Shown here one piece after another: positions 1-64,000 of a stretch of 64,000 nucleotides of DNA. The translations under genes and the position numbers were made by a program. Where the stretch lies: NCBI GenBank assembly GCA_022824495.1, contig JAJDZU010000024.1, forward strand, positions 124,001 through 188,000. Direction: 5' to 3'. A model generated the notes under the pieces. The model was not told where the DNA came from. It saw only the letters and a program-made list of their open reading frames with translations, and did no database searches. Numbering within the stretch: the first letter of the stretch is position 1; each line of letters begins with the position of its first letter. Origin of the DNA: Chloroflexota bacterium. Lineage in GTDB: Bacteria; Chloroflexota; UBA11872.

Positions 1-111
1 TAAGGAATCATTTCGGGTGCGAGGGACGCGCCGGCGGCAGCGGTCCTGACAAAACTCGACCGGCCCCGTTCGTGGTGAGCCGGGGCGCCGTCCCCGGCGG
101 CCCGACCGATT

Positions 112-131
112 GCCGAAGGGCCGCCTTCGGC
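112..131. promoter_or_regulatory. Inverted repeat upstream of MNT/HEPN pair
   Basis: GCCGAAGG and CCTTCGGC form a perfect 8-bp inverted repeat around a 4-nt centre, ending 33 bp before the preferred start of the nucleotidyltransferase gene. Toxin-antitoxin operons are often autoregulated through such dyads, so an operator or a leader hairpin is possible. If translation starts at the upstream in-frame GTG (position 72) the repeat would be coding. GC-rich dyads are easy to find in this genome, so confidence is low. Confidence 0.3.
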
Positions 132-164
132 CGCGACCGCACCCAAGCCCTTATCCTTGCCTGC

Positions 165-560
165 ATGAACGTCCCCGCACCCGGCGACTCCGAACCCAGT
201 GGCGATCGAGGACCGCTGCGCGTCGTCGAAGACCCCCTCAACCGCGAAACCATCGATGCCATCACCCAGCTCATCGTCGAGCGCTTCCAGCCCGAGCAAA
301 TCATCCTCTTCGGCAGCGTCGCCCGCGGCGAAGAGGACGACAATAGCGACCTGGACCTGATGGTCGTCCTCCGCCCCGGCGTCGACCCGCCCCACCGCGG
401 CAACCCCATCCGTCGCGCCATCGCCGAACGCTTCGTCCTCCCGGTCGACCTCCTGATTCGGTCCTACGAGACGTTCGCCGCCTACCGCCCCAATCCCAAC
501 TCCACGCTCAGCCGCATGCTGGAACACTCCGTGGTGCTCTATGACCGCCAGGCCGCCTGA
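165..560 (+). CDS. MNT-type nucleotidyltransferase (antitoxin candidate)
   Basis: This is a small nucleotidyltransferase of the minimal (MNT) type. The family signature is clear: GSVARG at residues 50-55 followed by D62 and D64 (SDLDLMV), the glycine-serine turn and metal-binding acidic pair of the polymerase-beta fold. Proteins of this kind act as antitoxins that AMPylate a HEPN toxin partner. The next gene encodes a HEPN protein and overlaps this one by 20 bp, so the two are translationally coupled. An in-frame GTG at position 72 would add 31 residues of poor, Arg/Gly-rich sequence. The ATG at 165 places the family N-terminus correctly and is preferred. Confidence 0.85.
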   Translation: MNVPAPGDSEPSGDRGPLRVVEDPLNRETIDAITQLIVERFQPEQIILFGSVARGEEDDNSDLDLMVVLRPGVDPPHRGNPIRRAIAERFVLPVDLLIRSYETFAAYRPNPNSTLSRMLEHSVVLYDRQAA

Positions 561-924
561 GCAGGTCTGGTTCGCCAAAGCCGACGACGACCTGGAACTA
601 GCCCGTCGCGCCCTCGGCCCGGGCCGCCCGCTGCCGGCCATGGCCTGCTACCACGCCCAGCAATGCGCCGAAAAGTACCTGAAGGGCTACCTGGTCGCTC
701 ACGACGTGCCGTTCCGCCTTGTGCACGATCTGGACTACCTCATCCAGCTGTGCGCGCCCCTCAACCCGGCCTTTGAGAGCCTCACCCCGGCCGCCGAAAT
801 CCTGAACGCCTACATTGCGACCGGCCGTTACCCATCCGAAGACGCTGAAGAGGTCGACCTCCAGGCGGCCCAGGAAGCCATCCGCCAAGCCCAACAGATC
901 GCCGACTTCGTCCTCCAGACCTAG
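541..924 (+). CDS. HEPN domain protein (toxin candidate)
   Basis: This 127-residue, mostly helical protein is a HEPN domain protein. Recognisable family parts are ACYHAQQCAEKYLKGYL (residues 35-51), the helix typical of this HEPN subgroup, and RLVHDL around residues 59-64, the conserved HDL region. HEPN partners of MNT proteins are usually RNases or nucleotide-binding toxins. The canonical R-X4-6-H RNase motif is not obvious here (only two residues separate R59 and H62), so ribonuclease activity should not be assumed. The start codon lies inside the upstream MNT gene, giving a two-gene operon. The alternative is a non-toxic HEPN nucleotide-binding protein of the same family. Confidence 0.82.
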   Translation: MTARPPEQVWFAKADDDLELARRALGPGRPLPAMACYHAQQCAEKYLKGYLVAHDVPFRLVHDLDYLIQLCAPLNPAFESLTPAAEILNAYIATGRYPSEDAEEVDLQAAQEAIRQAQQIADFVLQT

Positions 925-1283
925 CCCTCCGCCACATTCCCAGCCCAGGCTCGCCGACTACCGACGAGTCGGCGCCCGTGGCCTGAGAATCCCTTGACGG
1001 CTACCACAGATGCTCCGAACGCAGCGAGAACGCTCTTCCTCTCGCGGACGACCTTTCCGGGAAGGCGCGCGTCGGCCGCAACTGGACACCGCCCCCGCCA
1101 AAGTGGACACATTCGGCCGAAAAGGCGAGGGAGGGTTCCCCCTTTCATCCCCCACTCGCACCCCGGAAACCCGCCACGGTTCGCACACCGGGTCAATTGG
1201 CCGCGGAGAGCGCAGGCGCGCTCACGCCAACCCCTGCACCGTTACCATGACTCTTGACGAGACTCCCTGAATCCCTCAGCCCC
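925..1283. other. Intergenic region, no supported gene
   Basis: Reading frames here are short, arginine-rich and overlap one another on both strands, so I call no gene. Two TGGACAC blocks lie close together (1083-1089 and 1104-1110), and the second continues into an ATTCGGCCGA stretch that recurs near 31127. This could be a remnant of a mobile-element end but nothing else of an element is left. A TACCAT at 1243-1248, five bases before the TTG at 1254, is a possible -10 box for the following gene. Confidence 0.4.
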
Positions 1284-2612
1284 ATGCTCGACACCCTCAT
1301 GTCCGTCGACGAGGCGATCTTCACGCGCCGGACCTGCCGCAAGTTTCGGAAGGACCCGGTGTCGCCGGAGACCCTCACCAAGATCATCGACGCCGCGCGC
1401 TACGCGCCCAGCTCCTGCAACCTGCAGCTCTGGGACTTCGTGCTCGTCAACGACCCCGAGACCAAGGCCGAAGTCGCCGAAGAAACCCGCTACGTCCACC
1501 TGGCCCCGGTCTCGCTCTTCGTCTCCTACGGCAACAACTACACCCGCGAGAACTACGCCTGGGTCCAGAGCGCCGCCGCCGCCATCCAGAACATGATGCT
1601 CATGGCCCACAGCCTGGGCGTGGCCAGCTGCTGGGTCGACACCCTGGGCGATGTGGACCGCATTCGCCGCATTCTGGGGCTCCCGGCCGAGCGCGAAATC
1701 CTGGCCCTGGTCCTCTTCGGCTACCCCGAACTCATCCCCAAGGCCCCCCGCCGCCGCGCCATCGACATCCTGCTGCACTACGACAAGTACAAGGGCCGTC
1801 TCAACTGGCCCAGCAGCGACGACCCCGAGGAATGGACACTGGAACAAATCCGCGACTTCCAGATGGCCAAGATCCGCAACGGCGCCCGCTACAACAAACC
1901 CGTGCCCTCCGAACGCGACGCCGTCCTGGAAGCGCTCGAAGACTTCGTCGACGTGCAGGAAGGCCGCTGGCTGGACGTCCTGCCGCTCACCGGCCTCTAC
2001 ACCGAAGAGATCGCGTCCAGATACCCCAAAGTCGACCTCACCTTCGCCGAGATGACCGACCAGGTCTTCGAATTCGTCCAGGACCGCGCCCCGCGAACCC
2101 TCCGCCACGAGCTCTACCCCGACGCCTTCCACGAGGGCCCAGAGGGCTACGACGTGATGTCCCTGGTCTTTCGCCTCGAGGGCTACCCGCGTGACGAGCG
2201 GCGCCAGTTCCTCACCACCATGCGCCGCCGCATCAACGACGACGGCCAGCTCTTCCTGGCCTTCGTCAACCGCCGCTCCTACCACCGCCCCTTGCGCTGG
2301 ATGCGCGGCCGCATCGGCCACTCCGGCGTCGAATACGCCCTGGCGCCGGACCCCAGCCTCGGTCCCTTCAAGGCCGCCACGCCCGGCGAAATCCGGGCCG
2401 ACCTTCAGGCCACCGGCTGGCGGGTGCGCGACCGCCGCCACTTCTTCGCCATTCCCCCGGGCGACGAAATCGAGTTCCGCGCGGGTCGCAAGGGCCGCAA
2501 AGTCAAGCTCGCCGGCCAGACCCTCACCCGCATCAGCCGCCTGCTCCAGCCGGTCGACCCGGTCCTCGGGCCAGTGGCCCGCATCCACGCCTGGGACGTC
2601 GTGCCGGCCTGA
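1284..2612 (+). CDS. Nitroreductase fused to degenerate methyltransferase-like domain
   Basis: Residues 1 to about 190 are a nitroreductase-family flavoprotein: the IFTRRTCRKF entry motif, the APSSCNLQLWDF FMN-binding segment, and GVASCWVDTLG before the last strand. These enzymes use FMN and NAD(P)H to reduce nitro groups, quinones or related acceptors. About residues 220-440 resemble a class I methyltransferase (FRLEGYPRDERRQFL, then DGQLFLAFVNR, like the post-motif region). The SAM-binding glycine loop is missing, being LDVLPLTGLYTEE where DVGCGTG-like sequence would be expected. Alternative starts are TTG 1254 and ATG 1299; none has a good ribosome-binding site. The substrate is unknown. 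Confidence 0.8.
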   Translation: MLDTLMSVDEAIFTRRTCRKFRKDPVSPETLTKIIDAARYAPSSCNLQLWDFVLVNDPETKAEVAEETRYVHLAPVSLFVSYGNNYTRENYAWVQSAAAAIQNMMLMAHSLGVASCWVDTLGDVDRIRRILGLPAEREILALVLFGYPELIPKAPRRRAIDILLHYDKYKGRLNWPSSDDPEEWTLEQIRDFQMAKIRNGARYNKPVPSERDAVLEALEDFVDVQEGRWLDVLPLTGLYTEEIASRYPKVDLTFAEMTDQVFEFVQDRAPRTLRHELYPDAFHEGPEGYDVMSLVFRLEGYPRDERRQFLTTMRRRINDDGQLFLAFVNRRSYHRPLRWMRGRIGHSGVEYALAPDPSLGPFKAATPGEIRADLQATGWRVRDRRHFFAIPPGDEIEFRAGRKGRKVKLAGQTLTRISRLLQPVDPVLGPVARIHAWDVVPA

Positions 2613-2622
2613 GGAGGCTCGG

Positions 2623-4620
2623 CTACGTCGAGGTGCGAACCCGGTAGATCACGGCTGCGCCGGACGGATCCCGAAGGGCTTCCTCGAAGCGCCCGTCCGC
2701 CAGCTTCTCCTCAATCGCGGCTGCCTGGGCCTCGGTCAGCTGGGCCGGATCGATCAGCACGTAGCGCACGTCGAGTTCCTTCAAAGCGCGGTCACTTAAC
2801 TCCTGCTGTGCGCGCCAATAAGCGTGCCGGTACTGGTCGACCTGCGAGAGCGAGTGGTACCCGTACGGGGTGAACTGGCCGGTCTGGGCTGAGATATCAA
2901 GCGTGATCCCGGGCGCACCGCGGTTAAACAAGTCCACGGTGGTCTGCGCGCCGTGCACGGCCAGCAGTCGCTCGTGCACCGCGGTTTCCCGCAAGAGGAA
3001 GTCACGTGCGCCCGGCGGTAGCCGGTCCACCGTCACGGGTGGCTGCCCCACCATGCGCGGCCAGGCCATGGCCGATAACACGAACGCCCCGCACAGAAGG
3101 CTCGCCGCCAACAGCGCGGCGCCCCAGGCCAACCTCCGGCGCAGGCCGGCTGCCGGAAGCCCCTCGGCGCCCAGGATGGCCAGCGCGGGGACGGTCAGGG
3201 TGAACCCGGTCTGTGCCAGGCGGTTCAGATTCGGCGCGGACTCTTCGGCCCTCAGGGCGATCACCACGGCCACGTTTATCGCGGCGATCAGCAGCCAGGG
3301 AGTGGCGTCGCTTGCCCCGCGCCGATAGGCAATCCACCCAAGCGCGAGGGCCAGCAGCCAAAACACCAGCCCCCCGTCGACCAGGAACTCCGCGCTCAGG
3401 ATGGGGGTGTCATGCCGTCCCTGCTGAGGCCACGTCACCCAGGGGCCCGAGCTATTGAACCCCCAACTGGGCAGGCTGCCGAAATGCGCGCTGTTTGGCG
3501 CCAGTTCAAGACGCCCCAGGTCGGGGTCGTCGCCGAATGTCCCGGCCAGGACGCCGCTGGTGGTCTGGGCCAGCAGCAGAGCCAGAACAGTGACGGCCGC
3601 CAGCACGGCCGAGGCGGCCATCGCCTGCCGAGGCCGCGAAGGACGCCGCACCCAGAACCACAGGCCCAGCCCGGTCGGCACCGTCAGCATCAGGAACTCA
3701 TTGCTGGGCGCCAGGTAGACGAGCGCCGCCGCCGCGACCGCCCACGTCGCGAGCGAATACCCCCGCCAGATCCGCGTGACGGCTGCGATGGCGACAACCG
3801 CCGGAATCAAGCCATGCAGCGCGGTGACGTTGTGCGTGGCCATGGCAAAGGGACCGCCCAGGAACAGTCCGCTCCACGCGATCGTCTCGGGCGCTCCCAC
3901 GATTACGCCCAGCACGTCGCCCAGCCCCCGCTCCCGGATGGCCGCGGGCGTCAGTAGCCAATACAGCGGCCCCCAGGCATAGGCCACGGCCGCGCCGCCC
4001 AGCGCCCATCCCGGACCAATCCGGCCGGCCAGCGCCCCGTACAGCGTCAGCACCAGGACGACGGCGGTTGACGCCACCAGGTGAGGCATCACGGCCGGCG
4101 TCAGCACGTCCAGCAGGTCCACCGCGCCCGCGCCCAGCGTGTGCAGCGTGACGCGGTACTGGAGCGCGTATTCCGGCTCGAACGGATTGACCACCGGGAA
4201 GTTGCCGCGCGCGATGCCGGCCACCAGCCCGCTGTGCATGTACAGCGTGCCCGCATCCGCGCGTCCCACGGTTCCCTCGGCCCAGAAGGCGAGAGCAGAG
4301 AGATAGGCCAGCAACCCGGCGACCGAAACGCCGGCGATCGTGAGGCGGCGGTCCCGACGCGGTTCGGGCGCGGGCAACCGCCGCAGGACCAGCGCGCCAA
4401 GCGCGCACAAGACACCCGCCACCAGGAGCGCGCTGCCCACGGGCATGACTCGCGGCAGCCAGAGCAGCGGCAGCCCCAGCGCCACCAGCCCGACCCCGCT
4501 GCCCAGGGCGGCGCGACTCAGCCGCGTGGGCGCCGCCAACACGCTGGCGGCCACGCGATATCCCAGCGCGCCGGCGGCGGCCAGACACAAGATCAGCGCG
4601 GTCAGACTGAGCCACATCAT
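2623..4620 (-). CDS. Large polytopic membrane protein, possibly GT-C-like
   Basis: The protein has about 665 residues, with roughly a dozen hydrophobic segments spread over the first 540 and a soluble C-terminal part of about 130 residues that ends in a small alpha/beta region (LDVRYVLIDP, AAVIYRV). An early loop contains RADAGTLYMHSGLVAGI and FEPEYALQYR, acidic/aromatic loop sequence of the kind seen in membrane glycosyltransferases of the GT-C fold. That resemblance is weak and no specific family is recognised. The divergently transcribed neighbour is a family 2 glycosyltransferase, which fits a role in cell-surface glycan or lipid glycosylation. The start is placed at the first of two adjacent Met codons before the first membrane segment. 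Confidence 0.7.
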   Translation of the reverse strand: MMWLSLTALILCLAAAGALGYRVAASVLAAPTRLSRAALGSGVGLVALGLPLLWLPRVMPVGSALLVAGVLCALGALVLRRLPAPEPRRDRRLTIAGVSVAGLLAYLSALAFWAEGTVGRADAGTLYMHSGLVAGIARGNFPVVNPFEPEYALQYRVTLHTLGAGAVDLLDVLTPAVMPHLVASTAVVLVLTLYGALAGRIGPGWALGGAAVAYAWGPLYWLLTPAAIRERGLGDVLGVIVGAPETIAWSGLFLGGPFAMATHNVTALHGLIPAVVAIAAVTRIWRGYSLATWAVAAAALVYLAPSNEFLMLTVPTGLGLWFWVRRPSRPRQAMAASAVLAAVTVLALLLAQTTSGVLAGTFGDDPDLGRLELAPNSAHFGSLPSWGFNSSGPWVTWPQQGRHDTPILSAEFLVDGGLVFWLLALALGWIAYRRGASDATPWLLIAAINVAVVIALRAEESAPNLNRLAQTGFTLTVPALAILGAEGLPAAGLRRRLAWGAALLAASLLCGAFVLSAMAWPRMVGQPPVTVDRLPPGARDFLLRETAVHERLLAVHGAQTTVDLFNRGAPGITLDISAQTGQFTPYGYHSLSQVDQYRHAYWRAQQELSDRALKELDVRYVLIDPAQLTEAQAAAIEEKLADGRFEEALRDPSGAAVIYRVRTST

Positions 4621-4792
4621 GACCCGCGAGTGTGACGAGGGCGCCCGCGGTCCGCAATGGACGGCCAACGCTCGCCTAAACTGCGCAAGTTCGTGGCGCT
4701 GACGGCGTGGCGTGGCCGTTGATTGGTAGGGCCCCGCGGTCGTAGACCCGTCAAAGGTTGAAGTGCGCCGTCACGCAATCGAAATGGCCTCC

Positions 4793-5533
4793 ATGCTTCT
4801 AACCATTGTGGTGCCGGCCTACAACGAGGCCGAGCGCCTTGGACGGACGCTGCCGCAGATCCTCGCCTGGCTGTCGACGTTTCCCGAAGGCGGGCGAGTT
4901 CTGGTCGTCGACGACGGCAGCACCGACGCCACAGGCGACGCCGTGCGCGCACAGATGCCAGCCCACCCGAACCTGGATCTGATCACGCTGTCACAGCAGA
5001 GCGGCAAGGGCGCCGCGGTGCGGGCAGGATTGCTAGCGGCCTCGACGGAGATCGTCGGCTTCATGGACGCCGACCTGTCAACCGACCTTCAGCACGTGCC
5101 GGAGGCTGTGGCTGCTATCCAAAACGGCGCCGATGTCGTCATTGGTTCTAGAGCGCTGCGCCGCAGCGAGACCGTCATGCGGCAGCCGGCCTATCGACGG
5201 GCCGGCGCACGGATTTTCCGCGAGCTGGCTCGTCAGGTCGGTGGTCTGCCCGGTACGCCCGACTCGCAGTGCGGGTTCAAGTTTTTTCGCGGCTCCGTGG
5301 CGCATGATCTCTTTGGCTCAACCGTGGTCGAACGTTGGATGTTCGACCTTGAGATCCTTCGGCTGGCGCGGCACCGGAACTACACCGTTCATCAGCTCCC
5401 CGTTGAATGGACGAATGACCCCGACTCGCGGCTGCGTCTGACGGTGGACACGCTGCGCATGACGCGTGACCTGGCGCGAATCCGCTGGCGCTTCCTCAAC
5501 GGCCGCTACGGCCCGCCGGGACGACCCGACTAG
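4793..5533 (+). CDS. Family 2 glycosyltransferase (dolichyl-phosphate glucosyltransferase-like)
   Basis: This is a GT-A fold transferase of family GT2. It begins LLTIVVPAYNEAERLG, has VLVVDDGSTD (nucleotide binding) and FMDADLSTDL (the DxD-type metal/UDP site), then SQCGFKFFRG and a basic VEWTNDPDSRLRL segment. This arrangement is like the glucosyl- and mannosyltransferases that load sugars onto polyprenyl phosphate on the cytoplasmic face of the membrane. No membrane segment follows the catalytic domain, so it is a soluble or peripheral form. In-frame ATGs at 4763 and 4784 are possible, but the family N-terminus starts at 4793. The divergent neighbour is a large membrane protein that could use the lipid-linked sugar. 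Confidence 0.86.
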   Translation: MLLTIVVPAYNEAERLGRTLPQILAWLSTFPEGGRVLVVDDGSTDATGDAVRAQMPAHPNLDLITLSQQSGKGAAVRAGLLAASTEIVGFMDADLSTDLQHVPEAVAAIQNGADVVIGSRALRRSETVMRQPAYRRAGARIFRELARQVGGLPGTPDSQCGFKFFRGSVAHDLFGSTVVERWMFDLEILRLARHRNYTVHQLPVEWTNDPDSRLRLTVDTLRMTRDLARIRWRFLNGRYGPPGRPD

Positions 5534-5601
5534 GGCCAGCCAGTGCGTCCTGCCCGCCACCCATCCCTGGCCGCCACGACCGGCGGCACGGCCTAACCGC
5601 C

Positions 5602-6288
5602 ATGGGCGACCTGATCACCGCCACGCGCGAATTCCTGCTGGAGTTCCTGGAAGCCAACCAGTACCTGGCGCTGGCCATCTACGTCGGCGTGGAAGAGGCC
5701 GGCGTTCCGTTCCCCGTGCCGGCCGACACCGCCATCGTGCTGATGGGATATCAGGTCTACCGCGGCGTGGCCAATCCCGTCGCCGTGGTGGCCACCGTCG
5801 TGGTCTCGGCCACGGCCGGCGCGTCCGTGCTCTATTGGCTGGCCCGGCTGATCGGTCCGCGCCTCATCGACCGCTTTGGACGGGCGCTCCACATCACGCC
5901 CGAGCGGCGTGAGCGCGTCGAGCGTTGGATTCACCGCTATGAGGTGCCGGCGGTTGTCATCGGTCGGCTCATACCCGGCTTTCGGATCGTCATCACGGTC
6001 GTGGCCGGCGCGGCGCGTGCCAGTTTCTGGAAGTTCCTGCCGTCGGCCGCCCTGTCGGCGCTGATCTGGGCGGTCATTTACATGGGCATCGGCTGGGGTC
6101 TGGGCGATCAGTACGAACGGGTGGCGTCAGCGGTTGAAGCCGATCCCCGCGTTGGGTTCGGCATCGTGCTGGCCGCGGTCGTCGTTGTCGGCGGCCTGGT
6201 GGCGTTCCGGTTTCGTCGGCGCCTGTTCAGACAGGTCCGGATACGCAAGCTCGGCCGCGACGGCGATTCCTCGCCGCCACCGCCCTAG
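5602..6288 (+). CDS. DedA/SNARE-associated family membrane protein
   Basis: This is a DedA-family integral membrane protein of 228 residues. Diagnostic features are YVGVEEAGVPFPVPADTAIV near residue 30, the re-entrant segment with its conserved Glu and Pro residues, and IGRLIPGFRIVITVVAGAARASFWKF near residues 118-143, matching the family F/GRxxPGxR motif. DedA proteins are proposed lipid carrier or flippase proteins needed for envelope homeostasis; some recycle undecaprenyl phosphate. The C-terminus is a basic tail after the last membrane helix. The gene converges on the next one, with the stop codons overlapping by 4 bp. Confidence 0.88.
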   Translation: MGDLITATREFLLEFLEANQYLALAIYVGVEEAGVPFPVPADTAIVLMGYQVYRGVANPVAVVATVVVSATAGASVLYWLARLIGPRLIDRFGRALHITPERRERVERWIHRYEVPAVVIGRLIPGFRIVITVVAGAARASFWKFLPSAALSALIWAVIYMGIGWGLGDQYERVASAVEADPRVGFGIVLAAVVVVGGLVAFRFRRRLFRQVRIRKLGRDGDSSPPPP

Positions 6289-6695
6289 GGCGTCGTTCGC
6301 TCAGCCTCGCTCAGGCGTCCGTTGCGGCCGACGACCCGCTTGATCAGGGTCAGCCAACTCGACGAGCCGTGGCCGCGCCAGTCCAGGTCGTCCTGCAGTT
6401 TCATCAGCCGGTCCATGCGGCCCAGCCGCTCGGCCCGCTCATAGATGCGCAGCCAGACGCAGGGCAAGGTCGGGTCGGTCTCGCACATGCCGTAGACGTC
6501 GGTCCCCCCGCACGGCCCGTCTCTCAGCCCCTTGGGGCAGGCCATCGGGCAGATGAAGGCCGTGTCCTGCAGGATGCAGTGCCCGCACATCTGGCAGCCG
6601 AAGAGCGGGCGTTTCACCAGGCGCTCCACCAGCGTGAAGGCCTGAACCGGGGCGTCGCGCAAGGCTCGCTGCGCGGTCACCTGCGTAATGTTCAC
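6285..6695 (-). CDS. MTHFR C-terminal-type (MetV-like) cysteine-rich protein
   Basis: The central segment GCQMCGHCILQDTAFICPM, then CPKGLRDGPCGG and MCETDPTLPCVW, is the cysteine pattern of the methylenetetrahydrofolate reductase C-terminal domain (MTHFR_C, as in MetV). In acetogens such a subunit carries metal/iron-sulfur sites and works with the MetF flavoprotein in reducing methylene-THF to methyl-THF. Here it is a stand-alone 136-residue protein and no metF lies next to it, so the partner must be elsewhere or the role differs. The start is GTG. TATACT at 6733-6738 on this strand is a possible -10 box. Confidence 0.82.
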   Translation of the reverse strand: MNITQVTAQRALRDAPVQAFTLVERLVKRPLFGCQMCGHCILQDTAFICPMACPKGLRDGPCGGTDVYGMCETDPTLPCVWLRIYERAERLGRMDRLMKLQDDLDWRGHGSSSWLTLIKRVVGRNGRLSEAERTTP

Positions 6696-6764
6696 GGCGT
6701 ACCGCGACCCGTCTTGCAGTTCAGGTCGTCAAGTATATGGCCGGGGGCGCGCCGGCCCCCGCAC

Positions 6765-7382
6765 TCAGGTCGACGCGCCGCCCTGACCGGCAGCCGGCGT
6801 GGGCCTCACCGTCGGCGGCGTGATCCGGCGTTCCGGAATCAGCAGGCGACGCCCGACAAATAGCTGTGACGGATCGGTGATCTCGTTGATTTCGGCCAGG
6901 TCCTCCACCGTGACGTCCAGTTCCTGCGAGATCGCGTACAGCGTGTCGCCCGCCTTCACGGTGTACACGTCGGAGGCGTCGCCCCCGCCGGCAATCGGCG
7001 TCTCCGGCTGGACGCGCTCGCCGGGTTGCGGCAACTCGAGCTTCTGCCCCGCGAAAATGCTATTGGGATCGGCCAGTTGATTCTTGCCCTGCAGGTCTTC
7101 GACCGTGATCCCGAATCGCTCGGCAATGGCGAGCAGCGTGTCGCCCGGCTGCACGGTGTACGTCTGCGGGGCTGGCGTGGGCGTGGGGGTCGCCTCAGGC
7201 GTGGGTGTCGGGCTGGGCGTCGGAGTCTCGGCCGTCTCGGGCGTGGCCGTGGCCGTCTCGGTCTGGAGGCCTATGCCGCCGCCCTCCGTCGCCTGCGTGT
7301 ACAGGACGTACGCCACAGCGCCCAGGATCAGCAGCCCGAGCACTCCCAGGACCAACTCGCGGCGCGAACTGTCCAGCCCCAC
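6765..7382 (-). CDS. Membrane-anchored protein with two LysM domains
   Basis: A short cytoplasmic start is followed by one membrane helix (about residues 11-29), a Thr/Pro linker (residues 40-72), and two LysM repeats. The first starts at YTVQPGDTLLAIAERFGI and the second at YTVKAGDTLYAISQELDV. LysM modules bind N-acetylglucosamine-containing glycans, so the protein probably sits on the outer face of the membrane and touches peptidoglycan or another surface glycan. No catalytic domain is present. The start is GTG, directly after a GGAGGTGA ribosome-binding sequence. Confidence 0.85.
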   Translation of the reverse strand: MGLDSSRRELVLGVLGLLILGAVAYVLYTQATEGGGIGLQTETATATPETAETPTPSPTPTPEATPTPTPAPQTYTVQPGDTLLAIAERFGITVEDLQGKNQLADPNSIFAGQKLELPQPGERVQPETPIAGGGDASDVYTVKAGDTLYAISQELDVTVEDLAEINEITDPSQLFVGRRLLIPERRITPPTVRPTPAAGQGGAST

Positions 7383-7434
7383 TCACCTCCGGCGCTTCCG
7401 GGTGTAAAACCCTTCATGCGGCTGGCCGACACAG

Positions 7435-7445
7435 CGCGAGTATAG
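7435..7445 (-). promoter_or_regulatory. Possible -10 element for LysM gene
   Basis: On the minus strand this reads CTATACTCGCG and contains the -10-like hexamer TATACT, about 55 bp before the LysM gene. The identical 11-mer occurs upstream of the DUF3105 gene (53864-53874). No convincing -35 box is visible at either place. Confidence 0.35.
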
Positions 7446-7480
7446 GCACGCGACGGCGGACGCGGACGTACCATGCGTGG

Positions 7481-8209
7481 ATGCACGCGCTTGTACTGGC
7501 GGCGGGCTGGGCCACGCGGCTGGGATCCATTACCGGCGGCGGGCCGAAGCACTTGCTGCCCATTGGCTCTCGCACGGTCATTGATTTCGTGGTGGACCGC
7601 CTCGGCGCGGTTCCCGAGGTCGAGCAGGTCACGGTCATCACCCACGACGTGTTCTTCCAACGCTTCGTGGATTGGGCGGCCGAGCGGCAGGGCCAGACGC
7701 CTGTAACCGTCATGAGCGACGGCACAGACTCGTTGGATACGCGGCTCGGAGCCGTCGGGGACATGGCCTACTTCATCCGGGAGTCGGGCATCGACGACGA
7801 CCTTGTGGTGGTCGCCGGCGACAACCTTTTCGATTTCGACCTCGTGCCGCTGGCGCGAACGGCCCGCCGCAATCTGGTCGTCGGGCTCTACGATGTCGGG
7901 TCGCTCGAACTCGCTACCCGCTACGGCGTGGTCGAAATCGACGATGCGGACGTGGTGACCAGCTTCGTCGAAAAGCCCGAGCGTCCGCGCAGCACGCTGG
8001 CCTCGGCCGCCATCTACGGCATACCCCGCGAGCACCTCGGCGCCGTACAGGCCTTCATGGACGCGGGCGGCGACCCGGACAAGTCCGGCGAGTTGATTGC
8101 ATGGCTGCATACCCACGAGCGCGTACTGGGGCAGGTGTTCTCGGGTCGCTGGATCGACATTGGCAGCCCCGACGAGTACGCGCGCGCCCAGGCCGAATTC
8201 GGCGGGTGA
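7481..8209 (+). CDS. Sugar-phosphate nucleotidyltransferase
   Basis: The 242-residue protein has the nucleotidyltransferase signature LVLAAGWATRLG followed by GGGPKHLLPIG (activated-sugar synthases of the RmlA/GlmU-N type), the metal-binding VVVAGDNLFDFD and VVEIDDADVVTSFVEKP. Such enzymes join a sugar 1-phosphate to dTTP or UTP and release pyrophosphate. The C-terminal GRWIDIGSPDEYARA matches the end of this family. The exact sugar and nucleotide cannot be read from the sequence. No Shine-Dalgarno sequence precedes the ATG, but TACCAT lies exactly six bases upstream, suggesting a leaderless transcript. It may feed the epimerases at 14.9-16.8 kb. Confidence 0.85.
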   Translation: MHALVLAAGWATRLGSITGGGPKHLLPIGSRTVIDFVVDRLGAVPEVEQVTVITHDVFFQRFVDWAAERQGQTPVTVMSDGTDSLDTRLGAVGDMAYFIRESGIDDDLVVVAGDNLFDFDLVPLARTARRNLVVGLYDVGSLELATRYGVVEIDDADVVTSFVEKPERPRSTLASAAIYGIPREHLGAVQAFMDAGGDPDKSGELIAWLHTHERVLGQVFSGRWIDIGSPDEYARAQAEFGG

Positions 8210-8246
8210 CACCGGCCCTGCCCGCGGCTAGAGGGTCCTCGGAGTC

Positions 8247-8795
8247 ATGAGCGTCGTCCTGGCCCTCGCGCTCGGCATCTCCAGCGGGCTCAACCCCTAT
8301 GTGACGGTGGCGATCACCTCGGTCGTCGCCGCCCGTTCCGACCTGCTGACGCCGGCCCCCGCGTTCGCCTTCGTGGCCTCGACCGGGATGTTCGTTGGCG
8401 CGCTGCTGCTGCTGCCCATCGACATCTTCGCGGACAAATTCCCGGGCAGCGGCGGCCTCATGGACCGCGTGGGCTGGGTGCTGCGGCCGGTCGCCGGCGG
8501 GATCGTCGGCGGCGCGGCCATGGCCGTTGCTGGACCCGGCGTGATCCTGGGGGTGGCGCTTGGCGCCGTCGCGGCGCTGGCCACGCATGCCTTGCGCCTG
8601 CGTACCCGCCGCCGTGTGCAGTGGCGCATGCTCGGCTTCGGCCGGATCGTCTTCGGGGCTTACGGCGATTTCGGTAGCGGCATCGTCGCCATGATCGCGT
8701 TGCTCGTACCCCCGCTTGGCCTCGCCATTGCCGCCGGCCTGCTCATCGCCGCGCTGCTCGTGGACCGCCGCTGGGGCGGCGAGGCGCCGACTTAA
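8247..8795 (+). CDS. DUF4126 family membrane protein
   Basis: The 182-residue hydrophobic protein fits DUF4126: it opens LALGISSGLNPYVTVAIT, has ADKFPGSGGLMDRVGWVLRPVAGGIVGG in the middle, and ends with a Gly-rich membrane helix and a basic tail. Four or five membrane segments are visible. The function of the family is not known. The gene overlaps the convergent pabB stop by 4 bp. Confidence 0.8.
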   Translation: MSVVLALALGISSGLNPYVTVAITSVVAARSDLLTPAPAFAFVASTGMFVGALLLLPIDIFADKFPGSGGLMDRVGWVLRPVAGGIVGGAAMAVAGPGVILGVALGAVAALATHALRLRTRRRVQWRMLGFGRIVFGAYGDFGSGIVAMIALLVPPLGLAIAAGLLIAALLVDRRWGGEAPT

Positions 8796-10276
8796 GCGTC
8801 CGAATCCTCCAAGACGCCCAACGCCTCCAGTACGCCCCGCGCCTTGTGCTGGGTTTCGGCGTATTCCAGGTCCGCGTCCGACTCGGCGACGATCCCGGCT
8901 CCCACGTGCAGGTGGCCGACTCCGTCCCGGCGTTGCACAGTGCGGATTGCCAGGTTGGCCGTCAGCCCGCCGTTGAAGCCCAGCGCGAAGACACTCCCGC
9001 AGTAGGCGCCGCGACGCACCGGCTCCAGCTCGTCGATGATCTGGGAGGCTCGGATCTTCGGCGCGCCCGTAATTGAACCTCCCGGCCAACAGGCCTCGAG
9101 CAGCCTGGCGGCTGACTCGCCGGATCCCAGTTCGCCGCGCACTTCGGAGACCAGCTGCCACACCGTCGGCAGCGCCTCGGTCTGCCAGAGTTCCGGCACG
9201 CTGATCGAGCCCGGGCGGCACACCCGACCGAAGTCGTTACGCAGCACGTCCACGATCATCACGTTTTCCGCCCGGTCCTTGGGACTGGCCCGCAGCCGGG
9301 CTTCGGCGGCGGCGTCCAGGGCCGGAGTTCGGCCGCGCGGAGCGGTGCCCTTGATCGGTCGCGTTCGCGCCCGGCCACGCGGGTCCACACGCAGGAATAA
9401 CTCCGGCGACGCGCTGGCCAGGTCGACGCCATCGGCTTCCAGGTAAGCGCCGAAGGGCGCGGGATGCGCCGCCGCCAGGCGCTGAAAGAGCTCCAGCCCC
9501 GGCTCCGGCGCGTGGAACTCAATCCGCCTCGCCAGGTTCACCTGGTAGCAATCGCCGGCGGCGATGTAGTCCTTCACCGCCGTCACCCAGCGCCCGAACC
9601 GGCGGCGGTCCGCGTTCGTGCGGGCGGTTCGCGGCGCGGGTGGTGGGGTCGACGTCTCGCGCACGCGCAGGCGTGACTGCACCCGAGCGCAAAGGTGGTC
9701 GGGGTCGCGCCCGCCTAGCGAGGTCGCGATGATCCAGCCATCGCCGCTTCGGGCGTCGCGCGCCAGCACCCAGTCGTACACGCCAAACCACATCAGGTCG
9801 GTGGGCAACGGTCCCGGACAGCGCCCCGGCAGGTCTTCAAGCGCGTAAGCGGCGTCGTAGGCGATGTACCCAATGGCCCCGCCGGCAAATGGAGGAATCG
9901 ATTCGTGGGATGTCGGCTCGCCGCGCGGGACGATTGTCTCCAGAGCCGAAAAGCCATTACCCGGGAGCTTGCCGCTGACCTCGGAGACAACGCCCCTGGC
10001 CGTCCAGCGCACTATGTCGACCGGATCGGCTGCCAGGTAGGACCAGCGGCCTTCGCCCGACGTGTCCGATCCGCCCTCCAGCACAGCCAGGCCCGGCAGG
10101 TCTCGAAATCCGTCGGTCAGCAGGCGCAGCGGCGGCAACCCGGCGATTCGCAGCACGCGGCCTGCCTGTCCGTTCGCGTGAATACTGGGCACGATGTCGC
10201 CGGCGCGCGTATCGGACAGGGAGACGTGTGACATGAACGGACGCCGCGAAACCGGGCGCGGAATGGGGCCGCTCAT
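8792..10276 (-). CDS. pabB: Aminodeoxychorismate synthase component I (PabB-like)
   Basis: This is a chorismate-binding enzyme that makes 4-amino-4-deoxychorismate from chorismate and ammonia, the entry to p-aminobenzoate and folate. Visible blocks are YIAAGDCYQVNLARR, SASPELFLRV, RPIKGTAPRG, DVLRNDFGRVC and the C-terminal PGGSITGAPKIRA. The PIKGT lysine (K309) is typical of PabB, where anthranilate synthase has PIAGT, so PabB is preferred over TrpE. No glutamine amidotransferase partner or lyase is adjacent. A start at the second Met (10234) is also possible and would remove 14 unconserved residues. Confidence 0.87.
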   Translation of the reverse strand: MSGPIPRPVSRRPFMSHVSLSDTRAGDIVPSIHANGQAGRVLRIAGLPPLRLLTDGFRDLPGLAVLEGGSDTSGEGRWSYLAADPVDIVRWTARGVVSEVSGKLPGNGFSALETIVPRGEPTSHESIPPFAGGAIGYIAYDAAYALEDLPGRCPGPLPTDLMWFGVYDWVLARDARSGDGWIIATSLGGRDPDHLCARVQSRLRVRETSTPPPAPRTARTNADRRRFGRWVTAVKDYIAAGDCYQVNLARRIEFHAPEPGLELFQRLAAAHPAPFGAYLEADGVDLASASPELFLRVDPRGRARTRPIKGTAPRGRTPALDAAAEARLRASPKDRAENVMIVDVLRNDFGRVCRPGSISVPELWQTEALPTVWQLVSEVRGELGSGESAARLLEACWPGGSITGAPKIRASQIIDELEPVRRGAYCGSVFALGFNGGLTANLAIRTVQRRDGVGHLHVGAGIVAESDADLEYAETQHKARGVLEALGVLEDSDA

Positions 10277-10315
10277 CCTAGCGCCGCCCCGGCAGACGCC
10301 GCCGATTCTCCGGAT

Positions 10316-10331
10316 GTTTCACGTGAAAGAT
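10316..10331. other. parS-like ParB-binding site (one mismatch)
   Basis: TGTTTCACGTGAAAGA matches the bacterial parS consensus TGTTTCACGTGAAACA at 15 of 16 positions, with the palindromic core TTTCACGTGAAA intact. It lies in the divergent spacer between pabB and the AIR-synthase-like gene. A perfect copy is 4.1 kb away. ParB loads at such sites and spreads along DNA for chromosome segregation. Confidence 0.8.
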
Positions 10332-10348
10332 CGGGCCGGGTCGGCCCC

Positions 10349-11365
10349 ATGAGTCTGCCGACCGGCAAGCTTCCGCTGCCGCTGCTGCGCCAGGCGCTGG
10401 GCCGGGTCCCGCGCCGCGACCCGGCGGTGCTCGTGGGAGCGGAACCGGGCGAGGACGCCGCCGTGATTGATGTCGGCGGTCCGGAACTCCTGGTCGCCGC
10501 CGCCGACCCGATCACCTTCGCGGCCGCCGACATCGGAACCTATCTGCTGGCCGTCAACGGTAACGACCTGGCCGTAATGGGCGCCGAACCGCGATGGCTC
10601 CTGGCCACGGTGCTGGTCCCGGCGGGTACCTCGGCCAACCAGATTCAAGCCCTGCTGGCCGATGTGGCCGAGGCCTGTTCCGCGGCCGGCGTGGCCCTGG
10701 TGGGCGGGCACACCGAGATCACCGACAGCGTGACCTCGCCGATTGTTGCGGGAACACTGCTCGGCACGGTCCACCGCGACGCACTCATTCGCACCTCCGG
10801 CGCGCGCCCGGGCGACGCGCTGTTGCTGGTTGGCGACATCGCAATCGAGGGCACGGCCATCCTGGCAGGCGACCACGCGGATGCGCTGCGGCGTGCCGGG
10901 GTCAGCGAGGCCGACATCCGGACGGGCGCCGCACGGCTCGCCACGCCGGGCATCTCCGTACGTCCGGCGGCCGCCGTCCTGCGGGGCATGGCTGACGTCC
11001 GTTCCATGCACGACCCCACGGAAGGTGGGCTGGCCAGTGCGCTGCACGAAATGGCCGAGGCGGCCAAGGTCGGACTCGCGGTCGATCGGGACGCAGTGCC
11101 CGTACTGCCGGAGTGCCGGCGTATCTGTCGCGCGCTGGGGCTCGACCCCTATGCGCTGCTGGCCTCCGGCGCCCTGCTGGCCAGCCTGCCGGCCAGTCAG
11201 GCTTCCACGGCGCTGACGGCACTTCGAACGGCCGGCTCGACGGCCTCCGTCATCGGCGAAGTCACCGCGGCAGCCGAAGGCAAGCGTTGGACGGTAGGCG
11301 GCCGCGAAGTCCCCATCCCCGCGGTCGAGCGCGACGAACTGGCGCGTTTCCTGGAATCGGTCTGA
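10349..11365 (+). CDS. AIR synthase-related (HypE-like) protein
   Basis: The protein has the PurM/HypE/SelD two-domain layout: [10 protein letters not shown] near the start, [24 protein letters not shown] (the ATP/Mg-binding strand and dimer interface), [22 protein letters not shown], and the C-terminal [17 protein letters not shown] motif. Family members bind ATP and phosphorylate a substrate carbonyl or carboxylate. HypE matures hydrogenases, but here there are no hyp genes nearby and the HypE C-terminal cysteine is absent, so the substrate is unknown. The start ATG follows the parS-like site closely. Confidence 0.8.
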
Positions 11366-11409
11366 CGCGTCGGTACCATTCACCAGTCCGACTCCGCGCT
11401 GGCGCCGCC

Positions 11410-12462
11410 TTGTCTAACTCGGTTATCGATCTCCGCAGCGACACCCTCACGACTCCCACGCCCGCCATGCGCCGAGCCATGGCGGAGGCCGAGGTTGGCG
11501 ATGACGTCTTTGGCGAGGACCCCACCGTGCAGTCGCTCGAGGAGCGCTGCGCCGAGATGTTTGGGATGGACGCCGGGTTGCTTGTGGCCAGCGGCACCCA
11601 GGGGAATCTCTGTTCGCTGCTCACCCACTGCCGTCCTCGTCAGGAAGTCATCGCCGAGCGCGGCTGCCACGTCGTGACCTGGGAAGTCGGCGGTTGGGCC
11701 TCGCTGGTTGGGGTCACCATGGCCGCGGTCGATGCGCCCAACGGCATCCTGACCTCGGATCTGATTCGCGGCGCGGTCAAGGCGCCGAACGTCCACCTGG
11801 TGGACACGCACCTGGTCTGGATCGAGAACACGCACAACACGGCGGGCGGTACTTGCACCCCGCCGGACCGAATGGCCGAACTGGTTCAGACCGCCCACGG
11901 ACTGGGTCTGCGGGTGCACGTGGACGGCGCCCGTATCTTCAACGCGGCGGCGGCGCTGGAGTGCCCGGTTGCCGACCTCATGCAAGGCGCCGACAGCGTG
12001 CAGTTCTGTCTCTCCAAGGGCCTGGGCGCGCCGGTTGGATCCTTGCTATTGGGATCGCACGAATACATTCACGAGGCGCGGCGCGTCCGCAAGATGGTCG
12101 GGGGCGGCATGCGCCAGGCCGGCGTTCTGGCCGCGGCCGGGCACGTGGCGCTGGACGAGACTCCCCAGCGCTTGCCCCAGGACCACGCCAACGCGCGCCT
12201 GCTGGCCGAACTGCTGAGCGACACCCCCGGGCTGACCGTTGACCCGGACGCGGTGGCAACCAATCTGGTTTTCTTCGACATCGCGCCCGAGTTGGGCCTT
12301 CCGACGGAGTTCGAGGCCCGGCTGGATGCGGCGGGTGTGCGGGTTGTCGGGTTCGATGAAACCGGCCGCTGCCGGGCGGTGACGTACCACCAAGTCTCAA
12401 CGGACGACATCCAGCGGGCGGCCGAGATCATCCACGACTGCGCCGCCGCCGGCGGCGGCTGA
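11410..12462 (+). CDS. Low-specificity threonine aldolase family protein
   Basis: This fold-type I PLP enzyme resembles Lta[20 protein letters not shown] at the start, [42 protein letters not shown] (the Asp that contacts the PLP nitrogen), and the PLP lysine K203 in [13 protein letters not shown]. The expected reaction is cleavage of L-threonine or L-allo-threonine to glycine and acetaldehyde. The reading frame runs open far upstream, but the family N-terminus begins at the TTG at 11410. TACCAT at 11373-11378 is a possible -10 box. The next gene starts 1 bp after the stop, suggesting an operon. Confidence 0.87.
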
Positions 12463-12463
12463 C

Positions 12464-13501
12464 GTGCGCGTCCTGGTCACCGGCGCGACCGGGAATCTCG
12501 GTCCCTTTGTGATCCAGGCGCTGCGCCACGATGGCCACGAGGTTCGCGCCCTCGTTCGCGAATCCAGCGACCGATCCTGGCTCAACGCCAACCGGGTGGC
12601 GACCGTGGAAGGCGACATTTTGAAGCCGGAAACGTTGGGCGCGGCGGTGGATGGCATGGCCGCTGTGATCCACCTGGCCGGCCTGCACGACTCCTGGGCC
12701 CCGCGCGCGCAGGACTTCTTCGAGCTGAACGTGGATGGGGCCTGCAACGTGCGGGACGCCGCCCGCGAGGCCGGGGCCCACCGCCTGGTGTTCGTCAGCA
12801 GCGGGTCCACGATCGGCGAGGAGGAAGGCGAGGTCGGGACCGAGACCACCGAGCGGCGGGACTACGCGCTCAGCGATTACGAACGCTCCAAGGTCGAGGC
12901 GGAAGCCGCCCTGCTGGAGGACCGGTCGCCACTCGATGTGGTCGTCGTGAATCCTGGAACCGTCTTTGGCCCCGGCGACGCCTCGGGCACGGGCCAGGCG
13001 CTGATTGGGGCGTTGAGTGGCCGCCTGGGCGTGTCTGTTGACGAGCCCGTGGCCTGGATCTACGTGAAGGACATCGCGCGCGGGATTGCGCTGGCCCTGG
13101 TGCGCGGGCGGCCCGGCGAGCGCTACATCCTGGCCAGCCACAACCTGTCGCGGCTCGCCTTTCTGCAGCGCGCGGTGGAACTGGCCGACCTCGAGTACCA
13201 GATCAAACCGGCCTCACCGCTGGCCTGGCAGGCCTTCGGCCTGATTTACAGCCTGCCGGCCTGGATCAGGCGCCAGCGTCCGGTGATCTCGCGGGCGGCG
13301 GTGCAGATTGCGCTGCACGGCAGCCAGCTCGATGGGTCGAAAGCCGAACGCGAACTCGGCCTCACGTATACCGCGCTTGACGACGGCCTCAACGCCACCC
13401 TGGACTGGCTGCACGAGGCCGAACTGGTCGATCTCCCCGAAGAAGACGATGACGAACCGACCGAAAAGGAGCCGTCCGATGGCGATACCCAGCGAGGCTG
13501 A
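12464..13501 (+). CDS. Extended SDR: NAD-dependent epimerase/dehydratase
   Basis: The protein starts with the Rossmann motif VLVTGATGNLGPFV, has AAVIHLAGLHDSW, and carries the catalytic YERSK (Tyr and Lys four apart) after FVSSGSTIG. This is the extended short-chain dehydrogenase/reductase layout, closest to the dihydroflavonol reductase-like/NAD-epimerase group. The substrate is unknown. The C-terminus is an acidic tail (DLPEEDDDEPTEKE). GTG start, 1 bp after the threonine aldolase stop; its 3' end overlaps the following methyltransferase gene by 23 bp. Confidence 0.85.
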   Translation: MRVLVTGATGNLGPFVIQALRHDGHEVRALVRESSDRSWLNANRVATVEGDILKPETLGAAVDGMAAVIHLAGLHDSWAPRAQDFFELNVDGACNVRDAAREAGAHRLVFVSSGSTIGEEEGEVGTETTERRDYALSDYERSKVEAEAALLEDRSPLDVVVVNPGTVFGPGDASGTGQALIGALSGRLGVSVDEPVAWIYVKDIARGIALALVRGRPGERYILASHNLSRLAFLQRAVELADLEYQIKPASPLAWQAFGLIYSLPAWIRRQRPVISRAAVQIALHGSQLDGSKAERELGLTYTALDDGLNATLDWLHEAELVDLPEEDDDEPTEKEPSDGDTQRG

Positions 13502-14195
13502 GGTCGAAGCCGACACCAGGGACTACTACCGCGCGCGCGCGCCGGAGTTTGAGCAGTGGATCCTGCGCGAGGGCCGCTATGCGCATGGCCCCGAGGCCGA
13601 CGCCGCCTGGCATCGGGAAATGGCCGAGATGCAACAGTTCGTCGGGTCGCTGACCGATGCCAGCGTCTTTGAGATCGCTGCGGGCACCGGCTGGTGGACG
13701 CGCCTGCTCGCCCGCCGCAACCGGGTGATCGCCTCCGACTATGCGCCTGAAATGCTCGATGAGGCCCGCCGGCGGGACGAGGATCATCTGCCGCTCGGCC
13801 GCTGCCGGGCCGACGCGTACCGGTTGCCCGCCGGCGATAACTCGGTGGATGCCTGCATGTTCGGGTTCTGGTTGAGCCACGTGCCGGTCGCGCGCTCGGC
13901 CGAATTCATCCGCGAGGCCGCGCGAATCGTGCGGCCCGACGGTTGGATCGTCCTCGTGGACTCGAAGCAGGCGGAACACTCCGGCGCGTCCGACCAGTAC
14001 GTCAAAGGCGACCGCGTGCAGCGGCAGCACCGGCGCCTGAACGACGGCCGCGAATTCACCATCTGGAAGATCTACTGGTCGCCCGAGGAACTGCGCTCCC
14101 TGCTAGGCCTCGTCTGCACCGACGTCGAAGTCATCCAGACCGACCACTTCTTCATCGGCGCCCGCGGCCGGGTGACAGCGAATACTCCCGGCTAG
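13479..14195 (+). CDS. Class I SAM-dependent methyltransferase
   Basis: The 238-residue protein shows the SAM-binding motif VFEIAAGTGWWTRLLA, then VIASDYAPEMLDEARRR, and the post-motif regions DACMFGFWLSHVP and REAARIVRPDGWIVLVDS. It is a small-molecule methyltransferase by fold; the acceptor is not evident. A strong AAGGAG ribosome-binding site lies eight bases before the ATG, inside the end of the upstream epimerase gene, which settles the start. It is the last gene of the threonine aldolase-epimerase-methyltransferase run. Confidence 0.87.
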   Translation: MAIPSEAEVEADTRDYYRARAPEFEQWILREGRYAHGPEADAAWHREMAEMQQFVGSLTDASVFEIAAGTGWWTRLLARRNRVIASDYAPEMLDEARRRDEDHLPLGRCRADAYRLPAGDNSVDACMFGFWLSHVPVARSAEFIREAARIVRPDGWIVLVDSKQAEHSGASDQYVKGDRVQRQHRRLNDGREFTIWKIYWSPEELRSLLGLVCTDVEVIQTDHFFIGARGRVTANTPG

Positions 14196-14359
14196 GAAAG
14201 CAGCTGAATCACCAGAGTCGCGGCGGAAAGGAACACGGAGACCACGACGGTCAGAAGCAGCCCCATGATCCAGGCTTTGAGGTTCACGATGTCGGCCCTG
14301 GTTGCCAGATGCTCGAATCCGCCCTCGAGCTGGCTCACCCGCTCTTCCGTCGTGGCCAT
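14192..14359 (-). CDS. Small coiled-coil/membrane protein (55 aa)
   Basis: This short gene encodes 55 residues: a charged N-terminal helix starting MATTEERVSQLEGGFEHLA, then a single membrane helix (about residues 31-53, with LLLTVVVSVF at its centre). A GGAAGGAGGG ribosome-binding site lies a few bases before the ATG, which strongly supports translation. The layout resembles short holin-associated or hemolysin-XhlA-like proteins, but the match is generic. It converges on the methyltransferase gene, with stops overlapping, and lies beside the perfect parS site. A similar helix-plus-membrane design is seen in the gene at 62619. Confidence 0.72.
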   Translation of the reverse strand: MATTEERVSQLEGGFEHLATRADIVNLKAWIMGLLLTVVVSVFLSAATLVIQLLS

Positions 14360-14420
14360 GGTCCCTCCTTCCCACGGGTCACTTCCGTGGGCGCCTGCAC
14401 CTGATCAGAAGGCAGGCAAA

Positions 14421-14436
14421 TGTTTCACGTGAAACA
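14421..14436. other. parS centromere site (perfect consensus)
   Basis: TGTTTCACGTGAAACA is the exact 16-bp parS palindrome bound by ParB/Spo0J across most bacterial phyla. Here the symmetry extends to 20 bp (AATGTTTCACGTGAAACATT, 14419-14438). It is intergenic, between the 55-aa gene and the pterin dehydratase gene. parS sites cluster near the chromosomal origin in most species, so this anchors the window to the primary chromosome and probably to its origin-proximal part. Confidence 0.93.
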
Positions 14437-14483
14437 TTGGGCTCTGACCGCCCGCAGAGGCACCTGTGTCTGGCTCCAGATTA

Positions 14484-14765
14484 CTAACCCGCCAGCCGCT
14501 CGATTTCGTCCAGCAGGGCGAAGTCCTTTTCGGTTACGCCGCCTTCGCTGTGGGTGGAGAGGGTGAAGGTGATGCGCCGGTAGTTGATGAACATGTCGGG
14601 GTGATGGTCGGCGGCCTCGGCCTCGGGGGCCACGGCGTTGACCAGGTTCACCACGGCCATGAAATCTTCCAGCTCGAACTGTTTGACCAGGGCGCCGCCT
14701 TCGCAGGTCCAGCCGGATCGCTCGGCCAACCGCGCCTGGATGTCGTCGTCCGCCAGTAGTGCCAT
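14484..14765 (-). CDS. Pterin-4a-carbinolamine dehydratase
   Basis: The 93-residue protein matches 4a-hydroxytetrahydrobiopterin dehydratase. It has WTCEGGALVKQFELEDFMAVVNLVNAVA and the active-site region AADHHPDMFINYRRITFTL followed by THSEGGVTEKDFALLDEI. The enzyme removes water from 4a-hydroxytetrahydropterin to recycle the cofactor of aromatic amino acid hydroxylases; in bacteria without such hydroxylases it may serve molybdopterin or folate metabolism. A longer frame exists, but the ATG at 14765 has a GGGAGA ribosome-binding site and fits the family length. Confidence 0.9.
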   Translation of the reverse strand: MALLADDDIQARLAERSGWTCEGGALVKQFELEDFMAVVNLVNAVAPEAEAADHHPDMFINYRRITFTLSTHSEGGVTEKDFALLDEIERLAG

Positions 14766-14789
14766 GAGAATCTCCCTATCGAGCGCCTC

Positions 14790-14795
14790 TATAAT
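14790..14795 (+). promoter_or_regulatory. Possible -10 box for epimerase operon
   Basis: A perfect TATAAT stands in GC-rich surroundings 68 bp before the first epimerase start. The -35 region at the expected distance is poor, so this is only a candidate promoter. Confidence 0.35.
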
Positions 14796-14863
14796 CTGCG
14801 CCTCGTAGGCCCAATGTTCCACTCCCCGGCCCTGCGAGCCACCCACATTCGAGACGGACCTTC

Positions 14864-15823
14864 ATGCGTGCATTGATCACGGGCGCCGCGGGCATGTACG
14901 GATTCAACCTGACCCGGCGGCTGCTGGGAGACGATCCCGGCGCCTCGGTGGTGGCCGTGGACGACTTCTCGCGCCACTTTCCGGGCGGCGAGCCGCTCAC
15001 CCCGCTGGCCGAGACCGGACCGCCCATCGAGATCGTGCGCCGCGACTACGCCGACCTGACAACGGATGAATTGAATCACTGGGCGCCGGACGTAATCGTG
15101 CACTTTGCCGCGCGCATTTCGGTGCCCGAGTCCATGGAGCGGCCGCACGCCTATTTCGCGAACAACGAGGCTGGGACCTTCCGGTTCGCCCACGCCATCG
15201 CCGACATGACGCGGCCGCCGCTGCTGATCTACGCCTCCTCGCCCGAGGTCTACGGTGCACCGCTGCGCGTGCCCATGGATGAGGACCACCCGCTGCGCCC
15301 GGTCACCGTATATGCGGTCAGCAAGGCGGCGTGCGAGTTGCATTGCCTGGCGCTGAACCGCTGGTGGGGCCACCCGGTGGTGGTGATTCGGAACTTCAAC
15401 ACGTTCGGCCCGCACCAGAACATCCAGGGGTATCCGGCGGTCACGGTTGCCTTTGCGCGGCGCGCGCTGCGGGGCGAGCCACTGCCGCTGGAGAACGGCG
15501 GGCGGCAGACGCGGGACTTCATGTTCATCGACGACGCGGTGGATGCTTACGCGCGGGTCATCGACCGGGGCGCGGCGCTGGCCGGCTCCGTGTTCAACAT
15601 CGGCACGGGGCGTGAGACAGCGATCCGCGAGGTTGCCCGGACGGTGCTGGCGCTGACCGGATCCGACAGTGAGATCGTGGAAACGCCGGGCCGGCGCACC
15701 GATCTGCCGGCCTTGCGCGCCGACGCCACGCGCATTCGCCAGGCGACCGGCTGGAACCCGGTGACGCCGTTCGAGGAGGGCATGCGGCGCACGGTGGACT
15801 GGCTGCGCGCCGTAGACGAATGA
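14864..15823 (+). CDS. NAD-dependent sugar-nucleotide epimerase/dehydratase 1
   Basis: This extended SDR starts ALITGAAGMYGFNLTRRLL (Rossmann GxxGxxG), has VIVHFAARISVPESMERP, the serine-rich YASSPEVYG strand and the catalytic YAVSK. FNTFGPHQNIQGYPAV and GGRQTRDFMFIDDAV are typical of UDP-glucose 4-epimerase/dTDP-glucose 4,6-dehydratase relatives acting on NDP-sugars. Substrate identity cannot be fixed. The stop overlaps the next start as ATGA, so the two epimerases are translated together and probably act in one surface-sugar pathway, perhaps with the nucleotidyltransferase at 7481. Confidence 0.88.
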   Translation: MRALITGAAGMYGFNLTRRLLGDDPGASVVAVDDFSRHFPGGEPLTPLAETGPPIEIVRRDYADLTTDELNHWAPDVIVHFAARISVPESMERPHAYFANNEAGTFRFAHAIADMTRPPLLIYASSPEVYGAPLRVPMDEDHPLRPVTVYAVSKAACELHCLALNRWWGHPVVVIRNFNTFGPHQNIQGYPAVTVAFARRALRGEPLPLENGGRQTRDFMFIDDAVDAYARVIDRGAALAGSVFNIGTGRETAIREVARTVLALTGSDSEIVETPGRRTDLPALRADATRIRQATGWNPVTPFEEGMRRTVDWLRAVDE

Positions 15824-16752
15824 GCGCACTTGTCACGGGCGGCGCGGGGTTCATCGGCCGGCACGTGGTGGGGGAACTGCTGGACCGCGGCGTGGCGGTG
15901 CGCGTGCTGGATGACCTCTCGCGCGCGCGGTCGGGATCGCTGGACGCGTTTAGCGGGCGGCCCGGCTACCTGGGGCTGACGCAGGGAGACGTGGCCGATC
16001 CGGCGGCGCTGCGGGACGGGCTCATGGGCGTGGACACCGTGTACCACTTGGCGGCCGCGGTGGATGTGGGGGCCAGCGTGCATGGCCCGGCACAGGTGGT
16101 CCGGGCCAATGTGCTGGGCACCCTGAATGTGCTGGAAGCCGCGCGGACCACCGGTCTGCGCTTGGTGCTCGTCAGCACGTGTCACGTCTACGCCTCGGCC
16201 AGTCAACCGCTGGACGAACACGCCGTCACCGCCCCGGCGTCGCCATACGCCGCGTCCAAGCTGGCCGCCGACGACCTGGCCGCGGGCTATCGGCGGGCCT
16301 TTGGGCTCCGCCAGACCATCGTCCGGCCGTTTAACGTCTATGGACCCTGGCAGCGCGGGGACCTGGAAGGCGGCGTGGTGGCGCGCTTTCTGCAGGCCGC
16401 GCTGGCCGGCCGGGCACTGCAGGTGCACGGCGACGGGGCGCAGACGCGCGACTTCCTGTTCGTGGACGACGCGGCCCGCGGCGTTGTGGACGCGGCAGCG
16501 GAGACGGCCGTCGGGCGCACGCTCAACCTGGCGACCGGACGCGAAACCAGTATTCGCGAGCTGGCAGCGCTGATCGACGATGGCGCCGGATACGTCCGCC
16601 AGGTGCCCCATCCGCACCCGCAGGCGGAAGTGGAGCGCTACCTTGGAAACGCGGCGCGCGCCCGAGAGCTGCTGGACTGGCGCCCTCGGGTGACTCTGCC
16701 CGAAGGCCTGGCGCGCACGCGTGCCTGGTTTGCTCAACTGGCCGATCGCTGA
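15820..16752 (+). CDS. NAD-dependent sugar-nucleotide epimerase/dehydratase 2
   Basis: This is a second extended SDR of 310 residues with TGGAGFIGRHVVGELL at the N-terminus, VYHLAAAVDVGASV, LVSTCHVYASA, an atypical catalytic YAASK, and VRPFNVYGPWQRGDLEGGVV followed by DGAQTRDFLFVDDAA. It is homologous to its upstream neighbour but clearly diverged, as expected for two sequential steps on an NDP-sugar. It resembles UDP-glucose 4-epimerase or UDP-glucuronate decarboxylase; which of these is not decidable here. Confidence 0.88.
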   Translation: MSALVTGGAGFIGRHVVGELLDRGVAVRVLDDLSRARSGSLDAFSGRPGYLGLTQGDVADPAALRDGLMGVDTVYHLAAAVDVGASVHGPAQVVRANVLGTLNVLEAARTTGLRLVLVSTCHVYASASQPLDEHAVTAPASPYAASKLAADDLAAGYRRAFGLRQTIVRPFNVYGPWQRGDLEGGVVARFLQAALAGRALQVHGDGAQTRDFLFVDDAARGVVDAAAETAVGRTLNLATGRETSIRELAALIDDGAGYVRQVPHPHPQAEVERYLGNAARARELLDWRPRVTLPEGLARTRAWFAQLADR

Positions 16753-16833
16753 CTGGCAGCGGCCCGCCGCCGCGCCGCCCCGTAACAGACACCCACCAAC
16801 CGGCGTTCAGAGAGCGCCAGGACCACCGTTGCC

Positions 16834-17397
16834 GTGCTATTGGACGCTGAACCAAGCGAAGAGCAACTGAATGACGTCATCCGACGCGCCGCCACGCTGG
16901 ACCGCGAGGCCTACGGGGAACTCTATCGGCTGTATGTCGGCCGGATTCACCGCTACATCGCGTACCAGGTGAGCGACCGGGTATTGGCCGAAGACCTGAC
17001 CAACCAGGTTTTCCTGCGCGCCATGCAGGCGATCGGGCGCTATCAACACCGCTCGATTCCCGAGTTCAACGGCTGGATTTACCGCATTGCCAAGAACGTG
17101 GTGGTGGACAACTGGCGCGCCACGCGCAGCACGGTGCCGCTGGATGAGGCGCTGGTGGCCGAGCGCCGCGAGACGCTGGACGCGCACTTCGAGTCGCTGG
17201 CCCGGCGCGAGGAGCTACGCGAGGCGATGCAGTCGCTGACCGAAGATCAGCGCCAGGTTCTGAGCTACCGGTTTGCCCTGGACATGAGCCACCGCGAGAT
17301 CGCCCAGATCATGGACCGTAACGAACCGGCCATCCGCGCGTTGCAATTCAGGGCGGTTGCCGCCCTTCGCAAGGTTATGGCCGAGGACGCCCGGTGA
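16834..17397 (+). CDS. RNA polymerase sigma factor, sigma-70 family (ECF-type)
   Basis: The 187-residue protein has sigma region 2 (YGELYRLYVGRIHRYI through LAEDLTNQVFLRAMQAI, then FNGWIYRIAKNVVVDNWR) and region 4 (LTEDQRQVLSYRFALDMSHREIAQIMDRNEPAIRALQFRAV, in two parts a helix-turn-helix that reads the -35 box). Regions 1.2 and 3 are missing, as in extracytoplasmic-function sigma factors. The start is GTG. The next gene begins inside the last codon (GTGA overlap) and encodes a membrane protein that is probably its regulator. Confidence 0.88.
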   Translation: MLLDAEPSEEQLNDVIRRAATLDREAYGELYRLYVGRIHRYIAYQVSDRVLAEDLTNQVFLRAMQAIGRYQHRSIPEFNGWIYRIAKNVVVDNWRATRSTVPLDEALVAERRETLDAHFESLARREELREAMQSLTEDQRQVLSYRFALDMSHREIAQIMDRNEPAIRALQFRAVAALRKVMAEDAR

Positions 17398-19763
17398 GCA
17401 CGGATATCGAGACGGCCTTCCATTCGTCGCTCGACCGCCTGCTGCGCGGCGAAGCGACGCTGGACGCGTGCGTCGCGGACTACCCGGAACACCAGGCGCG
17501 TCTGCGCGACATGCTGGTTGTCGCGCTCGATCTGCAGGCGCTGACGCCGCTGCCGCTCGATCGACAGGCGGTGGAACGGGGCGCGCGCCTGATCGACGAG
17601 GAGCTCCAGCACCTGCGGGCGCGGCTCGATCGGCAGCCTGAGCCCGCCAGCGTCTGGGCGCGTCTCACCTGGTGGTTCCCGCGCTTCATGCCGGTCCGCA
17701 TGGCCGGTCTGGCCGCGGCCTTCGCTATCGCACTGGTCGCCTACGGCGGCGTGACGCTGGCGGCCGTAAACAGCGGGCCGGATAGCGCCCTATACGGCTA
17801 CCGACTCACCCTGGAGGAATTGCGAATCGGCTTCGCCTCGAACGAGGAGAAGGCGTACTTGTACCTGGACACGGCCGAACAGCGGTTGCGCGAAATCGAA
17901 TCGGCAGCCGGCGCCGGCGACTCCGTTGCGGTGGCCCGCGCCAGCACCGCGTACGAGGAGGTTGTGCGCAAGGGTGTGGACGTGCTGGGCGCCGTGGCCC
18001 GCGACACGGAGCCGGGCGCCGAGCGCACCGAGGACGTGGCCGCCAACTACCGCCGGCGCCTGGCCGAGCACGACACGAGGTTCAACTCGCTCACGCACGC
18101 GGCCGCGGAGGCGCAGCGCGCTCCAATTACACGGGCGCAGTCGCTGGCGCAGGCCGGCCTGCAGGACGTACATAGCGGGCCGATCCTCGCCGCCGCGCCT
18201 ACCGCGGCGCCCGATCCCGGCCTGACGCCCACGGTGACCGTGCCGGCGACGCTTTCCGTTCCGAGCCCCGCGCCCACCGCGGTTCCCACGCCGCCGGTAT
18301 CACCCGCGCCGACGCCCGCACCCGCGACACCGACTCCGACTCCAACGCCAGAAGTCGCGCCCGCGCCCACGGCCACGCCCGTGCCGGCCATCGACGTGAC
18401 GGGCAGCGCCGTGGTCGTGACGGGCGACCTGATTTCCGTGAACGACGGCGCGGTAGTCGTCGCGGGTATAACGATCACGCGGGGCGACGTGGCGGCGGTG
18501 GAGGCCGTGCCCCTGGCGGCGCGCGTTCGGGCCGAAGCGCAGGTTGAAGGCGACGGCAGCCTGAAGCTGGTTGGCCTGGCCATCGCGCCAGCCGAGGCCG
18601 AGGCGGACCGCCAGCCCACCGCGGCGCCCGACTCCACGCCGAGCCCGGGCCCCACCCCGACGGACGGAACGGCGACGCCGGAAGCCACGGCGACCGCAAC
18701 TCCTGCCGAAGTTGAGTCGACGGTGACGCCCGACGCCTCGCCCACGGCGGAGCCGACGGCGAGTGAGAGCACACCGGCCCCCGACGCCTCGCCCGCGCCG
18801 ACTGCGGCCGAGGGCGAGACCACGGCCACTCCGGAAGCGACTGTCACCGAGTCGCCGACGCCCGAAACCTCGCCCACGCCAACGGCTACCGAAGGCGCGC
18901 CGACCGCGGCCCCGGCGACCACGCCGCCCACGGAACCCGCGCAAACGCAGCAGCCATCCGACGTCTCACCGACGCCGACCGTTGCGGACGGAACGCCGAG
19001 TCCGACGCCCGAGGCGACGCCCAGTCCGGAAGCGACGGCCGCGGATGGCACGCCGACGCCGTCGGGCGAGTCACAGGCCACGCCGGAGCCGGACGCTACA
19101 TCGACGCCGGCGGACGGCGAGCCAACGTCGACGCCCGAGCCGACGCCCGAGCCGACGCCCACGGAAGTTCCGCCGTCGCCGACGCCAACCGAAGGGGCGC
19201 CGACCGCGGCGCCGGAGACGCCCACGCCCGAGCCGACGCCCGTGGAAGGCCAGCCGACGGCACCGCCTGCGAGCGCGCCGATCGCCGAGGAGCCAGCCGC
19301 GCCGGCGCCCCCGACGCTGCAGGGCGTCCTGGTGGCGATCGATTCATTCAGCGTTCGCGCCGGCGGCATTGTTTTCAGTCGGCCGCTGGATACGCCGCTG
19401 GTGCTGCGCGGCCAGGTGGCGCCGGGCGACGTGGTGCTGGTGACGTTTGAAGGGCTGCGCGCGGCCTCGTCCTACGTCCTGGTGGCGCACGAGGTGGCGC
19501 CGGTGCCGCCGCCGGAGGACCCGGCCGTCACGCGCTGGCAGGGTTTTGTGCGGGAACTCGGCGAGGAGGCGCTCACGCTCAACGGCGTCCGCGTTCAGGT
19601 CCCGCCGGAGGCCCGAGAGGACGACGTGTGGGCGGGGCTGGAGGACGGCGCCCTGGTCGAGATTGAACTCAGCGACGCGACCGAGCCGGTGGCCGCCGCG
19701 ATCCGACGATTGGGGTCAGCGGCTCAATCGTTTAGCAACCTGGCCCTGGCGCCGTTCGGCTAA
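17394..19763 (+). CDS. DUF5667 membrane protein with very long Thr/Pro-rich extracellular tract
   Basis: Residues 1-100 are a cytoplasmic segment (FHSSLDRLLRGEATLDACVA) of the sort that pairs with sigma factors. One membrane helix spans about 103-125 (MAGLAAAFAIALVAYGGVTL). Next comes a DUF5667-like helical region with LYGYRLTLEELRIGF and YLDTAEQRLREIE (about 130-240). A low-complexity tract rich in TP, SP, PE and AT follows from about 270 to 640, broken by a small ordered domain with VTGDLISVNDGAVVVAG. The C-terminus (about 645-789) holds two further small beta domains. Being coupled to the sigma gene it probably acts as its anti-sigma or sensor. No zinc-binding anti-sigma motif is visible. 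Confidence 0.75.
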   Translation: MSTDIETAFHSSLDRLLRGEATLDACVADYPEHQARLRDMLVVALDLQALTPLPLDRQAVERGARLIDEELQHLRARLDRQPEPASVWARLTWWFPRFMPVRMAGLAAAFAIALVAYGGVTLAAVNSGPDSALYGYRLTLEELRIGFASNEEKAYLYLDTAEQRLREIESAAGAGDSVAVARASTAYEEVVRKGVDVLGAVARDTEPGAERTEDVAANYRRRLAEHDTRFNSLTHAAAEAQRAPITRAQSLAQAGLQDVHSGPILAAAPTAAPDPGLTPTVTVPATLSVPSPAPTAVPTPPVSPAPTPAPATPTPTPTPEVAPAPTATPVPAIDVTGSAVVVTGDLISVNDGAVVVAGITITRGDVAAVEAVPLAARVRAEAQVEGDGSLKLVGLAIAPAEAEADRQPTAAPDSTPSPGPTPTDGTATPEATATATPAEVESTVTPDASPTAEPTASESTPAPDASPAPTAAEGETTATPEATVTESPTPETSPTPTATEGAPTAAPATTPPTEPAQTQQPSDVSPTPTVADGTPSPTPEATPSPEATAADGTPTPSGESQATPEPDATSTPADGEPTSTPEPTPEPTPTEVPPSPTPTEGAPTAAPETPTPEPTPVEGQPTAPPASAPIAEEPAAPAPPTLQGVLVAIDSFSVRAGGIVFSRPLDTPLVLRGQVAPGDVVLVTFEGLRAASSYVLVAHEVAPVPPPEDPAVTRWQGFVRELGEEALTLNGVRVQVPPEAREDDVWAGLEDGALVEIELSDATEPVAAAIRRLGSAAQSFSNLALAPFG

Positions 19764-19778
19764 GGGTGACGCGGTCGC

Positions 19779-20888
19779 TCAGGCCAGCACAATCAGGTGC
19801 GGCGGCGCCCACATGCGCCAGCCGGCCCGCGTGGAGTCAAGCCCAAACAGTTGGCGCGGGGTCAGCACCGGCGAGTCCGAGAACCGCGGCGCGTACTTGT
19901 TGTGCTGAAAGATCTTGATGCCCCGCCACTGCAGGTGCGGATACGCCTCGGGACTGGTGATGGCGTTGTACTTGAGAATCTTGGCGTCAGGACTGCCAAA
20001 GCCGTCGGCGTCCAGCACCAGGTCGACTTCCGGGAAGACTTCCAGATTCCGCTTGCCATAGACCATCGACCAGGAGTCCGACACCTCATCCACGAACTGG
20101 TGGATGATCATGATCTTCTTGTGCGACAGATTCTCGCTGCGCACGTACTCGGCCAGAATGCGCTGCGCCTCGTTGATGGCATTGGCCGACAGCCATCCGA
20201 TGGGATGCCCGGGCATGTTCTGACCCGGCTTTGTGGCGAACTCCGGATCGAGCGCGATGTGCACGTTGGGGTAGGCCATGTAGCCCTTGTCGATCATGCG
20301 GCGCACGAAGAACGACGGCGACAGCCGGCCCATTTGTGCGTCCAGCACGACCCCCATGCCGCGCTCCTGGGCCGGCAAGATGTAGTCGTTGACAAGGTCG
20401 ACGCCGGAGCCGTCCAGGAAGATCAGGCACGAGTCGTCCGCGCCCTGGCAGGGACGCGCGAGGGCGTAGATCAGATGCGGCGCGACCGTCGCGGGGGCCT
20501 GGGCCAACTCTTCGGTGGCCTGGACCCAGGGCGCGATGCTGCGTTCGAGTTCGTCGAACGAATTGAGGTCGCCCAGCAGCCCCAGGATGGGCGCCACGCC
20601 GAAGCTGCGGCCGTAAACCGTGATGACAGGCGACGACTTGACGATTGAACGTGGCGCATCCGTGAAGGGCGTGACCGGAAGGTCCAACTCGTCGAGGGTC
20701 GGGGCCCTAGGGACCTGAAACGGCGGCTGCGCGTCGGCGATATCGGGTTGACCGGGGTGAGGATCAACGGGTGTTGCATCCGACCCGGCGGCGTGCACAG
20801 CGGTGGCCAGCCCCCCTAGTGCTGTGCCTGCCGTGCCTCCCGCCAGCAGCCTCAGGCTGTGCCTGAGGAAACTTCGACGCCCACGCAT
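19779..20888 (-). CDS. Tat-type secreted protein of unknown function, probable TIM barrel
   Basis: The N-terminus GRRSFLRHSLRLLAGG is a twin-arginine-like signal followed by a hydrophobic stretch and Ala-rich cleavage region. The mature part has alternating strand/helix blocks such as YGMAFGVAPILG-like VYGRSFGVAPILG, GVVLDAQMG, VHIALDPEF, KIMIIHQF, VDLVLDADGFG and GIKIFQHN. I recall similar secreted proteins from other high-GC bacteria without a known function, and the block order suggests an alpha/beta barrel. No catalytic pair can be assigned with confidence. A promoter candidate lies just upstream. Confidence 0.65.
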   Translation of the reverse strand: MRGRRSFLRHSLRLLAGGTAGTALGGLATAVHAAGSDATPVDPHPGQPDIADAQPPFQVPRAPTLDELDLPVTPFTDAPRSIVKSSPVITVYGRSFGVAPILGLLGDLNSFDELERSIAPWVQATEELAQAPATVAPHLIYALARPCQGADDSCLIFLDGSGVDLVNDYILPAQERGMGVVLDAQMGRLSPSFFVRRMIDKGYMAYPNVHIALDPEFATKPGQNMPGHPIGWLSANAINEAQRILAEYVRSENLSHKKIMIIHQFVDEVSDSWSMVYGKRNLEVFPEVDLVLDADGFGSPDAKILKYNAITSPEAYPHLQWRGIKIFQHNKYAPRFSDSPVLTPRQLFGLDSTRAGWRMWAPPHLIVLA

Positions 20889-20902
20889 GGCTCAGGGTTG
20901 TC

Positions 20903-20930
20903 ATAGTACACCGTTCTTTACACAAGTCAA
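20903..20930 (-). promoter_or_regulatory. Candidate sigma-70 promoter of the secreted-protein gene
   Basis: Read on the minus strand: TTGACT (20930-20925), a 16-nt spacer, then TACTAT (20908-20903). The -10 box ends 14 bp before the ATG, giving a very short leader. The surrounding 60 bp are unusually AT-rich for this window, which supports a promoter. Confidence 0.5.
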
Positions 20931-21009
20931 CAATAAAATCTCTTGTAACGACACTGCGGCGCGAGACTCAAACGCCTATCTACGTGGCGAGCGTCCTGGC
21001 CCGCCGCCG

Positions 21010-22104
21010 TCAGTCGTAGCTGGTGCTGGTCTCGCGCCGGTCGGCGTGCCGCTCCAGGGCCAGGGCAATCAGGCGGTCCAACAGCTCGCGGGAACCGAGG
21101 CCGCTGGCTCGCCACAGCTTCGGGAACTGGCTGATCTCGGTGAACCCGGGGATGGTGTTGATCTCGTTCAGCACCACGTCATAGGTTTCGCCGTTGACCA
21201 GGAAGTCCACGCGGGCGAAGCCGGCGCAGTCGATAGCGCGGTAGGCCTCGACCGCCATCCGCCGGATGCGCGCGGCCAATTCGTCCGGAATGTCAGCCGG
21301 AATGCACTCCTGTGACGTGTCGTCCAGGTACTTGGCGTTGTAGTCGTAGAACTCATTGCCCGGGATGATCTCGCCGCAGACGGAGGCTTCCGGCTCGTCG
21401 TTGCCAAGCACGCTGACCTCGATCTCGCGGGCGTGTGGGATGCCGGCCTCCACGATCAGCCGGCGGTCGAACTTCGCCGCCAGGTCCATGGCCGGGCCCA
21501 GTTCGTCCGCGTTGTGCGCCTTGCTGATGCCGACGCTGCTACCCAGGTTGCAGGGCTTGGTGAAGACGGGATAGCCCAGCTCCGACTCGATTTCGGCCCG
21601 GATGGCGTCAGGATCGGCCCGCCAGGCACGGCGCGTAAAGACGCGGGACGGCGACACCGGGATGCCGTGGGCGTGCAGGACGCGCTTCTGGATGTCCTTG
21701 TCCATGCCAACCGCGGAGCCGGTGACGCCGGCGCCTACGTAGGCCACGTCGGCGAGATCCAGCAGCCCCTGGATCGTGCCGTCCTCACCGTAGGTGCCGT
21801 GCAGCACCGGGAAGACGACGTCCAACGGCGAATCGAGCGAGCCGGCGGGACGATCGGGCATACGCGTGGGCAGGCTGACCGGCGCCCGGGCGGGCTGAGT
21901 CTTGGGTTTCACGGCGCCTTCCAGGAGCGGCAGTGGATCGTCGTCCAGCAGCCACTCGCCGGTCTTGGTGATGCCGATCGGCCGGACGTCGTACTTCTCG
22001 GGGTCCAGCGACTCCAGCACAAAGCGCGCCGACCGGAGGGACACCTCGTGCTCGCCGGAGCGGCCGCCAAAGAGCACGCCTACCCGCAGTTTTCGCTCGG
22101 CCAT
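21010..22104 (-). CDS. ddl: D-alanine--D-alanine ligase
   Basis: This ATP-grasp ligase joins two D-alanines for peptidoglycan precursors. It starts LRVGVLFGGRSGEHEVSLRSA, the family signature, then VFPVLHGTYGEDGTIQGLLDLADVAYVG (in two parts), YPVFTKPCNLGSSVGISKA (ATP binding) and the C-terminal FARVDFLVNGETYDVVLNEINTIPGFTEIS, which carries the metal-binding Asp, Glu and Asn. Length (364 aa) is normal. Its start overlaps the upstream pyrE stop (ATGA), so both are in one transcript. Confidence 0.93.
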   Translation of the reverse strand: MAERKLRVGVLFGGRSGEHEVSLRSARFVLESLDPEKYDVRPIGITKTGEWLLDDDPLPLLEGAVKPKTQPARAPVSLPTRMPDRPAGSLDSPLDVVFPVLHGTYGEDGTIQGLLDLADVAYVGAGVTGSAVGMDKDIQKRVLHAHGIPVSPSRVFTRRAWRADPDAIRAEIESELGYPVFTKPCNLGSSVGISKAHNADELGPAMDLAAKFDRRLIVEAGIPHAREIEVSVLGNDEPEASVCGEIIPGNEFYDYNAKYLDDTSQECIPADIPDELAARIRRMAVEAYRAIDCAGFARVDFLVNGETYDVVLNEINTIPGFTEISQFPKLWRASGLGSRELLDRLIALALERHADRRETSTSYD

Positions 22105-22652
22105 CAGGTCTTCAATCCCAGTGTCGTGGTGCTAAACAGCGCCTCGAATTGGAATCCCGCCTCGGCCATGGACGCAGCGGCGCCCTCCTCCCGGTCGATC
22201 ACGACCAGCACGAGCGGCACGTTCGCGCCGCTGTCACGCAGGGCGATCGCGGACTCGATGGCCTGGCCGCCAGTCGTAACCACGTCTTCGATCAAGACCA
22301 CGTTTTCGCCGGGATGCAGAATCCCCTCGAACCGCTGCTCGGTTCCATAGGACTTCGATTCGCCCCGCACCAGCACGCTGGGCAGGCCGGTCGCAAGCGA
22401 AACTGCCGTGGCCAGCGGCACCGCGCCCAATTCAGGACCCGCGACTCGCTGCGTATCGGCGGGTAGACGCGCAGCCAGCGCCTGACCGATGTCGCGCAAG
22501 AGGGACGGATCGGTCGTGAAGCGGTACTTGTCCAGGTAGTAGCGGCTGCGTCGGCCGGAACGAAGGACGAAATCGCCTTCCAGGTACGCCGCGTCAACGA
22601 TGCGTGAAGCCAGCGAGGCCGTGTCAATGCTGGCTAAAGTTTCGGCGCCCAC
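22104..22652 (-). CDS. pyrE: Orotate phosphoribosyltransferase
   Basis: The 182-residue protein adds phosphoribose to orotate in pyrimidine synthesis. It has AAYLEGDFVLRSGRRSRYYLDKY near the start (in two adjoining motifs), VAGPELGAVPLATAVSLATG, the catalytic loop VRGESKSYGTEQRFEG, and the PRPP-binding VVLIEDVVTTGGQA. The frame continues upstream without conserved sequence; the GTG at 22652 places the family N-terminus sensibly. It is the first gene of a two-gene unit with ddl, an unusual pairing of nucleotide and cell-wall metabolism. Confidence 0.9.
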   Translation of the reverse strand: MGAETLASIDTASLASRIVDAAYLEGDFVLRSGRRSRYYLDKYRFTTDPSLLRDIGQALAARLPADTQRVAGPELGAVPLATAVSLATGLPSVLVRGESKSYGTEQRFEGILHPGENVVLIEDVVTTGGQAIESAIALRDSGANVPLVLVVIDREEGAAASMAEAGFQFEALFSTTTLGLKT

Positions 22653-22745
22653 GCTCTCAGCGTAGCAGTCCGCGAGGTCAGGGCTTGCGGCGGCTGCCCG
22701 AAGCCGTTCACTATGAGGCGGCAACGGCAGGCCGGCAGGCGGCGA

Positions 22746-23699
22746 ATGCCACAGGCGCTGATCTTTGGAATTACGGGTTACGCCGGCAGCGCGCTGGCCC
22801 GGCACCTCGTCAGTCGCGGCTGGCGCGTGCGCGGGATCGGGCGCAGTGAGTCGGCGGCCGACGACCTGGAACACCTTGGCGTTGACGTCGAGATTGCCGA
22901 CGTGGGCGAGCCCGAGGAGCTCGAGAGCCTGGGACGACCCGACGACCACGTCTTTTACCTGGTGGGCAGCATCAGCGGCCACCCGGACTGGACGGAGCGG
23001 GTAGGGCTGGACGGCGTGGTTAACGCGGAGGCCGCGCTGGCCGACGCCGGCGTCGCCTCATTCGTGCTGGTGCAGACGCTGGCCGTCTATGGCCGAGGCT
23101 CGGACGAGACGATCACGGAAGACACCCCCACGCAGCCGAACTCCCAGTTGGGCCGGATAAGCCTGCTGGCCGAGCAACACCTGCGGGACGCCCTGCGCAA
23201 GCGAGGGTTCCCGGCCCGCTTTGTGCGCGCCGGAACGATTTACGGTCCGGGCCGGCGAACGGTCGACGCCCTGCGCAACAAGCGTCTGCGCATGCTGGGT
23301 GGCGGGGAGAATCTGTCCAGCCGTATCCACGTGGACGACCTGGCGACGGTGCTGACGGCTACGGCCGAGCGCGGGCGCTCGGGCGAGGTCTACCTGGCGG
23401 TGGACGACCATCCAATCAGCATGGCGGAATATTTCGACCACCTGGCCGACCGGGCCCACGTGCCGGCGCCGGGGTCGACGCCGAAATGGCTGGCGCGGGC
23501 CATGATCTCGGGATTCGGACTCACGTCGAAGCTAACCAAGGGGCACGCTCCGCTTGGGCACAACCTTTACGCCCTGGTCACCGGCAACTACGCCTGCTCC
23601 AACTACAAGCTTCGCAACGAGCTTGGGGTCGAGCTGGCCTACCCGACCTACGTGGAAGGCGTGGAAAGTCTGCTCGCCGACGAGGACGAGGATGCGTAG
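22746..23699 (+). CDS. NAD-dependent epimerase/dehydratase family protein
   Basis: This 317-residue SDR-like protein starts ALIFGITGYAGSALARHLV with a Rossmann GxxGxxG motif, followed by GWRVRGIGRSESAADDLE and DHVFYLVGSISGHPD. The usual YxxxK is not obvious after VQTLAVYGRGSDE, so it may be an atypical member that binds NAD(P) without classic catalysis. RFVRAGTIYGPGRRTVDALR and SRIHVDDLATVL fit the family's C-terminal half. The upstream ATG at 22713 would add 11 basic residues. It is followed by a transporter 21 bp later. Confidence 0.8.
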   Translation: MPQALIFGITGYAGSALARHLVSRGWRVRGIGRSESAADDLEHLGVDVEIADVGEPEELESLGRPDDHVFYLVGSISGHPDWTERVGLDGVVNAEAALADAGVASFVLVQTLAVYGRGSDETITEDTPTQPNSQLGRISLLAEQHLRDALRKRGFPARFVRAGTIYGPGRRTVDALRNKRLRMLGGGENLSSRIHVDDLATVLTATAERGRSGEVYLAVDDHPISMAEYFDHLADRAHVPAPGSTPKWLARAMISGFGLTSKLTKGHAPLGHNLYALVTGNYACSNYKLRNELGVELAYPTYVEGVESLLADEDEDA

Positions 23700-23720
23700 C
23701 TCCCGCCGACGGAGCCGCCC

Positions 23721-25517
23721 GTGACCGTCGAAATCGCCTTCGTCCTGGTCGTCACGCTGGTGGCCCTGGTGCTGCTGGCGTTGGGGCGCATTCCGCCGGA
23801 CCTGATTGCCTTCGGTGTGCTGCTGATCCTGTTCTTCGGACGGGTCATCACGGTGGAGCAGGCCCTCAGCGGCTTCTCCAACCAGGCCGTTATTGCCGTT
23901 GGCGCCATCCTGGTCATCAGCGCCGGCCTCACCTCCACCGGCGTGGCCGCGCACCTGGGCGCCTGGATTCGCCGCGTGGCCGCTCACAGCGAAGTCCGGC
24001 TGATCGCCCTCACCATTGCCAGCGTGGCGGTGCTCTCGGCGTTCATGAATTCGGTGGGGGCCTGCGCCGTCTTGCTGCCGGCCGTGGTGGCCGCCGCCCG
24101 CGAGATGAACACCCCGGTGTCGCGCGTGCTGATGCCCCTGGCCTTCGGGTCGTTGTTGGGCGCCATGCTGACGCTCGTCGGCACCCCGTCCAACATCCTT
24201 GCCAGCGGGGTCCTGGAACAGTCGGGCTACGAGCCGTTTGGCCTGTTCGAATTCACCCCGTTCGGCGCGCTGGCCCTGCTGCTTGGCATCGGCTTCATTC
24301 TGCTCACCCGCAGCCGCTTGCTCCCCGTGCGCAGCGGTGGCGCCCAGGCCGCCCCGCCCGGCGTGGAGCACCAGGCCTATCGGCTGGACGAGCGGCTCTT
24401 CGAGGCCGTGGTCCCCGCCGACAGCCAGCTGGTCGGCCAGAGCCTGCTGGCCGCCGGCATTGGCGAAGCCTTCGGCATCGCCGTCCTCGCCATTGAGCGC
24501 GAGGGCAACATTGCCGCCGCTCCCGCGCCCAGTGAAGTGCTGCTGGCCGGCGACTACCTGCTGCTGGGCGCCCGCGAGGCCGACATCGACCGCCTCCGCC
24601 AGGTGCACGCCCTGCAGGTGCAGGACCGCGTGCGCCTGGGCGCCGACGCGCTACGGGCGGGCTCGCTGAGCATGACCGAACTCGTCCTCCGTCCGCGCTC
24701 GGAGCTGGTCGGGCAGACCCTGGAGGACGTCGACTTCCGCGACCGCTTCGGTTCCACCGTTCTGGGCATCTGGCGCGACGGCGCGCCGCGGCGGACCCGC
24801 CTGGCCAAGCTGGCCCTGGAGGGCGGCGACGCCTTGCTCGTCCACGGCCCGCCCCTGGCCCTGCGGCAACTGCGCGACTCGCCCGATTTCGTTGTCCTCA
24901 CCGAGGATGCCGAGACCGCGCCGCGCGCCCGCCGCGCGCCCCTGGCAGTCGCGATCCTCGTGCTCTTCGTCCTGGGCCTGGTGCTGAACGTGGCGCCGGT
25001 GGCGATCATGGGCGTGGCCGCCGCGGCCGTGATGGTCCTGACCGGATGCGTGACCATGGACGACGCGCGCAGCGCCGTCGAGTGGCGCGCCATCCTGCTG
25101 ATCGCCGCCATGCTTCCCCTGGCGGAGGCCATGCAAACCACCGGCACCGCCGCGTTCCTGGCCGAGCGTTCCACCGAGAGCCTGGGTGCGTTCGGCGCGC
25201 TGCCCGTCCTGGCCGGCGTGCTGCTGCTGACGTTTTTCTTCACCCACATCATGGGCAACCACGTCACGGCGGTGCTGATGGCGCCGCTGGCCATCGACGC
25301 GGCGGTGCGCATGGGCGCCGATCCGCGCATGTTCGCGCTGGGCGTCGCCCTGGCCGCCACTTCCGGCTTCGCCACCCCTTACGCCCACCCCGGCAACCTG
25401 CTCGTCATGGGTCCCGCCAACTACCGCTTCGGCGACTTCGTCCGCATGGGCCTGCCCCTCGGCCTCCTCACCCTTGCAGGTAGCTTCTTCCTCCTGTCGT
25501 TGCTCTTCGCCGGCTGA
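23721..25517 (+). CDS. SLC13-family permease with TrkA_C domains
   Basis: The 598-residue protein is a divalent-anion:Na+ symporter-type (SLC13/CitT-like) carrier. Membrane helices fill about residues 1-205 and 400-598, and two soluble TrkA_C (RCK_C) domains lie between: the first around LFEAVVPADSQLVGQSL, the second around MTELVLRPRSELVGQTLEDV. Conserved carrier segments are FMNSVGACAVLLP, LLGAMLTLVGTPSNILASGV (a TP-containing substrate loop) and the repeat near NHVTAVLMAPLAIDAA and GFATPYAHPGNLLV. Likely substrates are sulfate or dicarboxylates. GTG start. Confidence 0.88.
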   Translation: MTVEIAFVLVVTLVALVLLALGRIPPDLIAFGVLLILFFGRVITVEQALSGFSNQAVIAVGAILVISAGLTSTGVAAHLGAWIRRVAAHSEVRLIALTIASVAVLSAFMNSVGACAVLLPAVVAAAREMNTPVSRVLMPLAFGSLLGAMLTLVGTPSNILASGVLEQSGYEPFGLFEFTPFGALALLLGIGFILLTRSRLLPVRSGGAQAAPPGVEHQAYRLDERLFEAVVPADSQLVGQSLLAAGIGEAFGIAVLAIEREGNIAAAPAPSEVLLAGDYLLLGAREADIDRLRQVHALQVQDRVRLGADALRAGSLSMTELVLRPRSELVGQTLEDVDFRDRFGSTVLGIWRDGAPRRTRLAKLALEGGDALLVHGPPLALRQLRDSPDFVVLTEDAETAPRARRAPLAVAILVLFVLGLVLNVAPVAIMGVAAAAVMVLTGCVTMDDARSAVEWRAILLIAAMLPLAEAMQTTGTAAFLAERSTESLGAFGALPVLAGVLLLTFFFTHIMGNHVTAVLMAPLAIDAAVRMGADPRMFALGVALAATSGFATPYAHPGNLLVMGPANYRFGDFVRMGLPLGLLTLAGSFFLLSLLFAG

Positions 25518-25622
25518 TTCCCTGGCCCCGGCTCCCTGCATGTCCCGGATCCGAGACCCGCATCTTTCTCTATGCTGGTAGCGGCCCAGACGCTTCATGC
25601 CGCGTGGTGAGAACGTCGCACC

Positions 25623-25931
25623 TTGAGTACGCAGCTACCCATTCCTAACGATCAACTGGCGGCGTTCTGCCGAGCGCACGGCATTCGCCGGATGGCCGTC
25701 TTTGGCTCAGCGCTGCGATCGGACTTCGGGACCGACAGCGATATCGACCTGCTCGTCGAATTCGATCCGGACCGCATCCCCGGGTTGCTTGGGATCTCGG
25801 GCATGGAACTGGAACTGTCAGACCTCTTGAACGGACGCAAGGTCGATCTGCGAACGCCTGAGGATCTGAGCCGCTATTTCCGCGCCGCGGTACTCGCAGA
25901 AGCAGAGGTGCAGTACGTACGGGAAGGATGA
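25623..25931 (+). CDS. MNT-type nucleotidyltransferase, second copy (MntA-like antitoxin)
   Basis: The 102-residue protein has the MNT motif [24 protein letters not shown], with GS at 28-29 and the acidic pair D40/D42, and a third acidic residue in [12 protein letters not shown]. This is the MntA type, which AMPylates HepT toxins. The next gene is a hepT-like frame that appears damaged, leaving this antitoxin possibly without a working toxin. The start is TTG. The sequence is only distantly related to the MNT protein at 165. Confidence 0.83.
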
Positions 25932-26259
25932 CATCCGTCTGCTGCACATGCGCGATTCAGCGCGCGACGTGGTGTCGATTGCGGAAGGCCGGACGCGCGA
26001 AGACCTGGACCGGGACCGACAGCTCGTACTCGCGCTGTCTCATGCCATCCAGATCATCGGCGAAGCCGCCAACCGGGTGAGCGAAACAACCCGGGAATCA
26101 GCGCCGGACGTTCCGTGGCGCCTCATCATCAACATGCGCCACCGGATCGTCCACGACTACTACCGCATCAATCTCGATGTGCTCTGACGGACAGTGCGTG
26201 AGGAAGTACCGGACCTGATCGCCCGGCTCGAGCGGCTGGTTCCACCGGCGTCTGACTGA
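25928..26259 (+). pseudogene. Decaying HepT-like toxin (HEPN) gene
   Basis: The frame beginning [19 protein letters not shown] (from 25927) and running to 26187 is a HepT toxin: EGRTREDLDRDRQLVLALSH, IIGEAANRVSE, and the active-site RHRIVHDYY, an exact R-X4-H-X-Y. Two faults are visible. The ATG overlapping the mntA stop (25928) is in another frame from the conserved start of the protein, and the only in-frame ATG (25948) would remove the first residues. At 26185-26187 a TGA follows INLDVL where relatives have Trp (TGG), and conserved sequence (RTVREEVPDLIARL) goes on in frame to the stop at 26257-26259. A shortened 79-residue product from 25948 cannot be excluded. Confidence 0.7.
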
Positions 26260-26384
26260 TCCCGAGCACGACTGATTCTTTGGTCGTCGGCCGGCAGGAC
26301 TCCCGACTTCCCACGAGGCCTAACCACGTTCGGTAGCCTTCCCCTAATACCCGCGACCAACTGATCCAGGAAAGGCCGGTTCCG

Positions 26385-27431
26385 GTGGTTCGAATAGCAA
26401 TGCTCGGCAGCGGCTTCGTCTGCGACTTCTATATGAACGCCCTGCGCTACGTGCCCGATCAGCGCGTGGTGGTGAATTTCTCGAAGACCGAGGCCAAGGC
26501 CCAGGACTTTGCCCAGCGCTGGAAGGTGCCCGAATCCACGACCGACATGCAGGCCGCCATCGAACGCGACGACGTGGACCTGGTGGTGGTGGGGCTGCCC
26601 AATTTCGTCCACCGCGACGCCTGCATCGCCGCCGCCGAGGCCGGCAAGGCCGTGGTCTGCACCAAGCCGCTTGGCCGCAATGCGCCGGAGGCCGCCGAAA
26701 TCCTGCACGCCGTCCGCCAGCACGGCGTCTTCAACGGCTACCTGGAGACCGAAGCCTTCATGCCCGACGTCCTGCGCGCCAAGCAGGCCGTTGACGACGG
26801 GGCCATCGGCAAGGTGCTGATCGTGCGCGCGCGCGAGGCCCACACCGGATCCCACGCCAGCTACGCCTGGGACTCGTCCACGAGCGGCGGCGGACCGTTG
26901 CTGGGGATGGGCGTGCACGCGGTGGCCGCCTGCCGACTCTTCATCGGCAAGGATGTGATGCCGCAGGAGGTTATGTGCTGGGCCGACACGCTGGAGCACG
27001 ACGTGCCGTTTGAGGACAACGCCGTGGCTTTGGTGCGCTTCGAGAACCGCTCGCTCGGCCAGATCGAGGCCGGCTGGAGCAATCACGGCGGCATGGACGT
27101 CCGCACCGAGATTTACGGCGAGGACGGCCTGATCCACATCGACGCCACCCACGGCGTGCCGATCAAGGCTTTCAGCCTGCACTCCATGGGCTACGTGCAG
27201 GAAAAGGCCGACTCCGACACCGGCTGGACCTTTCCGCAGTCCGACGAAGCCTGGCAATACGGCTATCACGGCCAGATGTACCACTTCGTCCGCTGCCTGG
27301 AAGACGGCACGCCCGCCGCCGAAGACTTCGAAGACGGCTACATCTCCAACGCCGTCATCGACGCCGCCTACCGCAGCGCCGAATCACGGCAGTGGGAGGC
27401 GGTGGATCTTTCGGGGCTCAATTCCGACTAG
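26385..27431 (+). CDS. Gfo/Idh/MocA family oxidoreductase
   Basis: The N-terminal Rossmann domain starts VRIAMLGSGFVCDFYMNAL and continues to VVVGLPNFVHRDACIAAAEAGKAVVCTKPLGRN (two adjoining motifs), which includes the family EKP-equivalent TKP with its NAD-contacting Lys. The C-terminal half is the GFO/IDH dimerisation and substrate domain, with MGVHAVAACRLF and VRFENRSLGQIEAGWSNHGG. These enzymes oxidise or reduce sugars and inositols using NAD(P). GTG start with AGGAAAGG upstream. It stands alone between a toxin-antitoxin locus and an ATPase. Confidence 0.87.
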   Translation: MVRIAMLGSGFVCDFYMNALRYVPDQRVVVNFSKTEAKAQDFAQRWKVPESTTDMQAAIERDDVDLVVVGLPNFVHRDACIAAAEAGKAVVCTKPLGRNAPEAAEILHAVRQHGVFNGYLETEAFMPDVLRAKQAVDDGAIGKVLIVRAREAHTGSHASYAWDSSTSGGGPLLGMGVHAVAACRLFIGKDVMPQEVMCWADTLEHDVPFEDNAVALVRFENRSLGQIEAGWSNHGGMDVRTEIYGEDGLIHIDATHGVPIKAFSLHSMGYVQEKADSDTGWTFPQSDEAWQYGYHGQMYHFVRCLEDGTPAAEDFEDGYISNAVIDAAYRSAESRQWEAVDLSGLNSD

Positions 27432-27455
27432 GGTCGACGACCACAGGCAGCCGGC

Positions 27456-28646
27456 CTACGACTGCGTCGAGAGTTCGCCTGATTCGATCCGGTCCAGCAC
27501 CTCGCGCAGGCCTTGCAGCGGGACTGCCTGAGCGTCGGTGCGGGATTGGGAGGTGGCGCCGCCATACACGACAGCCTTGGCTGAGATGTCGGGGATCAGG
27601 GCGGCGACGCGGTGCAGGGAGGTGAAGTAGTCGCTGGCGATGGTGGCGCCGGACTTGATTTCGATGGCGCCGATGCCGCGGCCGGTCTCGTAGAAGAGGT
27701 CGCATTCGAGGCCGCGTGAGTCCCGGAAGAAAGACAGATTGGGCTGGAGGCCTCGGTTGAAGCGGTACTTGAGGGTCTCGGCCACGACCAGGTTCTCGAA
27801 CAGCGGGCCGCGCAGGGGATGGGTGACGACCTGGTCCGCGTGCTCGATGCCGATGAGGAAGCTGGCCAAGCCCACGTCATAGAAGTAGAGCTTGGGCGAT
27901 TTGACCAGGCGCTTGCGGATATTGGCGTGATAGGGCGGCAACTGAAAGACGATGTAGCTGGCTTCCAACACCGTCAGCCACTCGCGCGCGGTGGTGTGCG
28001 AGACGCCGGCGTCGGAGCCCAGGGCGCTGAGGTTGACCAACTGGCCCACGCGTCCCGCGCAGAGGCGCACGAAGCGCCGGAAGCTGGTCAGGTTGCGAAT
28101 CTCGCCGATACGGCGCACGTCGCGCTCGACGTAGGTCTCGAAGTAGTCGCCCAGGGCCTGCCGCGGCTCCAGCCGTTGATCCAGGATCCGCGGGTAGAAG
28201 CCTGAGAACAGCATCTCGTCGATTGCGAGACTGGCGCCAATGCGCTCGCGCTCCGCAAGCGAGAAGGGCAGCAGGCGCAGCAGTGCCGTGCGTCCGGCCA
28301 GCGACTGGCTGATGGCGCTGGAGAGTTGAAACTGCTCGCTGCCGGTCAGCACGAAGAGGCTGTTACGCCGCCGCTCGTCCGCCAGCACCTGCAGGTACGA
28401 CAGGAGATCGGGGACGTGCTGGATTTCATCGATGATGGCGCCCTCACCGAGTTGCGCCAAAAATCCCCGCGGGTCCGATTCGGCGAACTGGCGCTGATCT
28501 GGCGCCTCCAGGTTGGCGTAGGCCAGATTGGGAAACGCCGCCCGGCAGAGGGTGGTCTTGCCGGACTGCCGCGGTCCGGTGACGGTGACGAAGGGATATT
28601 GCTGGAACAGCCGCGTCAGGTACGGGGCGATTTCACGCTCGATCAT
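27456..28646 (-). CDS. AAA ATPase with DUF4143 domain
   Basis: The 396-residue protein has a Walker A TVTGPRQSGKTTL, a Walker B AIIDEIQHVPDLL and sensor-like LFVLTGSEQFQL in the AAA_14 domain, a winged-helix-like middle (LSALGSDAGVSHTTAREWL), and the C-terminal DUF4143 part with PKLYFYDVGLASFL, GPLFENLVVAE and the nuclease-like LECDLFYE plus AIEIKSG. The last motifs look like a PD-(D/E)XK fold, and it is not clear whether it is active. The function of this widespread family is not settled. The ATG at 28646 is preferred over a TTG at 28682. A 45-nt palindrome sits just upstream. Confidence 0.87.
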   Translation of the reverse strand: MIEREIAPYLTRLFQQYPFVTVTGPRQSGKTTLCRAAFPNLAYANLEAPDQRQFAESDPRGFLAQLGEGAIIDEIQHVPDLLSYLQVLADERRRNSLFVLTGSEQFQLSSAISQSLAGRTALLRLLPFSLAERERIGASLAIDEMLFSGFYPRILDQRLEPRQALGDYFETYVERDVRRIGEIRNLTSFRRFVRLCAGRVGQLVNLSALGSDAGVSHTTAREWLTVLEASYIVFQLPPYHANIRKRLVKSPKLYFYDVGLASFLIGIEHADQVVTHPLRGPLFENLVVAETLKYRFNRGLQPNLSFFRDSRGLECDLFYETGRGIGAIEIKSGATIASDYFTSLHRVAALIPDISAKAVVYGGATSQSRTDAQAVPLQGLREVLDRIESGELSTQS

Positions 28647-28663
28647 GCTCGTCACGCTAGGGA

Positions 28664-28708
28664 CAACCTGCACAAATTGCAAGTAGTACTTTCAATTTGT
28701 GCAGGTTG
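28664..28708. promoter_or_regulatory. 45-nt near-perfect palindrome upstream of AAA/DUF4143 gene
   Basis: Arms of 22 nt around a single central base (28686) pair at 21 of 22 positions; the only mismatch is C28680 against T28692. The outer arms read CAACCTGCACAAATTG and CAATTTGTGCAGGTTG, and the inner part is AAGTAgTACTT. It begins 18 bp before the ATG of the ATPase, whose product has a winged-helix-like segment, so an autoregulatory operator is the simplest reading. It could also be a transcribed hairpin or the target of a mobile element. There is no T-run, so a terminator is unlikely. Confidence 0.8.
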
Positions 28709-28774
28709 CGGGGCGCCAGGGCAACCCGTAAGGCGTTCGGGCCGCCCCCAAATTGGGCTGGGGAGCGACCTGCG

Positions 28775-30172
28775 TTAGCTCAGGTCTCGCACCTCGTCCC
28801 CAAACCGGTAGGCGAAGACCTGGCCGTAGCTGAATTCGATGTGGATGCGCACCTGTTCGCCGGCGGCGGGGCCCAGATCCGGCGAGCCGTTCCAGGTGAC
28901 CGGGTGCTCCACGGAGTCGCCGCGGATTTCGTCGCAGTCGTCGAGCAGCAGGCCGGGGATGGGGGCGCCGCTGCCGGTGCGGACCTCGACCCTGGCGGAG
29001 CCGTTGCGGACGTTGGCGTTGAGGAACAGGCGTTGGCCGCCGGCCAGCACGCGGTCGGTCACGATCCAGCCCGCTTCGCGCCCGGCCGACAGCCCGGCAA
29101 AGCGGTCCAGGCCCAGGACAAAGGTGCCAATGCCGCCCGAGCGGTAGTTCAGCCCGTGGGCCTCTTCGCGGCCGTGGAACCAGAAGCGCATGCGGTCGCC
29201 CTCGCGCACCGGCGGGCTGTCGGACATGTTGACCCAGGAGTCGTCCCAGCCGCCTTCGGCGCCCAGGTCCATGAACCGGTCGCGCCGGAACGGTCGCTGC
29301 CAGTGGAGGCCGTCGAGGCTGCTGGCCAGCGTGACCCACATGCGTTCCACGTCGGTGTCGTAGAGGTTCACGAAGGCCAGGTAGCGGTTGCCGTAGACGA
29401 TGGGGGCGATGTTGTAGAACTCGGTGCCGCGGGTATCGAAGGCGTCGTTAGTCAGCACCGTCGCGTAGTCCGACCAGTTGAGAAAGTCCGGGCTCGCGGC
29501 GCGCGCCACGATCCGCTTGTGCGGCAGCGGGTCCGCCGTCGCCCCGGGCAACCGGCCGGGGAGGTAGCGCGGCGGCCGCAGGAACAGCCAGTATTCTCCG
29601 GTTGCGGGGTCCTTGATGGCGGAATGCCGGTCCCCGGCCTGCGCGTAGATGGGGTCCGGGTGCAACGTCCAGCGAATCCCGTCCGGGCTGAACATGGCGT
29701 ATAGCCCATCGCCCACGCGGTCCCGAAACACGTGATGCACCGGAATCTTGTAGCGCCGTTCCGGCCCGCCGACGTCGTCCACGATCAATCCGTGAGACTC
29801 CATTCCCCGGCAGCCCGGAATCAGGGAGGGTCGGTGAAAGATGTTGTTGTTGGTGTTGCCGCCAAACTCGATCACGCCCAGATTGGGCTTGGTCCAGTTG
29901 ATGCCGTCGTCCGACTCGGCGTAGTTGAGCAGCACCTGGTCGCCGGTGGGGCTGTCGTAATCGAAGCTCCGGTACCACATGCGAAAGCCGCCGGTGGCGT
30001 CGTCCTTCAGGATGGACAGGTCCATCCCCACGCCGCCGCCTTCCCAGGGCCGGTCGGCGGTCATGATGGGGTCGTGCGAGCGCCGTTCGGGGCGACCGAT
30101 GGTCGGCGTGACGTTCCACGAGGCGTCCACCTCGAGGTCATCCACGAAGAGGTGCAGGTTCGGGTCGTACAT
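28775..30172 (-). CDS. Five-bladed beta-propeller glycosidase-like protein
   Basis: The 465-residue protein shows repeated strand-turn blocks with Asp/Trp-rich turns (GFRMWYRSFD, YAESDDGINWTKP, AMFSPDGIRWTLH, ARAASPDFLNWSDY, ASSLDGLHWQRPF). This is the pattern of family GH32/GH43/GH68-like five-bladed propellers. A C-terminal beta-sandwich follows from about residue 350. No signal peptide is seen, so it may be cytoplasmic. A catalytic acid pair cannot be fixed by eye, and the protein may bind or cleave an unknown saccharide. It is transcribed toward the AAA ATPase gene with 128 bp between. Confidence 0.68.
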   Translation of the reverse strand: MYDPNLHLFVDDLEVDASWNVTPTIGRPERRSHDPIMTADRPWEGGGVGMDLSILKDDATGGFRMWYRSFDYDSPTGDQVLLNYAESDDGINWTKPNLGVIEFGGNTNNNIFHRPSLIPGCRGMESHGLIVDDVGGPERRYKIPVHHVFRDRVGDGLYAMFSPDGIRWTLHPDPIYAQAGDRHSAIKDPATGEYWLFLRPPRYLPGRLPGATADPLPHKRIVARAASPDFLNWSDYATVLTNDAFDTRGTEFYNIAPIVYGNRYLAFVNLYDTDVERMWVTLASSLDGLHWQRPFRRDRFMDLGAEGGWDDSWVNMSDSPPVREGDRMRFWFHGREEAHGLNYRSGGIGTFVLGLDRFAGLSAGREAGWIVTDRVLAGGQRLFLNANVRNGSARVEVRTGSGAPIPGLLLDDCDEIRGDSVEHPVTWNGSPDLGPAAGEQVRIHIEFSYGQVFAYRFGDEVRDLS

Positions 30173-30299
30173 GGCTGGGTTCTCCGCCCCGCGATTGCGC
30201 CGAGTCTAGGGCGCGTGGCGAAGTCGCGCCCCTGTGCCCTTGGGAATTCGCCTTACAATGTGCCCCCAAACGCCGACAGGCCCGTCCTCGCTTCGGGGC

Positions 30300-30506
30300 A
30301 TGGAGAGAGAAGGCTTACCCGTGTCGATCCGTAAGTGGCGCACCGCCGCCATGCTCCTGGTCGCCAGTGCCGTCGCGGCCACGCTGTTTGCCGGCTGCGG
30401 CGGCGAGTTCGAGTTCAAGCCCAGCGGCAGCGGCCGCGGCCAGGGCGTCAACTACCAGCAGGCCCCGGGCTCGCTGTACGACGCCACGCCGACGCCGTCG
30501 TCCTGA
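30300..30506 (+). CDS. Small lipoprotein
   Basis: The product is a short lipoprotein: a basic start (IRKWRT), a hydrophobic helix (AAMLLVASAVAATLF) and the lipobox LFAGC, then about 35 residues rich in Gly, Ser and Pro that end ATPTPSS. After cleavage only a small acylated peptide remains, so it is probably a surface-exposed structural or tether peptide. A GTG at 30321 (giving a start MSIRKWR) is an equally good start. It stands between two minus-strand genes. The function is unknown. Confidence 0.65.
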   Translation: MEREGLPVSIRKWRTAAMLLVASAVAATLFAGCGGEFEFKPSGSGRGQGVNYQQAPGSLYDATPTPSS

Positions 30507-30538
30507 CGTAGGGCCGCAGCCAGGCCAGGCGTCCGGCG

Positions 30539-31009
30539 CTAGGTTTCGGTCTCGTTCCGGGCGGACTCCTCGCGGAGAAACGCTTCGGCGGAGTCCAGGT
30601 ACACCTGTGGAAAACCGGCCACGGGACGTTTGCCGGTGATGGCTCGCTTTGCTTCGGTCGGTGACAACCCCCGGAGCGCGCGCAGAATCACATAGGTCAT
30701 CAGCGGGCCGCGGTGCATCCCCTCGCGGCAGTGCACGTAGAGTTGCGCATCCCGGTCCGCCAGTGCCCGCCGCGCGAACGATAGTCCCCGCTGGAACCAC
30801 GACGCCGGCTTCGGCTCCAGGTCATCCACCACCGGCACCCAGGTCGCCCTGAAGTCCCGCCGCACCTGAGCGCCATGCGGGTCCGTGCTCACGTTCAGCA
30901 CGTGCGTCACCCCGGCCGCCTGCAGCGCGCCCAGCGACGCCGGACTGGGCCGTCCCCCAACCCAGACCCCGTCCGCTACCTCCGACGGTGGATACGGCTC
31001 AAAGAACAT
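30539..31009 (-). CDS. Dual-specificity/tyrosine phosphatase-like protein
   Basis: The 156-residue protein has the cysteine phosphatase signature HCREGMHRGP with nucleophile C94 and phosphate-binding R100 (C-X5-R), and an upstream acidic loop VPVVDDLEP that can supply the general-acid Asp. The start VADGVWVGGRPSPASLGALQAAGVTHVLNV (seen as two motifs) is typical of dual-specificity phosphatases. The substrate is unknown; it may be a phosphoprotein or a small phospho-compound. Confidence 0.85.
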   Translation of the reverse strand: MFFEPYPPSEVADGVWVGGRPSPASLGALQAAGVTHVLNVSTDPHGAQVRRDFRATWVPVVDDLEPKPASWFQRGLSFARRALADRDAQLYVHCREGMHRGPLMTYVILRALRGLSPTEAKRAITGKRPVAGFPQVYLDSAEAFLREESARNETET

Positions 31010-31395
31010 CGCGGCCCGCCTTATCCGTCGCTGATCGATGTGACACCGTCATCGCTGCTTTCGCCTTGACCGCCGGCGCCATTGTCCGGTCTCGAGCGGC
31101 GGCGGACAGGTGTTCGGAGGCATGTTGGACACATTCTGGCCGACGCCCGGATATCCGGCCCGCCGCCGGCGTTCGAAACGAACCGGAGTCTCGTCCCAGC
31201 CTCGTCCCATCAGCACGAGCGGCCGCGCCGCCAGCACAAGTGGCTCTGCCACCATTCCAGGGATCCAAGCGCGGAGCGCCTCGGTCAGCTCGCGGTGCAA
31301 TGCACAACCCCTCCGCTCGCCGTCCCAGCAAGAGTGGCTTTGCCACCCCGTATGATGGCGCTCCCTTTTCCGAGCCTTGTTGGGCTGGGCGGCCC
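31010..31395. other. Intergenic region with three related hairpin repeats
   Basis: No convincing gene is seen, although long frames run through it. It contains a TGTTGGACACATTCTGGCCG stretch (31124-31143) similar to one near 1105, and three copies of a 22-nt hairpin unit listed separately. A TATGAT at 31351-31356 might be a -10 box for the following D-glutamate cyclase module, but a -35 box is lacking. Confidence 0.45.
31211..31347. repeat. Three-copy hairpin repeat (two tandem, one 73 bp further)
   Basis: Copies lie at 31211-31232, 31232-31253 and 31326-31347. Each reads CAGCA, two variable bases, AG, then a short hairpin. The stems are GCGGC/GCCGC in copy 1 and GTGGC/GCCAC in copies 2 and 3, with loops CGC, TCT and TTT. 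The C-G to T-A change between copies keeps the stem paired. Copies 2 and 3 agree at 20 of 23 positions over a slightly longer unit. This looks like a small REP-type or RNA-structured repeat. Confidence 0.6.
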
Positions 31396-32292
31396 GTGTG
31401 GCCTTCGCCTGATCCTGCGCAAACCGCCGCCGTTGACGTGGCCGACGCCGTGTTTCCATACGACTACCGCGGCGTCCGCCCCGCGCTGGCCCGTGTGCCC
31501 GCCGATTCGTACGCCCGCGCCGCCCAGGAGTTACTGGACCGCCGCCCCGGCGTGGCCCTGCTGATCACCGGATTTCCCATCAAGGGCATCGCCGAGACCG
31601 ACGGCCCGCCAGGCGCCGCCGCCGTGGGGCGGGCGTTGCAGGCTCTGAGTTGGCACGTCATCACGGTCGTTGACCCCATGACCCGCCCCGTCATCGAAGC
31701 CCTCGGCCGCGACCTTGGCGAAATCGAGGAAATCGACGCCGATGGTGTCCCGCAGGCCGAAGCGGCCACCGGGCGTCTGCTGGACCGGATTCGCCCGCAT
31801 GCCGCCATAGCCATCGAGCGCCCGGGCCTGACCGCGGATGGCCGCCTGGCCAATATGCGCGGCGAGACCCTGGACCCCTCGCCCGTCCCCATGGACGGCC
31901 TGCTGCGCGTGCCGATCAGCATTGGCGTGGGCGATGGCGGCAATGAGCTGGGCCTCGGGTCGCTTGCCAGCTTCATGCGCCGGCGCCGCATCTCGCCGGC
32001 CCCCTGCGTCACTCGCGCCCGGCACGTGCTGCTGGCGTCGGTCAGCAACTGGGGCGCCTACGGGTTTACGGCCATGCTGGAGATGCTGGCGGGGCGGCCG
32101 CTGCTGCCGACCGAGACCGACGATCGACTCTGGATGCGCGCGATCGTGGAAGCCGGCGCCGTGGACGGCGTCACCGCCCGCTGTGAACCCACCGTGGACA
32201 CCTTCCACTACGACCGCACCGCCAGCGTCCTGCACCGCCTGGCCGATGTTTGCGAGGCCTACGCCCGGACCAACGGCCGAGTGCCCGCATGA
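31396..32292 (+). CDS. D-glutamate cyclase-like, C-terminal (DUF4392) domain protein
   Basis: The protein matches the DUF4392 domain found at the C-terminus of animal D-glutamate cyclase. It has ALLITGFPIKGIAETDGPPG near the start, AIAIERPGLTADGRLANMRGE (in two parts), ISIGVGDGGNELGLGSL (phosphate-loop-like Gly/Asp motif) and VSNWGAYGFTAML. The expected reaction with its partner is D-glutamate to 5-oxo-D-proline and water. The start is uncertain: GTG 31396 is chosen, GTG 31438 and ATG 31299 are alternatives, and upstream sequence is repeat-like. The stop overlaps the start of the DUF1445 gene (ATGA). Confidence 0.8.
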   Translation: MWPSPDPAQTAAVDVADAVFPYDYRGVRPALARVPADSYARAAQELLDRRPGVALLITGFPIKGIAETDGPPGAAAVGRALQALSWHVITVVDPMTRPVIEALGRDLGEIEEIDADGVPQAEAATGRLLDRIRPHAAIAIERPGLTADGRLANMRGETLDPSPVPMDGLLRVPISIGVGDGGNELGLGSLASFMRRRRISPAPCVTRARHVLLASVSNWGAYGFTAMLEMLAGRPLLPTETDDRLWMRAIVEAGAVDGVTARCEPTVDTFHYDRTASVLHRLADVCEAYARTNGRVPA

Positions 32293-33101
32293 GCCAACCC
32301 TGGAACCAGGCCACCGGCGCCCAGGTCCGCGCCGCCTGCCGCTCAGGCGAGTGGGACCGGCCCACGCACGGCATGGCCGACGGCCACGTGCAGGCCAACC
32401 TGGTCATGCTGCCGGCCGACGCCGCGGATGACTTCCAGGCCTTTTGCGAGGCCAACCCGATCCCCTGTCCGCTGCTGGAGCGCACGGAACCCGGCAACTT
32501 CGAACCCACCCAATTCGCCCCCGGCGCCGACCTGCGGACCGACGCCCCGCGCTACCGCGTTTACCGCGAGGGCGTCCAGGACCCCGGCGAACCCACCGAC
32601 GTGCTGGAGCAGGTCCGGGACGACATGGTCGGGTTCCTGCTCGGCTGTAGCTTCACTTTCGAGGGCGCTATGGCTCGCGCCGGCTTCGAGCTCCGTCATC
32701 AGACCCAGGACGTCAACGTCCCTATGTACCGGACCACCATGGCCTGCCGCCCGGCCGGCGCGTTTGCCGGACCCATGGTCGTCAGCATGCGCCCCGTGCA
32801 GGCCAACCGGGTGCCCGAGGTCTGCGAGATCACCGCCCGCTACCCGAGCGTCCACGGCGCGCCCGTTCACGCCGGCGACCCGCTCACCATCGGCATCAGT
32901 GACATCAACCGGCCCGATTGGGGCGAGCCCGTGGAAATCCGCCCCGGCGAAGTCCCCGTGTTCTGGGGCTGCGGCGTCACCCCCCAGGCCGTCGCCCAGG
33001 CCAGCCGCCCGGCGCTGATGATCACCCACGCGCCGGGGCACATGTTTGTGACGGATCGGCTGGACTCGGAATTGGAGCAGGCACCGGCTGCTGCTCGCTA
33101 A
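32289..33101 (+). CDS. DUF1445 / D-glutamate cyclase family putative hydro-lyase
   Basis: The 270-residue protein starts with GAQVRAACRSGEWDRPTHGM and has VQANLVMLPADAADDFQAFC, YRVYREG, VGFLLGCSFTFEGAMARAG and MVVSMRPVQANRV, the recognised blocks of the UPF0317/DUF1445 family. The C-terminal VFWGCGVTPQAVAQ and ITHAPGHMFVTD complete it. In animals this domain is fused N-terminally to DUF4392 in mitochondrial D-glutamate cyclase. Here the two halves are separate genes in reversed order, overlapping by 4 bp, which supports a joint enzyme. Confidence 0.9.
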   Translation: MSQPWNQATGAQVRAACRSGEWDRPTHGMADGHVQANLVMLPADAADDFQAFCEANPIPCPLLERTEPGNFEPTQFAPGADLRTDAPRYRVYREGVQDPGEPTDVLEQVRDDMVGFLLGCSFTFEGAMARAGFELRHQTQDVNVPMYRTTMACRPAGAFAGPMVVSMRPVQANRVPEVCEITARYPSVHGAPVHAGDPLTIGISDINRPDWGEPVEIRPGEVPVFWGCGVTPQAVAQASRPALMITHAPGHMFVTDRLDSELEQAPAAAR

Positions 33102-33170
33102 GGTCCGCTTCGGATCGCGCCGTCAGCCTACGGTTGATCTGCAAGGCCTCGCGGTGTGTGAAGCCGCTGG

Positions 33171-33404
33171 CTAGCTGGATTCGGGCACGGAATGGCTGGA
33201 TCCTGCTCGAGCGCCGGCAAAGCCCAGGATCGCGCCGATCGACGCCTTGACCATCCAGTCGGCAACGGTCAGGAGGCTGCGTTGCGCTGGGTTGAAACTG
33301 TCGGCGGGTACGTCGGCAAGCCAGGCCATGATGCCGATGCCGATGACCACAAGGGCGAACAGGCCAATGAACACCCAGCTCGCCGGCACTTCCCGACGGT
33401 TCAT
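33171..33404 (-). CDS. Small two-helix membrane protein (77 aa)
   Basis: The product has a basic start MNRREVPASW, a first membrane helix (VFIGLFALVVIGIGIMAWL), a short polar loop, and a second hydrophobic helix around KASIGAILGFAGARAG near residues 52-68. No family is recognised. A 49-codon membrane protein gene ends 15 bp upstream on the same strand, so the two may form a small operon. No clear ribosome-binding site is seen. Confidence 0.55.
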   Translation of the reverse strand: MNRREVPASWVFIGLFALVVIGIGIMAWLADVPADSFNPAQRSLLTVADWMVKASIGAILGFAGARAGSSHSVPESS

Positions 33405-33419
33405 GGGAACGTCGTGGCG

Positions 33420-33569
33420 CTAGGAGTGATCGCCGTGGGTAGGGCCAGCGTCCCGCCCCCAGGGTGGCGGAGGCACGAATCCCAACATGCCAGCCAGAGA
33501 TACGCCGAAGAGGACCAGGCCGAGCACGATGAGCGTGAGCCCGACGATTTCGTTCAACGAAGTCTCCAC
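33420..33569 (-). CDS. Small single-helix membrane protein (49 aa)
   Basis: A short GTG-started frame encodes 49 residues: a brief polar N-terminus (ETSLNE), one strong membrane helix (IVGLTLIVLGLVLFGVSLAG), then a proline-rich and polar tail (FVPPPPWGRDAGP). The sharply bounded helix and tail argue for a real gene. It lies 15 bp upstream of the 77-aa membrane protein gene. An AAGGGGCC before the GTG is a weak ribosome-binding site. Confidence 0.5.
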   Translation of the reverse strand: METSLNEIVGLTLIVLGLVLFGVSLAGMLGFVPPPPWGRDAGPTHGDHS

Positions 33570-34014
33570 GCTCGTCGGCCCCTTGGCGCCAGTCTAGTCA
33601 AGTCTAACGTGATCACGCGACCGACCAACGTGCGGCTGAACGGGCAATGGAGGAACCTGAAGGCGACCCACCGCGAGCGCTTCGGGCCCATTGAACACTG
33701 AATGCGCCCTCGCAGAGCGAGGGCGCCGATAGCGCTCTCCGCTATCCACTCCGACGACTGTATCTTCTCCAACCACCAACGCCGACCCCATTTCATCCGC
33801 ACCAGGGCTCAAACTCCTCGTAATGGCAAGCCTGAGATCCACCCCCGGTCGCCCGAGGCCCAACGCTGTTCGTGTTGAGCCGGCCCGTCGTCATTTGGAG
33901 AGCGTGCCCTGAGCCTGTCGAAGGGGGGTCGAGTCGAACCGCATCCCTCGATTGCTTCGCAACCCAGGCCCCCTACCCCCTGCCACCTTCGAGCCTGCAT
34001 ATCCTGAGCGCCTC
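33570..34014. other. Intergenic region with hairpins and a short repeat-like motif
   Basis: Frames here have no plausible product. The region contains two adjacent perfect hairpins (33704-33746) and an imperfectly palindromic CCCTGAGCCTGTCGAAGGG at 33908-33926, which resembles short dispersed repeats I recall seeing in many bacterial intergenic regions. It separates minus-strand small membrane genes from the plus-strand broken GNAT gene. Confidence 0.45.
33704..33746. repeat. Two tandem perfect hairpins
   Basis: Hairpin 1 is GCGCCCTCGC, loop AGA, GCGAGGGCGC (33704-33726). One base later, hairpin 2 is GATAGCG, loop CTCTC, CGCTATC (33728-33746). Neither is followed by a T-run, and the flanking genes point away from it, so terminators are not expected here. 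A REP-like element or a small structured RNA is more likely. Confidence 0.6.
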
Positions 34015-34503
34015 ATGTGCATCCGAGTCCGCCGCGCCCGATCCGCCGACTATCACGCCGCCTGCCGGCTCTACGCCGAGGCCGACGCCCTCCATGCCCG
34101 GGAGCGGCCTGACCGTTTTCGACCCACCGACCAACCGGCGCGCTCGCGGAGCTTATTTGACGGGCACCTTACCGACACCGAGCAGGCACTGTTCGTCGCT
34201 GAAACGGGGGGCGTCGTCGCGGGGCTTGTGCGGGTGCAGGCCTTTGAGCGGCCTGAAATAGCCGACGTGCCCGCGCTCACACCGCGACGCTACGCCGTGG
34301 TGTAGGAACTCGTCGTCGCCCAGGCCCGTCAACGACACGGCATCGGCACCCGCCTGATGACCGAAGCCCACCGCTGGGCCCGCGACCGCGGCCTTACCGA
34401 GATCCAGCTCACCGTCTACGACTTCAACCAACCCGCGCTACGGCTCTACACCAAGCTCGGCTACTTGCCCGACAGCCGCCGCCTCTCCCGCAAGCTCGAC
34501 TGA
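34015..34503 (+). pseudogene. GNAT acetyltransferase interrupted by in-frame TAG
   Basis: The frame reads as one GNAT N-acetyltransferase of 162 codons but carries TAG at codon 97 (34303-34305). Before it: IRVRRARSADYHAACRLYAEADALH, FVAETGGVVAGLVRV and RRYAVV. After it: ELVVAQARQRHGIGTRLM, which holds the acetyl-CoA-binding R/Q-x-x-G-x-G/A loop, then GLTEIQLTVYDFNQPALRLYTKLGY. Relatives usually have an acidic residue at the stop, so GAG to TAG is the simplest change. The first fragment lacks the cofactor site and should be inactive. Confidence 0.8.
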
Positions 34504-34504
34504 G

Positions 34505-34849
34505 GTGTCATCGAAGATCGCTGGAGCATCAGGGCGCTTGGCTGCCCCCCGCGTCAACGCCGGGGTTGACGTGAGTGCGCCGGACGCCGGAGGCCGGTCG
34601 GCCCTGAGCCGAGCGCAGTTCTACGACCACCCCGAGATTGTGCAGATCCTGCTGGCGGCGCCGGCGGCCGAAGCCGAACTCGGGTGGCCCACAACCTGCG
34701 TCGACCTCAACGACATCGTTGAGCGGCACCTCGGGAACAGCCAAAACGTCAGCATCTATCAGGCAGTCTTCGGCGACCAGGCGGAGGCCGGCTGCCGCGG
34801 CGACCACCGCGAGGACGTGCGCGGCGTCTTCGCCTGGGCATTCAACTGA
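34505..34849 (+). CDS. Short ankyrin-like protein, possibly a remnant
   Basis: About residues 17-52 (VNAGVDVSAPDAGGRSALSR, then HPEIVQILLAA) look like one ankyrin repeat. The rest (DLNDIVERHLGNSQN and beyond) has no recognisable fold. The GTG start lies directly after the broken GNAT gene. It may be a truncated relative of the ankyrin protein at 35000, which has several such repeats with DAGADPN units. Expression is uncertain. Confidence 0.4.
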   Translation: MSSKIAGASGRLAAPRVNAGVDVSAPDAGGRSALSRAQFYDHPEIVQILLAAPAAEAELGWPTTCVDLNDIVERHLGNSQNVSIYQAVFGDQAEAGCRGDHREDVRGVFAWAFN

Positions 34850-34999
34850 TGTGTCCGGAGGCCTGACCAGGGTAGGGAGTGATCGAAGGGTGGTCCCGAT
34901 GCCGCTGGGGCTACCCTTCGCGCGCCTTGCGCTGGTACGACCGGTTCGATTTCCAATTGCAGCCTGCCTCGCCCGATTCGTATTGGAGAGAATGGCACC

Positions 35000-35761
35000 G
35001 TGACAGCCCGCGTTCGGTACGTCCTGTTCGCTGCCGTGGCCCTGGTGCTTGTCGGGCCGGTGCTGGCGTTTTTCCTGGCGCGGCTGATCCTCAGCCACGA
35101 CCCGCTGCTGCTGGACCACGTGTCTGAGCGCCGGACGACGCTCGTCGAGCTCTCGCTTTGGGCCGGCGCCGATCCCAACTACCGAGACGACGACGGCCGC
35201 TCCGCTCTGCCGGTCGCCGTCGGGCATGGCAACTCGGAAATCGTGTCGCTGCTCCTGGACGCCGGCGCCGACGCCAATGGCCGGGACGCGGAAGGCGCCC
35301 CGGTCATGGCCGCGGCAGTCGGGCGAGGCGACCCCCGAGTCGTGGGGCGGCTGCTGGACGCCGGCGCCGATCCCAACAGCCGGGATGCAGGAGGCATCCC
35401 CGTGTTGGCCACCGCCGCCATCGCGGATAGGGCCGAAGTTGTGAAGCTGCTGCTCGACGCCGGGTCCGATCCAAACAGCCTGGCGCATGAGAACCTGTCC
35501 GTCCTGGCCATTGCCGTCGATCGCGGCCACACCGAGGTCGCGCGGTTGCTGCTGGACGCCGGCGCCGACCCCAACGGCCCCGGGATCGCGGAGCTCGTCC
35601 AGCGATCCGGCAACGCCGACCTGCTCGCGCTGCTCGAAGCCGGCGCGCTCACCGCGGAAGCCCTGTTGACCCTGGCCGAACTCGGCTTGAACGCCCTCGC
35701 CAACATCGACAACTTCATCGAGGGCATGATCTGCATCTTCACCCTCGGCTTCGGCTGCTAG
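35000..35761 (+). CDS. Membrane-anchored ankyrin repeat protein
   Basis: A membrane helix near the N-terminus (VLFAAVALVLVGPVLAFFLA) is followed by five ankyrin repeats, recognisable by their ends AGADPNYRDDDGRSALPVA, AGADANGRDAEGAPVMAAA, AGADPNSRDAGGIPVLATA, AGSDPNSLAHENLSVLAIA and AGADPNGPG. Ankyrin repeats mediate protein contacts. The C-terminus ends with hydrophobic IEGMICIFTLGFGC. GTG start. Multiplication of near-identical repeats suggests recent internal duplication. Binding partner unknown. Confidence 0.8.
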   Translation: MTARVRYVLFAAVALVLVGPVLAFFLARLILSHDPLLLDHVSERRTTLVELSLWAGADPNYRDDDGRSALPVAVGHGNSEIVSLLLDAGADANGRDAEGAPVMAAAVGRGDPRVVGRLLDAGADPNSRDAGGIPVLATAAIADRAEVVKLLLDAGSDPNSLAHENLSVLAIAVDRGHTEVARLLLDAGADPNGPGIAELVQRSGNADLLALLEAGALTAEALLTLAELGLNALANIDNFIEGMICIFTLGFGC

Positions 35762-35802
35762 GCGTATCGCGGCGCTCCCCGGGGGCGGCCACGGGACCCT
35801 CG

Positions 35803-36243
35803 CTACACCCGGATCACCGAGATGGCCGACCGCTGGCTTGGCGCAACCAGCCGCTGCAGGCCCACATCCAGCGTCGCCAGTTGCCCGTCGTGTTGGATGG
35901 CGGCGGCCAACAGGACGGCGTCGCTGATCTGTCGATAGCCCTGAAGTCTCTCCCGGATGGTCGCTGGAAGGTCGACGACTGAACGATCCAGAGGCCAAAA
36001 CGCATGGGTTCCCAGCCGCCTGAGGTTGTCCAGGACTTCGATGGCGTCCAGCGGCGTGATCGTGTGCCCCACCACGGACGGGTTGCAGGACACTCGAAGA
36101 AAGCCCGCCTCGGTCAGGGTGCACGTTGCCCAGCCGTCGTCGCGGTGTTCCTCAAACCAGGCCCGGGCGGCCCCGTGATGCACGTGGTTTGGCCAGGCCA
36201 GGGCGATCAGGACATTAACGTCCAGCAGCGCGGCTACGGCCAC
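35803..36243 (-). CDS. VapC-type PIN domain toxin
   Basis: The 146-residue protein has the PIN nuclease acidic residues in order: D8 in ALLDVNVLIAL, E45 in LTEAGFLR, D108 in QISDAVLLAAA and D126 in LATLDVGL. PIN toxins cut tRNA or rRNA with Mg2+. Its 5' end overlaps the upstream antitoxin gene by 10 bp, the normal VapBC arrangement. No change in the catalytic residues is seen, so it should be active. Confidence 0.88.
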   Translation of the reverse strand: MAVAALLDVNVLIALAWPNHVHHGAARAWFEEHRDDGWATCTLTEAGFLRVSCNPSVVGHTITPLDAIEVLDNLRRLGTHAFWPLDRSVVDLPATIRERLQGYRQISDAVLLAAAIQHDGQLATLDVGLQRLVAPSQRSAISVIRV

Positions 36244-36461
36244 TCGTCCAGCGACCGATACACGTCCTCGCTGGTTATCGGAGCAGCGTCCTTCGCCACG
36301 TCAAACACGGAACGGTCACCGTCCGTTGGAGACATCGGGGAGGTTCTAAACCCGCGGCGGGCCAGCTCCGAAATGGCGCTACCCAAGCTGCGGCCCGACT
36401 GAGCCGCCAGTGCTCGGGCAACGGCCAGCACGTCGTCGTCAATGGTCAGGGTGGTCCGCAT
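36234..36461 (-). CDS. VapB-type ribbon-helix-helix antitoxin
   Basis: MRTTLTIDDDVLAVARALAA followed by SGRSLGSAISELARRGF is a ribbon-helix-helix DNA-binding domain; the C-terminal half (DVAKDAAPITSEDVYRSLDEWP) would bind and inhibit the PIN toxin encoded next. TATGAT on this strand lies exactly six bases before the ATG, and no ribosome-binding site is present, suggesting a leaderless mRNA. GATGCTATGATGCTG around it is a repeat-containing stretch that might also be the operator. Confidence 0.85.
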   Translation of the reverse strand: MRTTLTIDDDVLAVARALAAQSGRSLGSAISELARRGFRTSPMSPTDGDRSVFDVAKDAAPITSEDVYRSLDEWP

Positions 36462-36530
36462 GGCAGCATCATAGCATCACGACACCAAGTGGCGTGTCAT
36501 GGCAGGGCTCGTTCGGCCCGGGAGGTGTGT

Positions 36531-37022
36531 TTAGCGGCGGTCGAGGTAGCGTTCCTGGACCCAGCCGCCGTCTTCCAGTTCGACCCAGGTGAGGCCTTCG
36601 GACAGGCGGGTGCGGCCGGTGAGTTCGACCTGGGCTTCAAACGGCAGGATGCGCAGCACGCGGCCCTGGGTGGTGGGTTCGGTACGCACATTCAGGCCAT
36701 CGGTGGCGTTGACCTCGCCAGTGCGAGACGGCGTCGGAGTAGGGGTGGGCGCGGGAGTGGGTGTTGCCGCAGGGACATCGGGCGTTGGCGTGGTTGGAGG
36801 CGCGGGCGCCAGCACCGTGGGCACGGCGCCGGGACTGGTGACGCCGACTTCGGCGGCCGGGCGCGGCGGTGCCGGCGGCGGGGGCGCCACCGCCGCCACT
36901 TCGGGGCCGGACAGCAGGAAGCGCAGGATCACGATGCCCACCAGCGGTACCGCCAGCGAGCCCAGCAGGCCGATGGCCAGGGCCAGCGGACTTTCGCGAG
37001 CCCAGCGGTCCCAGAAAGTCAC
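36531..37022 (-). CDS. Membrane-anchored SH3b domain protein
   Basis: A cytoplasmic start is followed by one membrane helix (about residues 14-38, ALAIGLLGSLAVPLVGIVIL), a Pro/Thr/Ala-rich linker (about 44-100) and a bacterial SH3 domain (TDGLNVRTEPTTQGRVLRIL, then WVELEDGGWVQERYL). Bacterial SH3 domains bind cell-wall peptides or glycans. The design matches that of the LysM protein at 6765 (anchor, TP linker, wall-binding module). The 163-residue length leaves no room for a catalytic domain. Confidence 0.83.
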   Translation of the reverse strand: MTFWDRWARESPLALAIGLLGSLAVPLVGIVILRFLLSGPEVAAVAPPPPAPPRPAAEVGVTSPGAVPTVLAPAPPTTPTPDVPAATPTPAPTPTPTPSRTGEVNATDGLNVRTEPTTQGRVLRILPFEAQVELTGRTRLSEGLTWVELEDGGWVQERYLDRR

Positions 37023-37090
37023 GGCTCGTTCCGCGGGTGCAACATTGGCAGGTCACGGTATCGCACGCCGCCGGCAACCGCGGCGTTCCG

Positions 37091-37120
37091 TAGACAATCC
37101 CGCCGCCCCGCCCCTACAAT
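37091..37120 (+). promoter_or_regulatory. Candidate glnA promoter
   Basis: TAGACA (37091-37096) and TACAAT (37115-37120) are each one base off the sigma-70 consensus and separated by 18 nt. The implied transcript starts near 37127 and has a leader of about 160 nt before glnA, containing a complete terminator hairpin. Confidence 0.6.
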
Positions 37121-37154
37121 TGCGTCATGTCGGCAGTTCGTGTCGGCTGACCGC

Positions 37155-37226
37155 GCTCCAGTGTGGGAGCGTTGGGACGTTGATCCTCCCGCCCCTACGG
37201 CAGCGACTGCCGCGGGGCGTTTTTTT
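37155..37226 (+). terminator. Intrinsic terminator in the glnA leader (attenuator candidate)
   Basis: GCCCCTACGGCAG, loop CGA, CTGCCGCGGGGC forms an 11-bp stem with a small internal bulge (37191-37218) followed one base later by seven T (37220-37226). It sits 64 bp before glnA and after the candidate promoter, and no other plus-strand gene ends here. Upstream, GCTCC-AGTGTG-GGAGC (37155-37170) can fold, while GGGAG (37165-37169) can instead pair with CTCCC (37186-37190). Such mutually exclusive pairings are typical of attenuators. The signal sensed is unknown. Confidence 0.65.
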
Positions 37227-37289
37227 ATCTAGCGGGCAGACCATGTCGCAGGAGGCGGGCGGGCTGCCAACGCGAGGAGCGGCATAGCG

Positions 37290-38732
37290 ATGTCTGAGCC
37301 CTCTCGAGACGATCTCATCCAAAGCGTCATGCGCAAGGCGCGCGACGCCGACTGCCGGATTTTCGACCTCCGGTTCACGGACCTGCCGGGCACCTGGCAG
37401 CATTTCTCGCTGCCGATCGACAAGCTCGAAGAAGATCTCTTCGACGACGGCCTCGGCTTCGACGGTTCGAGCGTCCGCGGCTTCCAGCAGATCCAAGAAA
37501 GCGACATGCTGGTGGTGCCGGACCCGGCCACCGCGTTCGTGGACCCGATTCCTGAAGTCCCGACACTGGTGATGTCCTGCGACATCCGCGACCCGATCAC
37601 CGGTGAGTCCTACACCCGTGACCCGCGCAACATCGCCAAGAAGGCCGAGCAGCACCTGATCGACAGCGGCATCGCCGACACCAGTTACTGGGGTCCCGAG
37701 GCTGAGTTTTTCATTTTCAACAGCATCCGCTACGACCAGACGGCCAACGCCGGCTACTTCTTCATCGACAGCGAGGAAGGCGTCTGGAACACCGGCGCCG
37801 ACGACATGCACATGGCCAACCTGGGCCACCGTCCGCGGCACAAGATGGGCTACTTCCCCGTCCCGCCAAATGACAAGCTGCAGGACCTGCGCACGCAGAT
37901 GGTGCTGGCGCTGGGCGAAGTCGGCCTAGACGTGGAGGTTCACCACCACGAGGTCGCCACCGCCGGCCAAGCCGAGATCGACCTGGTGTACGCGCCGTTG
38001 GTCAAGTCGGCCGACGGGATCATGCTGTACAAGTACATCGTCAAGAACGTGGCGCAGAAGGCCGGGTACACCGTGACCTTCATGCCGAAGCCGATCTTCG
38101 GCGACAACGGGTCGGGCATGCACGTCCACCAGAGTCTCTGGAAGGACGGCACGCCGCTGTTTTACGACGAGAGCGGCTACGCGATGCTTAGCGAGACGGC
38201 GCGCCACTACATCGGCGGCCTGCTGCGGCACGCGCCGGCGTTGCTGGCCTTCGCGGCGCCGACCACCAACTCGTACCGGCGCCTGGTGCCGGGATTCGAG
38301 GCGCCGGTGAACCTGGTCTACTCCATGCGAAACCGCAGCGCCTGCATTCGCATTCCGACGTACTCCAGCAGCCCGGCGGCGCGGCGCGTGGAGTTCCGCC
38401 CGCCCGACCCGACGGCGAACCCGTATCTGGCGTTCGCGGCCTTGCTGATGGCCGGGCTGGACGGGATTCGCAACAAGATCGAGCCGCCCCCGCCGGCCGA
38501 CATGGACCTGTACGAGCTGGAGCCCGAGGAAGCGGCCAAGATCCAGTCGGTTCCGGGCTCCCTCTACGAGGTACTGGACGCGCTGGAAGCCGACCACGAA
38601 TTCCTGCTGGTCGGCGACGTGTTCACCCAGGACGTCATTGACACGTGGCTGGAATACAAGCGCACGCGCGAGGCCGACGAGGTCAACCTGCGGCCGCACC
38701 CGTACGAGTTCATGCTCTACTACGACGCGTAG
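37290..38732 (+). CDS. glnA: Glutamine synthetase, type I
   Basis: The 480-residue enzyme makes glutamine from glutamate, ammonia and ATP. It shows RFTDLPGTWQHFSLP and GFDGSSVRGFQQIQESDM (N-terminal domain), WGPEAEFFIFN (metal-binding Glu), GQAEIDLVYAPLVKSAD, NGSGMHVHQSLW, and NRSACIRIPTYSSSPAARRVEFRPPDPTANPYL (read as two motifs). Y408 in DLYELEPEE fits the adenylylation tyrosine of the GSI-beta group, so control by adenylylation is possible. A GAGGAG ribosome-binding site precedes the ATG. The leader has its own promoter and terminator. Confidence 0.95.
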   Translation: MSEPSRDDLIQSVMRKARDADCRIFDLRFTDLPGTWQHFSLPIDKLEEDLFDDGLGFDGSSVRGFQQIQESDMLVVPDPATAFVDPIPEVPTLVMSCDIRDPITGESYTRDPRNIAKKAEQHLIDSGIADTSYWGPEAEFFIFNSIRYDQTANAGYFFIDSEEGVWNTGADDMHMANLGHRPRHKMGYFPVPPNDKLQDLRTQMVLALGEVGLDVEVHHHEVATAGQAEIDLVYAPLVKSADGIMLYKYIVKNVAQKAGYTVTFMPKPIFGDNGSGMHVHQSLWKDGTPLFYDESGYAMLSETARHYIGGLLRHAPALLAFAAPTTNSYRRLVPGFEAPVNLVYSMRNRSACIRIPTYSSSPAARRVEFRPPDPTANPYLAFAALLMAGLDGIRNKIEPPPPADMDLYELEPEEAAKIQSVPGSLYEVLDALEADHEFLLVGDVFTQDVIDTWLEYKRTREADEVNLRPHPYEFMLYYDA

Positions 38733-38756
38733 CGTCGAGCCTCAGTTTCAACGCTT

Positions 38757-38780
38757 GCGGCCCCCGGCAACGGGGGCCGC
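38757..38780. terminator. Hairpin between convergent glnA and ricT genes
   Basis: GCGGCCCCCG, loop GCAA, CGGGGGCCGC is a perfect 10-bp stem capped by a GNRA tetraloop. It lies between the glnA stop and the stop of the converging ricT gene. T-runs on either side are short, so a bidirectional or Rho-assisted terminator is the best reading. Confidence 0.65.
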
Positions 38781-38785
38781 GGGGT

Positions 38786-39805
38786 TTAACCGGCCTGCGG
38801 CCGCTGGCGGGTCCGCCCGCGTCTCCGGCGCCGGCGGCGGCGCCGCGGCTTTGCGTCTGAGGCCTTGGCCTCCTGGCCGGCGGCGGCGTCGGCTTTCTGG
38901 GGCGAAGAGGTCCGGGTGCCGCGGCTGCGCCGAGGACGCTGCGACTCGGATTCGGCGCCTTCCGGCGCTTGAGCTTGTGATTGTTCGGGCGGCTCGGTAG
39001 GCGGCTCGGCTTCGTAGCCGGGGGCGACCGCCTGTCCCAGCACATCTTTCAGTTCGTGCACCCCGCAGCTATCGCAGGCGCCGCTGGTAGCGCAGCCGCC
39101 GCCGCCCTGCGCCTGCTCGGCCTCCAGCTTGTCCTGCACGTAGCCGTCGTGCTCGTATTGCAGGCAGCAGAGCAGACGGCCACAGGCGCCGGAGATCTTG
39201 TCGGGGTTTAGCGGCAGGTTCTGGTCCTTGGCCATGCGCAGCGACACGGTGTCCAGTTCCGACAGGAAGGTGGCGCAACACAGTTCGCGGCCGCAGCGTC
39301 CCATGCCGGTACGCATGGCGGCCCGCTCGCGGGGGCCGACCTGGCGTAATTCGACACGCGTGCGGAATCGCGACGCCATCTCGGCCACCAGATCACCCAG
39401 TTCGAGCCTGGCCTCGCGGGACGAGAAGTGCAGGGTCAACGTTGCGCCGTCGAAGGTGTACTCGGCTTTCACGGCTTGCATGGGCAGGCGCTTGGCCATG
39501 ATGGCCCGGGCAAAGGCGCGCTCCGCCTCGACCTCCTGCTCCCGGTAGTTCGTCATGCTTGACAGGTCGTCGTCGGTGGCGCGCCTGACGATCGGCTTCA
39601 GTTCGCCGCGCAGGTCGTCCAGGTCCAACTCGGTGGCCGGCATGACCACGCGGGCGGCGGTCAGACCGCGAGGCGTCTCGACGATTGCGTAGTCGCCCAC
39701 GGCAAGGTCGTCGTCGCGCGGATCGTAGTAGTAGAGCCGGCCGGCGCGACGAAAGCGAACGCCAATGGCGCGGGCCAGGGTGGTGGGCGCGTCAGCGGTG
39801 ACCAC
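38786..39805 (-). CDS. ricT: PSP1 domain protein RicT (YaaT)
   Basis: The PSP1 domain is clear: YYYDPRDDDLAVGDYAIVETPRGLTAARVV (two motifs), ERAFARAIMAKRLPM, RTGMGRCGRELCCATFL and KISGACGRLLCCLQYE. The CGxELCC and CGRLLCC cysteines bind iron-sulfur in the Ric complex, which in Bacillus controls RNase Y and mRNA turnover. A tail adds another cysteine group (GCATSGACDSCG) and then acidic and Arg-rich low-complexity sequence. The GTG at 39805 follows an AAGGAGG site. It overlaps the upstream holB gene, a gene order found in many bacteria. Confidence 0.9.
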   Translation of the reverse strand: MVTADAPTTLARAIGVRFRRAGRLYYYDPRDDDLAVGDYAIVETPRGLTAARVVMPATELDLDDLRGELKPIVRRATDDDLSSMTNYREQEVEAERAFARAIMAKRLPMQAVKAEYTFDGATLTLHFSSREARLELGDLVAEMASRFRTRVELRQVGPRERAAMRTGMGRCGRELCCATFLSELDTVSLRMAKDQNLPLNPDKISGACGRLLCCLQYEHDGYVQDKLEAEQAQGGGGCATSGACDSCGVHELKDVLGQAVAPGYEAEPPTEPPEQSQAQAPEGAESESQRPRRSRGTRTSSPQKADAAAGQEAKASDAKPRRRRRRRRRGRTRQRPQAG

Positions 39806-40907
39806 GACCACCTCCTTGTGTGTCGCCCGGGCCGAGTTCCGGTCGCAGGGCGAAGTCCTCAAGCGCAAGCCGCGGCGAGACGTTGGCGATCAGCGCCCGC
39901 TGCGTCTGGCGCAGCCTGGCCAGCCGGCCCACGGCGCCGGCGAGGGCCGCCCGGCGTTCCGGGGGAGCGCCAGTCGAGCTGCTCCGCATTGCGGTGCGCA
40001 GTGTATGCGACTGTTCCTCCTCGACCGTGGCCAACCAGGCGAGCGCCGCATTGGTTTGCGCCACCATGCGGCCACGCGGCAGCAGGCCGTCCACGGCGCG
40101 GAAGCGGACGGGTGTTGGCGCCTTCTCGAACTCGCCCGCCGCTTCGCGGGATTCCCGATACGCATCCCAGGCCTCGGGGTCGCGCGCCATTCGGATTGCC
40201 CAGCCGGGTCGCCCACGGGCCGCGCGCGCGATTTGGCCCACGGTGTCGGCCGGTAGCGAGAAGCTGGCCGACAGATGCGCCAGGATCGCGGCCACCGGGA
40301 CGGGCCCGAGTTCAATGACGCGGCAGCGGGACACGATGGTCGGCAGAACGTCGGCAGCACGGGGCGCAATGAGGATCAGGATGGCGTGCTTGCCCGGCTC
40401 TTCAAGGGTTTTCAACAGCGCGTTGGCGGCCAGCGTGTTGATCTCGTGCGCCGCATCAATGAGGCCGATGCGCATGGGCTGGGTTGCGGGTGTGCGGTAC
40501 AGGCCGGCGCCCCATTCGCGTACGCCGTCGATCACGATGTCGCGGGCGCCGTCCGCGCGACGCAGCACGTGCAGATCGTTGTAGGCCGTGAGGACAAAGC
40601 GCAGGTCCTGGCGGCGTCCATCGGCGGTGGTCAGCTTGTCAGGGTCCGGCTCTTCGTCGGGGTGGCCGCGCCGCACGGCGGTGCGCCACATGGCGTTGGC
40701 GTCGTCCAGAAACCGGAAGGGTTCGGAGGACTCAACCGGCTGGGGTAACTCCGCGCACCAGATTTCCTGCGCCAGTCGGATGGCGAACGTGCGACGGCCA
40801 ACCCCGGGCGGACCGGTGATGAGGTAGGTCTGGGCGGCCCGACCCGCGCGCAGCGAGCCGCGGATTGCGCGTACCGCGTGGGCGTTGCCGACGAAGCCCC
40901 AATCCAT
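39792..40907 (-). CDS. holB: DNA polymerase III delta' subunit
   Basis: The AAA+ clamp-loader subunit starts WGFVGNAHAVRAIRGSLRAG and has a P-loop ITGPPGVGRRTFAIRLA, HEINTLAANALLKTLEEPGKHAILILI (two motifs) and the SRCRVIEL sensor motif. It loads the sliding clamp for replication. The usual zinc-binding cysteine module near residue 50 is not evident (only one Cys there), and an unusual insertion rich in charged residues follows. It heads or sits within the operon with the propeller protein upstream and ricT downstream. Confidence 0.9.
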   Translation of the reverse strand: MDWGFVGNAHAVRAIRGSLRAGRAAQTYLITGPPGVGRRTFAIRLAQEIWCAELPQPVESSEPFRFLDDANAMWRTAVRRGHPDEEPDPDKLTTADGRRQDLRFVLTAYNDLHVLRRADGARDIVIDGVREWGAGLYRTPATQPMRIGLIDAAHEINTLAANALLKTLEEPGKHAILILIAPRAADVLPTIVSRCRVIELGPVPVAAILAHLSASFSLPADTVGQIARAARGRPGWAIRMARDPEAWDAYRESREAAGEFEKAPTPVRFRAVDGLLPRGRMVAQTNAALAWLATVEEEQSHTLRTAMRSSSTGAPPERRAALAGAVGRLARLRQTQRALIANVSPRLALEDFALRPELGPGDTQGGGRGHR

Positions 40908-42955
40908 CAGGCCTCGATGGTTGCGACGGACACGATGTCGTTAATTGGGATCTGCAGGTGCAGCGTCTGCTCCAATTCAAAGGTCTCAGGGCTGTATATG
41001 GCCACCGTGCCCCGATCGGCGCTGCCAACGATCAGGAATCCGCTGGCGGCGTCCAATGTAATGGCGCGCGGCGACTTTGCGACCGGCAACAGAAAGCGAG
41101 TGCCGAGGGACTCGGTATCGAGACCGGTGACCGTGTCGGTCCAGAGGTTGGTGGCAAAGAGTGTGGATGTGCGTTCGTCCAGGGCCAGCCGATTAATGCC
41201 CTCCTCCAGGCGGCGAGTTTGCTGCACCTCGAGTGTGGCGGGGTCGAGCCGGCTGACGCTGCCGTCGCGCAGGCTGCCCACGAACAGCCGGCCGGCCGCG
41301 TCGCCGATGAGGGCTTCCGGCCACGATGGAACGAAGGCCTTCGCCTCCACTTCGCCGGTTTCCACGTTGAAACGCGAAACAGTCGAGAACGGCCGGTTGG
41401 CCAGGAAGACCGTCGTCCCGTCGCCGGCCGGCACGATGTCGCCGACTCCGGCGGGAACTTTCCAGTCGTGGATGACCTGGCGGGAGGCCGGGTCCAGGAC
41501 GAACAGGTGCCCTCGATCGATGTCAGACCCGGAAACATAGACGCGGCCATTGGCAGGTTCGATGGCAATGTCGGCGGCTACGAGGGCCGTGGCGGGCGCG
41601 CGGTCGGCGCCGGGCAGCGCCGCTAACCGAAATTGGCCGAAGGCGCTAGGGTCGCCGGGTTCGCCGGACCAGAGGCTTCGCTCGGCTCCGGGCTCGCGTC
41701 GCATCACCACGGTTGCGGTCGAAATCACGTTTGGCTTGATGGTGACGGAGGTTCGCTCGCCGAGCGGTTGAAAGTGGTCGCTGGCGGTCACGAGCACTTG
41801 ATACTGGCTGCCGCTGATGAGGTCGGGAACCCGGACCCGGCCTTCGGCATCGGTCCGCGCGGATTTGACGAAGACCCGGATTCCTCGGACGTTCCAGAAG
41901 AGCCGGACGTAGGCGTCGGCGATCGGCTCTTCGTCGGGATCGACAACGCGCACTTCAAGCGTGAAGGTCAGGGGGATCGGCAGCCCCAGGACGCCTGAGC
42001 CCGCATCGATCACCTCAACGTGCTTGGCGACCTCATCGACGGCGAAAGCCCGTCCGCGCCCGGGATCCGACGCAATGGCCCAGGCCGGCGGCAGGATGCC
42101 AGCGGCGGACGGCGGCAGCGGCGTGAGCGAGGGGAGATCGATCACGGCCATGGTGGAGTCGACTGTCGCGCCTACCATGGGGACGCCGCCGGCCACAATC
42201 CGGCCCGGCGGGCCAGCCGGCATTTCGAATCGAACGGTCGATGGCTCGGACTCCACGACCGCGACCCCGCGTGACCGCAACACGCGGTACCCCGGCACGC
42301 GGGCCTGGACGTCGTATCCCTGACCCGGGGCCAAGCCGATAAAGGCCGCGGTGCCGTCGGCCGCGATCGGCAGGATGGCCAGTGGGTCGCCTCGAATGCC
42401 AAGCAGATCCACGAATCCTTGCGTCAGCGGCTCACCGCTGGCTTCGTCGGCGACCGAGACTTCAATGACGCCCGGCCCGGCGATGACATCGAAATCCGTT
42501 TCAGACTGGCCCGCAAATTCGCCGCCGCGATAGCTGGCCTCCGCGCGGAAGCTGATGGTGGACTGGGCCGTGAGGGGCAAGGTGGAGGGCAACTGGGTTT
42601 CGACAGTAAATGTGCCGGCGCGCGAGGCAATGACCTCGCCCACATAGACGGCCGGGGACGAGGCCCGCTGGGTGTCAATCCGGCCGTCGGCCGTGAGGGA
42701 CGGCCGCCCCGACGCCACGATCATTTCCAGGCGGATCAGCGTGCGCGGGATCCAATCGACACCACGGATGGTGATGTCGGAGCCGGCCACCCCGCTGGGG
42801 GGATCGATTTGAAGCTCCGGTCCGTGATCCTCGGCCAGCGGAAAGTCGCCGGTAATAGACGAGCCGTAGAGGCCGAGCGCCAGGATTATGAGCACCGGGA
42901 TCAGCAGAATGGTGCCGACGATGGCGGCGATCGTGAGCGCGCGGCTGGTGGACAT
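40907..42955 (-). CDS. Membrane-anchored protein with Ig-like and seven-bladed propeller-like domains
   Basis: After a short start, one membrane helix (ALTIAAIVGTILLIPVLIILAL) anchors the protein. Next come Ig-like or carboxypeptidase-regulatory-like beta domains (PPSGVAGSDITIRG, DADGRVRVPDLI-like DAEGRVRVPDLISGSQY). The last 270 residues are propeller repeats of the YVTN type, with GRVYVSGSDIDRGHLFVLDP, TTVFLANRPFSTVSRFN, GRLFVGSLRDGSVSRLDP and GFLIVGSADRGTVAIYSP. It probably acts on the outside of the membrane in binding. The stop overlaps the holB start (ATGA). An ATG at 43018 would add 21 residues. Confidence 0.72.
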   Translation of the reverse strand: MSTSRALTIAAIVGTILLIPVLIILALGLYGSSITGDFPLAEDHGPELQIDPPSGVAGSDITIRGVDWIPRTLIRLEMIVASGRPSLTADGRIDTQRASSPAVYVGEVIASRAGTFTVETQLPSTLPLTAQSTISFRAEASYRGGEFAGQSETDFDVIAGPGVIEVSVADEASGEPLTQGFVDLLGIRGDPLAILPIAADGTAAFIGLAPGQGYDVQARVPGYRVLRSRGVAVVESEPSTVRFEMPAGPPGRIVAGGVPMVGATVDSTMAVIDLPSLTPLPPSAAGILPPAWAIASDPGRGRAFAVDEVAKHVEVIDAGSGVLGLPIPLTFTLEVRVVDPDEEPIADAYVRLFWNVRGIRVFVKSARTDAEGRVRVPDLISGSQYQVLVTASDHFQPLGERTSVTIKPNVISTATVVMRREPGAERSLWSGEPGDPSAFGQFRLAALPGADRAPATALVAADIAIEPANGRVYVSGSDIDRGHLFVLDPASRQVIHDWKVPAGVGDIVPAGDGTTVFLANRPFSTVSRFNVETGEVEAKAFVPSWPEALIGDAAGRLFVGSLRDGSVSRLDPATLEVQQTRRLEEGINRLALDERTSTLFATNLWTDTVTGLDTESLGTRFLLPVAKSPRAITLDAASGFLIVGSADRGTVAIYSPETFELEQTLHLQIPINDIVSVATIEA

Positions 42956-43171
42956 AAGTGCTGCTTGCGGGCCCCCCAGGATCCCAGGGCATACCGAAAC
43001 CAGTGCCCGCCGTCGCACGCGTTCCGGACGGCGTGCGTTCGACGCCCCGGCGTCCGCTGGATTGTAGTCGCTTCGCGACTCGGCGCTGGGCGGCCGCGCC
43101 TCAACTCAGGTTGCGTTGAAGGCCGTACGGGGCGCGCGGCTGGCTACGAGCCGCCCTGGTGCTCCCTCGAC

Positions 43172-43639
43172 TCAGGCGGACGACGACTCGCCGCCCGGCC
43201 ATGGCGGCCAGCTACCGAAGGCCCTGGCGGTACGCCCGGAGTAGGCGATGGCGATGAAGCCGCGCGCCTCGTCGCCAATGCCGACCAGCATGCCGTTGGC
43301 CCGGCCGCCGGCGCTGATGGCAATGACGCCGCTGGCGTGATCCCCCGAGATGGCGATGATGCCGCCGGCATAGCCGGCGCTGACAGCAACGATGCCGATG
43401 GCATTGCCAACGCCGATGGCGAAGATTCCAACCGCGACGAGCGGGCTGAGCGCGACGGTGCCAAGCCCAACCAGGTAGGCGAGGGAAATCGTCTGATCCG
43501 CCACGACCCAGTCCATGTCGACGACGTCAACTATTCCCAGGACGGTGACGATGAGGGCGGCGAGCAGGGTGGCCAGGGTGGCAAGGCCGGCCAGCCCTCG
43601 GAAGGCGTTGCCTATTCCGGTCTTGGCCGTGGCTGACAT
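43172..43639 (-). CDS. Membrane protein with glycine-rich short repeats
   Basis: Two hydrophobic segments in the first 80 residues (GLATLATLLAALIVTVLGIV; LAYLVGLGTVALSPLVAVGI) are followed by a run of similar short units such as NAIGIVAVSAG, AGGIIAISGD, ASGVIAISAGG and ARGFIAIAYSG, like a small beta-solenoid. It ends with a Trp/Pro/Ser tail. A strong AAGGGAGG ribosome-binding site precedes the ATG. No family is recognised. Confidence 0.65.
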   Translation of the reverse strand: MSATAKTGIGNAFRGLAGLATLATLLAALIVTVLGIVDVVDMDWVVADQTISLAYLVGLGTVALSPLVAVGIFAIGVGNAIGIVAVSAGYAGGIIAISGDHASGVIAISAGGRANGMLVGIGDEARGFIAIAYSGRTARAFGSWPPWPGGESSSA

Positions 43640-43692
43640 GATTTGAGCCTCCCTTTCGGTGACTCTACTCGGGCGGTACTTCGCAATTCAAA

Positions 43693-44409
43693 CTACCCAG
43701 CTCGAGCGAGGAAACATCCGGAGCGGCGCGGCACGATGACACGTCCATCCGGTTCGGCGGCAGCGGACGCGATGTCTCGCAGGTGTGGTTGCAGTTTGTT
43801 CGCCAGCGCGACAGCGTCACCGGGATCGTTCAAGGCCGGCGCGCCGCGCAGGTGCAGCCCGCTGCCATAGAGCGGCAGCAGCGCGTCCACCGAAGGGAAC
43901 GTCAGCGCTTCGTCGCGGGCATGGACTTCCACGGCATTGAAGATGCGCGACAGGATCTTTGCGCCGTTTTCCAACGTGAACCGGCCGCGAGCCGACGGCG
44001 CGGCGGCGCGCTTGGCTTGATCGGCCAGGCCGGCCCGCCGGCAGGCCTCCACGTGCCAGTCGAGCAGGCGCCGGCCGGAAGATTCGCTGTCGGCGCTGGC
44101 CAGCAGGACGCCTCCCGGGGCCAGGATGCGGCGCAACTCGCGCACGGCGCGCGGGATGTTCGCCGCGGACGGCAGCACGTGCCCGGCGGTTACGAGTTCG
44201 AACTGTGCAGCGTGCAGCGGCAGTGACTCGATGCTGGCCCGCACGCCGTCCGCCTGGTGCCACGTCCGCGCGAGGGCCACCGCGTCCGGCTGCACGTCCA
44301 GGGCCACAAGCCAGGCGCCGGGTGCGGTTCGCGCGCGCAGAGCCGCGGTCATCCGCCCTTCGCCGCAGCCCACGTCCAGGGCTGCGTACACGCGCTGGAC
44401 GTCGATCAA
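43693..44409 (-). CDS. SAM-dependent methyltransferase
   Basis: ALDVGCGEGRMTAALRA is the SAM-binding motif I, followed by WLVALDVQPDAVALA and the post-motif part ILAPGGVLLASADS. The only conventional start is a TTG at 44409, which leaves just 11 residues before motif I. The frame stays open for another 34 codons upstream (to a stop at 44512-44514), reading a methyltransferase-like PPARVGFYDWQLGLIDV. No ATG, GTG or TTG is present there. The gene therefore has either a rare start such as CTG or a sequence error, or has lost its start. Confidence 0.75.
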   Translation of the reverse strand: MIDVQRVYAALDVGCGEGRMTAALRARTAPGAWLVALDVQPDAVALARTWHQADGVRASIESLPLHAAQFELVTAGHVLPSAANIPRAVRELRRILAPGGVLLASADSESSGRRLLDWHVEACRRAGLADQAKRAAAPSARGRFTLENGAKILSRIFNAVEVHARDEALTFPSVDALLPLYGSGLHLRGAPALNDPGDAVALANKLQPHLRDIASAAAEPDGRVIVPRRSGCFLARAG

Positions 44410-44503
44410 GCCAAGCTGCCAGTCGTAAAAGCCGACGCGGGCCGGCGGCCGATCGTTCAGGGGACTCTCGCGAACGCCGCGGCGCGACCGGCGGGCGACG
44501 GCC

Positions 44504-45373
44504 TCATACCGTCAGCATGTCCTGGCCAGGGCGCAGCCGGCGATGCGCTTCGCGGGCGAGGTTCTCACGCGTTTCGTCGTGCTGCCGCCGATAGGCCAGG
44601 ATGAGGTTTCGACAGATGCGGGCGGCGATCTCCTGCGGGCTGACCGTTGCCAGGTGATCGCGCTGCAGCGTGAAACCGTGGTCCCGGACAATCTCTTTGC
44701 AGGCGGCCTCGTCGAGCAGGCGGCCTCGATTGAATGGGTCGAGGTACGGCCGATCCGACGCACCGGGATGGCGCAGCACAAAGTGTGCGGGCAGGCCCAC
44801 GCCTTGAAGGGGCATGCCAACGCGCTGGGCCACGGCCAGGTAGACGACGGACAGCGTGATCGGCAGCCCGAGGCGGCGCCTCAGCACCTGGTCCAGCAGG
44901 CTGTTGGCCGGGTTTGGATAGTCGGTGCGCGCGCCGTCAAACCCGCGCGTGGCGTGCATAAAGACGGCAAGCGACCGCAGCGCCTGATCAGGGTCCGCGT
45001 CACGCGCTGGAGCCGGGGCGTCTTCAGCAAGCTCATCGAGGACGCGACATACCTCGTTCGTGTCGATGTGCGGATCCAACACGCGCGCGACCAGCAGTGC
45101 GCCCGTTTCGGGCGCGCCGGCCGGCTCGATCGAACGAAAATTCTCGAGTTCCCTCAGCAGGTCTTCGCGCTCGATGGCCGCCAGCGCCTCGTCAATGCGA
45201 TCCGGATGCCAGGACTCGCGGCGGGCCGCCTTGAGCGCGGTCGCGGCACGACCGCCGGCTTGCACCAGGTGTGCGACGACTCGCGCGCGAATGGCCGGAT
45301 CATCGTCGGCGAGCATGTCCACCATGGCCCGCACGGCCCGGTCGTCGGGCCGAAGTTCCCGCCCGGTCGTCAT
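44504..45373 (-). CDS. SirB1-type transglutaminase-like protein
   Basis: The 289-residue protein has a helical N-terminus and the SirB1/transglutaminase-like core: GFDGARTDYPNPANSLLDQVLRRRLGLPITLSVVYLAVAQRVGMPLQGVGLPAHFVLRHPG seen here as successive motifs NSLLDQVLRRRLGLPITLS, VYLAVAQRVGMPLQGVGLPA and HFVLRHPG, then YLDPFNRGRLL. The position normally held by the transglutaminase cysteine is occupied by N or S in this family, so it is likely non-catalytic. The function is not known. Confidence 0.83.
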   Translation of the reverse strand: MTTGRELRPDDRAVRAMVDMLADDDPAIRARVVAHLVQAGGRAATALKAARRESWHPDRIDEALAAIEREDLLRELENFRSIEPAGAPETGALLVARVLDPHIDTNEVCRVLDELAEDAPAPARDADPDQALRSLAVFMHATRGFDGARTDYPNPANSLLDQVLRRRLGLPITLSVVYLAVAQRVGMPLQGVGLPAHFVLRHPGASDRPYLDPFNRGRLLDEAACKEIVRDHGFTLQRDHLATVSPQEIAARICRNLILAYRRQHDETRENLAREAHRRLRPGQDMLTV

Positions 45374-45697
45374 CGTGCGCGGCGTCGACGTGTCGTCATA
45401 TCGTTTGCGTTTGGTGCTTGAGCGCAGGACCGGATTCTGTCACGCGGCCTGCCTGCGGACGGCGCCGGCGGCCAATCCATGAAATGCGCGGCCGGTTCGG
45501 GCAGTAGTGGTAACGTCTGGCGGTCCATTGGGCAGAAGCCGTAACCGAACGATTGGAAGGCACACCGGATTCAGTTGCAGCCTGGCAACCCCACGCGGCT
45601 TCTGACGGTCCGGCGCTTCCAGTACGCAGCGGTCCACCAGACGCTGCCGGCCTCCCGGGACACGTAGCCGGAAGGGAAACCAAGGGAATTCGCCACG
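45374..45697. other. Divergent intergenic region upstream of the betaine importer
   Basis: No gene is supported. The stretch lies between the minus-strand SirB1-type gene and the plus-strand importer ATPase gene and must hold promoters for both. I find no convincing -35/-10 pair; AAGGGAAACCAAGGG just before 45698 provides the ribosome-binding region. Confidence 0.4.
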
Positions 45698-46900
45698 ATG
45701 CAAGAGCCGGCGCCGCACATCGACGTACAGGGACTTTGGAAGGTCTTTGGCGACCGCCCGGACCGCGCCCTGGATCCGGGCTGTAGCTCGAAGTCTCGAA
45801 GCGAGATTCAGGACGAACTTGGACTTGTCGTGGCGCTGCGCGACGTGTCGTTCAGCGTGGAGCGGGGACAGATCTTCGTCGTCATGGGGCTCTCAGGCAG
45901 CGGCAAGTCAACCCTGGTGCGCACGCTGATCCGGCTGGTGGAACCGACGCGCGGCAGCGTGTCTATCGATGGCGAAGACGTGCTGTCCTTCTCCCCGAAG
46001 CAGTTGATGCAGTTCCGCCGGCAGAAGATCGCCATGGTGTTTCAGAACTACGGGCTGCTTCCACATCGTTCGGTGCTCGACAACGTGGCCCTTGGGCTTG
46101 AGATCCGGGGACTCGACAAGGACACGCGCTATCGAATGGCTTCGGAGAGCATTGAAACCGTGGGGCTTGGCGGCTGGGAAGATTATCGGCCGCGAGAGAT
46201 GAGCGGCGGGATGCAGCAGCGCGTGGGCCTTGCGCGCGCGCTCGCGGTCAACCCGGATATGCTGCTGATGGACGAGCCGTTCAGCGGGCTTGATCCGCTC
46301 ATACGGCGGGAGTTGCAAGACGAACTAATGTCTCTGCAATCCAGGGTGAACAAGACCATCGTATTTATTACCCACGATTTAAACGAGGCCCTGAAGATCG
46401 GTGATCGCATTGCCGTCATGCGGGATGGGGAGATTATCCAGGAGGGTTCGCCGGAAGAGATCGTCACGCTGCCATCGGATGAGTATGTGACGGAATTCGT
46501 ACAGGATGTCTCCAGATCCAAAGTCTTACAAGCCCAGGCGATCATGCAGGAGTCGGACGCGGTCGTCTACGAACGGCAGGGTCCACGCGCGGCGTTGCAC
46601 ATCATGAACAGCCACAATCTCGAGGCGGTGTTTCTGATTGGGCGCGACTTCACGCTGCGGGGCGTGTTGACGAAGGACCGGGTTCGGGCGCTGATCGATG
46701 AGGGCCGGCGCGCCCTGGAAGGCGCGGAGGTCGATCCGGCGACGACGACGACCCCGGATGCGCTGATCGACGACATCATCCCCATGTCCGCTGAGACCTG
46801 GCACCCGATTGCCGTAGTGGGCGAAACGGGAGCCCTCCTGGGCGAGATCCGCCGCGGGGCGCTGCTGGCCGGCATGGTTGACGGAAAGCAGGAGGCTTAG
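45698..46900 (+). CDS. Glycine betaine/proline ABC importer, ATP-binding protein
   Basis: The 400-residue ProV/OpuAA-like ATPase has Walker A VMGLSGSGKSTLVRTL, Q-loop VFQNYGLLPHRSVLDN, signature MSGGMQQRVGLARAL, Walker B MLLMDEPFSGLDPLIR and the switch His in TIVFITHDLNEA. A pair of CBS domains follows the ATPase domain (about residues 285-390), which in OpuA senses ionic strength or cyclic nucleotides. An insertion near residues 20-35 (GCSSKSRSEIQDELG) matches ProV-type proteins. The permease gene follows 2 bp after its stop. Confidence 0.92.
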   Translation: MQEPAPHIDVQGLWKVFGDRPDRALDPGCSSKSRSEIQDELGLVVALRDVSFSVERGQIFVVMGLSGSGKSTLVRTLIRLVEPTRGSVSIDGEDVLSFSPKQLMQFRRQKIAMVFQNYGLLPHRSVLDNVALGLEIRGLDKDTRYRMASESIETVGLGGWEDYRPREMSGGMQQRVGLARALAVNPDMLLMDEPFSGLDPLIRRELQDELMSLQSRVNKTIVFITHDLNEALKIGDRIAVMRDGEIIQEGSPEEIVTLPSDEYVTEFVQDVSRSKVLQAQAIMQESDAVVYERQGPRAALHIMNSHNLEAVFLIGRDFTLRGVLTKDRVRALIDEGRRALEGAEVDPATTTTPDALIDDIIPMSAETWHPIAVVGETGALLGEIRRGALLAGMVDGKQEA

Positions 46901-46902
46901 GC

Positions 46903-47970
46903 ATGGCTCGAGCTGACAGGGCATCGCCCGGCCAGGTCGCGACATCGGGAGACCAGCCGCTGGACGTCATCCGACTTCACGCTCGGTGGCTGGCCGGACT
47001 TGGCATCGTCGGCCTGGCGCTGCTGGTCAGCTTGCTGGTGTGGGGCCCGGAAATGGAGTTTCCGACGACCGTATCCAGTTCCGAGGTTCCGACCACAGGG
47101 GGCGGATCCATCACGCTGGACCGCACCGTGCGCGAAGTCACCAGCGGGGCCATTGACGACGCGGTGACACGGATTACGAATGATGGCAGCTGGCTGTTCG
47201 ACGGGCTGAGCACGGCCGTGGACATTGTGCTCGTGCAGATTGAAAACGGCCTGAAGTGGCTGCCCTGGCCGGCGATTGTGATCGGTCTTGCCCTGCTCTC
47301 GTTTGCCGTCGGCGGGTGGCGGCTGCTGGCGTTCACGGCGGCGGCGTTGCTATTCGTCGGCTTCATGGATCTCTGGGAAAACATGATCGACACGATTGCG
47401 CTGATGGTCGTGGCGGTGGCTATTGCGGTGTTGATCGGCCTGCCGCTGGGCGTGTTGGCCTCGCGAAACCAACTGGCCGACAACCTGATGCGTCCCATCC
47501 TCGACGCCATGCAGACCATGCCCAGTTTCGTGTATCTCCTGCCGGGCATTCTGGCCTTCGGGCTGGGAAAGCCGGCCGGCATTTTCGCCACGATCATTTA
47601 CGCCGTGCCTCCCGTCATCCGCTTGACGAACCTGGGAATCCGCCAGGTCCCGAGCGAGACGATCGAGGCTGTGCGATCGTTCGGTGCATCGCCGCTGCAA
47701 ATCCTGGCGAAAGTCCAGATTCCGATGGCCCTGCCGACGATCATGGCGGGGATCAATCAGACGACGCTGATGGCCCTGTCCATGGTGACCATCGCCAGCA
47801 TGGTGGCCGCCGGCGGATTGGGCGACAACGTGCTGCGGGCGCTGCAAAAGAACCAGCCGGGCAACGGGGCCATTGCCGGGCTGGCCATTGTGTTCCTGGC
47901 CATCATCATTGATCGCCTCACACAAGCCGTGTCGCGCGGCCGGGAGGAAATGCTGAGATCGGTAGGTTAA
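46903..47970 (+). CDS. Glycine betaine/proline ABC importer, permease
   Basis: The 355-residue protein has an N-terminal membrane helix and an extended outside region, then a transport domain of about five to six helices. It contains AVAIAVLIGLPLGVLASRNQLAD, MQTMPSFVYLLPGILAFGLGKPAG (two motifs), IRQVPSETIEAVRSFGASPLQILAKVQIPMALPTIM (in parts, the EAA loop that contacts the ATPase) and the NQTTLMALSMVTIASMVAAGGLG end of ProW/OpuAB permeases. The N-terminal extension with one extra helix fits ProW. Confidence 0.92.
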   Translation: MARADRASPGQVATSGDQPLDVIRLHARWLAGLGIVGLALLVSLLVWGPEMEFPTTVSSSEVPTTGGGSITLDRTVREVTSGAIDDAVTRITNDGSWLFDGLSTAVDIVLVQIENGLKWLPWPAIVIGLALLSFAVGGWRLLAFTAAALLFVGFMDLWENMIDTIALMVVAVAIAVLIGLPLGVLASRNQLADNLMRPILDAMQTMPSFVYLLPGILAFGLGKPAGIFATIIYAVPPVIRLTNLGIRQVPSETIEAVRSFGASPLQILAKVQIPMALPTIMAGINQTTLMALSMVTIASMVAAGGLGDNVLRALQKNQPGNGAIAGLAIVFLAIIIDRLTQAVSRGREEMLRSVG

Positions 47971-48048
47971 TTGCCGCTGAATAGTTGCTGTAATTGAGAA
48001 AATAATGTGACATATGTGGGCAATTCTATAGCCACGCCAAGAGTTGAT

Positions 48049-48077
48049 TTGACAGCCATGATTGCGCCAAGTATAGT
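48049..48077 (+). promoter_or_regulatory. Strong sigma-70-type promoter of binding-protein gene
   Basis: TTGACA (48049-48054), an exact 17-nt spacer, then TATAGT (48072-48077). The boxes are consensus at -35 and one base off at -10. The surrounding 200 bp are AT-rich compared with the rest of the window. It gives the binding protein a separate transcript from the ATPase and permease genes, consistent with higher expression of periplasmic-type binding components. Confidence 0.8.
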
Positions 48078-48106
48078 ATTACATGTAAGTCGGCTGTCCG
48101 CAGGCT

Positions 48107-48125
48107 GCACAAAGTGTTTTTGTGC
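48107..48125 (+). promoter_or_regulatory. Hairpin in the leader of the binding-protein gene
   Basis: GCACAAA, loop GTGTT, TTTGTGC forms a perfect 7-bp stem about 25 nt after the expected transcript start and 92 nt before the ATG. It may stabilise the mRNA or serve as a regulator site. Confidence 0.45.
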
Positions 48126-48217
48126 ATAGCAGAAGCCTAGATCAATTAAGGCGCAATTGCGGTGGCCTTAGAGTGGCCGCTGACCACCCAGGTCGGCCCG
48201 CAAGGAGTGGAGAATCT

Positions 48218-49381
48218 ATGATGAAACACATCAGCAGACGACGGATGTTGCGACTAGGGACCATAGGCTTTGCCGGTTCCGTTGTCGCAGCCGCCTGCGG
48301 CGAAACGCAGGTTGTCGAGAAAATTGTGACGCAACAGGTCGAGGTCGAGAAGATCGTTGAAAAGGAAGTACCAGTCGAGAAGGTCGTTACTCGGGAAGTG
48401 GTTGTCGAAAAGGTCGTCGAAAAGATGGTCGAGGCGCCGCCCGGAGAGAAGCAGACCCTCGTCTTTAGCGACCTGAACTGGACAAGCGCCCAGATACAGA
48501 ACCGAATCGCCCAGTACATCGTCGAAAAGGGCTACGGGTATCCCACCGACGTCGTGTTCGGCACTACGCTGCCGTTGTTCCAGGGCCTGCGTCGCGGCGA
48601 CAGCCATATCACCATGGAAATCTGGCTGCCAAACCAGGATGAAGCCTGGGCAGAGGCGCAGACGGCCGGCGAGGTGGTTTCGATTGGCGAGAGCCTGGGC
48701 AAGGACTGGCAGTCGGCATTCGTGATTCCGGCCTACCTGCAGGAAGAGTATCCGGACCTGGACAGCGTGGAGGATCTGAAGGACGAGCAGTACAAGGCGC
48801 TGTTTCAAACCACAGAGTCCGGCGACAAGGCGCGCCTTGTTTCGTGCGTCATCGGTTGGGCCTGTGAAGAGGTGAACGCCGCCCAGATCGAGGCTTACGG
48901 TCTCACCGATCACGTCCACATCGTCAATCCCGGGGATGGCGCGGCCGCGAACGCGGACCTTTACGGCGCGTACGAGCGGCGCGAACCGTGGCTGGGGTAC
49001 CAGTGGGGGACCAATGACCCATCGCTGGTGCTGGACCTGGTGCGGCTGAAGGAGCCGGAATACACCGACGAATGCTGGTTTACCACCAAGGCGTGCGCGT
49101 ATGAAGACGCCACGATCCTGATCGCGGTGCATCCCGATGTGCTGACCGGTGCGCCTGACGTGGTGGACATGCTCAGGGCCTGGGGCCTCAACATCCAGGT
49201 CTATAGCGCCATTGCGCAGTGGCAGCGTGAGAACGAAGACGCCAGCACAAACGACGCCGCTCTCTGGTGGCTCAAGAGCAATCCCGGGATCTGGACCGGC
49301 TGGGTTACGGCTGACGCGGCCACCGCCATTCAGTCCGCCCTGGACGCCAACGAGACGCCTGACGGCTGGCCGGTGGAATAG
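48218..49381 (+). CDS. Glycine betaine/proline-binding lipoprotein
   Basis: The 387-residue substrate-binding protein starts with a twin-Arg-like signal (SRRRMLRLGTIGFAGSVV) and lipobox VAAAC, so it is lipid-anchored outside the membrane. A repeated valine/glutamate/lysine linker follows (VEKIVEKEVPVEKVV and similar, residues about 30-75), a hallmark of Chloroflexota binding proteins. The OpuAC-type domain includes FSDLNWTSAQIQNRIAQYI, EIWLPNQDEAW, and YERREPWLGYQWGTND, whose Trp residues would form the aromatic box around a quaternary amine. AAGGAG precedes the ATG. Confidence 0.9.
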   Translation: MMKHISRRRMLRLGTIGFAGSVVAAACGETQVVEKIVTQQVEVEKIVEKEVPVEKVVTREVVVEKVVEKMVEAPPGEKQTLVFSDLNWTSAQIQNRIAQYIVEKGYGYPTDVVFGTTLPLFQGLRRGDSHITMEIWLPNQDEAWAEAQTAGEVVSIGESLGKDWQSAFVIPAYLQEEYPDLDSVEDLKDEQYKALFQTTESGDKARLVSCVIGWACEEVNAAQIEAYGLTDHVHIVNPGDGAAANADLYGAYERREPWLGYQWGTNDPSLVLDLVRLKEPEYTDECWFTTKACAYEDATILIAVHPDVLTGAPDVVDMLRAWGLNIQVYSAIAQWQRENEDASTNDAALWWLKSNPGIWTGWVTADAATAIQSALDANETPDGWPVE

Positions 49382-49390
49382 AACAACTCG

Positions 49391-49435
49391 TCGCCGCCGG
49401 TCCCGGGCACAGGTTGCGGGGGCCGGCGGCGGACG
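49391..49435 (+). terminator. GC-rich hairpin after binding-protein gene
   Basis: CCGCCGGTCCC and GGGGCCGGCGG can pair across an 11-14 nt loop just after the stop codon. No T-run follows. It is a plausible Rho-independent-like or mRNA 3'-end hairpin, but the evidence is modest. Confidence 0.35.
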
Positions 49436-49483
49436 CAAACGATGGGCCTGACGTGCGTCAAAGTTGAGGTTATGTCAAGCAAT

Positions 49484-49518
49484 TTGGTGTAATTTTGGGC
49501 TGGCCCTTATAATGGGCC
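49484..49518 (+). promoter_or_regulatory. Candidate promoter with palindrome over the -10 box
   Basis: TTGGTG (49484-49489), 18 nt, TATAAT (49508-49513). The -10 box lies inside an inverted repeat, GGCCC-TTATAAT-GGGCC (49502-49518), which could be a repressor site. The implied leader to the GH106-like gene is about 130 nt. Confidence 0.5.
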
Positions 49519-49648
49519 TTGCGTGCCGCTCCGGCGCGATCTTTCTTCGCATTTTTAACCCACTCGTCGCGCCTCCCAACACGCACCCGCGCTGACGATG
49601 ACCCGCTGAAGCGCGCCGTCCGCGCTCCCTCGTCAGGACTGAACTACC

Positions 49649-52600
49649 GTGAGCCGAGCACTTGATCGTCTGCGAACGTCCTTTGGCCAGCCCGATCCCG
49701 AATTTGCGCCGCTGGCGCTCTGGTTTTGGAATGGCCGGCTGCACGAAGCCGAACTTGATCGACAGATCAAAGAGATCGCGGACAAGGGCATCAGCGGCGT
49801 ATTCATGCACGCGCGCGAGAGCCTGCAGACGCCCTATTGCGGCGAGCGGTGGTGGGACGCCGTGGACTTTGCCGTCCGCAAGGGCCGCGACGCCGGCCTG
49901 AAGACCTGGATCTACGACGAATACGCCTGGCCCAGCGGCCCCGCGGGTTCGCCCGGCGGCCGCAATGGGCAGACCGAGTCCGCGGTTCTGACCCAGGGCA
50001 GCGAACACTACGCCAAGACCCTGACACGGATGATTCACGAGGTCGAGGGTCCGGCCGAGGTCGGGCTGGAAGGCCGCTATCCGACCGGGACGCCCCTTGG
50101 CCAGGTTGCGGCGCGGCTTGACGCGAATGGGGACCTGGATCCCGAGACGCTGACGGACGTGACCAAGCCGAACACCTGGGAGTGCCCGGAGGGCACGTGG
50201 CGGGTTCTGAGTTTTTCGGTCCGCACCATCGACGACCGGATCGACTACCTGCGCGCCGCCACGGTGAAGGCCTTTCTTGATTCGGCTTATGAGAGTTACG
50301 CGGAGCGCCACAAGGCCGCGTTTGGCGATGGGATTCCCGGCGTCTTTTTTGACGAGCCGTACATCACGGCGGAACCGCTGCCGTGGACCGACGACTTGCC
50401 GGCCCGGTTCGAAAAGGACAAGGGCTACGACTTGCTGACGTCACTCCCGCTGCTGGTGCTGCGTGGCGGGAACGACACCGTGAAGGTTCGCTGCGACTTC
50501 TACGACACGGTGGCCACGCTGTACGAGGAAGCCTGGTTCGCCCAGATCAGTGGGTGGTGTCAGCGCCACGGCCTGGAATGGACGGGTCACACGGAAGAGC
50601 ATGTGGCCACCCATCCCACCCGGCAAGGCAATTACTTCCAAGGTCTGCGCCACCTCACGATTCCGGGCACGGATCATCACGGGTTCCGCTACGCCCGACC
50701 GCGAACGGTGCAGGCCGCGGAGGTCAAGCCGGCCGTCTCGGTCGCGGCCATGGCGGGTCGACCGCGCGTGATGGCCGAGGCCTTCGGCGGCGCCGGTTGG
50801 GGCGTGACGCTGGACGAGATTCGGCACGGCACCAACCTGCTGGCCGCCTACGGCATCAACATGCAGGTGCTCCATGGGCTGTTCTATTCCATGGCCACCG
50901 CCGAGGCCGCCGACGATTGGCCGCCGAGTTTCGGCCACCACAACCCGTATTGGACGCATTTCAAGGAGTTGTCCGAATACGTGGCCCGCTTGTCTGCGGT
51001 GGTGGGGCACTCCAGGGCCGCAACCACGGTGGGCGTGCTGTATCCGTGGACCAGCGTGGCCGCCAATACCGCCGACGGGCGTCCCAACGCACGGGCGCGC
51101 GCCATCGCCGACGCCTATGAAGGGCTGATTGACGGTTTGTCGGATGCCAGCATTGACGTCCACATCGTGGACGAGCAGTTCATCAGCCATGGTCAGGCGC
51201 GGCTCGAGAACGGACGGTTGCGGCAGGGTGCGCTGACGATTACGACGCTGATACTCCCGCCAACGCCCGTGATCAGTCCCCAAGCCATGCGGCGCCTGGG
51301 CGCATTTGTGCGCTCGGGCGGCAACCTGATCGTGATGGGCGAGCGGCCCTCGGGAAGCAACGAGGGCGGTTGGCGGCACCGCCCGATAACGCGAGCCGTG
51401 GGCACCCTGTTTAGCGACGACTCCGCCTCGGCGGCGGGCGCCCTGGTTGGCAAGGGCCGCACCTATCAGGTGCCGGAAGCGCTGCCGGAGGCGCTGGAGC
51501 GCGTGACGGAGATCCTGTCGCCCGGAACCACCGTGGATAGTGCGGAGGACGTGATCGTCGTTCCCCGGCGGCTGGACGGCGCCGAGATCCTGATGGTGGT
51601 CAACCGCTCGGCCGAGGGCACGACCGCGACGGTGACAACGGATGTGCCCGGTCGGCCGGAAGTGTGGAGCCCCGAGTCCGGGACGGCCGAAGCCCTGTCG
51701 ATCAGCGGCCGGCATGGGCAGCGGCGTTTCAGGCTTGAACTGCCGCCGCACGCGGCCCGCGTGGTGGTCTTCGATACGTCGGTTCGGGCCGCCCGCCATC
51801 GTGTTCCCGTGGGCCAGCCGCCACCGCAGAAGGACCTGGATTTCAAGACGGACTGGACCTTTGCGATGGACGGCGGGATTCCGACCGGCCAGGGATCGAT
51901 TCGCCGTTTCGAACTGCCGGTGATGCGCGTCGCCAGCTTCTCGCTCGGCGCCGGCCGCCTGGAGCAATTGCGCGACCCGGCGTTTGACGACTCGGAATGG
52001 CCGGAGACCTGGCTGGCCCGGGCCGGGGCCGACACCGTGGGCAACTGGCGAGCCAGCTGGATTACGGGTGTCCGCAAGTACGGCGGATGGGCGGTCACGC
52101 GCACAAGCGATCAGCACCGGCGCCTGCGATTCCGCCGTACGATCGACCTGACCGAGCCGCCGATCAAGGCCTGGGCCACCTTTGTGGGGGTGGACCGCGT
52201 CGCCGTGTATATGAACGGCACGCAATTGGGCGAGTCCGAGGACTGGTCCAGCCCCGTGACCTACAACATCATGCCCTACCTGCGGCCGGGCCAGAACACG
52301 ATCGTCGCCGACGTGGAGTGCATGTCCGACGCGCCGATTTCGTTCCTGTTCGAGGGGCAAATCGACCTGCGCTCGGGCGGTTCCATCGTCATTGTGTCCG
52401 ACGAGTCATGGGAGGTGCAGGCGCCGCCGACCGAGGTATGGTCCGGTCTGTCGTACGAGCGCGACACGCCGCTGGTGACCTGGGAACGCGGCCGTCCGCC
52501 GGTTGAGCCGTGGCGCCACATCCCGCTGCTGGGCGAGCCGGTGGCCTTCCCCCGCACGGTGGTGTACCGCCAGCGCCTGCCGGTCGGCTGCGTTGGCATT

Positions 52601-53170
52601 GGCATCCCCAACATCAAGGGTACGCACAAGGTGTACGTGGACGTACGCGAACGTACGCCGGACATTCAGGGCATCTACAACATCACGACAGGCCGGACGC
52701 TCACGGTTGAGATCGAGGCGGCCGACTTTTCCAACGGCATCCTGGCGCCGCTGGAGCTCTTCACGCGGCCAACAACCATTGCCCTCCAGCCGTGGGCGAA
52801 CTTTGGCTACGGCTGGTTTTCCGGCACCGCCATTTATGAGCGCAGCTTCGAGCTTACGGCGGAGCAGGCGAATTCGGCGGTGTCGCTGGATCTGGGCGAG
52901 GTGCGCTATCACGCCGAAGTCCTTGTGAACAACCGGCTCGTGGGCGTGCGGCTCTGGCCGCCGTACCGGTTCGATCTCAGCGGCCTTGTGCAGTCCGGAT
53001 CCAACAGCCTGCGGGTTCGGGTGAGCAATCTCTATGCCAACGAAATGCGCTGGAAGCGGGACGACACGAAGATGGGGAATGCCTGGCACCGCTACTGGCA
53101 CGAGGACAACATCGAGGCCGAGTCGCTGGTTTCCGGACTGCTCGGCCCGGTGCAGTTGCGCGTGAGTTAG
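49649..53170 (+). CDS. GH106-type alpha-L-rhamnosidase-like glycosidase
   Basis: The 1173-residue protein begins PEFAPLALWFWNGRLHEAELDRQI, then GISGVFMHARESLQTPY and LKTWIYDEYAWPSGPAG, a barrel typical of family GH106 rhamnosidases and related glycosyl hydrolases. GVFFDEPYITAE carries a likely catalytic Glu. Later parts hold a glutamine-amidotransferase-like fold (LILPPTPVISPQAMRRLGAFV) and two galactose-binding/GH2-type sugar-binding beta-sandwiches near the C-terminus (YMNGTQLGESEDWSSPVTYN; HAEVLVNNRLVGVRLWPPYR). No signal peptide is visible, so it likely acts on imported oligosaccharides. GTG start. Confidence 0.85.
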   Translation: MSRALDRLRTSFGQPDPEFAPLALWFWNGRLHEAELDRQIKEIADKGISGVFMHARESLQTPYCGERWWDAVDFAVRKGRDAGLKTWIYDEYAWPSGPAGSPGGRNGQTESAVLTQGSEHYAKTLTRMIHEVEGPAEVGLEGRYPTGTPLGQVAARLDANGDLDPETLTDVTKPNTWECPEGTWRVLSFSVRTIDDRIDYLRAATVKAFLDSAYESYAERHKAAFGDGIPGVFFDEPYITAEPLPWTDDLPARFEKDKGYDLLTSLPLLVLRGGNDTVKVRCDFYDTVATLYEEAWFAQISGWCQRHGLEWTGHTEEHVATHPTRQGNYFQGLRHLTIPGTDHHGFRYARPRTVQAAEVKPAVSVAAMAGRPRVMAEAFGGAGWGVTLDEIRHGTNLLAAYGINMQVLHGLFYSMATAEAADDWPPSFGHHNPYWTHFKELSEYVARLSAVVGHSRAATTVGVLYPWTSVAANTADGRPNARARAIADAYEGLIDGLSDASIDVHIVDEQFISHGQARLENGRLRQGALTITTLILPPTPVISPQAMRRLGAFVRSGGNLIVMGERPSGSNEGGWRHRPITRAVGTLFSDDSASAAGALVGKGRTYQVPEALPEALERVTEILSPGTTVDSAEDVIVVPRRLDGAEILMVVNRSAEGTTATVTTDVPGRPEVWSPESGTAEALSISGRHGQRRFRLELPPHAARVVVFDTSVRAARHRVPVGQPPPQKDLDFKTDWTFAMDGGIPTGQGSIRRFELPVMRVASFSLGAGRLEQLRDPAFDDSEWPETWLARAGADTVGNWRASWITGVRKYGGWAVTRTSDQHRRLRFRRTIDLTEPPIKAWATFVGVDRVAVYMNGTQLGESEDWSSPVTYNIMPYLRPGQNTIVADVECMSDAPISFLFEGQIDLRSGGSIVIVSDESWEVQAPPTEVWSGLSYERDTPLVTWERGRPPVEPWRHIPLLGEPVAFPRTVVYRQRLPVGCVGIGIPNIKGTHKVYVDVRERTPDIQGIYNITTGRTLTVEIEAADFSNGILAPLELFTRPTTIALQPWANFGYGWFSGTAIYERSFELTAEQANSAVSLDLGEVRYHAEVLVNNRLVGVRLWPPYRFDLSGLVQSGSNSLRVRVSNLYANEMRWKRDDTKMGNAWHRYWHEDNIEAESLVSGLLGPVQLRVS

Positions 53171-53838
53171 CCGCCGCCTCCGGCGCCGGGCGCTGCCACG
53201 GGCTGCCCAAGGCCCGCGTAGTTGCGTACGAAGTTATAGACGCGGCCCTTGTCGAAGGTGTCCAGGCGCTCGATGCGGCCCCAGGCCGTAAGCGCCACGG
53301 CCGTCTCGGCAGGCAGGTTGACGTCTGGCTGCACGATGACATCGTGCCCTTCGAACTCGGCGGCCAGCTGCCGCATTTCGTTGCTCAAGCCCGCGTCGCC
53401 GAAGTGGACGATTACATATCCGCGCGACAGGTTGGCGACTTGAATCTCGTCGGGCAGGGTGTCCGTCCGGAATCCGTGCGGGGCCAGTTGGGTCACGTGC
53501 GGTCCCGAGGTGGGCGGATCGGTGGCGTAGGGCTCGTGTGGATCGGTGACCGAATTGAGAATCGTGGCTGCCTGCTGGTCCGTCTCCTCGCCGGGACCGG
53601 GTGGACTGGCCTGGTTCAAGCAGTACAGGTTGAGCGGAATGAACAGGGCCATGACCGCGATCATGTAGAGCCAGAACCCGCGTCCCAGTCCGCCCTTTTG
53701 CTGGCCGCCCTGCCTGCCCTTGCGCTGGTCGCGTTTCTCAGCCTTATTCGTCCCGGATGCGCGGCTGGCGTCGCGTGCGGGGCTGCGTTGACCTCCGCCG
53801 GTCTGGCGGCGGGTGCGACGTCGGCGGCGCGATGCCAT
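53167..53838 (-). CDS. DUF3105 membrane-anchored protein
   Basis: A very basic N-terminus (about 50 residues, many Arg/Lys/Gln) precedes one membrane helix (residues 55-74) and a DUF3105 domain, recognised by DPHEPYATDPPTSGPHVTQ and the strand GYVIVHFG. Residues around the conserved His and the PPTSGPH motif define the family, whose function is unknown. The C-terminus is Gly/Ala-rich. Its stop overlaps that of the converging glycosidase gene. Confidence 0.82.
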   Translation of the reverse strand: MASRRRRRTRRQTGGGQRSPARDASRASGTNKAEKRDQRKGRQGGQQKGGLGRGFWLYMIAVMALFIPLNLYCLNQASPPGPGEETDQQAATILNSVTDPHEPYATDPPTSGPHVTQLAPHGFRTDTLPDEIQVANLSRGYVIVHFGDAGLSNEMRQLAAEFEGHDVIVQPDVNLPAETAVALTAWGRIERLDTFDKGRVYNFVRNYAGLGQPVAAPGAGGGG

Positions 53839-53863
53839 GGGGCTTCACCTGCGAATGGGGTGC

Positions 53864-53874
53864 CGCGAGTATAG
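53864..53874 (-). promoter_or_regulatory. Possible -10 element for DUF3105 gene
   Basis: On the minus strand CTATACTCGCG contains the hexamer TATACT, about 30 bp before the start codon. It is identical to the 11-mer upstream of the LysM gene (7435-7445). No -35 box is evident. Confidence 0.35.
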
Positions 53875-53933
53875 GGAAAGCGGCCGTCGGTCTGGTTACT
53901 ATTGCGCGTTCGCGCGCCCCTGGATATTGCCGC

Positions 53934-55787
53934 GTGAATCCTCTAAGCCCGCGTCTAGCCTCAGCCGGTCGCCGGATCGGCCGCCGAGCCGTCCTGGCCG
54001 CCGCGGCATTCGGCCTGCCGGCGTTGCTGGCGCCTACGGCCGGCGGCCTGCCCGGGCTCGGCGGCGTCACGGTGCGCCGCGTGACCTTCGATTCGGCCCT
54101 GGGTCACAACATTGCCGATCTGACCGTGCGTCTGGACGGTGTCGCGCACGCCGCTTCGCTGCTGAGTCACTACATCGCCTCCGGCGGGCTGCGGCGCTGG
54201 GGTCACGCGGTCTCCGAGCCGGTGATCGAAAACGGCGTGCTGGCTCAGTACTTTCAGCGCGGTGTCATGGAGTGGTCCGGCGAAACGACCGATGCCGCGC
54301 CGACGCCGCGTCCGGTCTGGGACTTTATCGGCGGCGGCCTGGAAGGGAGCCCCGATCTCGGCACGGAAGCCGGCACCGTGAATCCCCACGGCGGTACGGC
54401 CATTGGGCCATTCGGTCACGTGGTGTCCAACACCTCCGTCGAGGGGGAGGCCATCGGATTCCTGGACGCGTTCCAGGCGTTCGGCGGCGCCGCGGGCCTT
54501 GGATTTCCCAAGACCGAAGCTCGCCTCGACACCGGCGATGCGGGCACCGTGATTGACCCAACGGCCGAACCGGGCGTCATCCGGCAGTACTTTCAAGCGG
54601 GCGTGCTGGAGTTCGCCCCCGGTCGCACCGAAACGGTTCGCCTGCGGCTCAGCGGCGATGCGGTGCGCAATCGTGTCTACCCCGCGGGTCTCTGGACGCT
54701 GATTCGCAGCTTTCGATCAGCCAGTCGGTGGCAGGTCGGCGACGCGATCGAACTGGAACCGCTTCAACGCGGCCTGGGCGTAACCGCCACGGGCGCGCCG
54801 CGGGCTCCGGCGGGCTTTGCCATCGCGCGTCTGCTTGACACCGCGGATCTGGGCCTGCCTGTCGCTCTGGCCTTCGGGCCTGACGTCCGCCTGTACATGG
54901 CGATGTCCAACAACGCCATTTTCACGCATGCCGGCATGCCGGGCGCCGACGCTCCGGTCGTGTTTGCCCAGGGATTGGATCCGCTGGGCGTGGACGAACC
55001 GCGCGGTATCGCCTTCCTGGGCGACGCGGTGTACGTCTCGGTGCGTCAGAAGATCATTCGACTGCGCGACACGAGTGGGACGGGCACGGCCGACGAGTCC
55101 GTGGAGATCGTGACCGGGCTGCCGGAACGAGCCGAGTTGCTCCATCGAAACAACGGCCTTGTCGCCGGGCCCGATGGGTTGCTCTACGTGGCGGTCGGCA
55201 GCACCAGCAACCTGGGCGAGGAGCCCGATACGGAACTCTCAGGCACGATCCTCCGCATTGCCCCGGACGGGTCGCGCGTGGAGGTGATGGCGCGCGGACT
55301 CAGGAATCCCTTCGACCTTGCCTTTGCGCCGGACGGCGAACTTTTCTGTACCGACAACGCCCCGGATGTGCCGGTGCGCGCGGCCGACGACGCGCCGGAC
55401 GAGCTCAACCACGTAATCGAAGGCCGCGACTACGGGCATCCGCATGCCTGGGACTATCCGCCCGAAGATCCTTCCGTCCAGGGTCCGGTGGCCGCGCTGC
55501 CGGCGCATGCGGCGGCCACGGGAATCACGTTCTTCACCGGCCCACAGGCGCAGGAATTCGAGGGTGACGCCCTGATCGCGACCTGGGGCCCGGGGCTGGG
55601 CCGCAGCTCCTACACCCACAACGTGCTGCGCGTACGCCTGGAGCCGCAAGGCGAGACGTATGTCGGCGAGGTCTACCCGTTTGTGACCGGCCTCGACCGG
55701 CCGACGGACGTGGTCATCGCCCCGGATGGCGCAGTGGTCATCAGCGACCACGTCGGGAAGCACATCTACCGGGTCACGCGCCGCTAG
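53934..55787 (+). CDS. Secreted glucose/sorbosone dehydrogenase-like propeller protein
   Basis: The 617-residue protein starts with a twin-Arg type signal (RRIGRRAVLAAAAFGLPALL) and is probably exported. Residues 60-260 hold two copies of a short module with GVLAQYFQRGVMEW and GVIRQYFQAGVLEF. The C-terminal propeller is like PQQ-dependent sugar dehydrogenases: LAFGPDVRLYMAMSN, HRNNGLVAGPDGLLYVAVGS, RNPFDLAFAPDGELFCTDN, and RPTDVVIAPDGAVVISDH. The conserved His and Asn fit that fold, but PQQ binding is not proved. GTG start is chosen because it begins the signal peptide. Confidence 0.83.
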   Translation: MNPLSPRLASAGRRIGRRAVLAAAAFGLPALLAPTAGGLPGLGGVTVRRVTFDSALGHNIADLTVRLDGVAHAASLLSHYIASGGLRRWGHAVSEPVIENGVLAQYFQRGVMEWSGETTDAAPTPRPVWDFIGGGLEGSPDLGTEAGTVNPHGGTAIGPFGHVVSNTSVEGEAIGFLDAFQAFGGAAGLGFPKTEARLDTGDAGTVIDPTAEPGVIRQYFQAGVLEFAPGRTETVRLRLSGDAVRNRVYPAGLWTLIRSFRSASRWQVGDAIELEPLQRGLGVTATGAPRAPAGFAIARLLDTADLGLPVALAFGPDVRLYMAMSNNAIFTHAGMPGADAPVVFAQGLDPLGVDEPRGIAFLGDAVYVSVRQKIIRLRDTSGTGTADESVEIVTGLPERAELLHRNNGLVAGPDGLLYVAVGSTSNLGEEPDTELSGTILRIAPDGSRVEVMARGLRNPFDLAFAPDGELFCTDNAPDVPVRAADDAPDELNHVIEGRDYGHPHAWDYPPEDPSVQGPVAALPAHAAATGITFFTGPQAQEFEGDALIATWGPGLGRSSYTHNVLRVRLEPQGETYVGEVYPFVTGLDRPTDVVIAPDGAVVISDHVGKHIYRVTRR

Positions 55788-55830
55788 GCTCGCGAGACGA
55801 AGTCACCGGTCCTGTGCCGCCTCGGGCGTC

Positions 55831-56145
55831 CTATGCGCCCGGCCGCCAGTTCAACGCTCGTTCCAGGTTGTCCAGGTACTCGGCGAAGGCGCGGCGGCCG
55901 GCCGGTGTGGCATGCAGCCAGGTGCGCGGCTTGACGCCCTGGAACTCCTTGGCGATGACCAGGTAACCCGCGTCCTCCAGCTTTCGCAGATGCGTGGTGA
56001 GGTTGCCGCCCGTAAGCCGCAGAGTTTCCTGGATGAAGCCGTACGCCACGCGGTCCGCAGCGGCCTGACTCACCAGCATCGTCATGATCCGCAGTCGCGT
56101 GGACTGGTGGATGGTCTCGTTGAGGACGATGGCCTCGTCGGTCAA
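55831..56145 (-). CDS. Winged-helix transcriptional regulator (HTH_34-like)
   Basis: The 104-residue protein is a small winged-helix regulator: NETIHQSTRLRIMTMLV, GFIQETLRLTGGNLTTHLRKLEDAGYLVI (two motifs, recognition helix within) and KTWLHATPAG-like PRTWLHATPAGRRAFAEYL. It lacks an effector domain, as in the HTH_34/PadR-MarR-like small regulators. The start is TTG, overlapping the stop of the upstream membrane protein gene (TTGA), so both are coexpressed. An AAACTAGTTT palindrome upstream of the operon is a possible operator. Confidence 0.85.
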   Translation of the reverse strand: MTDEAIVLNETIHQSTRLRIMTMLVSQAAADRVAYGFIQETLRLTGGNLTTHLRKLEDAGYLVIAKEFQGVKPRTWLHATPAGRRAFAEYLDNLERALNWRPGA

Positions 56146-56777
56146 CGGCTGTCGCTCCAGCGGATCCAGGCCGCGCTCAACGCGACCACGAGCAGCGTTG
56201 CGGCTGCCGAGATGAGCATGGCGGCTTCGCCGGCGAAGTGGCTGGACAGGTAGAAGGGCGTGGCAAAGCCCAGGCCCACGGCCACAAGCACCGGGCGGTG
56301 CATGATGCCGAACAGGATGTAGCCCAGGGCCGCGATGCCGATGGAGACTCGCGCGATCGCGATTCCCTCCACATCGGCGTTCCACAGGCCGGCCGCCGCG
56401 GGAATGGCAAACGACGCGCCGGCCACTGTCATCCAGAAGAAGAACACGCGAAGTCCCGCGCGCTGCGATGCTGAGCCCGTCGCGTTCGTGACGCTCGCGC
56501 GGTGCCCCAGAATGGCGCTCGCGGCAAACCCCGCTGCGGTCAACACGCCCCACAGCAGCGCAGGAAACCATGGACTTCCTGAAGCAAAATCGGGGGAAAG
56601 CGTCGCGATGGCGTATTGGCCAAGCAGGCCCATGGCCACAATGGCGCCCCACAGGAGCAAGATTGACTCCATGCCGGCGACGTACATGGAGCTCCGCGCC
56701 CGGTCCATGGTGTCGTGGATGGCGTTCCAGCTTTCCTCGGGCTGAAGCGCCGAGGCCTTCTGTTCTGCGTTCGGCAT
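56142..56777 (-). CDS. Six-helix membrane protein coupled to regulator
   Basis: The 211-residue protein has a polar N-terminal helix (PEESWNAIHDTMDRARSSM) and about six membrane helices (GMESILLLWGAIVAMGLLG; FPALLWGVLTAAGFAASAIL; and so on). No family is recognised by name. In many genomes such a membrane protein is encoded just before an HTH_34 regulator. The ATG at 56777 has a GGAGG ribosome-binding site; the longer frame from 56813 does not. Confidence 0.72.
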   Translation of the reverse strand: MPNAEQKASALQPEESWNAIHDTMDRARSSMYVAGMESILLLWGAIVAMGLLGQYAIATLSPDFASGSPWFPALLWGVLTAAGFAASAILGHRASVTNATGSASQRAGLRVFFFWMTVAGASFAIPAAAGLWNADVEGIAIARVSIGIAALGYILFGIMHRPVLVAVGLGFATPFYLSSHFAGEAAMLISAAATLLVVALSAAWIRWSDSR

Positions 56778-56828
56778 TAGGTGCCTCCAAGTTGCGTGCT
56801 GGTAGTCGGTCAACTCTCGGTTTGTAGC

Positions 56829-56844
56829 GCAAACTAGTTTATGC
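56829..56844. promoter_or_regulatory. AAACTAGTTT palindrome, candidate operator
   Basis: The perfect 10-bp palindrome AAACTAGTTT (56831-56840), flanked symmetrically by GC at 2-nt distance on both sides, lies about 55 bp before the membrane protein ATG and 170 bp before rpsO. AT-rich dyads are rare in this window, so it is a good operator candidate for the winged-helix regulator. Confidence 0.45.
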
Positions 56845-57006
56845 CACTAAAGCCCGCCGCGCAACTCTGCCGCCCATGGCGGCTCAATAATGAGGTCCAC
56901 GAGCCGGTGCCGTGCGCTACACTTGCGGAATCTGGGGGGCTCGTTGGACGCCTTCCTTCCGCGACGCTCAGGCCCATGCAGGGTCGGCGACTTCAAATAC
57001 CCACCT

Positions 57007-57279
57007 ATGGTTGTGACCTCACCCAAGCGCGAACTCATCGACGAGCTTCGCCTGAATCCCGACGACACCGGCTCGGCGCCGGTGCAGATTGCGCTGCTCA
57101 GCGCCCGAATTGAAGAGCTCACCGAACATCTGAAAGAGCACCGGAAGGACAAGCATTCCCGCTATGGGCTGCTCAAGATGGTCGGCCGCCGCCGTCGGCT
57201 CCTCAAGTATCTGCAGGATCGCGACCCCGAGCGCTACCGGCAGGTGATTGACAAGCTTCAGATTCGAGCGCGGCGCTGA
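57007..57279 (+). CDS. rpsO: 30S ribosomal protein S15
   Basis: The 90-residue protein matches S15 throughout: [52 protein letters not shown] read as successive motifs [34 protein letters not shown] and [12 protein letters not shown]. It binds 16S rRNA in the platform of the small subunit. It precedes pnp, as in many bacteria. The ATG at 57007 gives the expected length. Confidence 0.95.
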
Positions 57280-57345
57280 CGCGCGTGAATTCCTGGCGAT
57301 ACGCGGCCCGCCGCATCAGGCGCGGCGAGCCAGCACGGATTGATG

Positions 57346-57375
57346 AGCGGTCCACTCCGAAGCCGGACCGCTTTT
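57346..57375 (+). terminator. rpsO terminator
   Basis: AGCGGTCC, an 11-nt loop, GGACCGCT and TTT form a stem of 8 bp between rpsO and pnp. A hairpin at this position commonly serves as partial terminator and RNase-processing site that limits pnp transcription. Confidence 0.7.
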
Positions 57376-57506
57376 CCTTGTTGTAGACGGCTTCGGATCA
57401 GAACGTCGACAGGATCTGACGGAAGAGCCAAGAACCGAGGGCGCAACGGAGGTTGCGGGCTCGCTTCTTCGCTCTTCGTCCAGACCGCCGGCGAGGAGTG
57501 ACCTGT

Positions 57507-59783
57507 ATGCATACCGTTGAGACCCAATTCGGGGGGCGCCGGCTCGCGTTCGAGACCGGCCGCCTGGCCCAGCAGGCGGATGGCGCCGTTGTGGTGACCT
57601 ACGGCGACGCCGTGATTCTGGGCACCGTGGTGATGTCCGACCGCCTGCGCGAGGGGATTGACTACTTCCCGCTCTCCGTGGACTACGAAGAGCGCAGCTA
57701 TTCCATCGGCAAGATCCCGGGCAGCGTGTTCCGGCGCGAGGGCCGGCCGCCGCTGGCGGGAATCCTGGCGTCCCGGCTCACCGACCGCCCGTTGCGGCCG
57801 CTCTTCCCCAAGGGCATGCGCAACGAGGTGCAGATCATCCTGACCGTGCTCTCACACGACCGCACGGCCGAGACCGACGTCATCGGCACCATTGCCGCGT
57901 CGGCCGCGTTGATGATCTCCGGCATACCCTTCGAGGGCCCGGTCGGTGCCGTTCGCGTAGGTCTGCGCGACGGTGACTTCGCGCTCAACCCCAGCATCGA
58001 GGAGAACGCCAACGGCGAGCTCGACCTGGTGGTGTCGGGGACTCAAGACGGCGTCGTGATGCTTGAAGCCGGCGCCAGCGAAGTCGACGACGACACCATG
58101 ATCCGCGCCATCGCCTGGGGCCAGGAGCAACTGCAGGCCGCCATTGACCTGCAGCTTGAGCTCCGCGACCTGGTCAATCCCTCGCCGCGCGAAGTGAAGA
58201 TCGAAAAGCTGGACGACGGCGTGTTGGAGGCGGTGGACGCCCGCTTCGGCGACGCTATCGCCGAGGCCGCGCGTATCACCGAACGCGCAGCCCGAGTCGA
58301 GAAACTGTCCGCGATCGAGGGCGAGGCCAAGGAAGCCTTCGACGGCGAGCACGACGGACGCGACATCGGCGAGGCCTTCCACGACCTGGAGAGCGCCTAC
58401 ACGCGCCGAGCCATCGTGGACGAGGGCATCCGGCCGGATGGACGCTCGGACGACGCGCTGCGGAACCTATCCGCCGACGTGGGAATCCTCCCGCGCACGC
58501 ATGGCACCGGCCTGTTCGAGCGCGGTGAGACCCAGGTGCTCTCGATCGTGACGCTGGGCACTCAGCGCGACGAGCAGAAGATCGGCCTCCGCGACCTTGA
58601 AGAACTGGCCCAGCCCAAGCGCTACATGCACCACTACAACATGCCGCCCTTCGCCTCCGGCGAGGCCGGGCGGCTCGGCTCGCCGCGCCGGCGCGAGATT
58701 GGGCACGGAGCCCTGGCCGAACGCGCGCTTCTGCCCGTGATCCCGAGCTACGAGGACTTCCCCTACGCCATGCGCGTGGTTTCCGAGGTCCTATCGTCCA
58801 ACGGCTCCACCTCCATGGCCTCCACCTGCGGCAGCACGCTGGCGCTGCTGGACGCCGGCGTGCCGATCAGCGCCTCGGTGGCGGGGATCTCCATGGGCCT
58901 GGTCACCTCGGACAACGGGGCCTTCAAGGTGCTGACCGACATCCAGGGCGCGGAAGACCACTTCGGCGACATGGACTTCAAGGTGGCCGGCACCGAGAAG
59001 GGCATCACCGCCATTCAGCTCGACATCAAGGTCAAGTACCTGACGCCGGAGATCGTGGAACTGGCGGTCCGGCGCGGACGCGATGCCCGAATGAAGATCC
59101 TGGAAGTCATGAACGGCGCCCTGGCCGCTCCGCGCCCGGAGGTGGGCGAGTTCGCGCCCAAGATCATGCGCACCCAGATCAACCCCGAGAACATTGGCAG
59201 CGTCATCGGCCCCGGCGGCCGCATGATTCGCCAACTCGAGGCCGACACCGGCGCGTCGATCGACATCCAGGAAGACGGAACCATCATGGTCGGCTCGCCG
59301 TCGAGCGAAGGCGCCGAGCAGGCTGTCCAGATGATCCGGGACATGACCGGTGAAATCGACGCCGGGCGCACCATGCTTGGCAAGGTGACCCGCATCTTCG
59401 GGTTTGGCGCCATGGTCGAGTTCATGCCCGGTCGCGAGGGCCTGGTCCCGCGCCACGAACTGGCCGAGGAGCCGCCCGGCATGATCGAAGACGTGGTCAA
59501 CGTCGGCGACGACATCATGGTGATGGTCATCGAGACCGACGACCAGGGCCGCGTCAACCTGTCGCGGCGGGCCGTGCTGATGGGTCTTTCACCCGAAGAA
59601 ACGCTGGCTACCGCCGCCCCCGCCCCGCGCGGCGGCGGACGCGGCGGCCCACGCCGTGATGGCGGCGGTCGCGATGGCCGCGGCGGTCGTGGTGGGCGCG
59701 GTCGCTTTGACCGGAACGATCGGGGCGGACGCGGCGGCGGCGGCGGCGGTCGGGGACCACGACGAGGCCGCTACCGGGACTAG
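57507..59783 (+). CDS. pnp: Polyribonucleotide nucleotidyltransferase (PNPase)
   Basis: The 758-residue phosphorolytic 3'-5' exoribonuclease has two RNase PH-like domains (LPLSVDYEERSYSIGKIPG-like FPLSVDYEERSYSIGKIPGS; LSSNGSTSMASTCGSTLALL in the second), a KH domain (INPENIGSVIGPGGRMIRQL) and an S1 domain (GKVTRIFGFGAMVEFMPGREG). After the S1 domain comes an unusual tail of about 50 residues made of Gly, Arg and Asp in RGG-like units, which may add RNA binding. A GAGGAG ribosome-binding site precedes the ATG; an upstream GTG/ATG in the same frame is less likely. Confidence 0.95.
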   Translation: MHTVETQFGGRRLAFETGRLAQQADGAVVVTYGDAVILGTVVMSDRLREGIDYFPLSVDYEERSYSIGKIPGSVFRREGRPPLAGILASRLTDRPLRPLFPKGMRNEVQIILTVLSHDRTAETDVIGTIAASAALMISGIPFEGPVGAVRVGLRDGDFALNPSIEENANGELDLVVSGTQDGVVMLEAGASEVDDDTMIRAIAWGQEQLQAAIDLQLELRDLVNPSPREVKIEKLDDGVLEAVDARFGDAIAEAARITERAARVEKLSAIEGEAKEAFDGEHDGRDIGEAFHDLESAYTRRAIVDEGIRPDGRSDDALRNLSADVGILPRTHGTGLFERGETQVLSIVTLGTQRDEQKIGLRDLEELAQPKRYMHHYNMPPFASGEAGRLGSPRRREIGHGALAERALLPVIPSYEDFPYAMRVVSEVLSSNGSTSMASTCGSTLALLDAGVPISASVAGISMGLVTSDNGAFKVLTDIQGAEDHFGDMDFKVAGTEKGITAIQLDIKVKYLTPEIVELAVRRGRDARMKILEVMNGALAAPRPEVGEFAPKIMRTQINPENIGSVIGPGGRMIRQLEADTGASIDIQEDGTIMVGSPSSEGAEQAVQMIRDMTGEIDAGRTMLGKVTRIFGFGAMVEFMPGREGLVPRHELAEEPPGMIEDVVNVGDDIMVMVIETDDQGRVNLSRRAVLMGLSPEETLATAAPAPRGGGRGGPRRDGGGRDGRGGRGGRGRFDRNDRGGRGGGGGGRGPRRGRYRD

Positions 59784-59795
59784 AGGAGCCCTGTG

Positions 59796-60587
59796 ATGGG
59801 AACGCCGTTGCGAGTCGCCGTTTTCGGGGCCTCAGGCCGCGTGGGGCTAACCGTCGTGGACGCCGTCAAGGGCGCTCCCGACATGGAACTCGTGGCTGGC
59901 GTGGACCAGGTGGACCAGTCGACCGACTTCCCCTGGTTTACCGACGCGGCATCTGCCGTCCGCGAGACGCGGCCTGACGTCGCTATTGATTTCACCGTGG
60001 CCGACGCGGTATCGGAGAACGCGCCTATGGCCATTGCGGCCGGCGTATCGCCCGTTATCGGAACCACGGGGATGTCCCCTGACCAGATTGAGGCGATTCG
60101 CTCGGCCGCCGAGAGCGAAGGCGTGGGCGCCTTTATCGCGCCCAACTTCGCGATTGGCGCCGTCCTGATGATGGCCATGGCGCAACTGGCCGCGCCCCAC
60201 CTGGACCACGTTGAGGTGATCGAGCTTCACCACGACCAGAAGATCGACGCGCCCTCGGGCACGGCCGCCCATACGGCCGAGTTGATCGCCCAGGCGCGCG
60301 ACGGCCGGCCGGCCATCGACGCGCCCACCGAGCGCTTCACGCTGCCGGGAGTTCGCGGCGGCGTGAACCACGGCGTGCGCGTCCACAGCGTGCGCCTGCC
60401 GGGGTTTGTGGCGCACCAGGAGGTCATCTTCGGCGCCCTTGGTCAGACCCTCACGATCCGACATGACTCCACGAGCCGTGATTCGTTTATGCCCGGCGTG
60501 TTGATGGCAGCCCGCCGGGTGCGAGACTTGCCCGGCCTGGTCATAGGCCTTGAGCACCTGCTCTTCGAGGAAAGAGACGACGCATGA
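59796..60587 (+). CDS. dapB: 4-hydroxy-tetrahydrodipicolinate reductase
   Basis: The 263-residue enzyme reduces the DapA product using NAD(P)H. It has VAVFGASGRVG (cofactor loop), DFTVADAV, GTTGMSPDQ and the catalytic region VEVIELHHDQKIDAPSGTA, where His-His, Lys and the DAPSGTA loop bind the substrate. GAGGAG precedes GTGATG; the ATG at 59796 is preferred to the GTG at 59793. It follows pnp by 12 bp and overlaps asd by 4 bp. Confidence 0.94.
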   Translation: MGTPLRVAVFGASGRVGLTVVDAVKGAPDMELVAGVDQVDQSTDFPWFTDAASAVRETRPDVAIDFTVADAVSENAPMAIAAGVSPVIGTTGMSPDQIEAIRSAAESEGVGAFIAPNFAIGAVLMMAMAQLAAPHLDHVEVIELHHDQKIDAPSGTAAHTAELIAQARDGRPAIDAPTERFTLPGVRGGVNHGVRVHSVRLPGFVAHQEVIFGALGQTLTIRHDSTSRDSFMPGVLMAARRVRDLPGLVIGLEHLLFEERDDA

Positions 60588-61603
60588 GCCGCAGTTTTGG
60601 TATCGGGGTTGTTGGCGCCACGGGCGCCGTGGGCCGCGAGTTCCTGAGCGTGATGGAAGAGCGCGACTTCCCGGTTGGCGAGTTGCGCCTGTGGGCCTCG
60701 GAGCGCAGTCGCGGCAAGCAGATCGAATTCAACGGCGAGTCCCACACCGTCATGGTGCTGGATGACGATAGCGACTTCTCGGGCCTGGATTTCGTGCTGA
60801 TTTCGGCGTCCGGCTCGATCAGCCGCGCCGTGGCGCCGCGGGTCGCCGCCGCTGGCGTCATCGCCATCGACGACAGTTCCGCCTTCCGCTACGACGACGA
60901 CGTGCCGCTGGTAGTTCCCGAGGTGAACGCGGCGGACCTCAAGGAGCACAAGGGCATCGTGGCGATCCCCAACTGTTCCACGACGCCGATCGTCCAGGTG
61001 CTGGCGCCGCTGCACGAGCACAGCCCCGTGCGGCGCGTGATTGCCGACACCTACCAGTCGGTCTCCGGCGCCGGCGGCATGGCGATGGAGGAATTGGCCG
61101 AGCAGAGCGCCGCCATGTCCAACGGCGCCGAGTCGACGCCTGACGTGTTTCCGCACCAGATCGCGTCCAACCTGATCCCCTCCATCGACGATCCGCGCGA
61201 CGACGGCTACTCCAAGGAGGAGTGGAAGGTCTCGGCGGAGACGCGCAAGATCATGCACATTCCCGATCTGGCCGTGTCCGCGACCTGCGTGCGCGTGCCG
61301 GTGTTCCGGGCGCATTCAGCGGCCGTTCACGCCGAGTTCAGCGATCCGATTGACGCCGATCTCGCCCGCTCGCTGCTGGAAGACGTGCCCGGCGTCGAAA
61401 TCGTGGACGACCTGGCCGCCGAGGTCTACCCGATGCCCACGACCGCCGAAGGCAACGACACCACCTGGGTCGGCCGCCTGCGGCAGGACATGTCGCATCC
61501 CAACGGCCTGGTGTTCTGGGTCGTGTCCGACAACCTGCGCAAGGGCGCGGCCACCAACTCCCTCCAGATCGCCGAGTCGATGATCGAACAGGGGCTCGTC
61601 TAA
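60584..61603 (+). CDS. asd: Aspartate-semialdehyde dehydrogenase
   Basis: The 339-residue enzyme makes aspartate semialdehyde for lysine, threonine and methionine synthesis. It shows IGVVGATGAVGREFLSVMEER (NADP loop), the nucleophile Cys in VAIPNCSTTPIVQVLAPLH, TYQSVSGAGG, and CVRVPVFRAHSAAVH with the active-site His. Its ATG overlaps the dapB stop. With dapA and dapB it forms a diaminopimelate/lysine cluster. Confidence 0.95.
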   Translation: MSRSFGIGVVGATGAVGREFLSVMEERDFPVGELRLWASERSRGKQIEFNGESHTVMVLDDDSDFSGLDFVLISASGSISRAVAPRVAAAGVIAIDDSSAFRYDDDVPLVVPEVNAADLKEHKGIVAIPNCSTTPIVQVLAPLHEHSPVRRVIADTYQSVSGAGGMAMEELAEQSAAMSNGAESTPDVFPHQIASNLIPSIDDPRDDGYSKEEWKVSAETRKIMHIPDLAVSATCVRVPVFRAHSAAVHAEFSDPIDADLARSLLEDVPGVEIVDDLAAEVYPMPTTAEGNDTTWVGRLRQDMSHPNGLVFWVVSDNLRKGAATNSLQIAESMIEQGLV

Positions 61604-61669
61604 ACCCGACGCTTCCCTGGAGGCCAGTCGCTGGCCAAGCGTTGGCGCCGCCCCGGCTAGGATGGGGCC

Positions 61670-62494
61670 ATGGCGCTGGTGTACTCGATTCAATCGTGGT
61701 GGCGCGAGGTTCGGCGTCCGGCGGACCGGCGCGACGACTACCGTCAGGCCCAGCAGGCGCTGGTGCGGGCCGGCATGTCGCCGGAGGCATCCCAGGAAGA
61801 GCTGGATATCTACCTGGAGGAGATTCGCGCGGCTCGGACGCCGACGTTCGACCTCCTGAAGTCCGGATTCCTGGCCGGCATGGGAGTCGTGCTGGCGGCG
61901 TTGGCCCTCTTTATCTTCATGATTGTCGCGACGGGTGTGGTCGAGCTACTGATTGACCCCGAAGGTAAGGGCAGCCGGGCCGTTGCCGAAGAGCAGATTC
62001 CGCGAGAGCGCGAAGGGCCGCCCGTCGGAACGCCAGGCGGCGTTCTCATTGCCGCCGGCCTGGCCATATCGGCCGTATTCGGCGTCATGGGCGCGGGATT
62101 GGCCCTGCTGGAGCGGGCACGGTTCGAGCGGCAGCGCGCGCCCTATTCCTTTGCCCACCGTCGCCGCATGCGGCGAGTCAACGCGCAGGTCGAAATCCTC
62201 CTGTGGATCGCCATGCTTGCCCCGCTGCTATTGGCGCTGACTCCCTATCTTCGCGAGTCCAGCGCCGTGCCGGTGCTGTTCCTGTTGGCCCTGGGGCTCT
62301 TGCTGTTCCGCTCCCTGTGGCGCTCCGCCTTCCCCGACATCCTCAAGTCGCTGAGCCCTTACAACGCCGCCGGCTTGGCCTCGCAGATTCTTACCACGGA
62401 GGCCGTCATCATTGAGCGCCAGGAAGAAGCCTTTTACGGCAAGGGCGTCTGGCGCCGCTGGCACCGCTACTTCAGCCGCCGGGTTAACTGGTAG
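61670..62494 (+). CDS. Four-helix membrane protein of unknown function
   Basis: The first 60 residues are polar (RRPADRRDDYRQAQQALVRA) and look like a short cytoplasmic domain. Four membrane helices follow at about residues 68-92, 122-146, 170-190 and 195-215 (for example GVVLAALALFIFMIVATGVV), then a basic C-terminal domain (KSLSPYNAAGLASQILTTEA). No family is recognised. TAGGAT six bases before the ATG and the lack of a ribosome-binding site suggest a leaderless transcript. It lies between asd and a coiled-coil gene. Confidence 0.65.
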   Translation: MALVYSIQSWWREVRRPADRRDDYRQAQQALVRAGMSPEASQEELDIYLEEIRAARTPTFDLLKSGFLAGMGVVLAALALFIFMIVATGVVELLIDPEGKGSRAVAEEQIPREREGPPVGTPGGVLIAAGLAISAVFGVMGAGLALLERARFERQRAPYSFAHRRRMRRVNAQVEILLWIAMLAPLLLALTPYLRESSAVPVLFLLALGLLLFRSLWRSAFPDILKSLSPYNAAGLASQILTTEAVIIERQEEAFYGKGVWRRWHRYFSRRVNW

Positions 62495-62618
62495 GGCGGT
62501 CCCCGCGGCTCAGCGCGCCGTTGACCGCGCCGGCTCTCGCACCGTCAAACGGAGGGCGTATGACGTCGTGCTAGAGTCGCCCCGTTGAATCGCGCACGGG
62601 AACGAACGACCTCTCGCC

Positions 62619-63029
62619 ATGAGCGCCGAGTTGGTCGGCATCCTGAGCGTTGGCGCGACGCTACTGGTGGGCGGCCTGGCCACCGCCGGCGCGGTTGTCG
62701 GCCTGATGTTGCGGCTTGATAGCCGTTCAGGTGATCGCATGGACGCTATGGAAGAGCGTCTGAGTGCCCGCATGGACGGTATGGATGCTCGTATGGACCG
62801 TATGGACGCCCGCATGGACACCTTTGAGGCGCGTCAGTACGAAATTGCTCAAACCGTCGCGCGACTGGAAGCTACCCAGCAGGCCATGCTGGCCACCCTG
62901 TCCCGCATTGAAGAGCGCACCCGACCGACCGGCAATCTGCCTGCCCAGCCAACACCTCTCGAGACAGGCGACGAACCGGCCGACCATCCCCGACAGTCCG
63001 TGACGGCGACCACACAGACACCCGCTTAG
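62619..63029 (+). CDS. Membrane protein with Met/Asp-rich coiled coil
   Basis: The 136-residue protein has an N-terminal membrane helix (VGATLLVGGLATAGAVVGLML) followed by a coiled coil made of 7-residue repeats such as MDGMDARMDRMDARMDTF (residues about 44-70), then a helix and a disordered Pro/Thr tail. It resembles small phage-like or cell-division accessory proteins only in design. Repeat number may vary between strains because of the near-identical 21-bp units. Confidence 0.65.
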   Translation: MSAELVGILSVGATLLVGGLATAGAVVGLMLRLDSRSGDRMDAMEERLSARMDGMDARMDRMDARMDTFEARQYEIAQTVARLEATQQAMLATLSRIEERTRPTGNLPAQPTPLETGDEPADHPRQSVTATTQTPA

Positions 63030-63160
63030 CACTTCCGACTGCCGCCATCCGAAAGGCGCCAGCCCTACGCGGAAAGGGCGCCCGCGTTCGCTAGGTACAA
63101 TCAGCCCTTACAGCAAGGCGTATCGCGGCCACTCGTACGGTCGCGGGCGGAGGCTGTCGC

Positions 63161-64000
63161 ATGTTGACTTTTGGCCGGCTCATTACCGCGGTGATCACCC
63201 CGTTCGCCGATGACGGCTCGGTGGATTACGACACGTTCGGACGCCTCGTCTCAGGACTCGTCGATGCCGGCAACGACGCGGTCGTCGTCACCGGCACGAC
63301 CGGTGAATCCCCGGTGCTCAGCGACGACGAACGCTTCCAGCTATATCGCGAGGCGCTGTCGGCTGTCGGTGACCGCGCCCAGGTAATCGCGGGCACTGGC
63401 GGCTACAACACCGCCGAGAGCGTGCACCTGTCGCGCGAGGCCGCCGACATCGGCGTGCACGGGCTCTTGCAGGTCACGCCCTACTACAACAAGCCGCCCC
63501 AGGACGGGCTGGTGCTCCACTTCGAGACCATTGCGGAGGCCACCCCGCTGCCCAACATGCTCTACAACGTGCCGGCCCGCACCAGCCTCAACATGACCGC
63601 CGACACCGTGGCGCGCCTGAGCGCCGTGGACAACATCGTCGCCGTCAAGGAGGCCAGCGGAGATTTCGACCAGATCGCCGAGATTGCCCGCACCGCCGAG
63701 GATGGCTTCGACATCTACAGCGGCAACGACAGCGACACCTACCTGCTCATGGCCCTTGGCGGCGTGGGCGTCGTGAGCGTGCAGTCGCACGTGGTAAGCG
63801 GCGAGACCCGCGACATGATCGACGCTTTTGTCGAAGGCGACCTCGAGACGGCGCGCCGCAAGCACCTGCACCTGTTGCCGATCGCTCGCGCGCTGTTCCC
63901 GGCCGGCTGGCCCAACCCGATCGCGGTCAAGGCCGCCGTGAATCTGAGCGGTTTCTCCGTGGGCGTCCCACGCTCACCGTTGATCGAGTTCCCCGCCGAC
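63161..64000 (+). CDS. dapA: 4-hydroxy-tetrahydrodipicolinate synthase (partial, cut by window end)
   Basis: The first 280 codons of a class I aldolase are present and the frame is still open at the window end. It has ITAVITPFADDGSVDYDTF, VTGTTGESPVLSDDE, the catalytic Y135 in YNVPARTSLNM, the Schiff-base K163 in VAVKEASGD, and IYSGNDSDTYLLMALGGVGVVSV (two motifs). It joins pyruvate and aspartate semialdehyde, the first step after Asd. GCGGAGG lies upstream of the ATG. TACAAT at 63096-63101 is a possible -10 box. Confidence 0.94.
   Translation, partial: MLTFGRLITAVITPFADDGSVDYDTFGRLVSGLVDAGNDAVVVTGTTGESPVLSDDERFQLYREALSAVGDRAQVIAGTGGYNTAESVHLSREAADIGVHGLLQVTPYYNKPPQDGLVLHFETIAEATPLPNMLYNVPARTSLNMTADTVARLSAVDNIVAVKEASGDFDQIAEIARTAEDGFDIYSGNDSDTYLLMALGGVGVVSVQSHVVSGETRDMIDAFVEGDLETARRKHLHLLPIARALFPAGWPNPIAVKAAVNLSGFSVGVPRSPLIEFPAD

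Follow-up and report, generated by a model that had tools for sequence, protein, structure and literature searches.

The window analysed here, a stretch of 64,000 nucleotides from the genome of a Chloroflexota bacterium, carries between two of its genes a palindromic 16-mer that reads as an exact parS, and a near copy of it a few kilobases away. The question raised by this locus is whether the two sequences are genuine chromosome-partition sites and, if so, what they are for. As far as sequence data go, the 16-mer sites are parS by their letters, their linkage, their protein partner and their conservation, and it is very likely that the 16-letter sequence is a genuine chromosome-partition site.

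The two sites, here called A and B, are listed in Table 1 together with their neighbours. Site B matches the chromosomal parS consensus TGTTTCACGTGAAACA at every position. The first-pass annotation of the window had proposed an exact parS in intergenic DNA and its extension to a 20-bp palindrome, and both points were confirmed. The one-mismatch partner that it had described also exists in another intergenic spacer, 4106 bp from site B, but starts at 10315 and not at 10316. Specifically, site A lies in a spacer flanked by divergent genes, which start at positions 10276 and 10349, and both sites are placed between genes with a family match. The crude gene caller left site B intergenic and put site A within a 52-codon open reading frame of low score, which we take to be spurious. 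The accessory-looking mixture of genes that had been reported was not recovered, the neighbours of both sites being ordinary metabolic genes whose order is kept in the congeners.

Table 1. Sites A and B and the features around them in the window; a dot stands where no strand applies.
Feature	Position	Strand	Basis or remark
Chorismate-binding enzyme gene (TrpE/PabB-like), left of site A	8792..10276	-	family match
parS site A, TGTTTCACGTGAAAGA	10315..10330	.	pattern match; single mismatch, last-but-one base
AIR-synthase-related gene (HypE/ThiL/SelD-like), right of site A	10349..11365	+	below NCBIfam cut-offs
NAD-dependent epimerase gene, between sites A and B	12464..13501	+	served as orthology anchor
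Conserved non-coding block surrounding site B	14388..14465	.	alignments, 11 clade genomes
20-bp palindrome enclosing site B, AATGTTTCACGTGAAACATT	14419..14438	.	symmetry broken at 14418/14439
parS site B, exact palindromic 16-mer TGTTTCACGTGAAACA	14421..14436	.	pattern match
4a-Hydroxytetrahydrobiopterin (pterin-4a-carbinolamine) dehydratase gene, right of site B	14484..14846	-	NF002017, above its cut-off

Sites A and B are the only two matches to the 16-mer in the window when up to three mismatches are allowed. In 100 dinucleotide-preserving shuffles of the window the mean number of matches was 0.08, and no shuffle (0/100) gave two. The assembly of the window's genome (G000; 3,365,424 bp in 25 contigs, the window corresponding to C16:124001-188000) contains 9 exact, 3 one-mismatch and 1 two-mismatch sites, whereas the reversed control pattern was found nowhere in it; the view that exact copies are unlikely to occur by chance is upheld by both controls.

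The DnaA and ParB family models each have a sole match in G000 (E up to 0.001), at C16:78457-79791 and C16:77486-77998, respectively. The first-pass annotation had made the parS reading depend on the presence of a ParB gene, and one is indeed encoded: parB (C16:77240-78067) adjoins dnaA (C16:78439-79911), with two perfect TTATCCACA boxes, at 78393 and 78414, between them. Both genes lie 59-60 kb to the left of site B, in agreement with the proposed location near the chromosomal origin. The comparison suggested with dnaA, parAB and GC skew favours the first-pass reading as regards dnaA and parB, which are about 59 kb away, and is weaker for the skew; no parA lies beside parB. Over the 208 kb examined (C16:1-208000), the GC skew is negative up to ~72 kb and close to zero or mixed beyond that point. 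Its cumulative curve changes slope near dnaA and has no clear minimum there; for the concentration of sites near the replication origin the skew is not decisive.

To what extent the sites cluster around dnaA was estimated in two ways. In relatives, marker genes place the left end of C16 and the right end of C7 together on contig C10 of G006; C7 is likewise connected with C13 on contigs C33 of G006 and C12 of G010. Taken together, C16, C7 and C13 (1.01 Mb, 30% of the genome) carry 8 of the 9 exact sites and 11 of the 12 sites with at most one mismatch. These contigs having been selected in part for their sites, a second and less circular estimate considered the parB-bearing contig alone, in 9 of 11 members of the window's clade (G005 and G008 left out; genome sizes rounded): 20 of 111 exact sites fall there against 4.0 expected, the sites being non-independent owing to common descent. 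The copies of the 16-mer are therefore many yet linked to the origin, and not randomly scattered as would speak against the first-pass reading. The ninth exact site of G000, at C3:152605, has no placement relative to dnaA within that genome; its neighbour genes lie ~31 kb from dnaA in the closed but rearranged genome G002. The use of G002 as a scaffold for G000 was given up, its gene order being too rearranged.

The window's clade comprises 11 genomes (G000, G001 and G004-G012); G002 and G003 are other members of the genus, and G013-G018 form the sister genus. The epimerase gene used as anchor was sought in 15 genomes and matched in 12, namely in all 12 of the same genus and in none of 3 of the sister genus. 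Site B is present with at most one mismatch in the same spacer of all 11 clade genomes (9 exact, 2 one-mismatch). Site A is found in 9 of the 10 clade genomes with sequence for its spacer (8 exact, the single one-mismatch copy being that of G000); it is degenerate in G006, and the G007 contig stops before it. No match with up to three mismatches was detected at the site A/B region in the 6.5-7 kb stretches of G002 and G003, each of which tests one locus well, as the G002 stretch is without the genes beside site A and the G003 stretch without the gene to the right of site B. As a separate observation, the epimerase orthologue of G005, G007 and G012 shows one TGA in the aligned range, and perhaps has a shorter C-terminus.

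In five genomes (G000, G001, G004, G006 and G010), 66 of 69 sites with at most one mismatch (57 exact and 9 one-mismatch) were grouped by the similarity of their neighbour genes; the three remaining ones, all one-mismatch, belong to G004 (two) and G006 (one). The 66 sites fall into 20 loci, of which 7 are common to all five genomes and 13, with 56 sites, to at least three, while 5 occur in a single genome. As the sites were chosen by their match, the conservation of the core letters reflects the selection of the data; their recurrence at orthologous loci does not. Among the exact sites of these genomes the base before the 16-mer is A in 53/57 and the base after it is T in 54/57. The crude caller assigned 44 of the 66 sites to intergenic DNA, 7 to the vicinity of a predicted gene start and 15 to the inside of predicted genes, and some of these 15 calls are errors of the caller, for example that on site A of G010.

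Several individual loci deserve mention in their own right. An exact parS occurs at equal offset in cysS of three genomes, at L183 (G001 C61:32958), L169 (G006 C23:7993) and L187 (G010 C8:102409); the cysS of G000 has no parS with up to two mismatches. L010 (G000 C13:89790) and L177 (G001 C46:106832) are one-mismatch sites with a common offset in a predicted gene of 779 aa, for which no NCBIfam match was found at E up to 1e-20. At L196, two exact parS stand 61 bp apart in one spacer (G010 C21:16346 and 16407), seen in G010 only among the five genomes. Finally, the two-mismatch copy of G000, L013 (C16:67752-67767), lies ~11 kb from dnaA, and its flanking genes resemble in orientation and size those beside an exact parS shared by G001, G004, G006 and G010; it is probably a decayed site.

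Around site B, the block given in Table 1 is conserved beyond the parS core in all 11 clade genomes, and the sequence farther out differs. A structured RNA in this block was considered and rejected: the window had no Rfam match at gathering scores, and none of 23 predicted pairs (8 of 11 sequences) showed compensatory changes. Extended palindromes around parS, as in a terminator or cruciform, were likewise rejected, since at 11 of 12 offsets the complementarity of the flanks of the 57 exact sites was not above that of shuffles; offset 7 exceeded them (18/2000 shuffles as high), but no longer after related flanks had been removed (769/2000; 22 sites).

The putative partner of these sites is the ParB encoded beside dnaA. 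In G000 it contains the N-terminal (ParB_N), helix-turn-helix (HTH_ParB) and dimerisation (ParB_C) domains, its alignment shows the GERRWRA motif, and its best solved relative is the Caulobacter ParB 6t1f (E 1.5e-43); the nearest named ParBs come from Chloroflexota MAGs. We then read the specificity positions 173, 179, 184 and 201 of Jalal et al. 2020 (PMC7383237), with Caulobacter numbering for 201. In that study R173 and G201 are described as absolutely conserved in ParB; G201 is also described as not required for parS binding in laboratory variants, S201 being allowed among parS-specific ones. The G000 protein has R, T, K and S at the four positions, that is, a serine in place of G201. Among 50 aligned ParBs (of 54 matches; the second matches of G048 and G060, G056 and the G035 fragment were left out), R173 is present in 50/50, and residue 201 is serine in 11, which are all 11 clade genomes (9 RTKS, 1 RTQS, 1 RSKS), and glycine in the other 39. 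S201 lies outside the conservation of G201 reported in PMC7383237 and, going by that statement, would be new.

Of 41 genomes in which the sites with at most one mismatch were counted, the 11 with S201 are the ones that have 7-23; the G201 genomes include G002 (2 sites), G003 (0 sites) and the sister genus (1-4 sites). In a midpoint-rooted tree of 26 ParB rows, the S201 group forms one side of a branch with support 100/99 and stands next to G002 (94/92) and then G003 (96/91), whose branches are long.

The surroundings of parB differ across the same genomes. The sister-genus genomes have a P-loop gene of the parA type beside parB in 6/6 cases, with parA directly before parB in the loci viewed, and their parS (5 exact, 1 one-mismatch) begins 1-2 bases past the stop codon of parB. 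G003 has a P-loop gene beside parB and, 10 bases after parB, the sequence AGTTTCACGTGAAACG with two mismatches, both in the outer pair. No P-loop gene was found in the 3-3.8 kb around parB in any of the 11 S201 clade genomes or in G002; of the 25 loci scanned in all, that of G033 (another family, G201, 3 sites) gave the same result. With no parA beside parB, the system is filed as ParB-parS and not as a complete ParABS. In addition, of the 11 clade genomes, G004, G007 and G011 keep an exact parS after parB. In the other 8 this site has decayed or is gone: it differs from the consensus by two mismatches in G005, G009 and G012, and no recognisable copy remains in G000, G001, G006, G008 and G010, nor in G002 outside the clade. 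What the clade carries is 5-22 exact parS per genome, dispersed. SMC is full length in 5/5 genomes searched.

The copies being numerous, they might be thought of as chance matches or as copies of a mobile element. This origin is refuted by the shuffles and the reversed control, which put the chance level far too low, by the flanks, which differ among loci (22 flank classes in the 57 exact sites), and by the placement of the copies at orthologous loci; its probability is negligible. The palindromes might instead be operators bound by some transcription regulator that has nothing to do with ParB, a reading that would suit the divergent promoter spacer of site A and the many intergenic sites. It is very improbable, as the 16-mer, exact or with one mismatch, is found 1-2 bases past the parB stop in 9 of the 19 genomes of the family examined, and one conserved locus is inside cysS.

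The other alternatives accept ParB as the binding protein and differ in what it would do. The dispersed sites, together with K184 and S201, could indicate a division inhibitor acting in Noc-like nucleoid occlusion: the sites span a wide arc, and K184 and T/S201 have been seen in laboratory-made dual-specificity or NBS-binding variants (PMC7383237). The G000 protein, however, has R, T, K and S where Noc has Q173, K179, K184 and R201, and scores 184 with the Noc model TIGR04285 against a cut-off of 315, less than the G201 ParBs of G002, G003 and G013 (193, 206 and 203). The sites themselves are exact parS, and the NBS-covering pattern TRTTTCBCGNGAAAYA has no match in G000 and 3 single-arm matches in 18 genomes. 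We regard a Noc-like role as unlikely. A dual use of parS and NBS was also dropped for want of NBS-like sites as defined by that pattern, which does not include changes at position 1 only. A classical ParABS would be retained if a distant ParA-family protein, encoded at C16:318128 in G000, partnered ParB; the origin domain would then be moved by ParA, with the array in the service of that movement. G000, G006, G010 and G002 do keep a ParA-family ATPase that has a P-loop. Against its being the partner, the gene is ~240 kb from parB, none of the listed NCBIfam matches of its product attains the cut-off, and the product is 74% identical to the second ParA of G013 but only 35% to the par-operon ParA of that genome; going by these identities, it looks like an orthologue of the second ParA, which coexists with the par-operon ParA. 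We consider this explanation possible but doubtful. G000 has, besides, a weak PF13614 match at C7:158861, in a search that covered 5 genomes.

In conclusion, we favour the reading, with a probability of roughly 0.8, that the window sites are functional chromosomal parS belonging to an array at fixed loci around dnaA, with ParB clamp loading and SMC recruitment as the predicted activities. ParB is known to load on DNA as a CTP clamp, to slide and to recruit SMC. On this model, the single ParB encoded beside dnaA would bind each site through its helix-turn-helix domain and close on parS as a CTP clamp; the clamped protein would slide outward, thereby marking the origin domain, and would recruit SMC. 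Since parA is not found beside parB, the main output would most likely be SMC loading and the organisation of the origin domain, rather than ParA-driven movement. The window pair would accordingly be predicted sites of ParB loading, whose role is probably more in the loading of SMC than in segregation driven by ParA.

We infer, in addition, a functional link between the G201S change and the increase in parS number; S201, the loss of parA and the number of parS changed on one lineage, so that the link is a correlation of n = 1. A broader and frankly tentative proposal is that of a natural S201 class of ParB, separated from ParA, which may have co-evolved with a multiplied parS array at fixed loci. 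S201, mostly with K184, might make the recognition of parS or the release of the clamp weaker, or tune it differently, and many dispersed loading sites might replace one strong parB-linked centromere, giving a ParA-independent SMC-loading domain of roughly a megabase.

By the count of its sites alone, the clade does not stand out among well-studied species: according to Table 1 of PMC7022226, B. subtilis has 10 parS (8 in the ori domain), S. coelicolor 21 and M. xanthus 22. The B. subtilis ParB (Spo0J)-parS system shares with the clade the same 16-mer consensus and some ten sites, mostly in the ori domain; SMC loading is described for it and predicted for the clade. It differs by having soj (parA) and a G201 ParB (6sdk alignment), whereas the clade has S201 and lacks a parA next to parB. 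S. pneumoniae offers a precedent, with ParB and parS but no parA, and its parB mutant has decreased SMC loading (PMC7022226, Table 1); there the sites are 4, while in the clade they are 5-22 exact ones, many of them spread over a wide arc at loci that several species share. Noc-NBS involves a related protein, and the K184 and polar residue 201 of the clade resemble the intermediate variants of PMC7383237, but the clade sites are parS, G000 has no NBS, and the ParB stays below the Noc cut-off. A further comparison is with the sister genus, of the same Chloroflexota family and with parB beside dnaA in G013, in which, unlike in the clade, parA precedes parB, parS follows the parB stop, and the sites at up to one mismatch total 1-4.

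In the phylum at large, the exact 16-mer is absent from 122 of 201 Chloroflexota genomes, and at least 5 copies occur in 11 of the 201: all 8 clade members sampled (5-22 copies), and, outside the family, G116 (18), G200 (14) and G214 (6). The last three counts indicate that a high number of parS arose elsewhere in the phylum too. In G116, six exact parS lie within 1.2 kb (C34:39288-40446), and ParB was not found in the 28 stretches examined. A literature search, mostly at the level of abstracts, returned no reports of such parS arrays in Chloroflexota.

What is new here is that four traits occur together: S201, a parB with no parA next to it, an array of parS dispersed over conserved loci, and a decayed parB-linked site. 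All together, these genomes form an apparent stepwise natural series, leading from parA-parB-parS (the sister genus and G003), through a parB with no parA beside it (G002), to G201S with many parS. The series lies within one Chloroflexota family and makes two questions testable with purified proteins: what effect residue 201 has in nature on parS recognition and CTP clamping, and whether the loss of ParA frees ParB-parS to act as a distributed SMC-loading array.
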